Source of the DNA: Nitrosomonas sp. Nm33
GTDB taxonomy: Bacteria; Pseudomonadota; Gammaproteobacteria; Burkholderiales; Nitrosomonadaceae
Length of the DNA stretch: 64,000 nt
Assembly: GCF_900107265.1 (NCBI RefSeq)
Contig: NZ_FNPJ01000003.1
Location: 1 to 64,000, forward strand
Direction of reading: 5' to 3'
Part shown: one piece after another, positions 1-64,000 of the stretch
Numbering within the stretch: the first letter of the stretch is position 1
Layout of the letters: each line of letters opens with the position of its first letter
The notes under the pieces: model-generated
Seen by the model: the letters and a program-made list of their open reading frames with translations, nothing else
Databases searched by the model: none
Told to the model about the DNA's origin: nothing
Made by a program: the position numbers and the translations under genes

Positions 1-66
1 ATACGATACGACAAACTAAAGAGAAATTATGAAAGTATGGTTGCCATGGCATGCGGGTATCTGTGG

Positions 67-1338
67 CTACCTGTGTGAAATGTCAACAGACCCTAGTATT
101 TCATCCAAAACTTCTATCCAGTGCCTGACGGATAATGAGGTACCGCTTTGTAGATGCATTAAGCAACCAATATTTGCAGTTACGAGCTGATCTGGTTTCT
201 CGGCAGTAAGGTTAATTAATTTTTCTTTGAGCAATTGTTGAGATAATTTTGGCTGAAGGATGGAGTAAGTGCCAGCAGAACCACAACAAAGGTGAGCATT
301 TTTAACAGAACAAAGCGTAAAACCAGCAATACCTAGTATTTTCTCGACAACACCGCGAATCTGCATACCATGCTGGAGCGTACAAGGAGAATGAAACGCA
401 AGCTTTGTTTTGTCATATGGTTCTGATTTTTCAAGGAGAGTGGCCAGGTTATCTGTTTCTGCTGCTAAGATTTCACTGATATCTTTGGCTAATGCTGAGA
501 TTTGTGTAGCTTTTTCCTCATAAGCTGGATCGTGGTGCAATAAATGCCCGTAATCCTTGATTGTGACTCCACAACCGCTTGCTGTAATCACGATGGCTTC
601 TATCGGCTGTGTATTCTTTTTTTCATCAATAAGTGACCACCAGGCATCGATATTGCGGCGCATGTGATTCAATCCATCTTGCTGAGTATCAAGATGGTAA
701 GAGAGCGCGCCACAACAGCCTGCTTTTTCTGCCGTAATTAGCGAAATTCCAAGCTTATCGAGAACGCGCGCGGTAGCAATATTGATGTTAGGTGAAAGCT
801 CCGGCTGCACGCATCCATCGAGTACGAGCATGGTTCGTTGATGTTTTTTTGTTGGCCACTTTTTGTTATTTTGAATCTTGGGAGGGATTGATTTTTTTAA
901 TTTGCCCGGAAATAAAGGGCGAAAAAATTGGCCTATTTTGAACAATGATTTAAATAAATATCGGTTAGGCAGCGTTTTGTTCAATAAATAGCGGATGCTT
1001 CTCTCACGCATGCCACGTGTTACATTTTTGTGAATAACACCTCGCCCAATATCGAGTAGTCGACCATATCGTACGCCAGAGGGACAGGTTGTTTCACAAG
1101 CGCGGCAAGTAAGGCATCTATCAAGATGACGCTGTGTTTTCTGTGTGACTGGCTGCCCTTCCAGGACTTGTTTCATCAAGTAAATGCGACCTCGTGGGCT
1201 ATCCAGTTCATCTCCCAATAATTGATAAGTGGGGCACGTGGCCAGGCAAAAGCCGCAATGTACACAGGATCTCAATATGGCATCAGCTTCCTGGCCTTCC
1301 GGGGTGTGTTTAATAAAATCAGCAAGATTAGTCTGCAT
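67..1338 (-). CDS. glcF: Glycolate oxidase iron-sulfur subunit GlcF
   Basis: Electron-transfer subunit of the glycolate dehydrogenase complex that oxidises glycolate to glyoxylate and passes electrons to the membrane quinone pool. Two four-cysteine ferredoxin-type motifs are seen: C25, C28, C31, C35 (CVHCGFCLATCP) and C75, C78, C81, C85 (CLTCRACETTCP). Two CCG-type cysteine-rich domains follow (AGCCGALSYH and HLCCGSAGTY). The frame is open 18 codons further upstream, but the ATG at 1338 is preferred. It starts with the family-typical MQTNLADFIK, has GGAG about 9 bases upstream, and lies 4 bases after the glcE stop. The product is 423 aa, a normal length. It is the last gene of garR-glcD-glcE-glcF, all on this strand. 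Confidence 0.93.
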   Translation of the reverse strand: MQTNLADFIKHTPEGQEADAILRSCVHCGFCLATCPTYQLLGDELDSPRGRIYLMKQVLEGQPVTQKTQRHLDRCLTCRACETTCPSGVRYGRLLDIGRGVIHKNVTRGMRERSIRYLLNKTLPNRYLFKSLFKIGQFFRPLFPGKLKKSIPPKIQNNKKWPTKKHQRTMLVLDGCVQPELSPNINIATARVLDKLGISLITAEKAGCCGALSYHLDTQQDGLNHMRRNIDAWWSLIDEKKNTQPIEAIVITASGCGVTIKDYGHLLHHDPAYEEKATQISALAKDISEILAAETDNLATLLEKSEPYDKTKLAFHSPCTLQHGMQIRGVVEKILGIAGFTLCSVKNAHLCCGSAGTYSILQPKLSQQLLKEKLINLTAEKPDQLVTANIGCLMHLQSGTSLSVRHWIEVLDEILGSVDISHR

Positions 1339-1342
1339 TGGT

Positions 1343-2416
1343 TTAGTACTCCGAATATATTCGTCCTGGGTTGAATATTCCGGCAGGATCAAATTTTTGT
1401 TTCAAGCGCTTATGGAGTGTCATCATATAAGTAGTTAAGGGATGAAAAACCTGAGCAGAGGATTTTTCACCATAAAACAAGGTAGCATGTCCGCCTGCAG
1501 CTTCTGCTTGCGATCGAATTGCTTTTTCATTTAAATTTTCATCGCTCGCCAGCCAGCGCAATGCACCACCCCATTCTAATAATTGTTGTCCTGGCAATAA
1601 TAGCTTCGGGGTAGAAGATTTGATTGATAAGCGCCACAGCCTCCCCCCCGAATGAAAGAAGGGGTGAGTATGCTCACGTATGGATTGCCAGAACGATTTT
1701 CCTTGTTTAATTTCTTCTCCACCAAGTTTAAGACGGGCGGCATGCACGGCAGACTCGGCGCCGGAGAGTCTCACAAAAAGATTATCATTATAAAAGCAGG
1801 TGGCAGAAATAGGTAATGGTTTACTTGCCCATTGATGCATCTTGTCAATCGCTTCGGATTCTTTCATCTGCATGCCTAGAGTTATTTCCATTGATGGTAG
1901 CGGCAATACCTTGAGTGAAACTTCCAACAGAACTCCTAGGGTCCCCATTGCGCCTGTTACAAAACGTGAAACATCATAACCAGCAACATTTTTCATTACC
2001 TGCCCGCCAAAATGTAAATCATCCCCTCTGCCATCAAGCATACGTACCCCGAGCACAAAATCACGGACTGCTCCAGTATATGCTCTTCGGGGTCCAGATA
2101 GCCCAGTAGCGATACAGCCACCCAATGTTGCATTTTCACTAAAATGAGGCGGCTCAAAAGCCAGCATCTGATGATGTTCGGATAATATCGTTTCAAGATC
2201 AACCAGGCGTGTACCTGTTCGTGCGGTTACGACAAGTTCACTTGGTTCGTAATTTACGATGCCGGAATAAGTTGCTATATCAAGTGTGTCATACGCTTGA
2301 CTAGTCAACTGGCCACCATAAAAATGTTTGCTGTTACCGCCACGTATATAGAGCGGTTTTTTGTTTTTCACCGCAGCATTAATAGCATGAATAAAGTGTT
2401 CAACTGCCTTTGGCAT
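1343..2416 (-). CDS. glcE: Glycolate oxidase FAD-binding subunit GlcE
   Basis: 357 aa second flavoprotein subunit of glycolate dehydrogenase. The N-terminal half is an FAD-binding PCMH fold: PLYIRGGNSK near residue 20, then GGCIATGLSGPRR and VMKNVAGYDVSRF, both typical of GlcE. The C-terminus ends with the FAD-linked oxidase signature FDPAGIFNPGR. It is shorter than GlcD, as is normal for this paralogue. The start at 2416 has only a weak ribosome site, and the gene follows glcD by 52 bases in the same operon. GlcE forms a complex with GlcD and GlcF in known systems. Confidence 0.92.
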   Translation of the reverse strand: MPKAVEHFIHAINAAVKNKKPLYIRGGNSKHFYGGQLTSQAYDTLDIATYSGIVNYEPSELVVTARTGTRLVDLETILSEHHQMLAFEPPHFSENATLGGCIATGLSGPRRAYTGAVRDFVLGVRMLDGRGDDLHFGGQVMKNVAGYDVSRFVTGAMGTLGVLLEVSLKVLPLPSMEITLGMQMKESEAIDKMHQWASKPLPISATCFYNDNLFVRLSGAESAVHAARLKLGGEEIKQGKSFWQSIREHTHPFFHSGGRLWRLSIKSSTPKLLLPGQQLLEWGGALRWLASDENLNEKAIRSQAEAAGGHATLFYGEKSSAQVFHPLTTYMMTLHKRLKQKFDPAGIFNPGRIYSEY

Positions 2417-2468
2417 AAGGTAGAAAAGATAATGTGGTTTGGAGGGATTTTTCTAGTGTATTGCTCAA

Positions 2469-3923
2469 TCAGAATCTAGGTATCGTTGGAAATTTATCTT
2501 CTCCACGATGTACATGCATAGCTCCTAATTCTGCGCAGCGATGAAGCGATGGAATAGCTTTTCCGGGATTTAGTAAGCCATCTGGATCAAAAGCTTGTTT
2601 GATTGCATGAAATAGGTTTCGTTCTGCAGATTTGAATTGAAGACACATTTGATCCAACTTTTCTACTCCAACGCCATGCTCTCCAGTGATCGTTCCGCCA
2701 GCTTCGATACATATTTCCAATATTCTAGCTCCGAAAGCTTCGGTTTTCTCTAATTCTCCAGGTTGATTGGCATCATAAAGTATTAGAGGGTGTAAATTAC
2801 CATCACCCGCATGGAAAACATTCAAACAGCGCAATCCATATTCAGCAGAAAGGGTTTCAATGTCACGTAATACTTGGGCTAAGCGCTTGCGAGGAATCGT
2901 GCCATCCATGCAGTAGTAATCGGGAGATACTCTACCGGCAGCGGGAAAAGCAGCTTTGCGTCCCGCCCAGAAACGCAGTCGCTCTGATTCATCGCGTGAA
3001 ATGCTGATTTTGATTGCGCCACTATCCTGCATGATTGTACTTATCTTTTGAATTTCATCTGCGACCTCTTCTGTCATGCCATCGGCTTCGCACAATAGGA
3101 TGGCAGCAGCATCTAAATCATAGCCGGCATGCAAAAAATCCTCCACTGCATGGATAGTGATTTTATCCATCATCTCCATACCAGCCGGAATAATTCCGGC
3201 GCTGATGATGTTAGCTACAGCGTCTGCAGCTTTTTGGACATCATTAAATGCTGCCATCACTAATTGTGCTTTTTCAGGTTTGGGAAGGAGTTTAACTGTG
3301 ATCTCGGCGATGATACCTAGCAGTCCTTCACTGCCTGTCATTAAAGCCAGCAAATCATAGCCTGGGCTATCGAGTGCGCTACTTCCAATTTCGATTGCTT
3401 GGCCTTCCACGGTTAGCACTCGCAACTTGAGAATATTGTGTACCGTCAATCCATATTTCAGACAATGTACTCCGCCAGAATTTTCAGCTACGTTACCACC
3501 AATCGTGCACGCTATTTGTGATGAAGGATCAGGAGCATAATACAAACCGTATGGTGCAGCTGCCTCACTAATCGCCAAATTCCTTACCCCTGGTTGTACA
3601 CGTGCCGTGCGTGCTACTGGATCGATTTCAAGTATGTGTTTCAATTTGGCGAGCGATAGCAAAATACCTTCATTATGAGGCAGCGCGCCACCAGATAGAC
3701 CCGTTCCTGCACCACGCGCAACTACCGGAGTTTTGGTGGCATGGCAAATCTGTAGAATCTTGATCACTTCTTCTTCTGTTTGAGGGAGCGCAACGATCAT
3801 CGGGGTTTGCCGATATGCAGATAAACCATCACATTCGTACGGTTTTAAATCCTCCGTTTCATATAGAACAGCATTATGAGGAAGAAAGGAGCACAGTTTA
3901 CTGATTAATTCGAAACGGGACAT
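2469..3923 (-). CDS. glcD: Glycolate oxidase catalytic FAD subunit GlcD
   Basis: 484 aa FAD-linked (S)-2-hydroxy-acid oxidase subunit that oxidises glycolate to glyoxylate. The PCMH FAD domain contains VVARGAGTGLSGGALP and IGGNVAENSGGVHCLKYG. The C-terminal FAD-oxidase domain carries NVFHAGDGNLHPLIL and TGEHGVGVEKL, with the usual FDPDGLLNPGK end. The length matches the GlcD family (about 490-500 aa). It starts 9 bases after garR stops, so the two are probably cotranscribed. In an autotroph this would salvage 2-phosphoglycolate carbon after RuBisCO oxygenation; that role is inferred from context. Confidence 0.95.
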   Translation of the reverse strand: MSRFELISKLCSFLPHNAVLYETEDLKPYECDGLSAYRQTPMIVALPQTEEEVIKILQICHATKTPVVARGAGTGLSGGALPHNEGILLSLAKLKHILEIDPVARTARVQPGVRNLAISEAAAPYGLYYAPDPSSQIACTIGGNVAENSGGVHCLKYGLTVHNILKLRVLTVEGQAIEIGSSALDSPGYDLLALMTGSEGLLGIIAEITVKLLPKPEKAQLVMAAFNDVQKAADAVANIISAGIIPAGMEMMDKITIHAVEDFLHAGYDLDAAAILLCEADGMTEEVADEIQKISTIMQDSGAIKISISRDESERLRFWAGRKAAFPAAGRVSPDYYCMDGTIPRKRLAQVLRDIETLSAEYGLRCLNVFHAGDGNLHPLILYDANQPGELEKTEAFGARILEICIEAGGTITGEHGVGVEKLDQMCLQFKSAERNLFHAIKQAFDPDGLLNPGKAIPSLHRCAELGAMHVHRGEDKFPTIPRF

Positions 3924-3932
3924 AGGTCGATA

Positions 3933-4829
3933 TCATTCTTTTATTTGATGATTGGCTAATTTTTCAAGAATACAAACAAGGGCGGAGTTATCCCACTTGG
4001 CGCCTCCATGAGCAATGCATGCATTATAAAGCGATTCGGTTGTAGCTGTATTGGGTAAACTTACGCCTAAGTCAGATGCACATGAAAGGGCGATAGCGAG
4101 ATCTTTCTGTTGCAATTCGATCCGGAATCCTGGATCAAATAAACGTTTGATCATGCGATTTCCATGAACCTCAAGAACACGTGAGGAGGCGAAACCTCCC
4201 AGCAAAGCTTGTCGCACTCTTGCCGGATCAGCACCCGCCTTGGATGCAAACAGGAGTGCCTCGCCTACCGCTTCTATTGTAAGCGCAACTATAATCTGGT
4301 TTGCAATTTTGCAAATTTGACCCGTACCATTAGCACCTATCAACGTGATTGTTTGTCCCATCAAACCAAGTATGGGCTTTATTTTTTCAAATACACTTTC
4401 GTCGGCTCCGACCATGATGGTTAGTGTAGCATTCTTCGCGCCCACATCACCTCCCGAAACAGGAGCGTCCACATAATCACAACCTAGTTGATTGATTCTG
4501 TTCGCGAATTTTATGGTTTCGAGAGGAGAGATAGAACTCATATCCACAATTATTCTTTTAGCAGGATTTTCATTCAAAGCATCAGCGATTCCATTATGAC
4601 CAAATAAAACTTTTTCAACATCAGGTGTATCAGGTAGCATCAGAAAAATAATTTCTGCATTTTGAGCGACTTCTTTGGGTGAAGCGCAATTCTTGCCGCC
4701 TTGTTTGATAAGTTCCTCAGGTACGCCGCTACGAGAATGCAGAAATAATTTGTGCCCACCACGAATAAGATGTCCTGCCATGGGCGTCCCCATGATACCT
4801 AAACCAATAAAGCCAATATTATTTATCAC
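3933..4829 (-). CDS. garR: 2-hydroxy-3-oxopropionate (tartronate semialdehyde) reductase
   Basis: 298 aa member of the beta-hydroxyacid dehydrogenase family, most likely reducing tartronate semialdehyde to D-glycerate with NAD(P)H. A Rossmann motif GLGIMG is at residues 9-14. The substrate-binding signature DAPVSGGDVGA lies mid-protein, and the probable catalytic lysine is K174 in GQICKIANQ. It is the first gene of the operon with glcDEF, which supports the glycolate to glyoxylate to tartronate semialdehyde to glycerate route. Glyoxylate carboligase and glycerate kinase are not in the window. A 3-hydroxyisobutyrate dehydrogenase is the main alternative. The symbol glxR would be equally acceptable. 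Confidence 0.85.
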   Translation of the reverse strand: MINNIGFIGLGIMGTPMAGHLIRGGHKLFLHSRSGVPEELIKQGGKNCASPKEVAQNAEIIFLMLPDTPDVEKVLFGHNGIADALNENPAKRIIVDMSSISPLETIKFANRINQLGCDYVDAPVSGGDVGAKNATLTIMVGADESVFEKIKPILGLMGQTITLIGANGTGQICKIANQIIVALTIEAVGEALLFASKAGADPARVRQALLGGFASSRVLEVHGNRMIKRLFDPGFRIELQQKDLAIALSCASDLGVSLPNTATTESLYNACIAHGGAKWDNSALVCILEKLANHQIKE

Positions 4830-4933
4830 TCAATCTCCTTTAAGGATATTATTTTCTTTCTGTCAGCAAAAAATTGATCTGATCACACCTAATTTAGAGG
4901 GCTGATAATAACTAAAAAGTGTTTTGTTGATAA

Positions 4934-4942
4934 TGCTATAAT
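4934..4942 (+). promoter_or_regulatory. Candidate extended -10 promoter for carAB
   Basis: TGCTATAAT is a perfect extended -10 element (TGnTATAAT) about 130 bases upstream of the chosen carA start. No good -35 lies 17 bases upstream, which extended -10 promoters tolerate. A second isolated TATAAT is at 4997-5002 and a TTGACA at 4952-4957, but they are 39 bases apart and cannot form one promoter. Confidence 0.35.
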
Positions 4943-5074
4943 TTTGTTTACTTGACAGTGTGCTTACTGTTCATAGAAAACTCACTTTATCTCACGTATA
5001 ATCAATAGAGATTTTGAACGTGGGCATTGCAAGTCTACGTCTTTATGTCTGGTCAGATCCACAAGGAGCCTTTT

Positions 5075-6232
5075 GTGTCACAACATCCACGTGCTATCCT
5101 CGTTTTGGAAGATGGCACTGTTTTTCATGGAATTTCTGTCGGTGTTGAAGGGGTAACTACTGGCGAGGTTGCTTTTAATACAGCTATGACAGGTTATCAA
5201 GAAATTCTTACTGATCCTTCCTATTGTCGTCAAATCATCACGCTTACTTATCCCCATATTGGTAACACTGGGACTAATTCAGAAGATATAGAATCATCAA
5301 ATATAGACAAAGTCTATGCTGCCGGTTTAGTGGTGCGTGATTTACCTGCCGTTTCTAGTAATTGGCGAAAAACTGAATCACTCCCTACCTTTCTCAAAAA
5401 TCAGAAAGTTGTTGCCATTGCTGAGATTGATACCCGTAAGCTTACACGTATTTTAAGAGAAAAAGGGGCTCAAGCAGGCTGTATTATGGCTGGTAAGATC
5501 GATGAATCCAAAGCATTGCAGGAAGCTAGAGCATTTCCAGGATTAGCCGGTATGGATCTTGCGAAGGTCGTTAGCTGCAATCAAGCATACGAATGGAAGG
5601 AGGGTGAATGGAAGTTGGGGGGTGGGTATCATATCCAGCAAACAACACACTTCCATGTTGCTGCTCTTGACTATGGAATTAAACGCACCATATTGCGAAA
5701 GCTGGTGCAACGTCATTGCAAAGTAACAGTATTTCCAGCACAAACACCGGTAAATGAAATTCTAGCCTTGCAGCCTGATGGTATATTCTTATCAAATGGA
5801 CCTGGTGACCCAGAACCCTGTAATTATGCGATTAATACTACCCAAAGGTTGCTGGAAGAAAAAATCCCGCTTTTTGGTATTTGCCTGGGCCATCAGATAC
5901 TTGCACTTGCAATTGGCGCTAAAACAATCAAAATGAAATTTGGTCACCATGGTGGAAATCACCCTGTCCAAGATCTGGACAATGGTCGAGTGATCATCAC
6001 AAGTCAGAACCATGGATTCGCTGTAGATATAAATACGCTTCCATCCCATGCACGTATTACCCATCTTTCGCTATTTGATAATAGTTTGCAAGGCTTTGAA
6101 CTTACTGAAAATCCGGCTTTTACTTTTCAAGGGCATCCGGAAGCGAGCCCTGGTCCACACGATGTGGATTATTTATTCGATCGTTTTATCGGTCAGATGA
6201 ATCAGCGTAAAAAAAGCCAATTTGAATCATAG
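5075..6232 (+). CDS. carA: Carbamoyl-phosphate synthase small (glutaminase) subunit
   Basis: 385 aa. It hydrolyses glutamine and channels ammonia to CarB for carbamoyl phosphate, the precursor of arginine and pyrimidines. The N-terminal domain contains [12 protein letters not shown] and [18 protein letters not shown]. The C-terminal class I amidotransferase domain has the nucleophile C270 in FGICLGHQ and the His/Glu pair in [13 protein letters not shown]. The frame is open to an ATG at 5027. The GTG at 5075 is preferred because AAGGAG sits 6 bases upstream and the protein then begins [13 protein letters not shown], close to the family N-terminus. carB follows 47 bases later. Confidence 0.93.
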
Positions 6233-6279
6233 TAGCTTGTATACATACTCAGTTTTACAGATTGCCTGGTTAGAGGAAT

Positions 6280-9200
6280 ATGCCTAAACGTACTGACTTA
6301 AAATCCATTCTCATCATCGGAGCTGGGCCAATTGTCATTGGTCAGGCCTGCGAATTCGACTACTCCGGTGTACAGGCATGCAAAGCCTTGCGTGAAGAAG
6401 GTTATCGTATTGTTCTGATTAACTCCAATCCTGCGACAATTATGACTGATCCAGGAATAGCCGATGCAACGTATATCGAACCCATCACTTGGACGATGAT
6501 TGAGAAGATTATTGAGATTGAGCGTCCTGATGCCCTATTGCCAACAATGGGGGGGCAAACAGCCCTGAATTGCGCGCTTGATTTAGTTAAACATGGTGTT
6601 CTCGAAAAATATGGTGTGGAGCTCATTGGCGCGTCCCGTGAGGCCATTGATAAAGCTGAAGATCGGGAAAAATTTAAAGAGGCGATGTCGCGAATTGGGT
6701 TAAATTCAGCACGTTCTGCAGTCGCGCATAGCCTGGAAGAAGCATTGCAAGTCCAGGCCATGATTGGTTATCCTGCTATTATTAGGCCATCATTCACTTT
6801 GGGTGGCAGCGGGGGAGGTATTGCATATAATCGTGAAGAATTCGTTGAAATTTGCGAGCGTGGATTGGATATTTCCCCAACTAAGGAGCTCCTTATCGAA
6901 GAATCAGTCATTGGCTGGAAAGAATTTGAAATGGAGGTGGTGCGTGATAAACATGACAACTGCATCATTGTATGCTCTATTGAAAATTTTGATCCAATGG
7001 GTATCCATACCGGTGACTCGATTACAGTTGCGCCAGCACAAACTCTCACTGACAAAGAGTATCAGCTCATGCGTAATGCATCTATTGCAGTGTTACGTGA
7101 AATTGGTGTAGAGACGGGTGGCTCCAACGTGCAATTTGCCATCAATCCGCAAGATGGTCGTATGTTGGTTATTGAAATGAATCCACGTGTATCACGCTCT
7201 TCAGCATTGGCGTCCAAAGCAACAGGATTTCCCATCGCTAAAATTGCTGCCAAGCTGGCAGTCGGATATACGCTTAATGAGCTTGGTAACGATATTACCG
7301 GAGGGATGACGCCTGCTTCTTTTGAACCAACAATTGATTATGTGGTAACTAAGGTTCCACGCTTTGCTTTTGAAAAATTTCCTCAAGCTAATGATCGACT
7401 AACCACCCAGATGAAATCTGTAGGAGAGGTGATGGCTATTGGCCGTACTTTTCAGGAATCGCTACAAAAGGCATTGCGCGGATTGGAAACTGGCGTAGAT
7501 GGTTTGGATGAAAAAACCACTGATATCGAAACCATTGAAACTGAGTTAGGTCATCCTGGTTCTGAACGCATCTGGTATATTGCTGATGCATTCCGTTGCA
7601 ATATTTCATTTAATGAAATTCATCATCTCACACATATTGATCCTTGGTTTCTCTCACAAATTGAGGATTTAGTGAGACAAGAGCAAGCGCTTAGAGACAA
7701 AAAGCTAGACTCGCTCGATTTACAGGCATTGCGTAAATTGAAGCGATGTGGTTTTTCCGATCGGCGGTTGGCCAAATTGCTTAATACAAGTGAGACGGCT
7801 GTGCGAGCACGTAGGCATCAAGAAAATTTACGCCCTGTTTACAAGCATGTTGATACCTGTGCAGCAGAATTTGCTACCTATACGAGTTATTTATATTCCA
7901 CTTACGAAGAGGAATGCGAAGCAAATCCCAGTGACAGAAAGAAAATTGTTGTGCTGGGTGGCGGGCCTAATCGAATTGGTCAAGGGATTGAATTTGACTA
8001 TTGCTGTGTTCATGCATCCCTTGCTTTACGTGAAGATGGATATGAAACCATCATGATCAATTGTAATCCAGAAACGGTATCCACAGATTATGATATTTCT
8101 GATCGATTGTATTTTGAATCGCTTACGCTGGAAGATGTGCTTGAAATTGTAGCAATAGAGAAACCGGCGGGTGTTATTGTGCAATATGGTGGTCAAACGC
8201 CTCTTAAGCTTGCACGGGAACTTGAAGCTAATGGTGTCCCCATTATTGGTACCAGTCCAGATATGATAGATTGTGCCGAAGATCGTGAGCGTTTTCAGGA
8301 GATGCTTCACAAGTTAGGGTTAAAACAGCCGCCTAATCGTACAGTGCGCAGCGCTGAGGCTGCCTTGTCAGCAGCAAGTGACATTGGTTATCCTTTAGTC
8401 GTTCGTCCCAGTTATGTGCTTGGTGGTCGTGCTATGGAAATTGTTCATGAGCAACGTGATCTCGAGCGCTACATGCGTGAAGCCGTCAAAGTATCCAATG
8501 ATTCACCCGTTCTGCTAGATCATTTTCTTACCAATGCGACTGAAGTAGATGTCGATGCAATATTTGATGGAGAAACCGTTTTAGTTGGTGGAATAATGGA
8601 GCATATTGAGCAGGCAGGTGTCCATTCAGGGGATTCTGCTTGTTCTCTTCCTCCCTTTAATCTCTCCTCAGCCATGCAAGATGAATTGCGTCGGCAAACC
8701 GGAATGATGGCTCGTGCTCTCAATGTAAAAGGATTAATGAACGTACAGTTTGCTATTCAGAATGAGACTGTGTTTGTACTGGAAGTCAATCCCAGGGCAT
8801 CTCGTACGGTTCCTTTTGTCTCTAAGGCAACTGGCCTTCAGCTAGCAAAGATTGCTGCACGCTGCATGGTTGGTAAGAAAATAGCCGATCAAGGTATTTT
8901 AAAAGAAGTTGAATTGTCCTTTTTTTCAGTGAAAGAAGCGGTTTTCCCTTTTGCTAAACTCTCCGGCGTAGATACTATATTGGGACCTGAGATGAAATCT
9001 ACAGGGGAAGTCATGGGAGTGGGTTCTACTTTTGCAGAGGCATTCGTTAAATCGCAGCTTGCTACTGGTGTTCGGTTACCCATGACTGGTAAAATTTTTA
9101 TCAGCGTGCGTGGCAGTGACAAACCAGAGGCTGTTAGTATTGCTCAAAAATTTGCAAAGCTAGGATTCACTATTTATGCCACTCATGGTACTGCGGAAGC

Positions 9201-9477
9201 GATGGCTGAGGCTGGTTTGGTGGTCAATAAAATAAATAAGGTTGCAGAGGGCCGGCCACATATCGTTGATATGATCAAAAATGGAGAAATTTGTCTGATT
9301 ATTAATACAGTTTCCGATAAGCGAAGCGCAGTTCAGGATTCATATTCGATCCGGCATGCTGCGTTACAAGCGAGAGTTACATATTACACGACTATGGCTG
9401 GAGCTCGTGCAGCATGTATGGGTATCGCTGAAATGCGTGAGTTGCAAGCCTATAACTTACAAAAACTACATGCATAA
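6280..9477 (+). CDS. carB: Carbamoyl-phosphate synthase large subunit
   Basis: 1065 aa synthetase that phosphorylates bicarbonate, uses the ammonia from CarA, and phosphorylates carbamate. Two homologous ATP-grasp halves are visible. The first begins [19 protein letters not shown]. The second begins near residue 560 with [18 protein letters not shown] and has [14 protein letters not shown]. The C-terminal MGS-like allosteric domain follows (about residue 940 on, [15 protein letters not shown]). Full length for the family. The ATG is preceded by AGAGGAAT. It is cotranscribed with carA and probably greA (61 bases downstream). Confidence 0.97.
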
Positions 9478-9538
9478 TGAAAAAGATTGAATTCCAAATA
9501 AATAATATAAAATCGATAATAAAAGGTGGAAAAGTGTT

Positions 9539-10015
9539 ATGAGTCCAGTTCCATTAACCGTGAGAGGTGCAGAAAAACTGCGTGCAGAATTACATGAAAT
9601 GAAAACTGTACAGCGCCCTGCTGTCATTGCCGCTATTGCAGAAGCGCGTGCTCATGGTGATCTTTCTGAGAATGCTGAATATGACGCGGCAAAGGAAAAG
9701 CAAGGGTTTATTGAAGGACGCATTGCTGAACTGGAGGCCAAGCTTTCAAACGCTCAGATCATCAACCCTGAGCTGCTAAATGCGGATGGCGCCTGTGTTT
9801 TTGGTGCTACGATCGATCTTAAGGATATGAACAGTGAAGTGATAGTAACCTACCAAATTGTAGGGGATGACGAGGCTGATATTAAAGAAGGAAAGATTTC
9901 TATCAGCTCTCCAATTTCCCGTGCATTGATCGGTAAGTATGCGGGTGATATAGCAGTAGTAGAAGCGCCAGGAGGTATCAGGGAATATGAAATTCTGGAT
10001 GTAAAATACATTTAG
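9539..10015 (+). CDS. greA: Transcription elongation factor GreA
   Basis: 158 aa. GreA enters the secondary channel of stalled RNA polymerase and stimulates cleavage of backtracked transcripts. The N-terminal coiled coil (about residues 10-75) includes the acidic tip [16 protein letters not shown], the catalytic hallmark. The C-terminal FKBP-like domain ends with [18 protein letters not shown]. An AGGTGGA ribosome site lies just upstream. The carAB-greA order is common in proteobacteria. A palindromic element follows before the convergent yhbY. Confidence 0.96.
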
Positions 10016-10029
10016 TGTATTGATTAATT

Positions 10030-10051
10030 CCTTCTAGAACCTTCTAGAAGG
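10030..10051. terminator. Inverted repeat between convergent greA and yhbY, possible bidirectional terminator
   Basis: The motif CCTTCTAGAA occurs twice in tandem (10030-10039, 10040-10049). The second copy is extended by GG to make a perfect palindrome. The first copy can pair with TTCTAGAAGG at 10042-10051, giving an 8 bp stem with a 6-base loop. It sits in the 43 bases between two convergent stop codons. No clear T-run follows on either strand, so termination is only suggested. Confidence 0.4.
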
Positions 10052-10058
10052 ATAATGA

Positions 10059-10388
10059 TTAGTTTCTTGTGATTAAGGTGGTTTCTTGAGAAATCTTAGC
10101 AGGTGACTCTCTTTCTTCGGGTTCTGGACGATAAATGACTAGAATTTTACCAATATGATTTATAGGAAAGGCTTCCAATCGCTGACAGATTTCTTCAAGC
10201 AATAAGGCTCTCTCTTTTCTATCTCCATTCAATATTTTAATTTTGATAAGCTCGTGGCTTGAGAGACCTCTATCGAGTTCGTTTATTACGCCTGTTGATA
10301 GACCCTCTTTACCTATAATCACGACTGGATTAATGTGATGAGCTTGCGCAGCAAGCGATCGGCGTTGGGAAGTATTAAGTTTCAACAT
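10059..10388 (-). CDS. yhbY: RNA-binding protein YhbY (CRM domain)
   Basis: 109 aa. One CRM (KH-like) domain with LKLNTSQRRSLAAQAHHINPVV and the GKEGLST loop, which matches the GxxG RNA-contact loop of this family. YhbY associates with pre-50S ribosomal particles. The polar C-terminal tail after residue 90 is not conserved. Divergent from rlmE with 36 bases between the two starts, the arrangement known from many proteobacteria, where both act in 50S maturation. Confidence 0.92.
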   Translation of the reverse strand: MLKLNTSQRRSLAAQAHHINPVVIIGKEGLSTGVINELDRGLSSHELIKIKILNGDRKERALLLEEICQRLEAFPINHIGKILVIYRPEPEERESPAKISQETTLITRN

Positions 10389-10424
10389 AGATAAATTCTT
10401 TATAAAATTCTATTTTACTACGTG

Positions 10425-11045
10425 ATGAAGTCTGCTAAAACTAGTAAAGCATGGATGACAGAACATGTTAATGATTTTTTTGTCAAACAAGCAAAAAAAG
10501 AAGGTTATCGCTCGCGAGCAGCATATAAATTAAAAGAAATTGCTGAGCGCGATCAACTTTTTAAACCAGGAATGACAGTTATAGATTTGGGCGCAGCACC
10601 TGGCGGTTGGTCACAAGTAGCAATTGAAAAAATAGGAAAAAGTGGGAGAGTTTTTGCATTAGACATACTCGAGATGCCCTCCTTATCAGGTGTTACTTTT
10701 ATCCAGGGTGATTTCAGCGAAGAAGCAATTCTGAAAAAATTTAAAATTTGTCTTGGAAATTATCCCATAGATCTTGTAATTTCAGATATGTCACCAAATA
10801 TAGCTGGTATAGGAGTCAGTGACCATGCACGCAGTACTTATCTTGCTGAATTGGCATTGATGTTCTCCAGGGAGCAATTGAACCCGGGTGGGAATTTCCT
10901 TGTCAAATTTTTTCAAGGAAGTAATTTCGATCAATATCTGAAGGATATGCGAGCAAGCTTTAAAAAAGTAGTTATTCGTAAACCTAAGGCATCACGAGAT
11001 CGGAGTAGCGAACTATATTTATTGGGGTTAGGGAAAATCTGTTAG
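10425..11045 (+). CDS. rlmE: 23S rRNA (uridine-2552-2'-O)-methyltransferase RlmE
   Basis: 206 aa SAM-dependent methyltransferase (FtsJ/RrmJ) that modifies U2552 in the A-loop of 23S rRNA. The SAM motif VIDLGAAPGGWSQVA is at about residues 53-67. The K-D-K-E catalytic tetrad is visible: K35 in AAYKLKEI, D in SDMSPN, K in FLVKFFQG, E in SSELYLLG. A GTG directly precedes the ATG at 10425 and could also initiate. It is followed by ftsH at 158 bases, as in many proteobacteria. Confidence 0.94.
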   Translation: MKSAKTSKAWMTEHVNDFFVKQAKKEGYRSRAAYKLKEIAERDQLFKPGMTVIDLGAAPGGWSQVAIEKIGKSGRVFALDILEMPSLSGVTFIQGDFSEEAILKKFKICLGNYPIDLVISDMSPNIAGIGVSDHARSTYLAELALMFSREQLNPGGNFLVKFFQGSNFDQYLKDMRASFKKVVIRKPKASRDRSSELYLLGLGKIC

Positions 11046-11203
11046 ACTGAATATCCGTTTTGTCAATTGAATGGCGGATATTAAGTTTTGTTTTAACCAG
11101 ATACTTTCAAATAACCAGTTTTGTCACAAATATTACAAAATAGGATTAGAATGAGAAATTTAACATTCTGGCACATCATTAAGGTGCAAACCAAGGGGCT
11201 ATC

Positions 11204-13108
11204 ATGAATAATCTAATTAAAAATATGGCTATTTGGCTGGTGATTGCGTTGGTGCTAATGACAGTATTCAATCAATTCACTGTACGTCAATCATTACAGG
11301 CGCCGCTGGAGTACTCTCAGTTCATCAATGAAATGAATCAAGGCAGGATTGCGAAAGTGATTATTGATGGGCGCACGCTTAAAGGAACCAAATCAGATGG
11401 TCGGCAATTTATAACTTATGCACCGTCAGATCCGTGGCTAGTCAGTGATCTGCTCAGAGCAGGGGTGATCGTCGAAGCTAAACCAGAAGAAGAGCCTTCT
11501 ATGCTAATGAGCATATTCGTTTCATGGTTCCCTATGCTATTGCTGATTGGAGTATGGATTTTCTTCATGCGTCAAATGCAAGGTGGTGGACGAAGTGGCG
11601 GAGCATTTTCTTTTGGTAAGAGTAAAGCCAGGATGTTGGATAAAAATAGTAATCACGTGACATTTGCAGATGTTGCGGGTTGCGAAGAAGCAAAAGAAGA
11701 AGTAGCAGAGTTAGTTGAGTTTCTGAGAGATCCTACAAAATTCCAGAAATTAGGTGGACGTATCCCCCGAGGTGTGTTAATGGTGGGTAATCCAGGAACT
11801 GGAAAAACATTATTAGCCCGGGCTATAGCAGGAGAAGCGAAAGTTCCCTTTTTCAGTATTTCGGGTTCGGATTTTGTCGAGATGTTCGTGGGTGTTGGTG
11901 CATCCAGGGTAAGAGACATGTTTGAACAAGCCAAGAAACATGCGCCTTGCATTATTTTTATTGATGAGATTGATGCAGTTGGTCGTCAACGCGGTGCTGG
12001 TTTAGGTGGTGGAAATGATGAACGTGAGCAAACACTGAACCAATTACTGGTAGAGATGGATGGTTTTGAAGGCAATATGGGTGTAATCGTGATTGCGGCA
12101 ACCAATCGTCCTGATGTACTTGATCCCGCTTTGTTACGTCCAGGTCGTTTTGATAGGCAAGTTACAGTTCCACTTCCTGATATTCGTGGTCGTGAGCAAA
12201 TACTTCAGGTTCATATGCGGAAGGTGCCTATTTCTCCAGATGTCCATGCAGATATTATTGCAAGGGGAACACCTGGGATGTCAGGTGCAGATCTTGCAAA
12301 TCTAGTTAATGAAGCAGCGTTGTTTGCAGCACGTGCTAACAAACGTTTAGTTGATATGGAGGATTTTGAGCGCGCAAAAGATAAGATCCTGATGGGTACT
12401 GAGCGACGCTCGGTGGTTATGCCTGAAAATGAACGGCGTAATACTGCTTATCATGAATCGGGGCATGCTGTGGTAGCTTATCTTTTACCAAAAACTGATC
12501 CTGTGCACAAAGTTTCAATCATCCCTCGTGGACGAGCACTGGGTGTGACGATGCAGCTGCCAGCTGAGGATAGATATAGTATGGATCGTGACCAGATTCT
12601 GCAAACTATCGCAGTAATGTTTGGGGGGCGTATCGCAGAAGAGATATTTATGAATCAAATGACTACAGGTGCTTCCAACGACTTTGAACGTGCTACTGAA
12701 ACTGCCAGAAGAATGGTTACCCAATGGGGCATGTCTGATACACTTGGACCAATGGTTTACGGCGAAAATGAAAGTGAAGTGTTCCTGGGGCGATCAGTAA
12801 CTACTCATAAGAATGTAAGTGAAGCGACTATGCAAAAAGTTGATATGGAAATTCGCCGTATTATTGATGATCAATATGCGCTTGCTCGTAAACTTATAGA
12901 GGAAAACAGTGATAAAATAGAAGCCATGACTAAAGCACTGCTTGAGTGGGAAACTATCGATAGCGAGCAAATCAAAGACATTATGGAAGGACGACCACCC
13001 CGTCCCCCACAATCGCCACAATCTCCAGCTTCAGTTAAGGAGAAAGAAGGTAAGCAATCTGCAGGAGCTATTGCAACTGAAACACCGGCACAAGAAGCTG
13101 AAGTATAA
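11204..13108 (+). CDS. ftsH: ATP-dependent zinc metalloprotease FtsH
   Basis: 634 aa membrane-anchored AAA+ protease that degrades misfolded and regulatory membrane or cytosolic proteins. Two transmembrane segments lie at about residues 7-25 and 98-120 with a periplasmic domain between. Walker A GNPGTGKT is near residue 194, followed by Walker B IIFIDEID and the SRH region with RPGRFDRQV. The zinc site is HESGH at 417-421. The pore motif is [17 protein letters not shown]. The C-terminal tail is rich in Pro and Gln. A strong terminator follows, separating it from folP. Confidence 0.97.
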
Positions 13109-13132
13109 TCAATAAAGGCTTTCCTAGATCAA

Positions 13133-13171
13133 ATGGTCTGCGTATCAATTAGTACGCAGACCATATTTTTT
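13133..13171 (+). terminator. Rho-independent terminator after ftsH
   Basis: A perfect 12 bp inverted repeat (13133-13144 with 13153-13164), loop of 8 bases, followed by ATTTTTT. It lies 25 bases after the ftsH stop. The structure and T-run fit an intrinsic terminator on this strand. Confidence 0.92.
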
Positions 13172-13228
13172 ATCCAGATAGTATATCTTTTGGTATTTTG
13201 CTAGGTACCTGATTTTCTTAGTCTTACA

Positions 13229-14062
13229 GTGAACCAATTGCAACAATTAAAACTGAATGATGGTCCTTATGTAATGGGGATCATTAATGTAACACCTGAT
13301 TCATTTTCCGATCACGGCCTCTACGCAACAACAGATAAGGCTCTTGAGCTTGCTGAACGTTTGATTCAAGAAGGCGCAGATATATTAGATATTGGAGGTG
13401 AATCAACGCGACCTGGAAGTTTAGGTGTTAGTCTTGAAGAAGAGCTACGCCGTGTAATACCTGTGGTAGAGATTTTGTCTCAAAAAAATATTCCAATTTC
13501 TGTAGATACCTCTAAACCAGAAGTCATGCAAGCTGCGATAAGCGCTGGTGCGTCCATAATAAATGATGTGAATGCGTTGCAGGCGCCGGGTGCTATCGAA
13601 ATTGTCGCAAAAAGCAGGGCAATAATCTGCTTAATGCATATGCAGGGAAAACCAAGAAGCATGCAAGAAAGCCCTTATTATGTTGATGTGGTTTCTGAAG
13701 TTAAAAGCTTTCTCCAGCATCGCATTGATATTGCAGTCTCAGGTGGTATTCCATACCATCGTCTCATCATAGATCCCGGCTTTGGTTTTGGTAAAACACT
13801 CAAACATAATCTTGAGTTACTCCGAAATCTCGATCAGTTTGTGCAAATGAACGTGCCCATCCTGGCAGGGTTATCGCGAAAATCCATGCTGGGAGCAATT
13901 ACTGGGAATGATGTGGATAACCGAGTTCATGCGAGTGTAGCGGCAGCCTTATTTGCTGTCACTAAAGGTGCCAAAATTCTACGTGTCCATGATGTTAAGG
14001 CAACAAAGGACACTATCATGGTTCATAATGCATTAATTACAAGGAATAATGAGGGCAATTAA
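13229..14062 (+). CDS. folP: Dihydropteroate synthase
   Basis: 277 aa TIM-barrel enzyme that condenses p-aminobenzoate with hydroxymethyl-dihydropterin diphosphate in folate synthesis. Signatures in order: [14 protein letters not shown] (near residue 17), [29 protein letters not shown], and the pterin-binding [13 protein letters not shown]. The C-terminal [12 protein letters not shown] is also typical. The start used is a GTG at 13229 with a weak ribosome site. No ATG lies upstream of the first conserved motif. glmM follows 29 bases later. Confidence 0.95.
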
Positions 14063-14091
14063 CTTCTGGTTTTAAGGATTCAATTCGCAAA

Positions 14092-15456
14092 ATGAATAAA
14101 AAATACTTTGGAACTGATGGTATTCGTGGACGAGTAGGGGAATTCCCCATCATACCTGAATTTATCATGCATCTTGGTTATTCGGCTGGGAAAATACTAG
14201 CCGCCTCTGATTGGCATCTTGCAAAAGGAGAACGACCAACAGTTCTGATAGGAAAAGACACGCGGGTATCAGGTTATATGTTTGAGTCTGCTCTGGAAGC
14301 AGGGTTTTCTGCCGCAGGTGTCGATGTCTTATTATCCGGACCATTACCTACCTCTGCAATTGCTTATTTAACCCGGGCTCTTCGCCTTCAAGCTGGAATT
14401 GTCATTTCTGCTTCGCATAATCTGTTCGAAGATAATGGCGTGAAATTCTTTTCGTCAGGAGGGACCAAATTACCTGATGACATAGAAATTAAAATAGAGG
14501 CAGGATTAAACAATCCAATTCAAACAATGCCTTCAGCAAAACTGGGGAAAGTACAACGTCTTAATGATGCAACAGGGCGTTATATCGAGTTTTGCAAAAG
14601 TACCTTTCCTTATGATCTTGATCTTCGTGGTTTACGTATTGTAGTAGATTGTGCTCATGGGGCGGCTTATCATATTGCTGGACATGTAATGCTTGAGCTG
14701 GGAGCAGATGTCATCACTATCTGTGCAGAACCAGATGGTTTTAATATCAATCACGAATGTGGAGCAACCCATATCACCACGTTACAGAATTCAGTTAAGC
14801 AACATGGAGCTGATCTTGGTATCGCGCTCGATGGTGATGGTGATCGTGTATTGATGGTTGATAAAGATGGAACTATCTATGATGGGGATGTTTTGCTTTA
14901 TATTATTGCTAAACATCGTCAGCAAAAGAATATTCTGAAAGGTGGTGTGGTTGGCACGCTTATGACAAACCTAGCTATTGAGAAAGCTTTTGGGGAGCTT
15001 GGTATTCCTTTTATGAGAGCGCGCGTTGGTGATCGTCATGTGCTTGAATTACTGATAAAGAATAATTGGCAATTAGGTGGAGAAGGTTCTGGGCACATTG
15101 TATGTCTCGATAAGCATACAACAGGTGATGGAATCATTACAGCGCTGCAAATTTTGTATGCATTACGTGATACAGCCTTGACTTTGGCGAAGTTTACGCA
15201 GGATGTAGTACTATATCCGCAACGGTTAATTAATGTGAATGTTCCTAAAGGCTTTGATTTTCGTAATGATGTAACGATTACTTTGTCTACACAGCAGGCA
15301 GAAAGTGATCTTGGAAGCGATGGACGAATATTACTTCGTGCGTCTGGGACTGAACCACTCATCAGGGTAATGGTAGAAGGCAGGATGAAGCAAAAAGTTG
15401 ATCATTGGGCAGAACAGATTGCTAATGCGGTTCAGCTTGCTGCTAATTTACAATAG
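14092..15456 (+). CDS. glmM: Phosphoglucosamine mutase
   Basis: 454 aa. It converts glucosamine-6-phosphate to glucosamine-1-phosphate for peptidoglycan and LPS precursors. It starts with [17 protein letters not shown]. The phosphoserine is S108 in VISASHN. The metal loop is DGDGDRVLM, the sugar-binding loop is GGEGSGHIV, and the phosphate-binding C-terminal motif is [12 protein letters not shown]. Full length. The folP-glmM pairing is conserved. Confidence 0.97.
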
Positions 15457-15867
15457 ATAGAAGATATAAATGATGGGGGATTGTACCTCAGTACTCATGC
15501 TCAATAACGCTTGATATCCTATAAAGAATTTGTAAATAATTAGTATGAAGGACTTGCTGATGTCGAGCCGAAAAAAATATGAGAGCCATCGGTCCAGGGA
15601 TAAATAACCAAGTAGAATCAAATTAATCCAGCATGGCTTAATGAAAAGATCAAGTTGTTGGGTAACGAGGCAAATTGGATCTCAGAATTGATGAAGTACT
15701 AAAACTAAAAAGGAGATTATGATTTAACGACATAACTTATTTAGTATATTGCTAATCAATCTATCGCTGTTAAATCTACTTATCGGGAAAAATTGAAGCT
15801 CAAGAATTTTTCAATATACGAGAATGTTATAACGAGCAATAAACAAAATAAGAGATTTATCGGTTCT
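15457..15867. other. Intergenic region glmM-cysG without a supported gene
   Basis: 411 AT-rich bases. Only short open stretches are seen: a 20-codon ATG ORF from about 15544 (MKDLLMSSRKK...), and an open stretch without a start that ends ISELMKY near 15700. Neither resembles a family I recognise. They could be remnants of a lost gene. The cysG frame is open back to a TTG at 15793, but the family start is at 15868. Confidence 0.5.
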
Positions 15868-17271
15868 ATGGACTTTCTGCCAATTTTTCTTAATATTAAA
15901 GAACGTAACTGTCTCGTCGTCGGTGGAGGAGAGGTTGCTGCCAGAAAGACCGTATTATTATTGAAAGCAGGAGCGCAAGTCAGCGTCGTATCTCCAAATC
16001 TTAATGATGAGCTAAGTAATCTTCTCCAGCGAGGCAGCATTGCTTATCATGCAGATACTTTTAACTCCATGCATCTGAGAGATGTGGTATTGGTGTTTGC
16101 TGCAACGAATGAACGCTCAGTCAATCAATATGTTTCTGAAACCGCTAATCGACTTGGTATACCGGTTAATATCGCTGATGATCCCGCATTGTGCTCATTT
16201 ATCATGCCGTCGATATTGGATCGTTCCCCTATTCTAGTGGCCATTTCTAGTGGGGGAACATCACCTGTATTAGCAAGGTTATTACGCGCACGACTGGAGG
16301 CTTTGATACCAGAAGCTTATGGCCGTTTGGCCCATTATGCTGCTAAGTTCCGTGAGCATGTCAAGCGCCGTTTCAGCTCTCCCAAGAAGCGACGTTTATT
16401 CTGGGAAAAAATTTTACAAGGCCCATTTGCTGAAATGATTTTCTCGGGAAAAGATCAGGAGGCGCAAGCATATTTGCTTAGCTCGCTTGAGCACGAAACA
16501 AGCGAACTACCTTGCGGAGAAGTATATTTGGTAGGTGCCGGACCAGGTAATCCCGATTTACTTACCTTTTGTGCGATGCGTTTAATGCAGCAAGCTGATG
16601 TTGTCGTATACGATCGTTTAGTATCTCCAGCCATACTCGATATGGTAAGACGCGACGCAACGCGTATCTATGCAGGGAAGGAGCGCGATAAGCATGTTTT
16701 ACCACAAGAATCAATCAATCATTTATTGGTAAGATTAGCAAGAGAAGGAAAGCGAGTACTTCGACTGAAAGGAGGTGATCCTTTTATTTTTGGCCGAGGC
16801 GGCGAAGAAATTGAAACATTATCTCAGCATCACATTCCTTTTCAGGTAGTGCCAGGAATCACAGCAGCATCAGGCGTTGCTTCCTATGCAGGTATTCCGC
16901 TTACCCATCGTGATTATGCCCAATCCTGCATTTTCGTTACGGGGCATCTCAAAAACAACACTATCAATTTAGATTGGCAGGCGTTAGCCAGACCGCAACA
17001 GACTATCGTGATTTATATGGGATTGCTTGGATTACCCGTACTGTGCGAGCAGCTTATCGCGCATGGTCTTCCAGCATCGACACCAGCAGCCATTATACAG
17101 CAGGGAACCACTCACAAACAGCGCGTCGTAATTGGCTCGCTAGAAACATTACCTGCCCTTGCTTCGGCTGCTAACTTGGTTCCCCCAACGCTCATTATTG
17201 TTGGAGAAGTGGTCAAATTACATCAAAAATTAGCCTGGTTTGAGCCCATATGTGATTCCGATGGAGAGTAA
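15868..17271 (+). CDS. cysG: Sirohaem synthase CysG (dehydrogenase/ferrochelatase and SUMT fusion)
   Basis: 467 aa three-activity enzyme that makes sirohaem from uroporphyrinogen III for sulfite or nitrite reductase. The N-terminal NAD domain has CLVVGGGEVAARK (residues 15-27). A central dimerisation region with RRRLFWEKILQGPF-like sequence follows. The SAM uroporphyrinogen methyltransferase starts at about residue 215 with VYLVGAGPGNPDLLT and has RLKGGDPFIFGRGGEE and VVPGITAASG. The ATG at 15868 gives the family-typical MDFLPIFLNIK. The reading frame extends 25 codons upstream without support. Confidence 0.95.
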   Translation: MDFLPIFLNIKERNCLVVGGGEVAARKTVLLLKAGAQVSVVSPNLNDELSNLLQRGSIAYHADTFNSMHLRDVVLVFAATNERSVNQYVSETANRLGIPVNIADDPALCSFIMPSILDRSPILVAISSGGTSPVLARLLRARLEALIPEAYGRLAHYAAKFREHVKRRFSSPKKRRLFWEKILQGPFAEMIFSGKDQEAQAYLLSSLEHETSELPCGEVYLVGAGPGNPDLLTFCAMRLMQQADVVVYDRLVSPAILDMVRRDATRIYAGKERDKHVLPQESINHLLVRLAREGKRVLRLKGGDPFIFGRGGEEIETLSQHHIPFQVVPGITAASGVASYAGIPLTHRDYAQSCIFVTGHLKNNTINLDWQALARPQQTIVIYMGLLGLPVLCEQLIAHGLPASTPAAIIQQGTTHKQRVVIGSLETLPALASAANLVPPTLIIVGEVVKLHQKLAWFEPICDSDGE

Positions 17272-17318
17272 TTAGAGGGCATGGGTTAATTCTAAGGAAT
17301 GTGAATTTACTATGGGAG

Positions 17319-18785
17319 TTATTCTTTCATATTGAATAAATCCCAAGGTATGTTATTGGCTGTAGCTAATTCTTTACCCCATGTCTCAATGGCGTTCAAT
17401 ATTTGCAAAATATGAGCATTTTCTGCATACGTTTCACACAAATCCCTTATTTTTTCGGCAAATTCGATTAAAGTGATACTATTACCACAATTTTTCTCTG
17501 TAAGATGTTGATGGCATATTGCTCCCCATCGCTGTAATTCTTTTGCCGACAAGGTATCTGGCCAATTACGTGCACGATATCGAAATAATAGTTCATGGAG
17601 TCGCTTATCCTGGAAATTAAAATGATTATGTGTAAGCTGCCAGGGTGATGCATCGCGTACTGCAGTCATGAGAATGCGATCGCTCTCACTGAAAAAATTA
17701 TCATAAAGTGCCAGATCTACATCTCTAGCTGTCTCAAATTCCATACCAGAATAGGCTTGCGCTACTCGCTGCATAAATGCCGTATTTTTATGCAATATTT
17801 GCCAATGTTGATTGCAAACCTCTACATTAAGATTAATTCGTGATGCAGTAGATTTATCGAGAACATTCTGAGGAGCAAGTGCAGGACATTTGTTAATCTT
17901 TATTGATTTCACAGGCAAGCGTGACACTTCCTCAGGTAATGCTGATTGGGGTGTGAACAAGCGTATTGCCAGTTCCTCTACACTCAATTCTATAAAAGGT
18001 GCTGGATTGTGGCGCAGATCATAAACCAAAATACTGTTACCGTTTCCCTGCTCTTGAATCATTGGCATTACTATTGTAGTGCAGCCAGTTTCTGAGGGAT
18101 ACATACGAGAAGTATGGATAACAGGGGTGTGATTGATTAGATCCAATAATAAAGCTGCTTTATGCTTGTTGCGAAGCTGAAAAAACCAGTTATATAGACG
18201 TGGTTGTTTATCACATAACAAACGCGCCAGCTTGATAGTTGCTTTGACATCTGATAGCGCATCATGGGCAGAATCATGATGAATATTATTGGCTGCTGTT
18301 AGATCCTCGAGACGGAAGCTGGGCTTACCATCATCATGCCTAGGCCATATAATTCCCTCAGGTCTGAGAGCATAAGTCATGCGCACCAAATCGATGAGAT
18401 CCCAGCGCGAATTCCCTTGTTGCCATTCACGCCCATAAGGATCGTAAAAATTTCTATATAGGGTGAAGCGCGTAACTTCATCATCAAAGCGCAATGTATT
18501 GTAGCCAACACCACAAGTCCTGGGCTGTGCCAGTTCTTTGTGAATTTTTGCAATGAATTCTGGCTCAGGGAGACCTTGTTGATCGGCTATTTGAGGCGTA
18601 ATTCCGGTCAGTAAACAGGCATCGGGTTGTGGCAAAATATCTTTTGATGGTTTGCAATAAATGACTAGAGGATCACCGATTTCATTAAGTGCTTCATCAG
18701 TTCTCAAACCGGCAAACTGAGCTGGTCGGTCGCATCTGGGATCAGAGCCGAAAGTTTCATAATCATGCCAATACAATGTTGTCAT
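17319..18785 (-). CDS. sbcB: Exodeoxyribonuclease I
   Basis: 488 aa 3'-5' single-strand DNA exonuclease acting in recombination and mismatch repair. The DEDDh catalytic set is visible: D8 and E10 in WHDYETFG, the Asp in YNTLRFDDEV, and His/Asp in DSAHDALSDVKAT. The C-terminal exonuclease I extension (DLALYDNFFSESD, LLFRYRARNWP) confirms ExoI rather than a generic DnaQ-fold nuclease. The ATG at 18785 is chosen because the conserved MTTLYWHDYET begins there. A TTG 10 codons upstream is the only other choice. It stands alone between cysG and metF. Confidence 0.94.
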   Translation of the reverse strand: MTTLYWHDYETFGSDPRCDRPAQFAGLRTDEALNEIGDPLVIYCKPSKDILPQPDACLLTGITPQIADQQGLPEPEFIAKIHKELAQPRTCGVGYNTLRFDDEVTRFTLYRNFYDPYGREWQQGNSRWDLIDLVRMTYALRPEGIIWPRHDDGKPSFRLEDLTAANNIHHDSAHDALSDVKATIKLARLLCDKQPRLYNWFFQLRNKHKAALLLDLINHTPVIHTSRMYPSETGCTTIVMPMIQEQGNGNSILVYDLRHNPAPFIELSVEELAIRLFTPQSALPEEVSRLPVKSIKINKCPALAPQNVLDKSTASRINLNVEVCNQHWQILHKNTAFMQRVAQAYSGMEFETARDVDLALYDNFFSESDRILMTAVRDASPWQLTHNHFNFQDKRLHELLFRYRARNWPDTLSAKELQRWGAICHQHLTEKNCGNSITLIEFAEKIRDLCETYAENAHILQILNAIETWGKELATANNIPWDLFNMKE

Positions 18786-18909
18786 TGCGTGTATCTGAGT
18801 GATCTTTTTATTCAACCGTTATGGCTGCATCTATATTTTTCTCCAATAATACCCAAAGCTTATAGAGGCAGTTAAATCAGAAAAATTCTGCAGAAGAGCG
18901 GTAATAGAT

Positions 18910-19755
18910 TTATAAACCAAGGCGTTGCCAAATCTTTGTAGTCAGGACAGCTGAGTTAAGTGTATAAAAATGAAGTCCGGGCGCACCTGCTTTGAGCAAC
19001 CGTTCACATAAATCGGTTACCACGTCTAGTCCAAAAGCATGGATAGAAGCAATGTCATCTCCATATCCTTCAAGTTTTTTTCTGATCCAGCGAGGAATTT
19101 CAGCACCGCAATTATCCGCAAATCTAACTAGTTGAGAAAATTTGTTGATTGGCATAATACCAGGGACAATCGGTACATTCAGATTGGCAGCCTCGCACAT
19201 ATCAACAAAATGAAAATAAGCATCTGCATTATAAAAAAACTGCGTAATAGCTGAGTCTGCACCCGCTTCTATTTTATTTCTAAAATTTCTGAAATCTTCT
19301 TGAACAGATCGAGCCTGTGGATGATATTCTGGATAAGCTGCGACATCCATCTTGAAGGTATTGCCAAACTCATTGCGAATGAATGTAACCAATTCGTTTG
19401 CATAACGAAATTCACCCGGTTGAGCCATTCCGGAAGGTAAATCTCCACGCAGTGCAATGATGTGGTGAATCCCATTTTCTTGGTACTTTCTCAAGATTGA
19501 ATAAATATTTTCTCGAGTAGAACCAATACAGGAAAGATGTGGCGCAGCAGGATGACCTTCTGCCAGGATTTCTAATACTGTCTCAAATGTCCGATCACGA
19601 GTGGAGCCCCCTGCACCGAAGGTGACCGAGAAAAACTTTGGCTTGAACTGGGCAAGCTGGCGGCGCGCAGCTCGTAATTTCTCCACCCCTTCTGGAGTTT
19701 GTGGGGGAAAAAGTTCAAAGCTAAAAGTAGGCGAAAAAGCTTTCTGTGATTTCAA
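18910..19755 (-). CDS. metF: 5,10-methylenetetrahydrofolate reductase
   Basis: 281 aa FAD-dependent TIM-barrel enzyme making 5-methyl-THF for methionine synthesis. FSFELFPPQTPEG carries the catalytic Glu (E14). The motifs VTFGAGGSTRDRT, IIALRGDLPSG and ITQFFYNADAYF are all family signatures. The start must be the TTG at 19755. The frame has no ATG or GTG between an upstream in-frame stop and the first conserved motif. A minimal out-of-frame ATG ORF (MIIDTIS) ends across this TTG. metF lies downstream of ahcY on the same strand, with a hairpin region between. Confidence 0.94.
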   Translation of the reverse strand: MKSQKAFSPTFSFELFPPQTPEGVEKLRAARRQLAQFKPKFFSVTFGAGGSTRDRTFETVLEILAEGHPAAPHLSCIGSTRENIYSILRKYQENGIHHIIALRGDLPSGMAQPGEFRYANELVTFIRNEFGNTFKMDVAAYPEYHPQARSVQEDFRNFRNKIEAGADSAITQFFYNADAYFHFVDMCEAANLNVPIVPGIMPINKFSQLVRFADNCGAEIPRWIRKKLEGYGDDIASIHAFGLDVVTDLCERLLKAGAPGLHFYTLNSAVLTTKIWQRLGL

Positions 19756-19785
19756 CTTATAGTGTCTATGATCATTACAAAGTTA

Positions 19786-19830
19786 AGGGGGTAATCTTAC
19801 TAAGATAGTAAAAATGATTACCTACCCCCT
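19786..19830 (-). repeat. Imperfect inverted repeat between ahcY and metF
   Basis: AGGGGGTA (19786-19793) is the exact inverse of TACCCCCT (19823-19830). A further ATC/GAT pair (19794-19796, 19816-19818) closes the stem after a 4-base bulge. It would fold in the ahcY-metF intergenic transcript. No T-run follows on the minus strand, so it is more likely a processing or translational control hairpin than a terminator. Confidence 0.5.
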
Positions 19831-19897
19831 CTATCAAAAAGTATTATTTAAGCAAGAATCTTATTATATTCAAATTGTTCCTGCTTTTAATACATGA

Positions 19898-21310
19898 TTA
19901 ATATCGATATGCTTCTGGTTTGTAAGGACCATTCTTATCCAGATTAAGGTATTGCGCTTGTTCGTCGGTTAATTCGGTCAGTTTCGCACCCAACTTTCCA
20001 AGGTGTAAGCGTGCTACTTTTTCATCCAGGTGCTTAGGCAATACATAAACTTTTTTCTGATAGTTTTCTCCATTTTGCCAGAGCTCAATTTGTGCCAATA
20101 CCTGATTGGTAAAGGAGCTGGACATGACAAACGAAGGATGACCCGTCGCACAGCCCAGGTTTACCAATCTACCTTGAGCTAATACGATAATCCGACGGCC
20201 TGTCGGGAAAATGACATGATCAACCTGTGGCTTGATATTTTCCCATTGATATTGCTGAATTGAGGCGATATCTATTTCAGAGTCAAAATGTCCAATATTA
20301 CAAATAATCGCCTGATTTTTCATTTTCAGCATGTGATCATGATGAATCACGCGGATATTACCTGTTGCAGTCACAAAAATATCCGCTTTATCGCATGCAT
20401 CATCCATGGTTACTACGCGATAACCTTCCATAGCGGCTTGTAGTGCACAAATTGGGTCGATTTCAGTAATCCAGACTGTCGCCCCCAAACCCCGCAGTGA
20501 TTGTGCGCAGCCTTTGCCCACATCACCATAGCCACATACCACTGCAATTTTACCGGCAATCATGACATCGGTAGCACGCTTGATACCATCCACCAGCGAT
20601 TCTCGGCAACCATAAAGGTTATCAAATTTTGATTTGGTCACTGAATCGTTAACATTAAATGCGGGGAATGGCAAAGCTCCCTTTTTTTGCATTTCATATA
20701 AACGATGAACACCTGTGGTCGTTTCCTCAGTGACGCCTCTGATGCTGGCAAGCTTTTCAGAATACCAGTTGGGTTGACTGTTAATTCGTGATTTGATCGC
20801 TGCAAAAAGTACGCGTTCTTCTTCATTGGTAGGATTTGCAATAGCTGAAGGGTCTTTCTCGGCCTTACTTCCAAGTGTTAGTAGTAAGGTCGCATCGCCA
20901 CCATCATCCAGAATCATATTTGCGTTGCTGGTTTTTTCACTTTTCGACCACTCAAAAATACGGTGAGCATATTCCCAGTAATCTTCCAGTGATTCACCTT
21001 TATAGGCAAATACCGGAATATTTTTTGCAGCAATGGCTGCTGCTGCATGATCTTGTGTTGAAAAGATATTGCAGGAGGCCCAGCGAACCTCTGCGCCCAA
21101 AGTAATAAGTGTTTCGATCAATACTGCTGTCTGAATTGTCATATGCAATGATCCCGCTATTCGTGCACCTGTCAGCGGTTTTCGTTCTGCATATTCCTGG
21201 CGCAATGCCATCAAGCCTGGCATTTCTGTTTCAGCAATAGCAATTTCTTTTCTTCCCCACTCTGCTAGGGAAATATCAGCAACGCTGTAATCAATGAATT
21301 GACCGTTCAT
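19898..21310 (-). CDS. ahcY: Adenosylhomocysteinase (SAH hydrolase)
   Basis: 470 aa NAD-dependent enzyme that splits S-adenosylhomocysteine into adenosine and homocysteine, removing the product inhibitor of methyltransferases. It begins with [21 protein letters not shown]-type sequence. Substrate-site motifs are [16 protein letters not shown] and [13 protein letters not shown]. The NAD Rossmann motif is [12 protein letters not shown]. It ends with KPEAYRY, the invariant family C-terminus supplying NAD-contact residues. AGGAGAAT precedes the ATG. A SAH riboswitch lies in its leader, so it is expected to rise with SAH. Confidence 0.97.
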
Positions 21311-21333
21311 AGTTAAATTCTCCTAAAATGAAC

Positions 21334-21405
21334 GAGCGCCGTTTTTTCGCTATCCTTATAAACTGAGCCTGACGGATTGATAGCCGTTGCAGCGCTCCTC
21401 AGTTT
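21334..21405 (-). promoter_or_regulatory. S-adenosylhomocysteine (SAH) riboswitch upstream of ahcY
   Basis: Read on the minus strand, the element shows the conserved core GAGGAGCGCTGC-AACGG (21401-21385). A short hairpin ACGG/CCGT follows, then AGGCTC (21370-21365). Stem P1 is AAACTGAG (21405-21398) with CTCAGTTT (21367-21360). GAGCGC in the core can form the 3' pseudoknot with GCGCTC at 21339-21334. Element, order and pseudoknot match the SAH riboswitch class known from proteobacterial ahcY leaders, where SAH switches expression on. It ends about 10 bases before the ahcY ribosome site (21317-21324). Confidence 0.93.
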
Positions 21406-21483
21406 ATGGGAACAATCCAAGCTTACACTTAAATAGGGAATAGTAATCTCAGTAAGTAGATTTTATTCTTGAAATTGAATCAA

Positions 21484-22647
21484 TTAGATTCCAGCATCAA
21501 CGCGAAGCTGCGCCGCTTTATCAGTTTTTTCCCAAGTAAAATCCGGATCTTCCCGCCCAAAATGACCATAGGCAGCAGTTTTCTCGTAAATCGGTCGTAA
21601 TAGATTAAGTTTGTGGATAATTGCTCTTGGGCGCAAATCAAAGTGTTGCTCTATTAGTTTAACGAGTTCCTCGTCAGGTATTTTTCCGGTACCGAAAGTT
21701 TCAACCATTAGAGAGACTGGGCGTGCAACGCCGATAGCATAAGCAACTTGTACTTCACATTTAGTGGCAAGTCCAGCTGCTACGATATTTTTTGCTACAT
21801 GACGTACAGCATAAGCTGCAGAACGATCTACCTTGGAGGGATCTTTACCAGAGAAAGCACCGCCACCATGATGAGCAGCACCACCATAAGTATCCACAAT
21901 AATCTTACGGCCTGTTAGACCGCAATCACCCATAGGTCCGCCGACAACAAAACGTCCCGTCGGGTTAATCAGATACAGGATATTTCCACTTAACATTTCC
22001 TTGGGAAGTACAGGCTTAATAATTTCTTCGATAACCGCCTCGCTCAGGGTAGCATGAGAGATATCTGGATCATGTTGAGTTGATATGACAACTGTATCTA
22101 TCCGCTGCGGCTTACCGTTGATATATCTCACCGACACTTGAGATTTGGCATCAGGCCGCAACCATGGCAACCGTCCATTCTTTCTTAATTGTGATTGTCT
22201 TTCCACTAAACGATGAGCATAATAAATTGGCATTGGCATTAATTGTGGGGTTTCATCACATGCGAAACCAAACATTAATCCTTGATCCCCCGCGCCCTGA
22301 TCCATTTCTTCTTCTTTACTACGATTAACTCCTTGTGCAATGTCAGGTGATTGCTTATTAAATGCTGTTAATACAGCACAGGTGTTCCAATCAAAACCAA
22401 TCTCGGAGCTGGTATAACCTATTTTTTTAACTGTTTCACGTGCAATTACATTGTAATCGACTGACGCATGTGTTGTAATTTCACCTGATAAAACAATTAA
22501 CCCTGTGCTGCACATCGTTTCGCAGGCTACCCGCGCATTTGAATCTTGACTTAATATAGCATCTAAAACTGCATCTGATATTTGATCTGCAACCTTGTCA
22601 GGGTGTCCTTCAGAAACAGATTCAGAAGTAAAAAGATATTCACTCAT
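21484..22647 (-). CDS. metK: S-adenosylmethionine synthetase
   Basis: 387 aa enzyme making SAM from methionine and ATP. It begins [22 protein letters not shown]. Later motifs are the ATP-binding [12 protein letters not shown] near residue 117 and the P-loop-like [17 protein letters not shown] near residue 260. The C-terminal [10 protein letters not shown] is also typical. Full length. It lies upstream of the riboswitch and ahcY on the same strand, so the SAM-producing and SAH-removing steps sit side by side. It diverges from gltX across 209 AT-rich bases. Confidence 0.97.
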
Positions 22648-22856
22648 GTTGTTTGAAATTTTTTAAAGTTGCTCAGTATAGCAAATAGTGTGAGATTAAA
22701 TAAAAGAATAAAGCAAGATCATTAAGTTGTACTTATTTCGAGCTTTTTGTTAAGAATAAAAATGTAAATTAAAAAATATATTCCAATAGAACACTATCTT
22801 TCATAATTGCGTAAACTGTTCTGTTTCTAATTGATATTACTCATAGCATTTTTATA

Positions 22857-24248
22857 ATGGTACGTACACGATTTGCTCCCAGTCCTACTGGCTATCTTCA
22901 TATTGGAGGGGCTCGGACAGCCCTTTTTTCTTGGGCATTTGCCCGCAAACATAGTGGTAAATTTATTTTAAGAATTGAAGATACCGATCTTGAACGCTCA
23001 ACTCAACAATCTGTGCAAGCTATCCTTGATGGGATGGCTTGGCTAGGTCTTGATTATGATGAAGGTCCCTTCTATCAAATGCTGAGATTGGCGCGTTATC
23101 ATGAAGTTGCTGAACAATTACTACGGAACAATCTAGCTTATCGCTGTTATGCCAGCAAAGAAGAGTTGGATTCGTTACGAGAGCAACAACGTGCTGCTGG
23201 GCTAAAACCAAGATACGATGGACGCTGGCGTGATGCGAAACAAACTCCTCCAGACGGAGTCAAGCCAGTTATACGCTTTAAGAATCCCACAGATGGACAT
23301 GTAGTCTTTGAAGATTTGGTCAAGGGCCAAATTGTTGTGGCCAATAGTGAGCTTGATGATCTGGTCCTGCTGAGAAGTGATGGCATACCCACTTATAATT
23401 TTGGTGTTATTGTGGATGATCTGGATATGAACATCAGCCATGTTATTCGCGGAGATGATCATGTCAACAATACACCCCGCCAAATTAATATTCTTAAAGC
23501 ACTTGGCGCTCCTATACCTCAGTATGCACATGTGCCAATGATATTAGGGGCAGATGGTGAAAGACTATCTAAGCGGCATGGAGCAGTTTCAGTGATGAAT
23601 TATCATGAAGAAGGCTATTTGCCTGAAGCTTTGGTCAATTATCTCGCACGACTTGGATGGTCTCACGGTGATGAAGAAATATTCAGTACTGATAAGCTGA
23701 TCGAGTGGTTTGATTTAGCAACAATAAGTCGTTCTCCAGCAAAATTTAACCCGGAGAAACTGATGTGGCTTAATCAGCACTATCTTAAAAACGAAGATGA
23801 TTTACATATAGCCAAAATGATTACACCGTTTCTTGAGAAAGACGGTTGTAATATCCCTAATGAGCAATATTTATTGAAAATAATTAACTTGCTTAAAGAA
23901 AGGGTCAGGACGATTAGCGAGCTTGCTGATGCGGCTGTTTATTTTTTCCGCCCACTAGAACCATCTCATGAACTCAAAGTTCAGTATTTCAATCAGGAGG
24001 CAAAATCCATATTGCTTTATTTAATTGATAAATTTACCTCTATTGATTGGAGTCGCCAGGCTATCCATGATGAAATTAAAAAAGCAGCCACAATATTTAA
24101 TGTCAAATTACCAAAGGTAGCCATGCCTTTGCGTATAGTTGTAACAGGCGAGACACAAACGCCTTCAATTGATGCGATATTGGAGTTACTGGGGAGGACA
24201 GAGACCCTCAAACGAATAAATCAACAAATATCTTACTTTCCAGATTGA
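22857..24248 (+). CDS. gltX: Glutamyl-tRNA synthetase
   Basis: 463 aa class I aminoacyl-tRNA synthetase. The HIGH-type motif is in PSPTGYLHIGGARTALF (about residues 9-25) and the KMSKS-type motif is LSKRHGAVSV (about residue 238). RGDDHVNNTPRQ and the C-terminal anticodon-binding region are also present. The length is normal for the bacterial enzyme. It is followed 53 bases later by a tRNA-Ala/tRNA-Glu pair, so the enzyme lies beside one of its own substrates. GluRS or the related GluQ-RS was considered; the full anticodon domain supports gltX. Confidence 0.96.
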   Translation: MVRTRFAPSPTGYLHIGGARTALFSWAFARKHSGKFILRIEDTDLERSTQQSVQAILDGMAWLGLDYDEGPFYQMLRLARYHEVAEQLLRNNLAYRCYASKEELDSLREQQRAAGLKPRYDGRWRDAKQTPPDGVKPVIRFKNPTDGHVVFEDLVKGQIVVANSELDDLVLLRSDGIPTYNFGVIVDDLDMNISHVIRGDDHVNNTPRQINILKALGAPIPQYAHVPMILGADGERLSKRHGAVSVMNYHEEGYLPEALVNYLARLGWSHGDEEIFSTDKLIEWFDLATISRSPAKFNPEKLMWLNQHYLKNEDDLHIAKMITPFLEKDGCNIPNEQYLLKIINLLKERVRTISELADAAVYFFRPLEPSHELKVQYFNQEAKSILLYLIDKFTSIDWSRQAIHDEIKKAATIFNVKLPKVAMPLRIVVTGETQTPSIDAILELLGRTETLKRINQQISYFPD

Positions 24249-24256
24249 TCTTCAAC

Positions 24257-24285
24257 TTTACAATAATCAAGTGTACCAGTATAAT
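24257..24285 (+). promoter_or_regulatory. Sigma-70 promoter of the tRNA-Ala/tRNA-Glu unit
   Basis: TTTACA (24257-24262), a 17-base spacer and TATAAT (24280-24285) give a near-consensus promoter. The expected start at about 24292 is 10 bases before tRNA-Ala. It explains strong tRNA expression independent of gltX. Confidence 0.75.
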
Positions 24286-24301
24286 CCTTTCTCCTTCAGT
24301 C

Positions 24302-24377
<76 letters not shown>

Positions 24378-24410
24378 GTATCTCTCGATAGTCATTGTTA
24401 AGATATTCTG

Positions 24411-24486
24411 GTCCCCATCGTCTAGAGGCCTAGGACATCACCCTTTCACGGTGAGTACAGGGGTTCGAATCCCCTTGGGGACGCCA
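24411..24486 (+). tRNA. tRNA-Glu (anticodon TTC)
   Basis: 76-base cloverleaf. Acceptor GTCCCCA pairs with TGGGGAC, discriminator G, encoded CCA. The anticodon stem TCACC/GGTGA holds the loop CTTTCAC with TTC. The T-arm GGGG-TTCGAAT-CCCC is standard. It lies 33 bases after tRNA-Ala and is probably cotranscribed with it. Confidence 0.97.
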
Positions 24487-24587
24487 CTATATGAAGGTAT
24501 TCGTGGTAAGATTAACCATTAGCATGAATACTCAATCAGAAATTACTCCGCTTTCCATTTCACCTGGATAAAAGCATTTTTTCTGGG

Positions 24588-25607
24588 ATGCTCGTAAATT
24601 TTTACACAGATCTAAATGTGAAATCGCTTACATTTGCTATTTTAAGACAATTAAGTGATGGCGAATTTCATTCAGGAACAGAACTTTCCCAGATTCTCGG
24701 TATGTCGCGCACAAGTATCTCAAATGCTTTGCATGATCTTGACAGATTAGGGTTGGTTATTCACAAAATTCCAGGCCGTGGTTATCGCTGGCTTAATCCT
24801 GTGCAATGGTTAGATACAACCGTGATTCAGACGCATCTGGCCGGAGAATCAGATCGCTTTCATATTCAAGTCCTGGATGTTACTGAATCGACTAACACTT
24901 TACTGCTGCATGAGATTACAAGAGAGAACATCATTCATGATGGAAGGGTTCATGTCATTGCTGCCGAACTGCAAACCCAGGGGCGGGGACGTCGTGGTCG
25001 GCAATGGTATACAGGTTTAGGAGACAGCCTGACTTTTTCGTTATCGTGGCAGTTTCAGCGAGGTGTCAATTTTCTATCTGGCTTGAGTTTAGCGATAGGT
25101 GTTGCAGTCGTTCGAGCATTGATATCAGTCGGGATCAAAGGTGTGACTCTAAAGTGGCCTAATGATCTACTATTTGAGTTTATCAAGTTAGGGGGAGTGT
25201 TAATTGAGTTGCAGGGTGACATGCTTGGACCGGCTATTGCAGTAATCGGTATAGGGATCAATCTAAGGTTACCTGATCATATTAAAAATAAGATAGATCA
25301 AAAGACGACAGACATCTATACCATTGTTCATGAGATACCTGATCGCAATAAATTGTTGGCTGTTTTATTGAGAGAATTGGTAGCGACATTGAATACTTTC
25401 GATCAGAAGGGTTTTTCATTATTTAGAGATGAATGGGTACGTTATCATGCCTTTGAGAATAAACTGATTGAGCTGCATTTACCGAATGGTTCTATACAGC
25501 AAGGCATAGCCCGTGGTGTTGCGTCTGATGGATCATTACTGGTAAGTACTTTGATCGGCGAGCAAAGTTTCAATGGTGGTGAGATCAGTCTGCGTAAATT
25601 AGATTGA
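24588..25607 (+). CDS. birA: Biotin--[acetyl-CoA-carboxylase] ligase / possible biotin repressor BirA
   Basis: 339 aa. It attaches biotin to the carboxyl carrier protein via biotinyl-AMP. An N-terminal winged helix (about residues 15-68, LSQILGMSRTSISNALHDL) marks the group II type that can also bind DNA. The catalytic domain has the biotinyl-AMP loop GRGRRGRQW, LKWPNDLL, and KLGGVLIELQGD. The C-terminal SH3-like domain follows (GSIQQGIARGVASDGSLLV). coaX starts 10 bases later. A bio operon lies 12 kb away in this window, but no classical BirA operator was found in front of it. Confidence 0.93.
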   Translation: MLVNFYTDLNVKSLTFAILRQLSDGEFHSGTELSQILGMSRTSISNALHDLDRLGLVIHKIPGRGYRWLNPVQWLDTTVIQTHLAGESDRFHIQVLDVTESTNTLLLHEITRENIIHDGRVHVIAAELQTQGRGRRGRQWYTGLGDSLTFSLSWQFQRGVNFLSGLSLAIGVAVVRALISVGIKGVTLKWPNDLLFEFIKLGGVLIELQGDMLGPAIAVIGIGINLRLPDHIKNKIDQKTTDIYTIVHEIPDRNKLLAVLLRELVATLNTFDQKGFSLFRDEWVRYHAFENKLIELHLPNGSIQQGIARGVASDGSLLVSTLIGEQSFNGGEISLRKLD

Positions 25608-25617
25608 AACAAAATCC

Positions 25618-26367
25618 ATGTCTTATCTTTTAGCTATAGATTCTGGTAATACTACTATCAAGTGGGGGCTGCACAATGGTAATGACTGGTATGAGCGAGG
25701 AATCGTTGCTCAGAACCAACGCGTATTGCTGAGCCAAATTTGGCGAGATGTGCCGGAGCCGTCAGCTATTATCGTTTCCAATGTGGCAGGATCTTCTGCT
25801 GAAGCGGCGCTGTTAAATTTGTTTGCTATTTGGAAAGCAATACCACATTGGATTTCGGCAGCTGCTTATCAATGTGGTGTCAGGAATCATTACTCAAATC
25901 CAGCGCAATTGGGTAGCGATCGCTGGGCGGGTTTGATCGCTGCTTGGAGAATGAGGCAACAAGGTTGTCTTGTGGTCAATGTAGGTACTGCAATGACAGT
26001 AGATACTCTTTCTGATAGAGGAGAATTTTTGGGTGGAATTATTTTGCCTGGCTTTAATTTAATGAAGCAGGCACTAGCGAACCAGACTGCATTATTAACG
26101 TTAAAAGAAGGTCGTTTCCAAGATTTTCCGGTTAACACTGCGGATGCCATTCACAGCGGAGTAGTTCATGCATTGACGGGTGCACTAGACCATATGTATA
26201 CATTGCTTTCAGCTAATTTGGGTCGCGATACTTTAAATTGTATTATCAGCGGCGGAGGTGCTGCTTTATTGTTACCTTATATTAAAATTCCTACTATGAT
26301 TGTGGATAACTTAGTACTGGAAGGATTAAAGGTTATTGCCCAAGAAAAGTCTGAAATAGTTCAGTAG
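25618..26367 (+). CDS. coaX: Type III pantothenate kinase
   Basis: 249 aa ASKHA-fold kinase for the first step of coenzyme A synthesis. The phosphate-1 motif is [15 protein letters not shown] (residues 4-18). [14 protein letters not shown] carries the pantothenate/catalytic Asp, and [12 protein letters not shown] and [11 protein letters not shown] follow. It lacks the P-loop of type I CoaA. birA-coaX adjacency is common in betaproteobacteria, and some relatives fuse the two. engB follows 11 bases later. Confidence 0.94.
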
Positions 26368-26378
26368 AAAATAGGTAT

Positions 26379-27101
26379 ATGTCGTTATTTCAGAATATCA
26401 GTTTTTATACTACCGTCAATCAGCTGAGGGATTTACCTCGGGCATCCGGTGTGGAAGTTGCTTTTGCTGGGCGTTCTAACGCGGGTAAATCCAGTGCAAT
26501 CAATACTCTTGCCAAACGTGGTCGTCTTGCTTATGTGAGTAAAACACCTGGGCGGACCCAGCATATTAATTTTTTCCGGCTTGAGGATAGTAACTTCCTG
26601 GTTGATCTTCCTGGTTATGGTTATGCCAAAGTGCCTTTAGCAATTCGTCAGCATTGGGAACATTTACTCAGCACTTATTTGCAGACTCGTGATGTGCTGT
26701 ACGGTATGGTACTCATTATGGATATCCGCCATCCTTTGACCAGGCTTGATCTACAGATGCTAGAATGGTTTTCGCTCACAAAAAAACCAGTGCATGTTCT
26801 GTTAACTAAATCAGATAAACTGAGTCGCAGTCAAGCTGCTTATGCGTTGAAAGAAGTAAAGTATTTCTTAACAGACCGATATCCACACTGTACAGTGCAA
26901 CTTTTTTCTAGCATGGTGGGATATGGTATTGAAGAAGCTACCGCCATTTTAACTGATTGGTTCGGGTCAGCCGGAGCAAAGATTCATCAGCATACTATCG
27001 AACTAGAGACAAAAAAAAACCCGGTTAAAGGGGAAAAAACCGGGGGGAATCGCCTTATATCAAAGGCCTCGCCTCAGGGAGGGAAGGCGAGAGACGATTA
27101 A
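26379..27101 (+). CDS. engB: Ribosome biogenesis GTPase EngB (YsxC/YihA) with an unusual C-terminal tail
   Basis: 240 aa GTPase needed for 50S assembly. G1 is [10 protein letters not shown]3 is [12 protein letters not shown]4 is LLTKSDKL, and the switch region has [11 protein letters not shown]. The conserved domain ends near residue 205. The last 30 or so residues are very polar (K, G, N, rich) and are encoded by DNA made of consecutive hairpins ending at a minus-strand terminator. The tail is therefore probably a by-product of an overlapping RNA locus and not a conserved domain. The family is usually near 200-215 aa. hemB follows after 82 bases. Confidence 0.93.
27011..27044 (-). terminator. 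Minus-strand intrinsic terminator within engB
   Basis: Read on the minus strand: CCCGGTT (27044-27038), an 11-base loop, AACCGGG (27026-27020), then nine consecutive Ts (27019-27011). The stem is perfect. It points against the coding strand, so it cannot serve engB or hemB. Confidence 0.8.
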
Positions 27102-27118
27102 AAATATCGTCTATCTAT
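27011..27118 (-). ncRNA. Candidate small RNA antisense to the engB 3' end
   Basis: On the minus strand four hairpins lie almost without spacers. H1 pairs AGACGAT/ATCGTCT (27112-27092). H2 pairs CTCGCCT/AGGCGAG (27091-27068) and has a C-rich loop TCCCTCCCTG. H3 pairs GCCTT/AAGGC (27067-27052). H4 pairs CCCGGTT/AACCGGG (27044-27020) and is followed by nine Ts, a textbook intrinsic terminator. No minus-strand protein gene ends here. A possible promoter starts the RNA at about 27118. The size of about 108 bases and the exposed anti-Shine-Dalgarno-like loop fit a trans-acting sRNA. It does not match a family I can name. Confidence 0.55.
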
Positions 27119-27124
27119 ATAGAG

Positions 27125-27153
27125 ATAAAATTTCTTAGTAAGTTCCCTCCCAA
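27125..27153 (-). promoter_or_regulatory. Possible promoter for the candidate small RNA
   Basis: On the minus strand TTGGGA (27153-27148), a 17-base spacer, and TTTTAT (27130-27125) match the sigma-70 boxes at 4 of 6 positions each. Spacing is ideal and the predicted start falls just before hairpin H1. The spacer also carries GGGAGGGAA, complementary to the H2 loop. Confidence 0.35.
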
Positions 27154-27177
27154 TTAATATTTTTATTTTTTAGATGA

Positions 27178-28191
<1,014 letters not shown>

Positions 28192-28207
28192 GTCTGTATT
28201 CAGTTTA

Positions 28208-30532
28208 TCAAAATAACTGATCCAACAGTTCTTCTATCGATCCAAAATCCTCAGCAGGTAAATCAGCCTCAGGGGGGAGTTGTTCGTTGAAAAAATATTC
28301 AGTCATCGCTCCTCCCGCTTCTCTCAAACCGGTTTCCGGGTTGATTCTAGCTATCGTGATTCCTGGGGGAGGGGTATAAGTCGCAACAGGTACATCTTTT
28401 AACGCCTTCTCCATGTAGTTTATCCAGATGGGTAATGCTACACGTCCCCCAGTTTCGTTCTTACCCAATGTCTTAGGCTCATCAAAACCTGCCCAGCTTA
28501 TTGTGACTAGATTTTTTTGAAAACCACAAAACCAGGTGTCAATAAAATTGCTAGTCGTACCTGTTTTTCCGGCGATATCATTGCGACCGAGTCGTTTTGC
28601 CATAGTGGCTGTTCCTCGTTGAATAACGTCTTGCATCATACTTGTCATAAGAAATGCATTCCGTGAATCAATCACTTGCTTGGCACTTTTGCCGGCAACG
28701 ACAGGTTGAGCATGCTCAAGAATTCTACCTTCATCATCTTCTATTCTCTCAATAAAGTAAGGATGAATGCGGAAACCACCGTTAGCAAATGCTGCATAGC
28801 CTACAGCCATTTGCAGGGGTGTTACAGAGCCTGCTCCAAGTGCCATAGGCAGAAAAGGTGGGTGACGATGACTGTCAAATCCAAAGCGAGTAATGTAATC
28901 CTGTGCGTAGCGTAATCCAATTGATTGAAGAATTCGAATGGAGACAAGATTTTTTGAATGAGTCAGGGCAGTGCGCATACGTATTGGACCACTGAACTTG
29001 CCATCAAAATTTTTAGGCTCCCAAGACTTACTGCCAGTTTGTGCCGCATCGAAAAATAAAGGAGCATCATTGATGATGGTCGCGGGTGTAAATCCTTTTT
29101 CCAGTGAAGCTGAATAAATGAATGGTTTAAAGCTGGAACCTGGCTGTCGCCACGCTTGAGTGACATGATTAAACTGATTGAGATTGAAATCAAATCCTCC
29201 GGCCAAAGCACGAATCATCCCATCGGTTGGATCAATTGCAACGAGCGCGGCCTCAATTTGTGGAAGTTGGACAATTCGCCAGACATTCTTCTCATTCTTT
29301 TGTATCCGAATTAATGCCCCAGGACGAATACGTTTATTACCAATTTTAGGGTCATCGGTAAGAAATCTTTTAGCAAACTTGAGTCCATCCCCGCTAATCT
29401 GAATAACTTCTCCACCCTTGTGATAGGCTTTAACAGAATTTAAATTAGCGGATAGCACAACAGCAATGAGAATATCGTTGCTATCATGAAATGCTTGTAG
29501 AGCTTCTTCCAGATTTTTTTTCAGGTTTGTATCGTTTGTATCATTTCTGGGTAACTCAACAAAACCTTCTGGTCCTCGATAACCATGGCGGTTATCATAT
29601 TCTAATATGCCTTTACGGAGTGCTTCATAAGCCGCATCTTGATCTGACTTTCTCACAGTTGTATAAACTTTAATGCCGCTTGTATATGCTTCTTCGCCAA
29701 AGCGTTGATACATTACCTGTCGAGCCATTTCAACTACGTACTCAGCCGGCATGGCAAAATTCCGTACTTGGCGATGGATAGATAACGGTTGCTTTTCTGC
29801 CATGGCTAATTGTTCGCTGGTAATATAGTTGAGCTCGTGCATCCGTTTCAGCACATAACGTTGACGTATCTTTGCACGTTTTAGATTAACAACTGGGTTA
29901 AATCGTGAAGGGGCTTTAGGTAATCCTGCCAGCATGGCTGCTTCAGTTAGATTAATTTCATCTAGTGGCTTTCCGAAATAAGTTTGGGCTGCAGCTGAGA
30001 AACCGTAGCTTCTTTGACCAAGATATATCTGATTGATATAGAGCTCTAGAATTTTATCTTTACTCAGGCTGTGCTCAATCTTAAATGACAGTAATGCCTC
30101 ACTGAATTTTCTGGTCAAGGTTTTTTCCTTGGTCAGAAAAAAATTACGCGCAACCTGCATAGTAATCGTACTCGCACCTTGAAGAGCGCCTCCTCCAGAA
30201 AAATTGGAATAAGCTGCTCGCAGAATACCGATGTAATCGACTCCGCCGTGTTGATAAAAACGGTCATCTTCAGCAGCTAGGATAGCTTGTCTAAGATAGA
30301 CTGGCGTTTCATTGATTTTCACAAAATCTCTACGCTCTTCTCCAAATTCTCCGATTAATAGTCCATCTGCGCTATAGATCCGTAACGGTATTTTCGGTCG
30401 ATAATCCGTTAAAACCTCAAGTGAAGGTAGTGTAGGGATAATCACAAGTGCTGCAAAAACGATCAGCAAAACTCCAATCAAGCTTGCAGCCAGCACTGCT
30501 AGAAAAGAATAGGCCAGCCAACGAAATAACAT
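28208..30532 (-). CDS. mrcA: Penicillin-binding protein 1A
   Basis: 774 aa bifunctional peptidoglycan synthase. An N-terminal membrane anchor spans about residues 8-33. The glycosyltransferase domain has the catalytic E88 in EDDRFYQHGG, GASTITMQVARN and KDKILELYINQIYLG. The transpeptidase domain has S466 in SSFKP, SKN in THSKNLVS, and GKTGTTSNF. An OB-fold insert lies between. It is divergent from pilMNOPQ (234 bases between starts), the classical proteobacterial arrangement. Confidence 0.95.
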   Translation of the reverse strand: MLFRWLAYSFLAVLAASLIGVLLIVFAALVIIPTLPSLEVLTDYRPKIPLRIYSADGLLIGEFGEERRDFVKINETPVYLRQAILAAEDDRFYQHGGVDYIGILRAAYSNFSGGGALQGASTITMQVARNFFLTKEKTLTRKFSEALLSFKIEHSLSKDKILELYINQIYLGQRSYGFSAAAQTYFGKPLDEINLTEAAMLAGLPKAPSRFNPVVNLKRAKIRQRYVLKRMHELNYITSEQLAMAEKQPLSIHRQVRNFAMPAEYVVEMARQVMYQRFGEEAYTSGIKVYTTVRKSDQDAAYEALRKGILEYDNRHGYRGPEGFVELPRNDTNDTNLKKNLEEALQAFHDSNDILIAVVLSANLNSVKAYHKGGEVIQISGDGLKFAKRFLTDDPKIGNKRIRPGALIRIQKNEKNVWRIVQLPQIEAALVAIDPTDGMIRALAGGFDFNLNQFNHVTQAWRQPGSSFKPFIYSASLEKGFTPATIINDAPLFFDAAQTGSKSWEPKNFDGKFSGPIRMRTALTHSKNLVSIRILQSIGLRYAQDYITRFGFDSHRHPPFLPMALGAGSVTPLQMAVGYAAFANGGFRIHPYFIERIEDDEGRILEHAQPVVAGKSAKQVIDSRNAFLMTSMMQDVIQRGTATMAKRLGRNDIAGKTGTTSNFIDTWFCGFQKNLVTISWAGFDEPKTLGKNETGGRVALPIWINYMEKALKDVPVATYTPPPGITIARINPETGLREAGGAMTEYFFNEQLPPEADLPAEDFGSIEELLDQLF

Positions 30533-30766
30533 GAAATATAAAGTTTCTAACTATGTGGGATAAAAATCAATCTCTAATTATAGAGGGTATATCTGCTGTT
30601 TTTATATAAATCAAACTGTTTTGGAATCTGCCAGAATTTTGCCCGGTCTAGCAGCTTGCTAAAGAAAGTAGGATTGACCCGAAGGTTTCAGCATACCAAT
30701 GAAAATCTTTGCATGTAATCTGACAGTGAAACCGCTTTACTTTAAGGTATTGTTTCTAATAAATCA

Positions 30767-31870
30767 ATGTTTAATAAAAGCTTTGATATCAATCTTAATT
30801 TCTTCTCTACAAAGTCGTCACGGCTCCTGGGTGTAGACATCAGTTCTTCGTCGGTGAAAATGATCGAGCTTTCCATGGTTAACAAAGCTGAGAACACATT
30901 ACGTCTTGAGAGATATGTAATTGAGCCGATGCTGAAAGAAGCCATTCTTGATGGAAATATCAATAATCTAGAGGGGGTAGGAGACAGCATCCGTCGTGCA
31001 TGGAAGCGCATGGAGACACGTGTAAAGAATGTCGCACTTGCACTACCCGCGGCTGCTGTCATTACCAAAAAAATTATCGTGCCAATTGGACAACGAGAAG
31101 ATGATCTGGTTTTTCAAGTTGAAACAGAGGCGAACCAATATATTCCTTTTACGCTGGATGAAGTAAATCTGGATTTTCAGGTAGTCAGAGCAATACCTGA
31201 AAATCCGAATGAAGTGGAAGTGGTGATCGCTGCTGCACGCAAAGAAAAAGTGGAAGATCGTGTTGCTGCTGCATTAACTGCCGGTCTAAAAGCAGCAGTG
31301 ATAGATGTTGAACACTTCGCTGCCCAAGCTGCTTTTGAGTTAATTGAACGTCAGTTGCCTGAAGGAGGCAAGGACCAAGTAATTGCCCTGGTCGATATCG
31401 GTGCGAGCATTACCCGTTTAAATGTTCTTCACAATGGGGAATTTGTTTATACACGTGATCAGCCATTTGGAGGAGATCAGTTAACTCAGGAGATTCAGAA
31501 TCAGTTTAATTTGACATTTGAAGAAGCAGAGGTAGCCAAGCGCAATGGGAATTTACCTAAAAGCTACCAGGCGGATGTGTTGCAACCTTTTTGCGAAACA
31601 CTTGCGCAGGAAGTGACACGTGCTTTGCAGTTCTTTTTTTCTTCTACTCAATATATACAGGTTAACTATATTTTTCTTTCTGGTGGGTGTGCAGTGATTC
31701 CTGGTTTGGAGGAGGTTATGACTGAACGCACTCAAGTTATGACACAAATCGTTAATCCTTTTGTAAATATGGAGCTATCTAACCGTATCGCCCTCAGGCA
31801 GCTGAAAGTAGATGCACCCTTATTAATGGTTGCCTGTGGATTAGCAATGCGGAGCTTTGATCCATCATGA
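30767..31870 (+). CDS. pilM: Type IV pilus assembly protein PilM
   Basis: 367 aa cytoplasmic actin-like ATPase-fold protein that binds the PilN N-terminus at the inner membrane. ASKHA motifs are RLLGVDISSSSVKMIEL (near residue 20), ALVDIGASITRL and FLSGGCAVIPGLEEVM. It is the first gene of pilMNOPQ; its stop overlaps the pilN start (ATGA). The PilM-PilN-PilO-PilP chain links the motor to the PilQ secretin. Confidence 0.95.
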   Translation: MFNKSFDINLNFFSTKSSRLLGVDISSSSVKMIELSMVNKAENTLRLERYVIEPMLKEAILDGNINNLEGVGDSIRRAWKRMETRVKNVALALPAAAVITKKIIVPIGQREDDLVFQVETEANQYIPFTLDEVNLDFQVVRAIPENPNEVEVVIAAARKEKVEDRVAAALTAGLKAAVIDVEHFAAQAAFELIERQLPEGGKDQVIALVDIGASITRLNVLHNGEFVYTRDQPFGGDQLTQEIQNQFNLTFEEAEVAKRNGNLPKSYQADVLQPFCETLAQEVTRALQFFFSSTQYIQVNYIFLSGGCAVIPGLEEVMTERTQVMTQIVNPFVNMELSNRIALRQLKVDAPLLMVACGLAMRSFDPS

Positions 31871-32466
31871 TCCGCATTAATTTACTTCCGCACCGTGAGT
31901 TTAAACGTAAGGCACGCCAGCAGCAGTTTGCCATACTGGCTGGAGTTGCGTGTGTTCTTGGAATACTGATTATCTGGGCAGGGCATGAGGCTATCTTAGG
32001 AAAGATTGAGTATCAGAATAGGCGTAATCAATACTTGCAGAGCCAGATTGCTATTCTCGATAAGCAAATTGCAGAAATCAAAAAAATCAAGCAGCAACTC
32101 CAGGAAGTGCTAGCGCGCAAAGAGGTAGTGGAGACATTACAAGTCAATCGTACTAATGTCGTTCATATATTAGATCAGCTGGCAAGACTAATGCCAGATG
32201 GGGTATATCTCAAGAGTCTCAAGCAAACTGATCAGCATATCCATCTTTCTGGCTATGCGCAATCAAATGCATGGGTATCTACCTTAATGCGAAATTTAGA
32301 CGCGTCACCCATATTTGAATCTCCTCTATTGATCGAGATCAAGGCAGTTAATGTCAATAATATGCGTATGAATGAATTTGATTTGAATGTGAGGCTCGCC
32401 GAGGTGTTGGCTGGCTTCGATAATGAACATACGCCGGCAAATATTTCCAATCAGTTAAGAAGGTAG
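31867..32466 (+). CDS. pilN: Type IV pilus assembly protein PilN
   Basis: 199 aa bitopic inner-membrane protein. It begins MIRINLLPHREFKRK, the conserved INLLPxR peptide that docks into PilM. A single transmembrane helix follows at about residues 22-42, then a periplasmic coiled coil and ferredoxin-like domain. The start overlaps the pilM stop by 4 bases, and pilO begins right after its stop, so translation is coupled. Confidence 0.94.
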   Translation: MIRINLLPHREFKRKARQQQFAILAGVACVLGILIIWAGHEAILGKIEYQNRRNQYLQSQIAILDKQIAEIKKIKQQLQEVLARKEVVETLQVNRTNVVHILDQLARLMPDGVYLKSLKQTDQHIHLSGYAQSNAWVSTLMRNLDASPIFESPLLIEIKAVNVNNMRMNEFDLNVRLAEVLAGFDNEHTPANISNQLRR

Positions 32467-33099
32467 ATGACGATGAATTTGTTGGAACAATTGCGACTAC
32501 TTGACCCCAATGATCCAGGTGGCTGGCCAGTAGCAATCAAGGCCGGTGCATTAACCAGCTTGCTGATAGCAATTGTCGTTATAGGTTATTTTCTGGATTG
32601 GCAGGAACAATCGGAAATTCTTGAAAGGGTTGAAGCAGAGGAAGTCACGCTCAAAGAAACTTACCTGATCAAAAAGAGGAACGCTGTTAATTTGGATATT
32701 ATGCGGCAGCAATTACAGGAGCTCGAGCAGACGCTAAGTATCATGCTGAAACAATTGCCCAATAAATCTGAAATAGACGCTTTGCTGGTAGATATTAATC
32801 GGGCTGGTTTGGGACGAGGATTGCAATTTGAATTATTTAAGCCCGCAGCTAGCGAAACGATCAAGGAAATTTATGCTGAATTACCCGTAACGGTACGTGT
32901 GATAGGCAATTATCACGATATTGGTGCTTTTGCAAGCGATGTTTCCCAATTACCACGTATTGTGACGTTAAATAATATCAATATTACTCCTGGGAAGGAG
33001 CAATATTTGGTATTAAACGCTGTCGCGAAGACCTTTCGCTATCTCGATGATGAAGAGCTTGCTAATCAGAAGAAGAGTAATAGTGCGGGGAATAAATGA
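32467..33099 (+). CDS. pilO: Type IV pilus assembly protein PilO
   Basis: 210 aa bitopic partner of PilN. A short cytoplasmic N-terminus with NDPGGWPVAIKAG precedes a transmembrane helix at about residues 25-45. A coiled coil (QQLQELEQTLSIMLKQLP) and a periplasmic domain with VTVRVIGNYHDIGAFASDVSQ follow, typical of PilO. An internal ATG two codons downstream is a possible start. It overlaps pilP by 4 bases. Confidence 0.94.
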   Translation: MTMNLLEQLRLLDPNDPGGWPVAIKAGALTSLLIAIVVIGYFLDWQEQSEILERVEAEEVTLKETYLIKKRNAVNLDIMRQQLQELEQTLSIMLKQLPNKSEIDALLVDINRAGLGRGLQFELFKPAASETIKEIYAELPVTVRVIGNYHDIGAFASDVSQLPRIVTLNNINITPGKEQYLVLNAVAKTFRYLDDEELANQKKSNSAGNK

Positions 33100-33617
33100 T
33101 TAAGCGGTTTTATTATTTATGGTGTGCGCTATTTGTTATGGTTTCTGGCTGCAGTGAAAGTAACTACAGTGATCTGGAGGAGTTTGTGAATAAATCGGGG
33201 GATGGGTTGCGTGGCAAGGTAGATCCATTACCTCAGATCAAGTCTTTTACTCAGTTCAATTATGAAGCATTTAACATTCGAGATCCTTTCAATGCTCAAA
33301 AAAATATTCAATCCAAGAAGCATGACACTCTTCAGCCTGATCTGAAACGGCATAAGGAAGCGTTGGAGAATTTTCCGCTGGAAAATCTGATAATGGTTGG
33401 AACATTGCAGCGAAACAAGCAAATTTTTGCATTAGTGAGAACGCCTGATAATACCGTGCATCGTGTCAAGGCTGGTAACTACTTGGGTCAGAATTTTGGA
33501 TTGATTACAGATATTTCTGAGACAGAAGTCAAACTAAAAGAAATCATACAAGACAGTGCCAATGATTGGGCCGAGCGTCTTAGTACTCTCGCATTGCAAG
33601 TGCAGGAGCAGAAATAA
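33096..33617 (+). CDS. pilP: Type IV pilus lipoprotein PilP
   Basis: 173 aa. A lipoprotein signal with lipobox VSGC predicts lipidation at C19. A linker and the beta-sandwich HR domain follow (LENLIMVGTLQRNKQIFALV, GNYLGQNFGLITDISETEV). PilP connects PilN/PilO in the inner membrane with the PilQ secretin. Its start overlaps the pilO stop (ATGA) and its stop overlaps the pilQ start (TAATG). Confidence 0.94.
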   Translation: MIKRFYYLWCALFVMVSGCSESNYSDLEEFVNKSGDGLRGKVDPLPQIKSFTQFNYEAFNIRDPFNAQKNIQSKKHDTLQPDLKRHKEALENFPLENLIMVGTLQRNKQIFALVRTPDNTVHRVKAGNYLGQNFGLITDISETEVKLKEIIQDSANDWAERLSTLALQVQEQK

Positions 33618-35746
33618 TGAAAATGACGATAGCGAGAGAATTTTTCTATAGGTGGCGATATGCATCCCAACTCATACTATTATTCATATTATTTCAGATT
33701 CCTATCGTCACGGCGGATAATTTGGCACGTGCGGGGTCAACGCAGCAGAACAGAATCAATGCAATTGATGTGGTTAGCAATCGAAGCAGACAAATCATGG
33801 TTAAAGTATCGCTTGATCAACTGCTTGATACTGCTCCTGTAGGCATTTCTTTAAATAATCCGGACAGGATTTATTTTGATTTTATCAATACTGTTAATGC
33901 GCTTGGTAAAAGAGTGCAGGAAGTAGGTGAAGGAGGTTTGGATAGCATTAACATTGTTCAAACTGAAAACCGTACCCGCATGGTGATGAACTTGTTAAAA
34001 CCTATGTCATATGAGACTAAAATTGTCGGAAATCACCTGCTTATTTCGCTAAATGGAGCCAATGCAAAAAAAGTTGCCAGCGCTTCTGTTCATTCTCCTG
34101 ACACCATGGATATTCAGGAGAAAAAGCTAGTTAGCCTGCAAGATATCGATTTCAAGCGTGGTCTGAATGGCGAAGGCCGTGTAGAAGTCGATCTATCCGC
34201 GCCAGGGGCAGGAATCGATGTTCGCCAACAGGGTAATCGGATCATGGTCGAATTCATCAAGGCTTATTTGCCCCCTCATTTAGCGCGGCGCTTGGATGTG
34301 GTGGATTTTGCCACACCTGTGCAAATCATAGAAACAATGCCAAAAGGCAATAGCGTCCAGATGGTCATAGAACCAAAAGGGCGGTGGGAGCATACTTCCT
34401 ATCATGCAGGTACTAGATTTATTCTAGATGTCAAACCGATCGTCGAAAGTGAAGATGTTCCTGCCCACAAGAAACTGGTCACGGGAGGGTATACTGGTGA
34501 GAAACTATCGCTTAATTTTCAGAATGTAGAAGTCCGCTCGGTTTTGCAGGTTCTGGCTGATTTTACTAATCTGAATATTATTGCCAGCGATTCAGTTAAA
34601 GGAAGTCTTACTTTGCGCCTGAAAGATGTTCCTTGGGACCAAGCTTTGGATATTGTACTTCAATCCCAGGAGCTCGATAAGCGTAGAGTGGGTAATGTTA
34701 TTTTTGTGGCCCCACGTGAGGAATTGGTCGCCAGGGAAAAAACCGAACTGGAGTCTCGTCAGCAAATTTCTGAATTAGAACCTTTGCATACTGAAACTTT
34801 CAAGTTAAATTATCGGACAGCCAGTTCAATTCCTCTCAAAGGAATTTTGAGTCAACGTGGAACTGTAGAAGTTGATGATATCAGTAATACTTTGACCGTT
34901 ACCGATATTCCTATCAGACTGGCAGAGGTCGCCAAACATGTTAGAAATCTTGATACCTCTGTGCGTCAAGTCATGATTGAGTCCCGTATCGTGGTTGCGA
35001 CGGATACATTTAGTCGCAATCTGGGTGCCCGATTTGGCGTACAAAGTGCTCATCAGATAGGAAACCGTAATCTGGGAATCTCTGGCAATCTGGATAATTC
35101 CAGCGCTCTTGCTGCTGGCGCTGCCCCGAGCGGTGGTCAGAATCTTAACGTCAATTTACCCGCTGCTGCGATTGCGGGTGCAGCCGGAGGGCCTGCTGCT
35201 TTAGCGCTCAGTTTAATCAAGATCAATGATGATTCGCTGATCAATTTGGAACTATCCGCGCTAGAATCAGACAGTAAAGGTAGAGTGATTGCCAGTCCAC
35301 GTCTAGTAACAGCTAATCGCGTAGAAGCGATCATTGAGCAGGGAACCGAAATACCTTTCCAGATTGTCAGCCAGCTCGGCAGGCCGCAGATTCAATTCAA
35401 AAAGGCTGTACTGGCTCTTAGGGTAACGCCACAGATTACTCCGGATGACAACATTATTATGAAACTGCAAGTCAATCAGGACACCCGTGGTCAAGATACG
35501 CCCGCTGGACCAGCGATTGATACCAAACAAATTACAACTGAAGTATTAATCGGGAATGGTGGAACGGTTGTAATTGGTGGGATTTTCGAGCGACAAGAAA
35601 ATATAGCTAATAACAAGGTGCCTTTGCTGGGTGATGTACCGATACTTGGTAATATCTTCAAGAATAATTCAAAACGGGATGATAAACGGGAGCTCCTGAT
35701 TTTTGTTACTCCCCGGATCTTGAATGAAAATTCAGGTATGCGCTAA
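33617..35746 (+). CDS. pilQ: Type IV pilus secretin PilQ
   Basis: 709 aa outer-membrane secretin forming the pilus gate, also used for DNA uptake in competent species. A signal segment (about residues 15-35, hydrophobic, ending VTADN) is followed by two AMIN domains. An STN/N0 domain follows (LSLNFQNVEVRSVLQVLADF), then an N1 region (TLTVTDIPIRLAEVAKHV), and the secretin core ending VPLLGDVPILGNIFKNNSKRDDKRELLIFVTPRIL. Full length. It is the last gene of the operon, ending 4 bases from the convergent trmL stop. Confidence 0.95.
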   Translation: MKMTIAREFFYRWRYASQLILLFILFQIPIVTADNLARAGSTQQNRINAIDVVSNRSRQIMVKVSLDQLLDTAPVGISLNNPDRIYFDFINTVNALGKRVQEVGEGGLDSINIVQTENRTRMVMNLLKPMSYETKIVGNHLLISLNGANAKKVASASVHSPDTMDIQEKKLVSLQDIDFKRGLNGEGRVEVDLSAPGAGIDVRQQGNRIMVEFIKAYLPPHLARRLDVVDFATPVQIIETMPKGNSVQMVIEPKGRWEHTSYHAGTRFILDVKPIVESEDVPAHKKLVTGGYTGEKLSLNFQNVEVRSVLQVLADFTNLNIIASDSVKGSLTLRLKDVPWDQALDIVLQSQELDKRRVGNVIFVAPREELVAREKTELESRQQISELEPLHTETFKLNYRTASSIPLKGILSQRGTVEVDDISNTLTVTDIPIRLAEVAKHVRNLDTSVRQVMIESRIVVATDTFSRNLGARFGVQSAHQIGNRNLGISGNLDNSSALAAGAAPSGGQNLNVNLPAAAIAGAAGGPAALALSLIKINDDSLINLELSALESDSKGRVIASPRLVTANRVEAIIEQGTEIPFQIVSQLGRPQIQFKKAVLALRVTPQITPDDNIIMKLQVNQDTRGQDTPAGPAIDTKQITTEVLIGNGGTVVIGGIFERQENIANNKVPLLGDVPILGNIFKNNSKRDDKRELLIFVTPRILNENSGMR

Positions 35747-35750
35747 AGGA

Positions 35751-36221
35751 TTAGAATTTCTTGTCCACGATAAACCCAAGTTGTCGCCAAGCCTCAAAGA
35801 CTACAATAGAAACTGCATTAGCAAGATTCAAGCTGCGACGGTCAGGCAGCATTGGAATATGGATACGTTGGGTATTCGAAAAACTCTCCAGAATCTCGAT
35901 CGGTAATCCGCGGCTTTCTGTACCAAACAGAAAAATATCTTGAGTGTGATATTTAACCTGATCATAGCGCTGTGTTCCTTTAGTGGACACAGCAAAAATA
36001 CGCCGCCCTGGCAAACTGTGAATACATTCTTCCCAATTTTTGTGTAGGACCACATTAGCAAATTCATGATAGTCCAGTCCGGCCCGGAGTAGTTGCTTGT
36101 CATTCAGGAGAAAACCTAACGGTTTGATCAGATGAAGTGTCGCTCCTGTATTTGCACAAAGTCGGATGATATTGCCGGTATTAGGAGGAATTTCAGGTTG
36201 ATAGAGAATAACATCAAGCAT
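35751..36221 (-). CDS. trmL: tRNA (cytidine/uridine-34-2'-O)-methyltransferase TrmL
   Basis: 156 aa SPOUT-class methyltransferase that modifies the wobble base of certain leucine tRNAs. It begins MLDVILYQPEIPPNTGNIIRL. The SAM-binding trefoil knot region has FLFGTESRGLP and HIPMLPDRRSLNLANAVSIVVFEAWRQL. The length is typical. It overlaps the end of comF by 8 bases, so the two are cotranscribed. Confidence 0.94.
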   Translation of the reverse strand: MLDVILYQPEIPPNTGNIIRLCANTGATLHLIKPLGFLLNDKQLLRAGLDYHEFANVVLHKNWEECIHSLPGRRIFAVSTKGTQRYDQVKYHTQDIFLFGTESRGLPIEILESFSNTQRIHIPMLPDRRSLNLANAVSIVVFEAWRQLGFIVDKKF

Positions 36222-36981
36222 AAGGCATATTCTGCAAAATAGTCTGATGCTCAGTTGTTTTGATTAAAGCGGTTGACGGAATCGCTCTGGTGATCACCCA
36301 TACACTTACCTCGATTGCTCCTTGTTTACGTACCACTTTTGCCAATTCATTCAATGTTGCACCGCTAGTCATGACATCATCCAGTAAGGCAACATGCTTA
36401 TGCGCGAAATTCGTTGTGCATTCAAATGCATTGCGCATGTTAGTTTGTCGCTTCTTCCAGGATAATTCAGTTTGAGAAAGTGTGTCTCTGGTACGTACAC
36501 AGGCATGAGGCAATAGTGGAATATTCATTTGCCTGGATATATGTCGACTTATTTCTAACGCTTGGTTAAAGCCTCTCTCTTGTAATCTAATCGGATGGAG
36601 CGGAACAGGGATGATGACATCGGGTGGAGGGCAATTATTCGTTTTTGCAATCAATAGATTGGCCAAGATGGGCGCCAGGGTCAGATTTTCTTGATATTTA
36701 AGTGAACGAATCATGGCATCGACGGGAAAAGCGTATTGTAATGCTGCGATCGTACGTGTCCATACTGGATGATTCTTCAGGCAATTACCGCAGACACGTG
36801 AATCTTTTGTTGGCAATAAGCACAAAGGGCAATGCTCAGAAGGTAATTGGGGTAAGTTATTATAACATGCGTGACATAGATCACTTTCGCAGGCTGCCAA
36901 GCATAAAAGGCAATTTGCTGGGAACAGAATTTGCATAAAATTTAATCGCCTGTTCAAAAATCTTGAAAGAAAATTTGACAA
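36214..36981 (-). CDS. comF: ComF family phosphoribosyltransferase-like protein
   Basis: 255 aa. The N-terminal zinc ribbon has CxxC pairs (CLLC, CHAC, CPLC, CGNC) within the first 80 residues. The C-terminal type I phosphoribosyltransferase fold has the PRPP loop VALLDDVMTSGAT, and PVPLHPIRLQERGFNQA is typical of ComF/GntX. The family is linked to DNA uptake in competent bacteria. The operon upstream of it encodes type IV pili, which is suggestive only. M16 at 36936 (MQILFPANCLLC) is an alternative start. Confidence 0.9.
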   Translation of the reverse strand: MSNFLSRFLNRRLNFMQILFPANCLLCLAACESDLCHACYNNLPQLPSEHCPLCLLPTKDSRVCGNCLKNHPVWTRTIAALQYAFPVDAMIRSLKYQENLTLAPILANLLIAKTNNCPPPDVIIPVPLHPIRLQERGFNQALEISRHISRQMNIPLLPHACVRTRDTLSQTELSWKKRQTNMRNAFECTTNFAHKHVALLDDVMTSGATLNELAKVVRKQGAIEVSVWVITRAIPSTALIKTTEHQTILQNMPYA

Positions 36982-37003
36982 TTGAGGTCTGATCCTTGAT
37001 GAT
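36975..37003 (+). promoter_or_regulatory. Candidate promoter for the bio operon
   Basis: TTGACA (36975-36980), a 17-base spacer and GATGAT (36998-37003) lie 46 bases before bioB. The -35 is perfect and the -10 matches at 4 of 6. An AT-rich TATTATAAAT lies about 15 bases further down as an alternative -10. No palindrome like the enteric BirA operator is seen. Confidence 0.35.
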
Positions 37004-37048
37004 TCCTGGCATCGTATTATAAATCGAGCAAAATTTTCTGACCTTATT

Positions 37049-38056
37049 ATGATTGAATCCAGTACAAAGTGTGTTTCAAGCGAGAAAAAGAAAACTATTG
37101 GTGATCAACAGGATCGTAGTCGTGTGGCGCAATGGAGTGTTCCACAAATCCAGGCCTTATTGGATTTGCCTTTTCCTGATTTGATTCATCAAGCGCAATC
37201 GATTCATCGGCAATACCATGACGCCAATGCAGTTCAATTATCTACCCTGATTTCTGTGAAAACAGGTGGCTGCCCGGAAGATTGTGGTTATTGTCCCCAG
37301 GCCGCGCGCTATCATACCGGTGTTGAGAATCAGGATATGTTGTCGCTGGATACCATTATGGCCGCTGCACAGACAGCCAAGGCGGAAGGAGCGACACGGT
37401 TTTGTATGGGAGCAGCCTGGCGTGGCCCCAAGCAACGAGATATTGACCGCATGACCGAAATCATAGAGGCCGTAAAGGATCTGGGACTTGAAACCTGTGC
37501 CACTTTAGGCATACTGAAACCAGGGCAGGCTGAGCAACTCAAACAGGCTGGTTTGGATTATTACAATCACAATCTGGATACGTCTCCAGAATTCTATGGA
37601 GAAGTCATTACCACACGTGACTACCAGGATCGCCTTGATACACTTGAAGAAGTGCGCAGGGCAGGCATTAATGTATGCTGTGGTGGTATTGTGGGTATGG
37701 GTGAATCCCGGCTTGCTCGCGCCGGATTGATTGCTCAGCTGGCAAATCTAGATCCTTACCCTGAATCAGTGCCGATCAATTATCTTGTGCAAGTTGAGGG
37801 CACACCGCTTTATGGTACGGAAGCACTTGATTCGTTCGAGTTTGTACGTACCATTGCAGCAGCCCGTATTACTATGCCGAAAGCGATGGTCAGATTGTCT
37901 GCGGGAAGACGGCAAATGGCAGAGACTATGCAAGCATTGTGTTTTCTTGCGGGAGCTAATTCCATTTTTTATGGAGACAAGCTGCTGACAACAGGTAATC
38001 CCGAAACAGACAGCGACAAAGCGCTATTTGAGAAATTGGGGTTACGCACCTTATAA
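37049..38056 (+). CDS. bioB: Biotin synthase
   Basis: 335 aa radical SAM enzyme that inserts sulfur into dethiobiotin. The radical SAM cluster motif is C75, C79, C82 ([10 protein letters not shown]). Other signatures are [36 protein letters not shown] and RLSAGRRQM. The first 35 or so residues are a poorly conserved lysine/serine-rich extension. It is the first gene of bioB-F-H-C-D and divergent from comF. Confidence 0.96.
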
Positions 38057-38068
38057 CCGGAAACCGGA

Positions 38069-39235
38069 ATGCTAACAAATCTCTCAGCTAAACTGAGGGA
38101 GCGGGAAAACGCGGGGTTGTACCGTCGTCGACTAATGCTCGAAAGCCCTCAGACGATTCATCCTACGATTGAGGGAAAGCAGTATCTTGCTTTCTGTAGC
38201 AATGATTATCTAGGGCTTGCCAACCATCCGGCATTGATTGAAGCGGCTTGTGCGGGAGCACAACGATATGGCGTTGGATCAGGCGCTTCCCATCTGATCT
38301 GCGGCCATTCTTCGGCACATCACACGCTTGAGGAAGCATTGGCAAGCTTTGTAGGTTTACCCCAGGCATTATTATTTTCTACCGGCTATATGGCCAATAT
38401 GGCGGTGATAACGTCGTTGGTTGGTCGCGGGGATACCATTTTCGCCGATAAACTCAATCATGCTTCACTCAATGATGCAGCGCTGCTTTCTAAGGCAACC
38501 TTTACGCGTTATCCCCATCTTGACTTAGCCAGGTTGGAAAGGTATCTGGCTGAATCGGAAGCAAAATGTAAACTCGTAGTAACCGATGCAGTATTCAGTA
38601 TGGATGGCGATATCGCTCCTGTTGTTGAGCTATTGACGTTATGTGAGCAGTATGACGCCTGGTTGTTACTGGATGATGCGCATGGCTTCGGAGTACTCGG
38701 CAAAAACGGTAACGGCGTGCTGCATACGTTTGATAAATTTAATTTGCGCTCACCTCTCCTCGTTTACATGGCTACACTCGGTAAAGCAGCGGGTGTTTCC
38801 GGTGCTTTTGTGGCTGCTCAACCGGAAATAATAGAAACGCTCATCCAATTCGCGCGCACCTATGGTTATACCACTGCTACGCCTGCGTTATTGGCTCATA
38901 CTCTCATGACCAGTTTGTCATTGATCGAACTGGAAGCATGGCGACGCAAAAAATTAATAAAACTTATAACTCAATTGAAAACCGGGTTGCAATCATTGCG
39001 TTGGTCATTAATGCCTTCCATGACGCCCATTCAGCCATTAGTGGTAGGGCGCAGTGACGAAGTCATGCATTTAAGTGCAGCGTTACGTGACAGAGAAATC
39101 CTTGTGCCTGCAATCCGCCCACCTACTGTTCCGAAGGGAAAAGCTCGATTGCGGATTTCCTTATCGGCTGCACACTGTGAAGAGGATGTTGAGCAATTAA
39201 TCGAAGCTTTACATGATTTGGCAAAAATCATTTAA
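38069..39235 (+). CDS. bioF: 8-amino-7-oxononanoate synthase
   Basis: 388 aa PLP-dependent alpha-oxoamine synthase that joins pimeloyl-thioester with alanine. The Schiff-base lysine is K239 in ATLGKAAGVSGAF. FCSNDYLGLANHP, GSGASHLICGHSSAHHTLE and DDAHGFGVLGKNG are family motifs. Full length. It starts 12 bases after bioB. KBL (glycine C-acetyltransferase) is excluded mainly by the bio context. Confidence 0.95.
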   Translation: MLTNLSAKLRERENAGLYRRRLMLESPQTIHPTIEGKQYLAFCSNDYLGLANHPALIEAACAGAQRYGVGSGASHLICGHSSAHHTLEEALASFVGLPQALLFSTGYMANMAVITSLVGRGDTIFADKLNHASLNDAALLSKATFTRYPHLDLARLERYLAESEAKCKLVVTDAVFSMDGDIAPVVELLTLCEQYDAWLLLDDAHGFGVLGKNGNGVLHTFDKFNLRSPLLVYMATLGKAAGVSGAFVAAQPEIIETLIQFARTYGYTTATPALLAHTLMTSLSLIELEAWRRKKLIKLITQLKTGLQSLRWSLMPSMTPIQPLVVGRSDEVMHLSAALRDREILVPAIRPPTVPKGKARLRISLSAAHCEEDVEQLIEALHDLAKII

Positions 39236-39279
39236 CTGGAAACAAGCAAAACACTTAATATGAAAAATAGCAGTGTAAT

Positions 39280-40038
39280 ATGAATCGGTTGCATGTAGAA
39301 ATTTTAGGGAAGGGACCAGATCTCGTGATGTTGCACGGCTGGGCAATGCATAGTGGTATCTGGGACAGTGTCCGTGACCAGCTGGCGCTGCATTTCCGGC
39401 TGCATTTGGTCGATCTGCCAGGGCATGGCCAGAGTCCGGTATGGAAGTCGTATTCACTCGAAGAAATCGTGGCAAGTGTTGCGGAGATTTTGCCTGCGGA
39501 AAGTATCGTATGCGGCTGGTCACTCGGCGGGCAGGTAGCCATAAAGCTGGCTTTATCTATGCCGACGCAAGTGAGTCAACTTGTTCTGGTGGCGACCACA
39601 CCTTGTTTCGTCAAACGGAATGATTGGCAGTGGGGAATGGATCAATCTACGCTGCTGCTTTTTATGGAGAATCTGGAGCGCCATTATGCTCAGACTCTAA
39701 GCCGTTTTTTTACCCTGCAGGTAAATGGTGGTTGTGACATGACAAGCGTATTAGCACAAATACGCAACCATTTTTTTCAACATAAACAACCTGATGGTCA
39801 CGCGCTCAGAGCTGGTTTACAGATTTTGTTGACAACCGATTTACGTGAAAAATTAGCTGATGTTTCTCAACCTGTCTTGCTCTTGCATGGAGAAAATGAT
39901 GTGATCACGCATGTGGATGCAGCCAAATGGATGCACCAGCATTTGCCTCACGCAAAATTAATCGGCTTTCCACACTGTGGTCATGCCCCGTTTTTATCGC
40001 ATCCCAATCAGTTTGTAACCAGTCTGTATGATTTATGA
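39280..40038 (+). CDS. bioH: Pimeloyl-[acyl-carrier protein] methyl ester esterase
   Basis: 252 aa alpha/beta hydrolase that removes the methyl ester from pimeloyl-ACP methyl ester, ending the BioC-BioH route. The nucleophile elbow is GWSLGG, the catalytic Asp is in GENDVITH, and the His is in HCGHAPFLSHP. The oxyanion region is MLHGWAMHSGIWD. Its stop overlaps the bioC start by 11 bases. Sequence alone says only alpha/beta hydrolase; the context makes it BioH. Confidence 0.93.
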   Translation: MNRLHVEILGKGPDLVMLHGWAMHSGIWDSVRDQLALHFRLHLVDLPGHGQSPVWKSYSLEEIVASVAEILPAESIVCGWSLGGQVAIKLALSMPTQVSQLVLVATTPCFVKRNDWQWGMDQSTLLLFMENLERHYAQTLSRFFTLQVNGGCDMTSVLAQIRNHFFQHKQPDGHALRAGLQILLTTDLREKLADVSQPVLLLHGENDVITHVDAAKWMHQHLPHAKLIGFPHCGHAPFLSHPNQFVTSLYDL

Positions 40039-40918
40039 TCACATTTTAGATAAGCGTCAGTTGCGTCAAGCATTTGAACGAGCTGCAGTCAGCTATGATC
40101 AAGCGGCCGTTCTGCAGCGGGAAGTATGCGAGCGCATGTTATCACGCCTCGATTACATCAAACATACTCCTGATTGGATACTCGATATGGGCAGCGGTAC
40201 CGGCTATGGCAGCCGTAAGCTTATCGAGCGTTATCCACACAGTAAATTGGTGGCGGTGGATATCGCGCTTGCAATGCATCTCCAAGCGCGTCCTTCGCAT
40301 CCTTCGCTTCCTCGATGGCAGCAGTGGTTACCGCTGGTAAAACGCTCTATTACTCATTATGTGGGCGCGGATATCGAACAGCTTCCGCTGCGGGATGCTT
40401 GCATGGATATGATCTGGTCGAATCTGACCGTTCAGTGGTGTAATGATCTCAAGCAAACCTTTGCGGAAACACATCGTGTTCTGAAAAGCGGAGGACTGCT
40501 GATGTTTAGCACCTTTGGCCCAGATACCTTGAAAGAATTAAAGCAGGCTTTTAAAACGGTGGACAGTTACAGTCATATCAACCGATTTATGGATATGCAC
40601 GATATCGGCGATCTGCTGGTTTATAACGGTTTTGCCACACCCGTAATGGATATGGAATACATCACGCTCACTTACCATGAAGTCATGGATATCATGCGTG
40701 ACCTCAAAGCGATCGGTGCACACAATGTGACTTATGGCAGGCAGCGTGGCTTGACTGGAAAAGGAAGATGGCAACAGGTGATGAAGCATTACGAATCATT
40801 GCGTCAGGCAGGGAGGCTGCCTGCGACCTTCGAAGTAGTCTATGGTCATGCCTGGAAACCAGAACCACGACAAAATGTTCTTAAACCCGAAACCAGACAG
40901 AAGCTCGGTCTGGAATAA
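40028..40918 (+). CDS. bioC: Malonyl-[acyl-carrier protein] O-methyltransferase
   Basis: 296 aa SAM-dependent methyltransferase that disguises malonyl-ACP as its methyl ester to prime pimelate synthesis on the fatty acid machinery. The N-terminal RQAFERAAVSYDQAAVLQ is typical of BioC. SAM motif I is ILDMGSGTGYGS, followed by LPLRDACMDMIWSNLTVQW and GGLLMFSTFGPDTLKEL. The C-terminal tail has extra basic and proline residues. Overlap with bioH implies coupled translation. Confidence 0.94.
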   Translation: MIYDHILDKRQLRQAFERAAVSYDQAAVLQREVCERMLSRLDYIKHTPDWILDMGSGTGYGSRKLIERYPHSKLVAVDIALAMHLQARPSHPSLPRWQQWLPLVKRSITHYVGADIEQLPLRDACMDMIWSNLTVQWCNDLKQTFAETHRVLKSGGLLMFSTFGPDTLKELKQAFKTVDSYSHINRFMDMHDIGDLLVYNGFATPVMDMEYITLTYHEVMDIMRDLKAIGAHNVTYGRQRGLTGKGRWQQVMKHYESLRQAGRLPATFEVVYGHAWKPEPRQNVLKPETRQKLGLE

Positions 40919-40936
40919 ATTATCGTATTGAACGCT

Positions 40937-41599
40937 ATGCCAGTGGGTTACTTCGTGACCGGAACGGATACGGGTGTAGGTAAAACCCTCACAAGTTGCG
41001 CGTTGCTACACGCGTTTGCCATGGCTGGTAAATCGGCGATTGGCATGAAGCCAATTGCGGCAGGTTGCGAAAATGGTAAATGGATAGATGTGGAGCGCCT
41101 TGTTGAGGCCAGCAATGTACCAGCAGCGCGTGAATTGATTAACCCTTATGCGTTGGTACAGTCGATTGCACCGCATATCGCGGCCAGGCAAACTGGTATC
41201 GTTATTAATATAGCAACTGTTCAACGGGCTTTTAAAGCGTTGCAGGAAATGGCAGAAGTCGTCATTGTCGAAGGGGCAGGAGGATTTCTGGTGCCACTTG
41301 ATGATCGATACGATAGCAGCGATCTGGCGCGTACATTGGGATTGCCCGTGGTGCTGGTAGTAGGATTGCGGTTGGGTTGCCTCAACCATGCCTTATTGAC
41401 TGCCCGTGCTGTTCATGTAAGCGGCTTATCCCTGGCAGGCTGGGTAGCCAATCAGATTGATCCTCATATGGAGAACCAAGCCGAAAACATTCATACCTTG
41501 CAAGATCGCCTTAATTGTCCTTTGCTTGGCGTTTTGCCGTTTAGCGAAAAAATAGCGGCGAGAGAATACGCCAGCTTGCTCGATATCACGCACTTGTGA
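40937..41599 (+). CDS. bioD: Dethiobiotin synthetase
   Basis: 220 aa P-loop enzyme that closes the ureido ring of dethiobiotin from diaminopelargonate, CO2 and ATP. It begins GYFVTGTDTGVGKTLTS (Walker A), has KPIAAGCENG and VEGAGGFLVPLDD. The frame is open to a TTG at 40928, but the ATG at 40937 is nearer to the family N-terminus. It is the last gene of the operon. bioA (the aminotransferase supplying its substrate) is not in the window. Confidence 0.94.
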   Translation: MPVGYFVTGTDTGVGKTLTSCALLHAFAMAGKSAIGMKPIAAGCENGKWIDVERLVEASNVPAARELINPYALVQSIAPHIAARQTGIVINIATVQRAFKALQEMAEVVIVEGAGGFLVPLDDRYDSSDLARTLGLPVVLVVGLRLGCLNHALLTARAVHVSGLSLAGWVANQIDPHMENQAENIHTLQDRLNCPLLGVLPFSEKIAAREYASLLDITHL

Positions 41600-41634
41600 G
41601 GTTGTGAATAAATCTACTGCGCTCACCAATCACT

Positions 41635-41770
41635 GTGTTGGGCGGCGGTACTCGCTCCTCGCCTATCTATTTGATATGTAGCTACGCTAAAACGCAGTTT
41701 CGCTAAAACTTCGTTTTATCGAAACTCGCTTCGTTCGTTTTCTCGTAGCTCCGTTCCGTCCGCCTTGCGT
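41635..41770. repeat. Degenerate dispersed repeat with an inserted hairpin (bioD-pip gap)
   Basis: GTTGGGCGG...CTCGCCTATCT...TTGATATG followed by GCTCCGT...CCGCCTTGC resembles 48355-48440 by eye in the same order. This copy carries about 65 extra bases. Within them AGTTTCG-TAAAAC (41696-41709) pairs with GTTTTA-CGAAACT (41713-41726) across one mismatch and a 3-base loop. Outer arms AGCTACG (41680-41686) and CGTAGCT (41744-41750) enclose the hairpin. It lies between the convergent bioD and pip genes and may also terminate them. Confidence 0.5.
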
Positions 41771-41830
41771 TTGGTGCACTCGTTACGATTTCTTCACAGC
41801 CTCTATGGAGTTGAACAGCTGGCAGGGGTA

Positions 41831-42793
41831 CTATTTCACCAGCTTGAGTATAGTTTTGAATTTTTCCGTGGCCTGGATTAATGCTGATCGAATACCGGGT
41901 TCCCACGCAGAATGACCCGCATCCTCGATAATGATATATTCGGCTTGAGGCCAGGCTTGGTGTAAGTCATCTGCGCTGATGATCGGGCAAACGGCATCAT
42001 AACGTCCCTGCACGATGATAGCAGGAATGCCGTGGAGTTTTTTGACATTATCCAGCAACGAATTCTGCGGCAAAAAGATATCGTGACTGAAATAATGGGC
42101 TTCCATGCGTGCAAGCCCGAGTGCAACCGTATCACCTGAAAAGTAATTAACGGTTTCTGGGCTGGGTAGCAAAGTGGAGCACCTGCCTTCATAGCTACTC
42201 CATGCACGGGCGGCAGGCATATGGATGGCAGGATCGGGATCCATCAGGCGTTGATAATAAGCTGCCAGTATATCTTTTCGCTCATGGGGAGAGAGCGGTG
42301 CGACAAAATCTCGCCAGGGTTCGGGAAAGAAATGGCGCAGCCCATAAAGAAACCAGTCGATTTCACTTTTGCGGCAAAGAAAGATGCCTCGCAGAATGAA
42401 TCCCAGGCAACGTGAGGGATGCGCTTCTCCGTACGCCAGTGCCAATGTGCTGCCCCAAGAACCCCCGAATACCAGCCACTGTTCGATACTTAGAGACCGT
42501 CGCAATGTTTCGATATCCTCGATAAGATGGGGCGTGGTATTGTCTTGAATTTCACCCAAAGGCATCGAGCGGCCCGCTCCACGCTGATCGTAAATAATGA
42601 TGCGGTAGTGAGCAGGATCAAAGAAGCGACGATGATTGGGTGTTGATCCTGCACCTGGACCACCATGGAGAAACAAGACAGGGATGCCATCAGGATTGCC
42701 TGATTGCTCCCAATATAGGGTATGCCGCGCATCGACTGGCAACATTCCTTGTTGATAGGGCTCGATTTCTGGGTGAAGCTCAGTATGTGACAT
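41831..42793 (-). CDS. pip: Proline iminopeptidase-like alpha/beta hydrolase
   Basis: 320 aa. The family (peptidase S33) cleaves N-terminal proline from peptides in the cytoplasm. The oxyanion region is LFLHGGPGAGSTPNHRRFFDP, and YDQRGAGRSMP follows. The nucleophile is in GGSWGSTLALAY, the Asp in VQGRYDAVCP, and the His in DAGHSAWEPG. Full length for bacterial Pip. It stands alone on the minus strand, convergent with bioD. Confidence 0.93.
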   Translation of the reverse strand: MSHTELHPEIEPYQQGMLPVDARHTLYWEQSGNPDGIPVLFLHGGPGAGSTPNHRRFFDPAHYRIIIYDQRGAGRSMPLGEIQDNTTPHLIEDIETLRRSLSIEQWLVFGGSWGSTLALAYGEAHPSRCLGFILRGIFLCRKSEIDWFLYGLRHFFPEPWRDFVAPLSPHERKDILAAYYQRLMDPDPAIHMPAARAWSSYEGRCSTLLPSPETVNYFSGDTVALGLARMEAHYFSHDIFLPQNSLLDNVKKLHGIPAIIVQGRYDAVCPIISADDLHQAWPQAEYIIIEDAGHSAWEPGIRSALIQATEKFKTILKLVK

Positions 42794-43156
42794 GTCATCC
42801 TCTATTATTGATGGTATAAATCCGGCAGTTTACTGGTTGTGGAGATACTGGAAAAGCAAAACAAATTACTGAATTTTGTTATTTGCTCGAAATAATCCTA
42901 AAAACTGTAGTTGAACGGGATGGAGTATGTGGTGATCCAGGTGCGAGGCAAGGCGCGATGAGGTCGCAGAGTCGTCCCCTGCAACGAAGAGCAACATCGC
43001 ATTCGTGCCTGGAGCGACATATGATGCACCTCAATCAAGCGATCAGCTGCGGTTCTTAGGATAATTTTTTGTTAAAGCAGAATAATCATTGATTCAGTAT
43101 ACCTGGTTAAAGGAAATGATTATGATGCATACCTAAAGACAGGATGTAAGTGTTTA
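42794..43156. other. Intergenic region with a degenerate repeat
   Basis: About 360 bases between pip and the broken ORF before the patatin gene. The stretch 42940-43010 contains GCGAGGCAAGGCGCG and GCAACGAAGAGCAA. These resemble, in reverse orientation, the repeat material at 41635-41770 and 48345-48440. No gene or tRNA is seen. It probably also holds the pip promoter. Confidence 0.4.
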
Positions 43157-43313
43157 ATGTTGATAGCAGAAATAGAAATACCTGAAAATGTTGTTGTGAG
43201 TTCAGTATGCTAATGCGTTATCATTCAGTGCGAATAATTTTTCTGAGAAAGCTTTGTGTGATGCGCTTGAAAAGCTGAGAAAGAAGCTGATTGCCAGTGA
43301 GCGAGCTGAATAA
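43157..43313 (+). pseudogene. Small frameshifted ORF, function unknown
   Basis: An ATG at 43157 opens MLIAEIEIPENVVVSSV and stops after 18 codons. In another frame the DNA continues ANALSFSANNFSEKALCDALE (given in part) to a stop at 43311-43313. The two halves together would make a protein of about 52 aa with a beta-strand start and a charged helix, the shape of a small antitoxin-like or regulatory protein. No family is recognised. The end overlaps the start region of the patatin gene. A sequencing error cannot be excluded. Confidence 0.3.
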
Positions 43314-44457
43314 TACTTCCGCACGATTATCAAAATTAGGCCTGGTTTTGACAGGTGGGGGAGCGCGTGCCGCTTATCAAGTAGGTGTGCTGCGCGCAAT
43401 CGCTGAATTGTTACCTTCTCATGCGCGTAGCCCTTTTCCTATTATTTGTGGAACCTCAGCAGGCGCCATTAATGCAGCTGGTTTGGCCATGTCGGCCACC
43501 CATTTTGCCACGGGTGTGCGGCAACTGGAGGCAGTGTGGGGGGATTTGCATGTTGATCAAGTGCACCGGGCAGACCTGCTCGGTGTGATCCGTAACACAG
43601 CTCGTTGTGTTGGCTCATTACTGTCGAGTGATCTGGTTAGAACGCCTTTTTCGCTATTAGATAATGCTCCGTTAAGAAAGCTGCTTAGCTGCCGTCTGCC
43701 GTTTCGTGGTATCCAGCGAAGTATCCATCTCGGCGCCTTGCATGCACTGGGTGTGACCGTTTGGGGATATACTTCAGGGCAATCGGTAACGTTTTATCAA
43801 GGCCATGAAAGTATCAAACCCTGGAGCCGGGTGATGCGTGTGGGTGTGGCAACGCGTATTGGTATCCAGCATTTGCTTGCTTCTTCGGCTATTCCTCTCA
43901 TTTTCCCAGCGGTTCGGCTAAACCGCGAATACTTTGGCGACGGCTCTATGCGACAACTCGCACCGCTAAGTCCAGCGTTACATCTCGGGGCAGATCGAAT
44001 CCTGGTGATCAGTGTAACCAAAAAAAGAGAAATTCCCCTTGAGCGTGTTAAAGTAACGAGTTATCCGCCCGTAGCACAAATCGCGGGTCATATGATGAGT
44101 AGTATTTTTGTTGATAGCCTGGAAATTGATCTGGAGCGTTTGCAGCGCATTAATGGAACTTTAGCGCTCATTCCGCCTGAAACAAAAAAAGAGGGAAGTA
44201 TTTTGCTGCGTCCAATAGAATCGATGGTGATTTCACCTAGCGAAAGAATCAACGAAATTGCCCTGCAGCATGCTCACTCCTTGCCACGCACCATGCGCTA
44301 TTTATATCGTGCAGTAGGCGCATTGAGTCCGAGTGGTTCGAGATTGTTGAGCTATGTTTTATTTGAAGCTTCTTATTGTCGTGCCTTGATTGATCTTGGC
44401 TATCGTGACACGATGCAACATCAAGATGAAATTCTTAAATTCATTACTATGTCTTGA
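43291..44457 (+). CDS. Patatin-like phospholipase family protein
   Basis: 388 aa. The glycine-rich oxyanion motif LVLTGGGARAAYQVGVLRA starts near residue 18. The nucleophile elbow is GTSAGAINAAGL, and the catalytic Asp is probably in YFGDGSMRQLAPL, where the usual DGG reads DGS. This is the RssA/YlbK-type cytoplasmic patatin fold, with a long C-terminal domain that includes SYPPVAQIAGHMMSSIFVDSL. The start is uncertain: TTG 43291 or GTG 43297; no ATG lies before the first motif. The substrate is unknown. Confidence 0.85.
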   Translation: MPVSELNNTSARLSKLGLVLTGGGARAAYQVGVLRAIAELLPSHARSPFPIICGTSAGAINAAGLAMSATHFATGVRQLEAVWGDLHVDQVHRADLLGVIRNTARCVGSLLSSDLVRTPFSLLDNAPLRKLLSCRLPFRGIQRSIHLGALHALGVTVWGYTSGQSVTFYQGHESIKPWSRVMRVGVATRIGIQHLLASSAIPLIFPAVRLNREYFGDGSMRQLAPLSPALHLGADRILVISVTKKREIPLERVKVTSYPPVAQIAGHMMSSIFVDSLEIDLERLQRINGTLALIPPETKKEGSILLRPIESMVISPSERINEIALQHAHSLPRTMRYLYRAVGALSPSGSRLLSYVLFEASYCRALIDLGYRDTMQHQDEILKFITMS

Positions 44458-44469
44458 GAGAAATTAAAT

Positions 44470-45192
44470 ATGGATTTTTCTGATCCCCAATTCTGGGTTG
44501 CAGCATTACAAATTATTGCAATTGATATTGTACTTGGAGGAGATAACGCAGTGATCATTGCGCTTGCTTGCCGGCGATTGCCTGAGAAGCAGCGCAACCA
44601 AGGAATTTTCTGGGGAGTATTTGGTGCGATAACAATACGCGTCATATTGGTTTTCTTTGCGCTTAATCTATTGACACTTCCTTTTCTGAAACTTATTGGC
44701 GCGCTGCTGCTGCTTTGGATAGGGATCAAACTACTGCTACCAGAATCGACAGATGATGGACATGAAATTGATGCCAACACAACCCTGCTGGGAGCTATTA
44801 AAACGATTATCATCGCTGACACCGTCATGAGCCTGGATAATGTAATAGGTATTGCTGGCGCTGCTCAAGGTGATCTTACCCTGGTTATTTTTGGCCTCCT
44901 GGTGAGTGTTCCGATCATTGTCTGGGGCAGTAAACTGGTCATGAAACTGATGAATCGTTTCCCCCTTACCATTTTTGTTGGAGCTGGATTGCTTGGCTGG
45001 ATTGCGGGTGACATGGCAATTACCGATTCGGTGACTAAAGAATGGGTCAATGTGCATGCTGCTTTTCTACACTGGCTCATGCCGATTTGTACTGCATTAG
45101 CCGTGATCGTTACTGGCAAGTGGCTGGCAGCTAGAGCACAGAAAAATATAGCCTTGGTTGATCTCATGAAGGATACGAATAAACCAGTGTGA
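44470..45192 (+). CDS. TerC family integral membrane protein (YjbE type)
   Basis: 240 aa with about seven hydrophobic segments. The TerC signature IDIVLGGDNAVIIALACRRLP is near residue 18, and its internal counterpart ADTVMSLDNVIGIAGAAQGD near residue 117. The acidic residues within membrane helices are typical for metal handling, and relatives take part in manganese export or tellurite resistance. It lies 12 bases after the patatin gene and 43 before uspA. The transported ion here is not shown by the sequence. Confidence 0.88.
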   Translation: MDFSDPQFWVAALQIIAIDIVLGGDNAVIIALACRRLPEKQRNQGIFWGVFGAITIRVILVFFALNLLTLPFLKLIGALLLLWIGIKLLLPESTDDGHEIDANTTLLGAIKTIIIADTVMSLDNVIGIAGAAQGDLTLVIFGLLVSVPIIVWGSKLVMKLMNRFPLTIFVGAGLLGWIAGDMAITDSVTKEWVNVHAAFLHWLMPICTALAVIVTGKWLAARAQKNIALVDLMKDTNKPV

Positions 45193-45235
45193 CAATTAGG
45201 TAAGTGATGAAAAACACAATTTAAAGGAGTGCTTC

Positions 45236-45661
45236 ATGTTAAAAATACTGCTGCCAGTTGACGGCTCCACTGCCTGCTACAAGGCCATTGCCCATTTTAT
45301 CCAGTTGCTCAAGTGGTATAAGGAAGTACCGGAAATTCATCTGCTCAATGTGCAGTTTCCATTGCATGGTGATGTTTCCATGTTTATCAACCAGGAAAAT
45401 ATCAAGCAATATCACCAAGAAGAAGGATTGAAGGATTTAAAACTGGTACGCGATTTATTGGACGAGGCTGGTATTGCTTATCAGTACCACATAATTGTAG
45501 GTGATGCAGCAAAAATGATCGTTCAGTTTGCGACAGAAAAGCAATGTGACCAAATTGTTATCGGACCACGTGGACTCGGCACAGTACAAGGTTTGCTGCT
45601 GGGTTCGGTCGCCAGTAAGCTGATACATCTTTCACCGGTTCCAGTTCTTTTGATCAAATAA
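45236..45661 (+). CDS. Universal stress protein (UspA family)
   Basis: 141 aa single Usp domain. It starts KILLPVDGSTACYKAI and ends in the ATP-binding pattern GPRGLGTVQGLLLGSVASKLI followed by SPVPVLLIK, so it is of the nucleotide-binding type. AAAGGAG precedes the ATG. It follows the TerC gene on the same strand. Its specific stress role is unknown. Confidence 0.92.
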   Translation: MLKILLPVDGSTACYKAIAHFIQLLKWYKEVPEIHLLNVQFPLHGDVSMFINQENIKQYHQEEGLKDLKLVRDLLDEAGIAYQYHIIVGDAAKMIVQFATEKQCDQIVIGPRGLGTVQGLLLGSVASKLIHLSPVPVLLIK

Positions 45662-45869
45662 CAGGAATCGGGTGTAATTCCTCTGCTATTACCGAGAATG
45701 CCAACAGGTAAATCGTGTTAAATATCTGGACAAGAAACCACGTCTAGCAATTCAGAGTATAGGTTATAGCGATCTGAATCCAGGTAACTGATAAAAACAA
45801 ACATGCTTTGAACGCGTTTAATGGGCCTGTTTGGCTCCGTTTTACTTACATTCCCAATAACGATCGGTT

Positions 45870-45907
45870 GATTGCACCTGGCAGTGGTTAGCAGGTGCAA
45901 TCTTTTT
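45870..45907 (+). terminator. Rho-independent terminator or attenuator 30 bases before the GAF-ATPase gene
   Basis: A perfect 11 bp stem, GATTGCACCTG (45870-45880) with CAGGTGCAATC (45892-45902), an 11-base loop and then TTTTT. It is 209 bases after uspA but only 29 before the next ATG, leaving no room for a promoter between. It therefore either ends the uspA transcript with read-through, or acts as an attenuator for the ATPase gene. Confidence 0.8.
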
Positions 45908-45936
45908 AATGTAGATCTTCTTGAATAAATATCACG

Positions 45937-48321
45937 ATGAGTATGCAAATTGTACCTGAACCATTGTCAGACAATTTTACTGAAATCAATGGCCAGCAGA
46001 ATTTCTCGCAGAGATTACAGGAGATCACCAGCAAGATTCAGGCTGCCAGTAATCTCGATGAGCTCATGCCGGAAGTGAGTAAGGACATCTGTACTTTGTT
46101 CAACGCGGATCGACTGACTATTTATATGGTGAGTGAAGACAAATCATCTATTGTTTCACGCGTTAAGACTGGATCCGGTTTATTTCAGGAGTTGAAGCTG
46201 CCGATTAGCGAGCACAGCATCGTAAGCTTTGTCAGTTTGCACAAAAGAATCGTCAATTTGAAGGATGTTTACGATCGGCATGAATTGATGAAACTGGACG
46301 CACAATTACGCTTTCACAAGCAGGTAGATAAACGAACCGGCTATCGGACCAAGCAAATGCTGATGGCACCGATCTTGAATGGAGGGGAAAACGAATTACT
46401 GGGTGTCATACAAGCCATTAACCATAAGGATGATAAGCCTTTCCCTGACATCATCGTTGAGAGCATAGGCGAAGTTTGCCAGGCACTGGCTGTTGCTTTC
46501 AAGCAGCGTCAGAAACAGCAATTATTAGTAAAATCCAGATATGATCATTTGATATCAGACGCTGTCATATCGGCGTCTGAGCTTGAGTTGGCAGCACGAT
46601 CTGCGCGTGAAAAAGGATGTGATCTGGAAGATGTGCTCATCGATGAATTTCGGATTAGCCCCGCCCAAATTGGCGAAGCATTAGCTGATTACTTCCATGT
46701 ACGCTATGAGCCATACCGGGCTGACCGGGTTAAACCGATCGAGGTCTTGAGGAATCTCAAGCGGGATTTTGCTGAGAGTAACCAGTGGCTGCCGATTGAT
46801 GAAACTGAGGAGGGTTTGGTGATATTGACGCTGGACCCGGAAAGAATCAAAGCGCTGCGCATAGTCAATCAGATTTTTCCCAAGCATAAAATTATTTATA
46901 CCGTCTGTACCCAGCGAGAGTTCAAGGCGACATTGGATTTGTTCTATGGGAGTGGAAAAGGCACTGCCTTGGAAGACATCGGCAGTATCGATGAGATGCT
47001 TTCTAAGCTCAAAGAGAATGAGGAAGAATCGGTCGTCGAAATAGATGAAACTTCTGCAGCTTCTGAAAACGAGCTGGTCAAGCTCGTCAATAAGATCATT
47101 ATGGACGCCTATAGAATGGGTGTTTCCGATATCCATATTGAGCCTTATCCTGGCAAAGAAAAAACCAGAATTCGTTTTCGCAAGGATGGCTCGCTGATGC
47201 CTTATATCGAAATTCCGGCCAGCCATCGCAATGCGCTGGTAACGCGGATCAAGATCATGTGTGACCTGGATATTTCCGAGAAGCGCAAACCGCAAGATGG
47301 CAAAATAAAATTCAGAAGGTTTGCGCCGCTTGATATTGAACTAAGGGTAGCTACGCTTCCTTCTGCTGGCGGGCTGGAGGACGTCGTCATGCGTATTTTG
47401 TCAGCGGGGGAGCCGATTCCACTCGATAAAATGAATTTTACTGCCCGCAATCTGCAAGAACTCAAATCAATCATCAGCAAGCCCTATGGCTTGTTTTTCG
47501 TCTGTGGTCCGACCGGTTCCGGTAAAACAACCACGCTGCATTCGATTCTGAAGCATCTCAACACACCGGAAACCAAAATCTGGACAGCTGAGGATCCGGT
47601 TGAAATCACCCAAAAAGGATTGCGTCAGGTGCAGATCAATGTCAAAGCCGGCCTCACCTTTGCCACGATAATGAAATCCTTTCTGCGGGCAGATCCGGAT
47701 ATCATCATGGTGGGTGAAATGCGCGACAAGGAAACGACCAGTCTCGGTATTGAAGCCTCACTGACCGGTCACCTGGTGTTTGCTACTTTGCATACCAACA
47801 GCGCGCCAGAGTCGATCATCCGTCTGCTGGATATGGGCATGGATCCATTCAATTTCTCCGATGCCCTGCTTGGTATTCTGGCGCAACGCCTGGCCAAACG
47901 TTTGTGCAAGTGCAAAAAACCGCATATTGCCAGCCAGGAAGAAATCAGCATGCTGCTCATGGAATATTGCGAAGAATTGAAAAATATCGAGCATTTCAAG
48001 GTTAACCCTGACGCTGCTTATCAGCAAATCGAAACCCGCTGGCTGCAGGAATATGGTGATGAGCAAAAACAGATTACACTGTACGAGGTGGTCGGCTGCG
48101 ATGCGTGTAATGGGACGGGTTATTCAGGGCGCGTAGCGCTGCATGAACTCCTGACCGCAACCGATGCCCTGAAAAAGAACATCCAGGAACATGCGCGCGT
48201 AGCTGAGATGCTGGTGACTGCACTCAATGATGGCATGTGCACCTTGAAACAGGATGGCATCGATAAAGTGCTGCAGGGTATTACTGACATTCATCAGGTG
48301 AGGGCGGTGTGTATCAAGTAA
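45937..48321 (+). CDS. GAF-domain PilB/GspE-type secretion ATPase
   Basis: 794 aa. An N-terminal GAF domain spans about residues 27-190 (LFNADRLTIYMVSEDKSSI, LGVIQAINHKDDKPF). An MshEN/GspE N-domain follows at about 200-350. The hexameric ATPase core has Walker A GPTGSGKTTT near 524, an Asp box (AEDPVEITQKG), and Walker B IIMVGEMRD. The zinc-type cysteines are CKCKK and CDACNGTGYSGR. Typical PilB is about 570 aa, so the GAF module is an addition that could tie the motor to a small ligand such as a cyclic nucleotide. Neither pilC nor pilD is adjacent, but a pilin gene lies 2 kb downstream. Confidence 0.9.
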   Translation: MSMQIVPEPLSDNFTEINGQQNFSQRLQEITSKIQAASNLDELMPEVSKDICTLFNADRLTIYMVSEDKSSIVSRVKTGSGLFQELKLPISEHSIVSFVSLHKRIVNLKDVYDRHELMKLDAQLRFHKQVDKRTGYRTKQMLMAPILNGGENELLGVIQAINHKDDKPFPDIIVESIGEVCQALAVAFKQRQKQQLLVKSRYDHLISDAVISASELELAARSAREKGCDLEDVLIDEFRISPAQIGEALADYFHVRYEPYRADRVKPIEVLRNLKRDFAESNQWLPIDETEEGLVILTLDPERIKALRIVNQIFPKHKIIYTVCTQREFKATLDLFYGSGKGTALEDIGSIDEMLSKLKENEEESVVEIDETSAASENELVKLVNKIIMDAYRMGVSDIHIEPYPGKEKTRIRFRKDGSLMPYIEIPASHRNALVTRIKIMCDLDISEKRKPQDGKIKFRRFAPLDIELRVATLPSAGGLEDVVMRILSAGEPIPLDKMNFTARNLQELKSIISKPYGLFFVCGPTGSGKTTTLHSILKHLNTPETKIWTAEDPVEITQKGLRQVQINVKAGLTFATIMKSFLRADPDIIMVGEMRDKETTSLGIEASLTGHLVFATLHTNSAPESIIRLLDMGMDPFNFSDALLGILAQRLAKRLCKCKKPHIASQEEISMLLMEYCEELKNIEHFKVNPDAAYQQIETRWLQEYGDEQKQITLYEVVGCDACNGTGYSGRVALHELLTATDALKKNIQEHARVAEMLVTALNDGMCTLKQDGIDKVLQGITDIHQVRAVCIK

Positions 48322-48344
48322 TTCCCGGGAAAGGTCTGAATAAG

Positions 48345-48440
48345 TGGCTGCTGTGGCGCATTGCTTCGTTGCGCGGTGCTCGTCCCTTCGCCTATCTTTA
48401 TGTGATATGGCTCAGGTCTTGCGCTCCGTGCGCCTTGCAC
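48345..48440. repeat. Degenerate dispersed repeat upstream of the RAYT module
   Basis: GCGCATTGCTTCGTTGCGCGG, in part, then TTCGCCTATCTTTATGTGATATG and GCTCCGTGCGCCTTGC. By eye this matches 41635-41770 in order and, reversed and shortened, 42940-43010. It lies just after the ATPase stop and before the duplicated RAYT unit. Confidence 0.4.
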
Positions 48441-48509
48441 TGTATCCGCCTCGCTTACTTATTCAGATCTTTCCTGGAAGACCGTTCCCGTAGAAAAGTT
48501 CCAAATTTA

Positions 48510-48551
48510 CCGTTCGGCCTGAGCTGTGAGCCTGTCGAACAGTCGAAGGCC
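48510..48551. repeat. Second-type REP palindrome, copy 1
   Basis: Contains CCGTTCGGCCTGAGC and GCCTGTCGAAC, with GGCCT (48516-48520) pairing AGGCC (48547-48551) and GTTCG pairing CGAAC. This resembles the widespread bacterial REP with the core TTCGACAGGCTCAG read on the other strand. An identical block is at 49273-49314. Confidence 0.6.
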
Positions 48552-48570
48552 AATATTACAACGAGCAAGG

Positions 48571-48598
48571 TAGGGCGGATAAGCTTGTGTCATCCGTC
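48571..48598 (-). repeat. REP copy 1 (inverted)
   Basis: Hairpin GGCGGAT (48574-48580) with ATCCGTC (48592-48598), loop AAGCTTGTGTC. It lies 20 bases before the first RAYT gene, opposite in orientation to the REP after the gene. Confidence 0.8.
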
Positions 48599-48617
48599 AT
48601 ATGTATAAATTTAACCA

Positions 48618-49154
48618 ATGTCGAATTATCGACGCAATCACATTCCTGGCGGAACCTGCTTCTTTACGGTTAACTTGCTTGATCGGCAATCACAGTTGCT
48701 CGTTAAGCATATCACCGAACTTCGGGAAGCTGTCCGTATAACCAGACATCAGCAACCCTTTCATATTGATGCCTGGGTCGTGTTGCCTGATCATCTTCAT
48801 TGTATCTGGACATTACCGCCCAATGACCATGATTATTCCAGTCGATGGCGATCCATCAAGAAAACGTTTTCAAAATCAATCCCAAAAACCGAATATCTTT
48901 CCCCTATCAGGGTTAAACGTCATGAACGGGGTATTTGGCAACGGCGTTTCTGGGAACACACCATTACAAATGAGGCTGATTATGCCGCCCATATGGACTA
49001 TATCCATTACAATCCGGTTAAACATGGTTGGGTAAAAACGGTCAAGGAATGGCCTTATTCAACTTTTCATCGGCTAGTCAAGAAAGGCATTTATCCCCCT
49101 GATTGGGCAAGTTTGGATATGACATTGAGTGAAGTGGGTGAAAGACTCGAATAA
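48618..49154 (+). CDS. REP-associated tyrosine transposase (RAYT, Y1_Tnp family), intact copy
   Basis: 178 aa single-strand transposase of the TnpA-REP family. The metal-binding HxH is H59/H61 in VVLPDHLHCIW. The likely catalytic tyrosine is Y128 in HMDYIHYNPVKHGW, the hallmark of RAYTs. The N-terminal SNYRRNHIPGGTCFFTVNL is also typical. The gene is bracketed by REP palindromes in opposite orientation (48571-48598 and 49188-49217), the known REPtron layout in which RAYTs act on REP hairpins. It is the only intact copy here. Confidence 0.92.
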   Translation: MSNYRRNHIPGGTCFFTVNLLDRQSQLLVKHITELREAVRITRHQQPFHIDAWVVLPDHLHCIWTLPPNDHDYSSRWRSIKKTFSKSIPKTEYLSPIRVKRHERGIWQRRFWEHTITNEADYAAHMDYIHYNPVKHGWVKTVKEWPYSTFHRLVKKGIYPPDWASLDMTLSEVGERLE

Positions 49155-49187
49155 AGAGGAGTTATATGTAGGATATAGGCAGAGGCA

Positions 49188-49217
49188 GGCGGATGACGCA
49201 AGCTTATCCGCCCTACC
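49188..49217 (+). repeat. REP copy 2 (direct)
   Basis: GGCGGAT (49188-49194) pairs ATCCGCC (49206-49212), followed by the conserved CTACC tail. It lies 33 bases after the stop of the intact RAYT. Confidence 0.85.
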
Positions 49218-49331
49218 TTGCTTATTCAGATCTTTCCTGGAAGACCGTTCCCGTAGAAAAGTTCCAAATTTACCGTTCGGCCTGAGCTGTGAGCCTGTCG
49301 AACAGTCGAAGGCCAATATTACAACGAGCAA

Positions 49332-49361
49332 GGTAGGGCGGATAAGCTTGTGTCATCCGCC
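49332..49361 (-). repeat. REP copy 3 (inverted)
   Basis: GGCGGAT (49337-49343) pairs perfectly with ATCCGCC (49355-49361), loop AAGCTTGTGTC. It lies 19 bases upstream of the deleted RAYT copy. Confidence 0.85.
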
Positions 49362-49380
49362 ATATGTATAAATTTAACCA

Positions 49381-49800
49381 ATGTCGAATTATCGACGCAA
49401 TCGCATTCCTGGCGGAACCTGCTTCTTTACGGTTAACTTGCTTGATCGGCAATCACAGTTGCTCGTTAAGCATATCACCGAACTTCGGGAAGCTGTCCGT
49501 ATAACCAGACAGCAGCAACCATTTTATATTGATGCCTGGGTCGTGTTGCCTGATCATCTTCATTGTATCTGGACATTGCCGCCTAATGACCACGATTATT
49601 CCAATCGATGGCGATCCATCAAAAAAGCATTCTCAAAATCAATCCCAAAAACTGAATATCTTTCCCCTATCAGGGTTAAACGTCATGAGCGGGGTACTTG
49701 GTATTCAACTTTTCATCGGTTAGTCAAGAAAGGCATTTATTCCTCTGATTGGGCAAGTTTGAATATGACATCGATTGAAGTGGGTGAAAGACTCGGATAA
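49381..49800 (+). pseudogene. RAYT transposase copy with deleted catalytic tyrosine region
   Basis: 139 codons, nearly identical to the intact copy up to residue 107. An in-frame deletion of 39 residues (QRRFWEHTI... to KEWP) then removes the YIHYNP segment with the catalytic tyrosine, joining HERGTW directly to YSTFH. HxH (H59/H61) remains. The frame is still open, so a truncated protein might be made. It should not be able to form the tyrosine-DNA link. It could be inert or a competitor of the intact protein at REP hairpins. Confidence 0.88.
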
Positions 49801-49822
49801 AGAGATATATAGGATAAAGGTA

Positions 49823-49852
49823 GGCGGATGACGCAAGCTTATCCGCCCTACC
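49823..49852 (+). repeat. REP copy 4 (direct)
   Basis: GGCGGAT, loop GACGCAAGCTT, ATCCGCC then CTACC. It lies 22 bases after the stop of the deleted RAYT, matching the position of copy 2 after the intact gene. Confidence 0.85.
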
Positions 49853-49866
49853 GTGCTATGCAGCAT

Positions 49867-49930
49867 GAGCGTTACCTCCATTTATGTTTGATTTTAGGTT
49901 TCAATACCCACATCAAACTCGGTAACGCTC
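49867..49930. repeat. Two-part inverted repeat downstream of the RAYT pair
   Basis: Outer arms GAGCGTTACC (49867-49876) and GGTAACGCTC (49921-49930) are perfect inverses. Inner arms GTTTGAT (49886-49892) and ATCAAAC (49912-49918) are also perfect. It resembles the ends of a very small non-autonomous element or a folded RNA. No ORF is inside. Confidence 0.6.
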
Positions 49931-50073
49931 TCTAGTTCAAGTGCTTTGTACGATTAGATCTGAACTTCTACATATTATCTACCCTACTGCTGCGCTAACC
50001 CTCTCTTGTAGGGGTGCGGCTTGTAGGGCGCAGTAAGCGCAGCGCATTGCACCGGATGGTGAAGTGAGGCACA
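49931..50073. other. Non-coding stretch between inverted repeats
   Basis: No gene is seen. It contains GTAGGGCGCAGTAAGCGCAG and CATTGCACCGG (50036-50055), which look like half of another palindromic repeat family. It fills part of the gap of more than 400 bases between the deleted RAYT and pilin genes. Confidence 0.4.
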
Positions 50074-50106
50074 TAAGGCGCAATACCCGCTGGTTATTGC
50101 GCCTTA
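50074..50106. repeat. Perfect 12 bp hairpin repeat (different from the REPs)
   Basis: TAAGGCGCAATA (50074-50085) pairs with TATTGCGCCTTA (50095-50106) with loop CCCGCTGGT. The sequence type (TAAGGCGCAATA with GCG-rich flanks) differs from the GGCGGAT REP family. It lies just before a RAYT 3' remnant. Confidence 0.75.
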
Positions 50107-50111
50107 CGCGG

Positions 50112-50142
50112 GTTGATTGAAGTGGGTGAAAGACTCGAATAA
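50112..50142 (+). pseudogene. Third RAYT remnant (3' end only)
   Basis: ATTGAAGTGGGTGAAAGACT then CGAATAA repeats the last codons (IEVGERLE, stop) of the RAYT genes. It is followed, as in the other copies, by AGATATATAGGAT and a direct REP. Everything upstream of these codons is lost. It shows that a third copy once existed or that a 3' fragment moved with its REP. Confidence 0.8.
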
Positions 50143-50164
50143 AAAGATATATAGGATGTAGGCA

Positions 50165-50194
50165 GGCGGATGACGCAAGCTTATCCGCCCTACC
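50165..50194 (+). repeat. REP copy 5 (direct)
   Basis: Same 30-base REP as copies 2 and 4 (GGCGGAT, loop, ATCCGCC, CTACC). It follows the third RAYT remnant and ends 45 bases before the pilin stop codon. Confidence 0.85.
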
Positions 50195-50238
50195 TTGCTA
50201 CCTTGCTGGGATGTTTTTTTGATCAAGCATTAGCTAGA

Positions 50239-50694
50239 TTAGCAAATCGCACCGCCATCCCGGGTACGGCAGGTACTGTTGGTGGCATCTACTGCCCAAG
50301 TCAATTTACCTTGAGCATCAGGAGTTGGAATGAGAATGTAGGTTTCACCATTTAATCCATTAAACTTTGCTGCTGCTTTAGCAGTGATTGCCCCACTACC
50401 ATCAGCTGCAAGAGCAACATCACCAACTGCACCGGCAGCAGTAGGCGCTAGGGGAATCACTCCATTAAAACCAAAAGCAGCCTTGACTACTTTACCTTCC
50501 TCAAAACAATCTCCTTGTTGGACGCAGACTTCAACACCAGCTTTGATACCAGATGTTGCATTAATAACTTCACTGAATCTCGCTTTTAGAGTGTATTGTT
50601 GATAAGCAGGCACGGCCACCGCTGCCAAAATACCGATAATGGCTACTACAATCATTAACTCGATCAGGGTAAAACCTTTTTGCATTTGTTGCAT
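50239..50694 (-). CDS. pilA: Type IV major pilin-like protein (PilA type)
   Basis: 151 aa. The prepilin leader MQQMQKG is cut before F8; the mature end [20 protein letters not shown] with E5 of the mature protein is the class IVa signature. A globular domain rich in Ala and Gly follows. The C-terminal cysteine pair (C142 and C151 region, [10 protein letters not shown]) would form the disulfide loop. Another pair (CVQQGDC) is mid-protein. AAGGAG lies 8 bases before the ATG at 50694. It is the likely fibre subunit for the PilMNOPQ machine and perhaps the GAF-ATPase. Confidence 0.93.
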
Positions 50695-50896
50695 GAATCA
50701 TTCTCCTTTGGGTTGAAAAAAATGGCCCACTGAGTGCATGGGACAATATGAGCAGAATTCGCACGATATCTTTTACTTAAAATAATGCTGCTGGCATCAT
50801 AACGGCATTCAGGAAAAAAGTTTATTTTGAAATAAGTGGTTTATTGGGTGCTTTTCTCAAATTAGCATGGAGTAAACTACTTGGAGTTAGTTACCC

Positions 50897-53695
50897 CTAT
50901 ATACCAAATACCTGTTCCCATAGTTGCAATACTGCCATGCGCGCATGGCTTAGATAATCGGCTTGGATACGGGCAAACTCAACTGGTTTTTCCTGGAAAG
51001 CAACTGATCCCGCCAGCTCATGGTCGGCATTCAAGCGCAAACGGTGCTGTAAGCGACGAAATTCGCGGTAGGCTGTCAGCACTTGCTGGGCTGTTTCAGT
51101 TGGAATAAGTCCCAGTTCACCGGCAAGTTTCAGCAGAGCGATATTGCCAATATTACCGGTGAGTTGCGGGTATTTGTGCGCGTGGCCGAGCACCAGATAT
51201 TGCACGATAAATTCCACATCGATGATGCCTCCTCGATCATGCTTGATATCGAACAGTGTGGTTGGATTGGGGTGGGCATCCAGCATTTTTTCGCGCATCA
51301 TCAAAATATCCTGTCTTAGCTTAGCAAGATCGCGCTGTTCACACAGAATTTCCTTGCGGATTTGCTCAAATATTTTTCCAAGATGCTGATCACCCGTGAC
51401 GAAGCGGGCGCGTGTCAATGCCTGATGCTCCCATACCCAGGCTTGTTTATGCTGATATTGGGTAAACGCTTCAATGGAAGAGGCCAAGAGACCGCTGGCG
51501 CCGTTAGGACGCAAACGTAAATCAGTTTCATACAGAATTCCAGCCGAAGTGTGGCTGGTTAGCCAGGTATTGGTGCTTTGTCCCAGTTTGGTGTAGATCT
51601 CCTGCGCATCGGGATGGTTGTCCTGGTAAAGGAAAATGATGTCGAGATCGGATGCGTAGCCAAGTTCTTTGCCACCCAGTTTGCCGTAGCCGATGATGGC
51701 AAAAGCAGGCTGTTCGCGGTGCTTTTTCTTGAGCCCTCTCCAGGCAAGGTTGAGTACGTTGTCGAGAATGAGATCAGCGAGCTCGGTCAGATGATCGCTG
51801 AGCGTTTCCAGTAACAGCTTTCCTTCCAGATCAATTGCCAGTAACCGAAAAACCTGTGCATGCTGGAAATGCCGCAGGACATCCATTTGCCATTCGGTGA
51901 TATTGCTTTTGGGGCTGTCGACATGGTTGAGCTGGCGTGCCAGCTCTTGCCTGAGCGCAGGCCAATCGGGCAGTTGAGACGGCCCCCGTGGTGCTAACAA
52001 TTCATCGAGCAGGATAGGGTGCCTGCCCAGATAATTACTTGCCCATTGACTGGCGCTGACCAGCTTGGTGACCCGAGGCAGGGTTTGTGGGTGTTCCAAC
52101 AATAAGGCCAGGTAGGCTGCATGCTGACTGATATGCTCCAGCAGTTGCAGCATACGCTCCAGCGTGGCTTCCACCGGCGGAAACTGAGCAATCGCTTCTA
52201 CCAGGATGGGCATCAATGATTTGATTTTTGGCTGGTTGGCTGGTGGTAATTGTTGGAAAAAATAACCGCCATAGAATTGCTGGATACGCGCCGAGATTTT
52301 TTCAGGCTCGGTAAACCCCAACGTCGTCAGCTGAGTGGTGGCAGCTTCCACCTGAGTTCTGTCTCCGGCTTGCTCTTGCCAGAAGTTCGCCAGGATGTCA
52401 TGGGTTGGAGATTTGCGCGGGGCAGCAAAGATCAATTCAAAATGGCGGGCAACATTGTTGCGGTGGATATCGAGCTGTTGCAGGAAATTGGCAAAACCGG
52501 GATATCCCATGGCTGCTGCAATTAATTCTTGATCTTCAGGGTTTTCAGGCAGATTCTGGGTTTGCTGATCATCCAGATATTGCAGACGATGTTCCAGCTT
52601 ACGCAGAAAGCGATAGGCATCGATGAGTTCAGTGAAGGTTTGAGCAGGGACAGGCTGTTTCTGCTGCAGGCGTTGCAGAGCAGTTAGCGTAGGACGTATA
52701 CAAAGATCTGCGTCCCGTCCACCGCGTATCAGTTGAAAAACCTGGGTAATGAATTCAATTTCACGGATCCCGCCAGGACCCAGTTTAATGTTGTCATGCA
52801 TTTCGCGACGATCTACTTCCTTGCGTAGTTGCGCATGCAGGCGACGCATGGCTTCATAGGCCTCAAAATCCAAATACTTGCGAAAGACAAAAGGGCGTGT
52901 GATTTCCTCCATCAGGATCGCGGTTGGTGTAGCGGGGCCTGCAATAACCCGACTTTTGAGCCAGGCATGCCGCTCCCATTCTCGCCCCTGCGTAACAAAA
53001 TATCCTTCCAGCATTGCGAAACTGATTGCCAGGGGGCTGTTTTCTCCGTGCGGACGCAAACGCATATCGACTCGAAACACATAGCCATCCACTGTATAAT
53101 CATTCAAGCCGGCAATCAGCTTGCGTCCCAGGCGAGTAAAGAAATCATGGTTGGAGATGGATTTTCTGCCATTCGTTTCTCCATCTTCGGGGTAGATGAA
53201 AATCAGATCGACGTCGGAAGAAACGTTGAGCTCTCCTCCTCCCAGTTTGCCCATGGCAACGACTAATAGTTGCTGCGGGGTTAAACTTTTTTCACCAATA
53301 GGTGAACCAAACTGATTTGGGTGAGTCATCCAGTTTTGATGATGTGCGAGTGCAAAACGAATGGTGACCTCTGCTAAATTGGTCATCGTGACCATGACTT
53401 CAGCCAGATCAGCCATACCAGCCAGATCGCGTGCAGCCAGACGCAGAATGACCCGTTTACGGAGTTTACGCAAGGCACTATGCAGACCCGTTTCATCTAA
53501 GGTTTGGATCGAGCAGGCTGTGTTCAGGAATGCGAGCATTTCCTCACGTGTAAAGGGGTGATGAAGATTTTCAACCAGATAAGTGCGTAAATCGGGCTCG
53601 CTTTCTAGTAGACGTCGCGCATAGCGGCTGAAGCGAAGGATGCTTTCCAGCACTAATTCAGGTGATGAATCGTTGGTATGTAAAAACATATTCAA
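50897..53695 (-). CDS. glnE: Glutamine synthetase adenylyltransferase / deadenylylase
   Basis: 932 aa bifunctional enzyme that adds or removes AMP on glutamine synthetase in response to PII and glutamine. Two nucleotidyltransferase domains each carry the GxxxxxDxD pattern: GKLGGGELNVSSDVDLIF (about residue 155) and GYGKLGGKELGYASDLDIIF (about 680). A helical GlnD-PII-UTase-like region follows each. Full length. It stands alone, with the pilin gene on the same strand downstream. Confidence 0.96.
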   Translation of the reverse strand: MNMFLHTNDSSPELVLESILRFSRYARRLLESEPDLRTYLVENLHHPFTREEMLAFLNTACSIQTLDETGLHSALRKLRKRVILRLAARDLAGMADLAEVMVTMTNLAEVTIRFALAHHQNWMTHPNQFGSPIGEKSLTPQQLLVVAMGKLGGGELNVSSDVDLIFIYPEDGETNGRKSISNHDFFTRLGRKLIAGLNDYTVDGYVFRVDMRLRPHGENSPLAISFAMLEGYFVTQGREWERHAWLKSRVIAGPATPTAILMEEITRPFVFRKYLDFEAYEAMRRLHAQLRKEVDRREMHDNIKLGPGGIREIEFITQVFQLIRGGRDADLCIRPTLTALQRLQQKQPVPAQTFTELIDAYRFLRKLEHRLQYLDDQQTQNLPENPEDQELIAAAMGYPGFANFLQQLDIHRNNVARHFELIFAAPRKSPTHDILANFWQEQAGDRTQVEAATTQLTTLGFTEPEKISARIQQFYGGYFFQQLPPANQPKIKSLMPILVEAIAQFPPVEATLERMLQLLEHISQHAAYLALLLEHPQTLPRVTKLVSASQWASNYLGRHPILLDELLAPRGPSQLPDWPALRQELARQLNHVDSPKSNITEWQMDVLRHFQHAQVFRLLAIDLEGKLLLETLSDHLTELADLILDNVLNLAWRGLKKKHREQPAFAIIGYGKLGGKELGYASDLDIIFLYQDNHPDAQEIYTKLGQSTNTWLTSHTSAGILYETDLRLRPNGASGLLASSIEAFTQYQHKQAWVWEHQALTRARFVTGDQHLGKIFEQIRKEILCEQRDLAKLRQDILMMREKMLDAHPNPTTLFDIKHDRGGIIDVEFIVQYLVLGHAHKYPQLTGNIGNIALLKLAGELGLIPTETAQQVLTAYREFRRLQHRLRLNADHELAGSVAFQEKPVEFARIQADYLSHARMAVLQLWEQVFGI

Positions 53696-53879
53696 GGTTG
53701 AAATAAAACATTTTTGGTGTGCTGAAACCAGTTATATCGATATGTAGATAGAATGAGTGTTTTGTGTGGGTTTCCGGACCGGAAAATGTTCCTGTTTCAT
53801 ATTAGATACTGATTGTGATCAAACTCTTCTTTTTGTTTTCTAAGGATTAAGCAGTTTTTCTCAGATTAAAAACTGAGTT
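53696..53879. other. Intergenic region glnE-yhdP, hairpin-bearing part
   Basis: Two palindromes are seen. TTTCCGG and CCGGAAA (53771-53785) flank a single A. CAGTTTTT (53852-53859) pairs AAAAACTG (53868-53875) with an 8-base loop. Neither has a convincing T-run after it. The glnE promoter should lie here on the minus strand. No gene is supported. Confidence 0.4.
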
Positions 53880-54134
53880 TCATATTAAACCTGGATACTT
53901 TAGTTGATTGCTCGTTCTAGTGTTAATATTATAAATATAATAACCTTTCCTATAAGTTTCATCCTTACCTTGTGGGTGTTTCTGCTCCGGCACCGATTGT
54001 GCGATTTTGCAAGCAGATGGCTGCGTTGCAACTCTTTGGAATGGAACGACCATTCCGCGCCGTTGCTTACCCTGCACTTGCAGAACTACACACTCTATCC
54101 TGCTCAACTGAAAATCCAGGTTAAATTGTGCCAT
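53880..54134 (-). CDS. Small hypothetical ORF overlapping the yhdP start
   Basis: 84 codons from the ATG at 54134, with AAGGAA about 7 bases upstream. It begins MAQFNLDFQLSRIECVVLQV and becomes lysine- and tyrosine-rich at the end. Its start codon overlaps the yhdP ATG on the other strand. Inside, GGAATGG/CCATTCC (54038-54056) forms a hairpin. No family is recognised. The good ribosome site and protein-like composition argue for it; absence of any homology argument and its position argue against. Confidence 0.25.
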   Translation of the reverse strand: MAQFNLDFQLSRIECVVLQVQGKQRRGMVVPFQRVATQPSACKIAQSVPEQKHPQGKDETYRKGYYIYNINTRTSNQLKYPGLI

Positions 54135-57100
54135 GATGCATTCCTTTATTAAGCATAGCATCTTAACCTTACGTAGGCTCGGGTGGGCTGTGTTTGCTGT
54201 CACAATGTTTTTTTTCCTGCTGCTGTTGTCATTGCGTTATTGGCTGCTTCCCGATATTGAGCGCTACCGACCAAACATCGCTGCCGCTATTTCTCAGGTT
54301 GCAGGACAAGTAATCAGTATAGAGCGCATTGATGCAAACTGGGATGGATTACGCCCATATTTACGCTTGTATGGTGTGCGAGTGCATGATAAGCAAGGAA
54401 TTCCTGTTTTAATTCTGACCGAGCTGGATGGGTCACTTTCCTGGCGATCGCTGCTATACGGAGAATTGCTCTTCCGTGAAATTAGAATTGAGCGACCCGT
54501 TCTGAACATCCATCGTGATGCAGAGGGTGTAATACACATCGCAGGCGGTACGTTTGATCAAGAGGATGCTGACAATGGCTTTTTCGATTGGCTGTTAAGT
54601 CAGCGCCAGCTGCTCATCAATGACGCTGATGTTTATTGGCTGGATGAGCCACGTGCTGCGCCAGTCCTGTATCTGAAAAAAGTAGATTTACGTATGCATA
54701 ACAAGGATGGCCAGCACCGTTTTGGGTTGCGGCTAACTCCGCCAGATAAAGTGGCCGCTCCCATCGATATACGCGGTGATTTTGCGGGTGAATCGATTAA
54801 TGCATTGGATCAGTGGCGCGGGCGCTTATTTGCCCAATTGAATCATGTCGATCTCGGTGCCTTGCAAACTTGGTTATCGTTTCCAGGCGAGCTGGAATTT
54901 GATCGTGGCAGTGGAGCTTTTCGTGCGTGGATTGGCATGGAGGGTAAGTCTGTCACATCCTGGACAGCTGATGTCAATCTTCATGAAGCATATATGCATT
55001 GGGCAAAGGATCTCCCAAGGCTTGATCTTACCCGTTTGCATGGTCGCGTGGGGTGGAAAAGAAATAGCGACGCGGATCAGCGGGAAGATGAATGGTTTGC
55101 CCAGCAGTTGAGTGTTGCCATTGGAAATGAATTGCTTGCCAAACCGGTAAATATTTTATGGCAAAGACGGGAATTGGATGGAGAGATATCTGAAGAAAAT
55201 AAATTACGGATAGATGATCTTGATTTGAGCGTTGTTGCTTCCCTGGCAAGTTACCTGCCTATTGAGAATTCCTTCCAAAAGCACTTCAGTGAATTATCTC
55301 CAAAGGGAGCAATAGAGCATGCCCAAATCTATTGGCAAGGGGATTGGACAAGGCCTTTATCATTCACTGTGGAAGGAAGTTTCCACAATTTGGCCATGAA
55401 AGAGTTTGGCAGGCTGCCCCCAGTGAGTGGAATAAGTGGCAGCGTCAAGGTATCTGAGCAAGGTGGATCGCTCAGTCTTGATTCAGATAGAGCCAGCATG
55501 AAATTGTTTGAGGCATTGGATGAACCACTTGAACTCGATAGACTCATCGCGCAGGTTGATTGGAAGATATCGCCTGATCAGGATAAGACTTTGTTTAAAT
55601 TCAATCGCATTGCATTTGCTAATCGCTATGTGTCCGGAACGATGCACGGTCGCTACCATAGCGGTGCCAGTGAGCAACTAGGTACAATCGATCTGGCTGG
55701 AGAGTTGACGAATGCAGAACTAAGTTATGTCAAGAGGTATCTGGCGGTCGTGGCTGATCGGGAAGCTGCGCAAAATTGGCTGGATAAGGTAATCGTAGGG
55801 GGGCGGTTGGAGGATGTCAAATTTGCTATTCAGGGTGATTTGAGTAAATCTTCTTCGGAGCTACGCAATAAGCTTGCTTTGAAGTTGACAACCAAAATCA
55901 CTGACACAACGGTAAATTTACCAGAAGGATGGCCGAGCGTGACAGATATTCAAGCCGATCTTTCGTTTCAGGATAATCAGCTCGAAATGGCGATTTCGCG
56001 AGCAAGAATGGCCGATATTGTAGTGAAGGATACACGGCTGCGAATTGCAGATTTAGATGCACCACAACCAATTTTACAACTGAAAGGAGGGGCCGAAGGC
56101 GCCACTCAAAATATAATTAATTTGATTGAAAAAAGTCCTCTGAATCTCCATGCTGCTGATTTTTCTTATCAAGGCAATATTACCGGCAATGGAAAATTGC
56201 GCCTGGAATTAGCCATGCCGATAAAATTATATCGAGATGAAAGTAAACATATCGAGCTAATGGGTCATTATCAGTTTATCGATAACAAGATTGATTTAGG
56301 TCATGATTTGCCTGCTTTGAGTAAGGTTAATGGGTTGCTTGCTTTTACTGAGTCTACTTTGACAATTGAAGATGTGCGTGCGCAAATGATGGGAGGGCCG
56401 GTGAAGATTAATTCTATTGCCTTGCCGAACGAAGGTATGCGCATTGTAGCGGCAGGCAAGGCTAATTTCGATTACCTGCATTCACCTAAACCTGATCATT
56501 CGGCGAGTACTCTGCAGTTGTGGCTGCAGTTTATGCAGGGAGTCACTGATTGGTCAGCAGTTTTTGATATTAGTGAAAAAGGAATCGATGTGAAGGTCGA
56601 ATCACCGTTAGTGGGGGCCGCTTCTTCATTACCCGAACCTTTTGCCAAAGCTGCTGGAGAAATGATTCCTTTTAGTTTTGAGAAGAAATCCATTGATTCA
56701 GAACATGAGATTCTGCGCTTTCGTTATGGCGAGGTAGTAACGGCAGAAATTCAACGAGTACGAGGAGAAAATGGTCATTACTATCCAGCACGTGGTGCGA
56801 TGAATTTTCGGGCTGCACCAGCTGAATTGCCGAAAGATACCGTCACATTCGTACATGGTACGATTCCCGTGTTGGAATGGGATCGGTGGAAAGCACTTTT
56901 CGATCAGCATAATGAAATTACTGTCCGATCAGGACAAGCTGGTCGAGGAATTAAGGCATTGCTGACTGATCGGATCAATTTCGATCTAAATATTGGCAGG
57001 TTTGATTTTCTGGGAAGCCGTTTTAATGAGTTTGTATTGAATGCCAAAAAACACAGTGGGCAATGGCATACTTTTGTTGTAAGTAAAGAGGTCATCGGTG

Positions 57101-58038
57101 ATATTGTTTGGGATTCTGTCAGGAAGGAAGCATTTGCACGATTAAAAAAATTGGTAAAACCAGAAACCATTCCGGAATCTGACTCAGTCGTGAAAAAAAA
57201 GAACCAACCCAAGGATTGGCCAATCATGGATCTGCATGCTGACGAGTTCTATGTTGGAGAAAAGCTATTAGGTAAATTAGTTTTGTTGGCTCATCAGCAG
57301 ATAGATGGCTGGCATATCGATCAACTACAAATTACTCACGCCGACAGTTCTTTTTTGATGCAGGGAGTGTGGCAGAATCGTATTACCCCTTTTCAAATGC
57401 AAGCGGAAGTCGAACTGCAAGCAAAGAGTATAGGCAAATTTCTGGCGCGTTTAGGCTATCCAGGGCGTATTGCACGCGGAAAGGGTGAGCTGGAAGGTAC
57501 ATTAGTATGGATGGGGGAGCCTTTTTCCATAGATTTCCCTTCTCTGTCAGGTAATCTGAGAATGACTGCACAACGTGGTCAATTTACCAGATTCAAGCCA
57601 GGGGTGAGCAAATTGCTGGGTATTTTTGATTTAAAATCACTTCCTCGCAGACTGACATTGGATTTTTATGATGTATTTAGTCAAGGTTTTGGTTTCGATA
57701 ATATATTGGGCGATGTTAAAATTACCAGAGGAGTAGCAGTGACAGATGAACTGCAAATTGCAGGAAGCGCAGCCTATCTTGCTGTGAATGGAGAAATAGA
57801 TCTGACAGAAGAAACCCAGGCGCTCCTGGTTAAAATGTTTCCTTCGCTTGGGTTGGTTACACCAGTAGTAGGGATTGCTTCCATGATTGCGAATCAATCG
57901 CTGAAAGATCCATTTGATCGTGTTTTGTTTAATGAATATGTTATAACGGGTACGTGGGATAAGCCTGTAGTGGTTAAATCGCAAAATTCACAAGAAATTA
58001 AGGAATCACAACAAGAATTCAAGCGTAATGAGAATTGA
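54133..58038 (+). CDS. yhdP: YhdP family AsmA-like phospholipid transport protein
   Basis: 1301 aa. A single N-terminal transmembrane helix lies at about residues 15-38, followed by a very long periplasmic beta-rich region of the AsmA/DUF3971 type. Conserved elements are ERIDANWDGLRPYLRLYGVRVHD near the N-terminus and the C-terminal ITRGVAVTDELQIAGSAAYL and TPVVGIASMIANQ. In enterobacteria YhdP, with TamB and YdbH, bridges the envelope to carry phospholipids to the outer membrane. The start codon is doubled (ATGATG). The order yhdP-nitrilase-tldD is conserved. Confidence 0.93.
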   Translation: MMHSFIKHSILTLRRLGWAVFAVTMFFFLLLLSLRYWLLPDIERYRPNIAAAISQVAGQVISIERIDANWDGLRPYLRLYGVRVHDKQGIPVLILTELDGSLSWRSLLYGELLFREIRIERPVLNIHRDAEGVIHIAGGTFDQEDADNGFFDWLLSQRQLLINDADVYWLDEPRAAPVLYLKKVDLRMHNKDGQHRFGLRLTPPDKVAAPIDIRGDFAGESINALDQWRGRLFAQLNHVDLGALQTWLSFPGELEFDRGSGAFRAWIGMEGKSVTSWTADVNLHEAYMHWAKDLPRLDLTRLHGRVGWKRNSDADQREDEWFAQQLSVAIGNELLAKPVNILWQRRELDGEISEENKLRIDDLDLSVVASLASYLPIENSFQKHFSELSPKGAIEHAQIYWQGDWTRPLSFTVEGSFHNLAMKEFGRLPPVSGISGSVKVSEQGGSLSLDSDRASMKLFEALDEPLELDRLIAQVDWKISPDQDKTLFKFNRIAFANRYVSGTMHGRYHSGASEQLGTIDLAGELTNAELSYVKRYLAVVADREAAQNWLDKVIVGGRLEDVKFAIQGDLSKSSSELRNKLALKLTTKITDTTVNLPEGWPSVTDIQADLSFQDNQLEMAISRARMADIVVKDTRLRIADLDAPQPILQLKGGAEGATQNIINLIEKSPLNLHAADFSYQGNITGNGKLRLELAMPIKLYRDESKHIELMGHYQFIDNKIDLGHDLPALSKVNGLLAFTESTLTIEDVRAQMMGGPVKINSIALPNEGMRIVAAGKANFDYLHSPKPDHSASTLQLWLQFMQGVTDWSAVFDISEKGIDVKVESPLVGAASSLPEPFAKAAGEMIPFSFEKKSIDSEHEILRFRYGEVVTAEIQRVRGENGHYYPARGAMNFRAAPAELPKDTVTFVHGTIPVLEWDRWKALFDQHNEITVRSGQAGRGIKALLTDRINFDLNIGRFDFLGSRFNEFVLNAKKHSGQWHTFVVSKEVIGDIVWDSVRKEAFARLKKLVKPETIPESDSVVKKKNQPKDWPIMDLHADEFYVGEKLLGKLVLLAHQQIDGWHIDQLQITHADSSFLMQGVWQNRITPFQMQAEVELQAKSIGKFLARLGYPGRIARGKGELEGTLVWMGEPFSIDFPSLSGNLRMTAQRGQFTRFKPGVSKLLGIFDLKSLPRRLTLDFYDVFSQGFGFDNILGDVKITRGVAVTDELQIAGSAAYLAVNGEIDLTEETQALLVKMFPSLGLVTPVVGIASMIANQSLKDPFDRVLFNEYVITGTWDKPVVVKSQNSQEIKESQQEFKRNEN

Positions 58039-58072
58039 CTGGTATGGATTGCTTTTTGAGGAGAGACATATT

Positions 58073-58162
58073 ATGAACTACTTTATTGCTTTTTTGAGCA
58101 AAATTCTGTTCTTGCCTGAATTCAGTGGAAATGGGGACTCGTACGGGGGGAAGTCATGTTAA
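58073..58162 (+). CDS. 29-aa small ORF coupled to the nitrilase gene
   Basis: MNYFIAFLSKILFLPEFSGN, then GDSYGGKSC. It has GAGGAG about 8-9 bases before its ATG, better than the site of the gene behind it. Its stop TAA overlaps the start of the next gene (ATGTTAA). A hydrophobic N-terminal half could enter the membrane. It may be a genuine small protein or a translational leader for the amidase. No homologue is known to me. Confidence 0.4.
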   Translation: MNYFIAFLSKILFLPEFSGNGDSYGGKSC

Positions 58163-59025
58163 ATCATTCGGGCATTTTCTCAACGGAACTGCCAGAAAAA
58201 GAGAGTAACAGTACGTTACGTATTGCGGCTATTCAGATGGCATCAGGGCCAAGCGTATCTGCAAATCTGGAAGAGGCGTTTCGCTTGATTGAGCTGGCGG
58301 TATCACAAGAAGCAAAGCTGGTTGTACTTCCGGAATATTTCTGTATTATGGGGTTGCGCGATACCGATAAGTTAAGTGTTCGTGAACAGCCAGGCGAAGG
58401 CATGGTCCAATCATTTTTGAGCGAGACGGCTAAACGTTTCGGGATTTGGTTGGTGGGCGGATCAGTGCCATTGGAGAGCCATATATCTGATAAGATTTAT
58501 AATAGTTGCCTGGTTTATAATAATGAAGGCAGGCAAGTAGCACGCTACGATAAGATTCATTTGTTCGGCCTTGAATTGGGCGAAGAACGCTTCGCAGAAG
58601 AAAAAACAATCAAAGCCGGAGATAAAGTAGTTGCAATAGATTCTCCTTTTGGGCGTATAGGCTTATCTATTTGCTATGATCTTCGATTCCCCGAACTTTA
58701 TCGTCTGATGGGAAAGGTTGATATCATTCTTGCCCCATCTGCTTTTACTGCAATTACTGGTAAAGCACATTGGGAAACTTTGATCCGTGCACGTGCTATA
58801 GAGAATCAGGCGTATGTGATTGCGCCAGCCCAGGGAGGGTTTCATGTCAGTGGCCGTGAAACCAATGGAGATAGTATGATTGTTGATCCCTGGGGTGTTG
58901 TGATTGATCGACTGGCACGTGGATCCGGAGTTGTGGTGGCAACGTTGGATCGTGCATACCAATCTAGCGTGCGCGCAAGTTTGCCCGCACTAGAACATCG
59001 TTGCTTATGCTTATACCCATGTTAA
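58156..59025 (+). CDS. Nitrilase-superfamily amidase (deaminated glutathione amidase type)
   Basis: 289 aa carbon-nitrogen hydrolase. The catalytic triad is E60 (VLPEYF), K133 (YDKIHLFG) and C173 (SICYDLRFPE). The IHLFG and CYDLRFPELYR motifs place it in the Nit1/NIT branch, which repairs deaminated glutathione. It lies between yhdP and tldD, the usual place for this branch in betaproteobacteria. The first 20 residues are not conserved, so translation could also begin later, but no other start codon with a ribosome site precedes AAIQMASG. Confidence 0.9.
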   Translation: MLNHSGIFSTELPEKESNSTLRIAAIQMASGPSVSANLEEAFRLIELAVSQEAKLVVLPEYFCIMGLRDTDKLSVREQPGEGMVQSFLSETAKRFGIWLVGGSVPLESHISDKIYNSCLVYNNEGRQVARYDKIHLFGLELGEERFAEEKTIKAGDKVVAIDSPFGRIGLSICYDLRFPELYRLMGKVDIILAPSAFTAITGKAHWETLIRARAIENQAYVIAPAQGGFHVSGRETNGDSMIVDPWGVVIDRLARGSGVVVATLDRAYQSSVRASLPALEHRCLCLYPC

Positions 59026-59040
59026 ATGCAGAAAGGAAGA

Positions 59041-59057
59041 CTGTTCACTATGAACAG
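59041..59057. repeat. Short perfect hairpin after the amidase gene
   Basis: CTGTTCA (59041-59047), loop CTA, TGAACAG (59051-59057). It is 15 bases after the stop codon. No T-run follows; an mRNA processing or stability hairpin is possible. Confidence 0.45.
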
Positions 59058-59153
59058 GGTGGGTGAGTAGAGGTATTGAAGAATGATAGATTGTAATCTG
59101 TTTCTTACCCAGAAAGTTAGAATGTGTAATGTGGAAGTGAATATAATTTTAAG

Positions 59154-60602
59154 ATGAACGAGTTTTTTACTATTGCTGATCGCTGCCTATTGATGCCCTA
59201 TGAGCTGGATGCGAATAGATTGCATCAGGTATTTGGGCAAATACTTATACACAAGATCGATTATGCCGATCTTTATTTTCAATATAACCGTTCTGAAGGT
59301 TGGGTTCTCGAAGAAGGTATCGTTAAATCAGGTAGCTTTAATATTGACCAAGGTGTAGGGGTGCGCGCAATCAGTGGTGAAAAAACGGCGTTCGCCTATT
59401 CGGATGAGATCAGTCTTGATGCACTCGTATCTGCGGCAAAAGCAACGCGCGCCATTGCTGGTCAGAGAAGCATGCATCCGGCCCGAGTTGCTAAGCAGGT
59501 GGCATCCTATAACAGTAGGTCGCTTTACCTTCCTCAGGACCCCATTGCAAACTTTAAAGATAGCGACAAGGTGGCATTGCTGGAGAAACTTGAACGATTT
59601 GCGCGTGCGATAGATAAACGCGTCATTCAGGTTGTGGCATCGCTTGCGGGTGAGTACGAGGTTATCATGGTTGCACGTAGCGATGGTTTACTAGCTGCTG
59701 ATGTGAGGCCATTAGTGCGAATGTCATTACAGGTGATAGCAGAAGAAAAAGGCCGGCGTGAGCAAGGCGTTGCTGGCGGTGGTGGGCGATTTGATTACAC
59801 CTATTTCACTGATGAAATATTAAACGACTATGCACAAAAGGCAGTACACCAAGCGATAGTAAATCTGAATGCGAGGCCTGCTCCGGCAGGCACTATGACA
59901 GTAGTTTTAGGAAATGGCTGGCCTGGTATCCTGCTGCATGAGGCCATTGGCCATGGATTGGAAGGCGATTTTAACCGTAAAGGTAGCTCGGCTTTTTCTG
60001 GACGCATTGGTGAACGAGTTGCGGCCGATGGTGTGACTGTAGTGGATGATGGTACGCTTGCTAATCGTCGTGGATCTTTGAATATTGACGATGAAGGGAA
60101 TCCAACCCAATGTACGGTATTGATTGAGAATGGTGTACTCAAAGGCTATTTACAAGACAGCCTGAATGCAAGACTCATGAAGCAACCCCTTACAGGTAAT
60201 GGTAGACGCGAATCTTTTGCACATATTCCCATGCCACGCATGACAAATACCTATATGCTCAATGGAGATAAAAATCCAGAAGAAATTATTGCGTCAGTGA
60301 AACATGGATTGTATGCCGCAAATTTTGGAGGTGGGCAAGTAGATATCACGAGTGGTAAATTTGTCTTTTCTGCTGCAGAAGCTTACATGATAGAGAATGG
60401 GAAAATTTCTTACCCAATAAAGGGCGCAACTTTAATCGGTAACGGCCCAGATGTTCTGACACGTGTTTCCATGATAGGTAATGATATGGCGCTTGATCCA
60501 GGAGTCGGCACATGTGGGAAAGAGGGGCAGAGTGTGCCAGTAGGCGTTGGGCAGCCAACATTGCGAGTGGAAGGATTAACCGTGGGAGGAACAGGCGGTT
60601 GA
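59154..60602 (+). CDS. tldD: Metalloprotease TldD
   Basis: 482 aa. TldD and its partner TldE (PmbA) form a heterodimeric zinc protease that processes small peptides such as microcins and the CcdA antitoxin. The metal motif HEAIGH (H262, E263, H267) lies in [18 protein letters not shown]. The C-terminal [21 protein letters not shown] is invariant in the family. pmbA is not in the window, as is common. Confidence 0.95.
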
Positions 60603-60795
60603 CGGAGTCAGCGATCTTACTGCTGATTAATTATAAATCCAGGATATTTTCTCAGCGTCAGTTAGTCGGGAATAAAACCCAGATTCCTAGTAATATATGC
60701 AGATGCATGCATTTCTTTGTATTGTAAAACGAATAGCGGTTTGTCTGATGATATAGGCGTTATCGTTTGTTAACAGGATTGATTCCTGCAGCTTG
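60603..60795. other. Intergenic region tldD-ilvB, first part
   Basis: No gene is supported in these AT-rich bases. A promoter for the ilv operon probably lies here or in the structured stretch behind it, but no pair of boxes stands out. Confidence 0.4.
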
Positions 60796-60882
60796 AGTTT
60801 AAAAAAACTGAGAGTTAACCGAGGGCTAACTAAAAGTCATAATTAAATTATGACTGAGATATCCGAGATATATGAGATATAG
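60796..60882. promoter_or_regulatory. Structured leader or operator region upstream of ilvB
   Basis: Three inverted repeats follow each other. AGTTT/AAACT is at 60796-60809, AGTTA/TAACT at 60813-60831, and a perfect 10 bp pair AGTCATAATT/AATTATGACT around a single A at 60835-60855. Directly after come three 9-base direct repeats, GAGATATCC, GAGATATAT and GAGATATAG (60856-60882). The group ends 91 bases before ilvB. It could be a regulator binding site (palindrome plus phased repeats) or a folded mRNA leader. Confidence 0.5.
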
Positions 60883-60908
60883 TAGTGATAGAAAATAGCA
60901 GAGCGAAG

Positions 60909-60977
60909 ATGCATTTAACTAAGTTCTTATTTTTAGATTTTAGATTTTTTTTTGATACCAGGATACACAAAGGATGA
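60909..60977 (+). CDS. Possible 22-aa leader ORF overlapping ilvB
   Basis: MHLTKFLFLDFRFFFDTRIH, then KG. Its TGA overlaps the ilvB ATG (ATGA), so ribosomes finishing it could start ilvB. It has three Leu but no run of Ile, Val or Leu codons, so it is not a classical ilv attenuator peptide. The ribosome site before it is weak. Confidence 0.25.
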   Translation: MHLTKFLFLDFRFFFDTRIHKG

Positions 60978-62677
60978 GTGTAGAACTAACAGGTGCCGAG
61001 ATTACGGTGCGTTACCTGCAGGAAGAAGGGGTGAAATATATTTTTGGCTATCCTGGCGGTGCAGTGTTGTTTATTTATGATGAACTATTTAAGCAAGATA
61101 AAGTAAAGCATATTCTGGTTCGCCATGAGCAGGCAGCCCTTCATGCAGCGGATGGCTATGCTCGGTCCAGTAACAATGTGGGTGTTGCTTTAGTGACATC
61201 GGGACCTGGGGTAACGAACGCTGTGACAGGTATTGCGACTGCTTATATGGATTCTATTCCCCTCGTTATTATTAGTGGACAGGTTCCTACAGCAGCAATT
61301 GGCCAAGATGCGTTTCAGGAAGTGGATACAGTTGGAATTACGCGTCCTTGTGTAAAACATAATTTCTTGGTGAAAAACATCACTGAGCTTGCATCAACGA
61401 TAAAAAAGGCTTTTTATATTGCGTCAACCGGCCGTCCGGGGCCCGTTTTAGTTGATATTCCGAAAGATGTCACACAACAAAAGACGATATTTGATTACCC
61501 GAGCAGTGTGAGTTTGCGTTCCTATAATCCGGTTAGCAACGGGAATTCCCAACAGATAAAAAAAGCGGCGCAATTGATTTTGAGTGCAAAGCGGCCGATG
61601 ATTTATTCAGGGGGAGGTGTGATTCTGGATGATGCATCTGAAGCTTTGACAGAATTGGTGCGCTCGCTGAATTTTCCATGTACTAACACATTAATGGGAC
61701 TTGGCGGTTATCCTGCGACAGATAAACTGTTTGTCGGTATGCTAGGTATGCATGGAACCTATGAAGCCAATATGGCGATGCAATATTGTGATGTATTGAT
61801 TGCAGTGGGCGCGCGTTTCGATGATCGTGTCATTGGTAATCCCAAGCATTTTTACAGTGAAGAGCGAAAGATAATTCATATTGATATTGATCCTTCGTCT
61901 ATTTCCAAGCGTGTCAAGGTAGATGTTCCAATAGTGGGGAGTGTTTCCGAAGTATTGAATGAGCTGATTAAATTGATCAAGGCTAGTAAAGAAAAAACAG
62001 ATGCTCATGCACTCACGGAATGGTGGAAGCAAATAGATTTATGGCGCGAACGAGATTGCCTAAGGTATGATCGTACGAGTACAGTTATTAAACCGCAAAT
62101 GGTCGTCGAAAAGCTTTATGCGGTGACAAAGGGTGATGCATTTATTACGTCAGATGTTGGACAGCATCAGATGTGGGCTGCGCAGTTTTATCGATTTGAT
62201 AAGCCTCGCCGTTGGATTAATTCGGGTGGACTAGGTACCATGGGATTTGGGTTGCCTTCAGCAATGGGTGTGCAATTAGCTAATCCCAATGGAGTAGTAG
62301 CCTGTATTACAGGTGAAGCAAGTATACAAATGTGCATCCAGGAATTATCAACCTGTAAACAGTATCACTTGCCACTTAAAATCATTAATCTTAATAATCG
62401 GTATATGGGCATGGTTCGGCAATGGCAGGAATTTTTTCATGGAAATCGTTATTCAGAATCCTATATGAATGCGCTTCCAGATTTTGTCAAACTGGCTGAG
62501 AGCTATGGTCACGTCGGAATGAAGATAGAGAAACCAGAAGATATCGAAGGCGCTTTGGAGGAAGCTTTTAAACTCAAAGAGCGATTAGTTTTTATGGATT
62601 TTATTACTGACCAGACGGAAAATGTATTTCCTATGGTGCCAGGTGGTAAAGGTTTGTCTGAAATGATTCTGGTATAA
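60974..62677 (+). CDS. ilvB: Acetolactate synthase large (catalytic) subunit
   Basis: 567 aa ThDP enzyme making acetolactate or acetohydroxybutyrate for valine, leucine and isoleucine. The catalytic glutamate is E52 in RHEQAALHAADGYAR. FAD-region motifs include GVGARFDDRVIG-like sequence. The ThDP/Mg motif, normally GDGS or GEGS, reads G447-E448-A449-S, with N in IINLNNRYMGMVRQWQ further on. Full length. It is the first gene of ilvB-ilvH-ilvC; the symbol ilvI would serve equally. AAAGG lies 5 bases before the ATG. Confidence 0.94.
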   Translation: MSVELTGAEITVRYLQEEGVKYIFGYPGGAVLFIYDELFKQDKVKHILVRHEQAALHAADGYARSSNNVGVALVTSGPGVTNAVTGIATAYMDSIPLVIISGQVPTAAIGQDAFQEVDTVGITRPCVKHNFLVKNITELASTIKKAFYIASTGRPGPVLVDIPKDVTQQKTIFDYPSSVSLRSYNPVSNGNSQQIKKAAQLILSAKRPMIYSGGGVILDDASEALTELVRSLNFPCTNTLMGLGGYPATDKLFVGMLGMHGTYEANMAMQYCDVLIAVGARFDDRVIGNPKHFYSEERKIIHIDIDPSSISKRVKVDVPIVGSVSEVLNELIKLIKASKEKTDAHALTEWWKQIDLWRERDCLRYDRTSTVIKPQMVVEKLYAVTKGDAFITSDVGQHQMWAAQFYRFDKPRRWINSGGLGTMGFGLPSAMGVQLANPNGVVACITGEASIQMCIQELSTCKQYHLPLKIINLNNRYMGMVRQWQEFFHGNRYSESYMNALPDFVKLAESYGHVGMKIEKPEDIEGALEEAFKLKERLVFMDFITDQTENVFPMVPGGKGLSEMILV

Positions 62678-62680
62678 GAA

Positions 62681-63172
62681 ATGCGACATATTATCTCTTT
62701 ATTGATGGAAAATGAGGCCGGTGCTCTGTCTCGAGTAGCAGGCTTATTTTCGGCACGAGGTTATAACATTGAGTCACTCAATGTAGCGCCGACTGAAGAT
62801 CCAACTTTGTCTCGTATGACATTGGTCACAATAGGCTCGGATGAAGTTATTGAACAAATTACTAAGCAACTGAATAAATTAATTGAGGTTGTCAAAATAG
62901 TTGATTTGAGCGAAGGAGATCATATCGAGCGAGAGCTTATGCTGGTGAAAATAAAAGCCATTGGAGATGATCGTGAAGAAATGAAACGATTGGCAGATAT
63001 TTTTCGCGGCAATATTATTGACGTAACAGACAAGTCATACACCATAGAGTTGACAGGTACAAGCTCAAAACTCGATGCATTTCTTGAAACAATAGAGCGA
63101 AATATGATTCTAGAGACTATCCGAACTGGTGCTTCCGGTTTAGGTCGTGGAGAGCGGATCTTGAAGGTATAA
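62681..63172 (+). CDS. ilvH: Acetolactate synthase small (regulatory) subunit
   Basis: 163 aa. The N-terminal ACT domain (HIISLLMENEAGALSRVAGLF, ARGYNIESLNVAPTEDPTLSR) binds valine for feedback control. The C-terminal domain activates the large subunit (GNIIDVTDKSYTIELTGTSSKLDAF). It starts 3 bases after ilvB stops. The length is typical. Confidence 0.96.
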   Translation: MRHIISLLMENEAGALSRVAGLFSARGYNIESLNVAPTEDPTLSRMTLVTIGSDEVIEQITKQLNKLIEVVKIVDLSEGDHIERELMLVKIKAIGDDREEMKRLADIFRGNIIDVTDKSYTIELTGTSSKLDAFLETIERNMILETIRTGASGLGRGERILKV

Positions 63173-63271
63173 CAGATTGATTCGATAAAGATAACTAACT
63201 GATCCTATGCAGTATTAGTTACTAAAATTTTGTTTTGATATTTTTTGCGCCAGCTGGGTATATATTATTAA

Positions 63272-64000
<729 letters not shown>

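Follow-up and report, generated by a model that had tools for sequence, protein, structure and literature searches.

A minus-strand RNA between engB and hemB in Nitrosomonas sp. Nm33 is a member of the anti-hemB family and is built and placed like ErsA

The subject of this analysis is a small RNA gene at 27112-27011 on the minus strand of the window, a stretch of 64,000 nucleotides from Nitrosomonas sp. Nm33 (contig NZ_FNPJ01000003.1, positions 1 to 64,000). Judged by its match to the Rfam model, the RNA is an individual member of an already catalogued family, RF02837 (anti-hemB). We think it likely, with a fair margin for doubt, that it is the local anti-hemB RNA acting as a sigma-E-driven, Hfq-bound, trans-acting small RNA (sRNA) directed against Shine-Dalgarno (SD) sequences, and that it is the counterpart of ErsA of Pseudomonas. 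The features of the region are as follows.

27011 to 27112, minus strand: sRNA gene, about 102 nt predicted, with its start set from the promoter and the 105-nt length of the RNA ncS04 and its end from the T tail
27092 to 27112, minus strand: hairpin 1, at the 5' end, of which only the last bases fall within the Rfam match
27068 to 27091, minus strand: hairpin 2, with the C-rich loop CCCUCCCU at 27083-27076 as candidate anti-SD seed
27052 to 27067, minus strand: hairpin 3, from the fold and covariation
27011 to 27044, minus strand: intrinsic terminator, with its stem at 27044-27020 and nine Ts at 27019-27011
27140 to 27146, minus strand: -35-type box GGAACTT, of sigma-E/ECF type, placed at a constant distance upstream of the RNA in 50 of 55 loci
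27118 to 27123, minus strand: -10-type box TCTATA, after a 16-nt spacer, degenerate by comparison with the TCTNA of many relatives
26379 to 27101, plus strand: engB (yihA), complementary to the sRNA in its final codons
27184 to 28191, plus strand: hemB, with 72 nt between its start and the predicted start of the sRNA, and no overlap

Read 5' to 3', 27112-27011 of the minus strand folds into four hairpins followed by nine Ts, and the preliminary description of these elements was accurate in kind and in coordinates. The minimum free energy of 27005-27120 was -39.1 kcal/mol as against a mean of -22.8 (standard deviation 3.1) for shuffled sequences (z-score, -5.3), a fold far beyond chance that none of 200 shuffles equaled in stability. 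It had also been said that there is no protein gene on this strand to terminate; indeed, no minus-strand open reading frame (ORF) of at least 60 aa ends within 27000-27200. The terminator holds a second C-rich loop, UUUUCCCCUUU, at 27037-27027 of the same strand. The RNA was found in a single copy in its own genome by nucleotide search. It lies between engB and hemB, antisense to both, and the engB frame spans most of its complement. The earlier claim that the RNA overlaps and extends this frame is correct for the window, where the frame runs to 27101, and does not hold as a constant feature, the C terminus of EngB being variable: among 49 loci with a convergent engB, the frame enters the complement of the sRNA in 33 and stops before it in 16. 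Elsewhere in the window we noted an SAH riboswitch at 21327-21406 on the minus strand (60.8 bits, with a cut-off of 37) and two Rfam-assigned tRNA genes on the plus strand (24302-24374 and 24411-24483); an 83-aa ORF at the tRNA genes (24271-24522) is very likely spurious.

The candidate had been presented as unassigned, and in this it was mistaken. RF02837, also called Burkholderia RNA 7, matched 27094-27011 at 57.2 bits (cut-off, 49.5) over the whole of the model (positions 1-81 of 81), the match beginning near the end of hairpin 1. Sequence, a three-hairpin core and a U tail are common to the family and the window RNA, and the antisense position between engB and hemB is the one that goes with RF02837. 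Moreover, the namesake of the family, ncS04, had already been mapped. According to the available part of PMC5688073, ncS04 of Burkholderia cenocepacia J2315 is 105 nt long and bears the alias anti-hemB (Table 1); its transcript was mapped by RNA-seq, its 3' end was determined by RACE, it was detected by Northern blot, and Hfq binding is cited for it. The corresponding part of PMC4603805 places ncS04 on the plus strand, flanked by two genes on the opposite strand, and reports that it co-purified with Hfq. Its gene orientation and length are those of the window RNA, a tie that is made by name and orientation. An 82-nt Anti-hemB RNA appears in a B. pseudomallei study (PMC3521395, the part available). 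Homology to RybB is reported for an RNA called Bc7 in the accessible portion of a review (PMC6321483); Bc7 is probably the same RNA as ncS04/anti-hemB. A second catalogued family, RF02278, the double-hairpin "toxic" sRNAs (ncS27 and others), was tried and rejected: it scored 19.6 bits in the window against a cut-off of 50, its likeness to the window RNA consisting in CU-rich unpaired stretches and a terminator. Of 61 genomes (the window's own and its relatives), 53 had an RF02837 match at E ≤ 0.001 and 45 had one over the cut-off; six weak hits outside the family (L056-L061) were excluded from all family counts.

The preliminary description had made compensatory change in the stems its test, and such changes are plentiful. 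In 46 of the 55 loci from the same order (44 of them distinct; the nine that served for model building were excluded), 20 of the 22 stem pairs showed two-sided changes and 96.8% of cells paired. Shuffled controls averaged 11.1 such pairs and none of 500 reached 20, and slid controls gave five to 10 pairs. A structure-guided alignment leans toward its own structure, but these controls fell far below the observed value. We used such an alignment because hairpin 2 varies in length, which is also why RNAalifold, applied to a plain MAFFT alignment, recovered the terminator alone; an analysis of the best stem per sequence, being paired by construction, was used for the loops only. The set from outside the order behaved similarly, with two-sided changes in 19 of 22 pairs. 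As for hairpin 1, in 24 of 52 distinct loci its stem surpassed mononucleotide shuffles (p < 0.05 for each locus); the combined p across the 52, uncorrected for relatedness, was 1.4e-22.

The loops scarcely vary. The sequence CTCCCT was present in the hairpin-2 loop in 53 of the 55 loci, and CCTCCCT in 49, and CCCCTTT, corresponding to the terminator loop, occurred within the last 40 nt in 46. In hairpin 2, then, the stem covaries and carries an unpaired C-rich loop that hardly changes, as is expected of an anti-SD sRNA. Stems that vary with compensation and loops that stay fixed are the signature of loops that pair elsewhere, and a purine-rich SD region would be the obvious partner. The earlier reading of a minus-strand sRNA thus stands: the RNA bears an anti-SD-like, C-rich loop and most likely acts in trans, and its predicted length is about 102 nt in place of about 108. 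Its promoter type, its family and a second conserved loop rich in C, that of the terminator, had gone unnoticed.

The neighborhood of the gene is well conserved within the order, Burkholderiales. Counting neighbors in flanks of up to 1.5 kb, we found hemB on the 5' side in 48 of the 55 loci and a convergent engB on the 3' side in 49, both on the strand opposite the RNA; in three loci engB lay 5' on the same strand as the RNA. At the level of the class, Gammaproteobacteria as GTDB defines it, RF02837 was matched at E ≤ 0.001 in 124 of 274 genomes, exceeding the cut-off in 14, of which 12 are outside the order. Among the best-scoring 28 loci outside the order, drawn from 122 matching genomes of the class, polA was the 5' neighbor in 15 and a convergent engB the 3' neighbor in 16, with both present in nine, and either engB or a cytochrome c4 gene lay 3' in 20. 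CTCCCT was present in 28 of the 29 best-scoring loci when L218, which belongs to the same order as the window, is counted in; L218, where no neighbor was matched, was excluded from the outside-order promoter count, in which a strict form of the promoter box described below was found in 18 of the 28 loci and a loose form in 21 (absent from 10 and seven, respectively).

Additional copies were encountered in several genomes. L046 (G019:C159), from the same genus, is a second copy of the RNA that has its own GGAACTT box and flanks lacking engB and hemB; its neighbors, identified by eye, are universal stress protein-like and cation ATPase-like ORFs. L049 (G059:C16) is likewise a second, non-syntenic copy; it has no sigma-E box and is preceded by a sigma-70-like TTGACA-N17-TATTCT, possibly a promoter switch in a paralogue. 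RF02837-like RNAs occur in tandem at L222, L226 and L236, as two copies about 200 nt apart, and four consecutive RF02837-like hits were seen in each of G231:C33 and G323:C3.

A generic scan found no sigma-70 site at the window RNA, and the promoter emerged from the alignment alone. Upstream sequences contained the block GGGAACTT followed, after 16-17 nt, by TC(T/A), and this pattern, GGAACTT-N16/17-TC, agrees with the sigma-E/AlgU consensus. The motif [GT]GAAC[TC]-N-TC[TA] was found 42-56 nt before the model start in 50 of the 55 loci, where 0.03 would be expected from its rate elsewhere in the same loci; in five loci the box was absent at this distance, and none of the six weak non-family hits had it. 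In the window, GGAACTT at 27146-27140 and TCTATA at 27123-27118 together place the start of transcription near 27112 and hence predict an RNA of about 102 nt. The perfect 9-base complement GGGAGGGAA, assigned earlier to the presumed promoter spacer, does lie upstream of the RNA, at 27151-27143; it is unique to the window among the 55 loci and overlaps the conserved -35 box.

The sigma factor that such a promoter would call for is encoded in the same genome, where RpoE (TIGR02939) was identified above the cut-off at G000:C101. A like box was found in the 260 nt upstream of rpoE in 16 of 24 loci (24 of the 30 fetched), with 0.4 expected, as would be anticipated for an autoregulated stress sigma factor; it was present in 13 of 15 loci within the window's genus and three of nine others, and eight of the 24 lacked it. 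RpoE was found at E ≤ 1e-40 in 59 of the 61 genomes. Both genomes that lacked it (G045 and G054) are among the eight in which the RNA was not matched, a co-absence with a Fisher p of 0.015, or 0.020 if G039, which has non-family hits only, is counted as lacking the RNA, in either case uncorrected for kinship; the other six genomes with no RNA match do have RpoE. Altogether, the motif and its distribution suggest that anti-hemB is under the control of sigma-E. A strict sigma-E consensus was not enriched in the window's genome (three hits, compared with eight in the backward control), and two of the three hits did not precede an evident gene start; this consensus also misses the window's own site, in which the -10 box is degenerate. 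Separately, we observed GGAACTT-N-TCTTA in the window's genome upstream of a gene judged by eye to be cold-shock-protein-like (L108, G000:C131). Published qPCR, in the part of the record available, stands against induction by sigma-E: none of the seven conditions tabulated for B. cenocepacia changed ncS04, and stresses of 20 min, SDS among them, "largely" induced no sRNA, the values for SDS lying outside the tabulated data.

Promoter and location both recall ErsA. The available literature places ErsA of P. aeruginosa between polA and engB. It is described as controlled by AlgU, dependent on Hfq, and a repressor of algC and oprD (PMC8395346 and PMC7264166, the parts available). In P. aeruginosa PA7 (L248), Rfam placed RF01719 (Pseudomon-1/ErsA) at 2147-2262 of the locus; TGAACTT...TCA lies at 2090, the 5' side has a frame that by eye is PolA-like, and engB is convergent on the 3' side. 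When 80 Pseudomonas loci were scanned with loose patterns, a terminator of ErsA type whose loop is C-rich was present in 77, of which 76 also had an upstream sigma-type box. The two RNAs are thus alike in being convergent with engB and in having a sigma-E-type box (TGAACTT in ErsA), a hairpin with a C-rich loop and a terminator with another. They differ in their 5' neighbor, which is polA for ErsA and hemB for the window RNA, in a U-rich single-stranded domain that is described for ErsA, and in the Rfam models, which have two hairpins for ErsA and three for RF02837; the two RNAs do not align significantly. RF01719 was not listed for 26900-27300 of the window up to an E of 1. Conversely, our anti-hemB model R1, run on 20 of the 80 Pseudomonas loci, reached at best 17.6 bits, and in the six loci in which Rfam was also run it scored 12.5-15.4 bits against ErsA, once below another hit. 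Clan membership is shown for neither family. The window RNA, then, is built and placed like ErsA and is outside RF01719, and it is from position, promoter and plan, not from sequence, that we guess at common descent.

An alternative is that the locus is the same but the gene is not: anti-hemB and ErsA would have arisen, or been replaced, independently at an engB-linked slot and would have converged on a sigma-E promoter and C-rich loops. The want of a significant sequence match between RF02837 and RF01719, the unequal numbers of hairpins, and the fact that in E. coli the slot is filled by yet another RNA, Spot 42, all speak for it. Against this, position, orientation, type of promoter and the succession of a C-rich hairpin and a C-rich-looped terminator all agree, and genomes outside the order have RF02837-like RNAs in the interval from polA to engB, as would be expected of intermediates. 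We consider independent origin unlikely, while granting it the greatest weight among the alternatives.

The family name invites a different reading, in which the RNA pairs in cis with a read-through transcript of engB and hemB and tunes the expression of one or the other. The prevalence of both genes on the opposite strand throughout the order is in keeping with this, as is the listing of hemB as a predicted target of Bc7 in the available portion of the review cited above (PMC6321483). But the predicted transcript begins 72 nt away from the start of hemB and does not extend into the gene. Fold and loop are also kept at loci that have no hemB in the 1.5-kb flank: L005, L035 and L043, where engB is on the opposite strand, and L027, L046 and L049, where engB is missing too. 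The box is absent from two of these, L043 and L049. Fold and loop are kept as well in the 28 loci outside the order, none of which had a hemB match in its flanks. Because the RNA persists in several lineages with no flanking hemB and misses hemB here, cis control of hemB is improbable; compensated stems and fixed loops fit pairing in trans by way of the loops. Most likely, anti-hemB is a counterpart of ErsA rather than a cis-regulator of hemB. Finally, that the region is a terminator with chance hairpins and no regulatory RNA, as the lack of an ORF leading into it on the minus strand and of a sigma-70 site in the generic scan might suggest, is scarcely credible in view of the Rfam match, the covariation, the conserved promoter box and the mapping of the namesake transcript in another species.

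How would a trans-acting anti-hemB RNA work? In the mechanism that we favor, envelope stress would free RpoE (AlgU-like), which would transcribe the sRNA from the GGAACTT and TCTATA boxes; the RNA would end at its own terminator and be bound by Hfq by way of its U tail. The CCUCCCU loop of hairpin 2 would then cover the purine-rich SD regions of a set of mRNAs, probably with the help of the CCCCUUU loop of the terminator, and so block their translation. We searched for targets of these loops. AGGGAGG-N-ATG had 45 matches in the window's genome, compared with 20 in the backward control, and 11 of the 45 start an ORF of at least 70 aa, among them genes that by eye are hfq-, ftsA- and nuoI-like. 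The pattern for the terminator loop gave 19 matches, compared with 14 backward. At hfq (30 loci, L158-L187, of 60 matching genomes; the choice of start failed in L165, L169, L170, L175 and L177), AGGGAG(G) before the start recurred in the window's genus and was rare in other families; in the genus it could pair with the C-rich loop. When 30 porin starts (of 58 matching genomes) were compared with 99 ORF controls, p was 0.17 for the hairpin-2 loop and 0.011 for the terminator loop, a result that we do not count as evidence because the controls include spurious ORFs and the starts were chosen heuristically. Across hfq, the porins and the whole-genome SD matches, we detected no target signal that was both conserved and controlled.

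In the available parts of the open-licence literature searched, anti-hemB has a name taken from its neighbor, a mapped transcript and no reported or tested function, and we found there no mention of a sigma-E promoter or of a link to ErsA; relative to that literature, three things are new: a promoter of sigma-E type, a family of this breadth and a connection to the ErsA locus. If the proposal is right, promoter and locus together would indicate what anti-hemB responds to (envelope stress) and to what class its action belongs, would offer ErsA of Pseudomonas as a worked model, and would make the RNA a candidate for the sRNA branch of the envelope-stress response in these bacteria. An ancient sRNA locus would also become open to testing in two large groups of bacteria.

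The comparison can be extended to E. coli, which has no RF02837 match over the cut-off. There, the spf gene for Spot 42, an RNA under the control of CRP, has polA on one side and yihA (engB) on the other and is convergent with yihA, and the slot can thus hold another RNA. A broader conjecture, to which we give an even chance, is that one ancient, vertically inherited envelope-stress locus of the beta- and gammaproteobacteria is represented by anti-hemB, by ErsA and by the RNAs found between polA and engB in many further gammaproteobacteria. It would be a sigma-E-driven locus for an anti-SD RNA with two C-rich loops, older than the split between Burkholderiales and Pseudomonas, with Spot 42 as a re-wired occupant. 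Enterobacteria have the sigma-E sRNAs RybB and MicA. If our proposal holds, anti-hemB would follow the same logic, in which a stress sigma factor drives the synthesis of an RNA that lowers envelope mRNAs.
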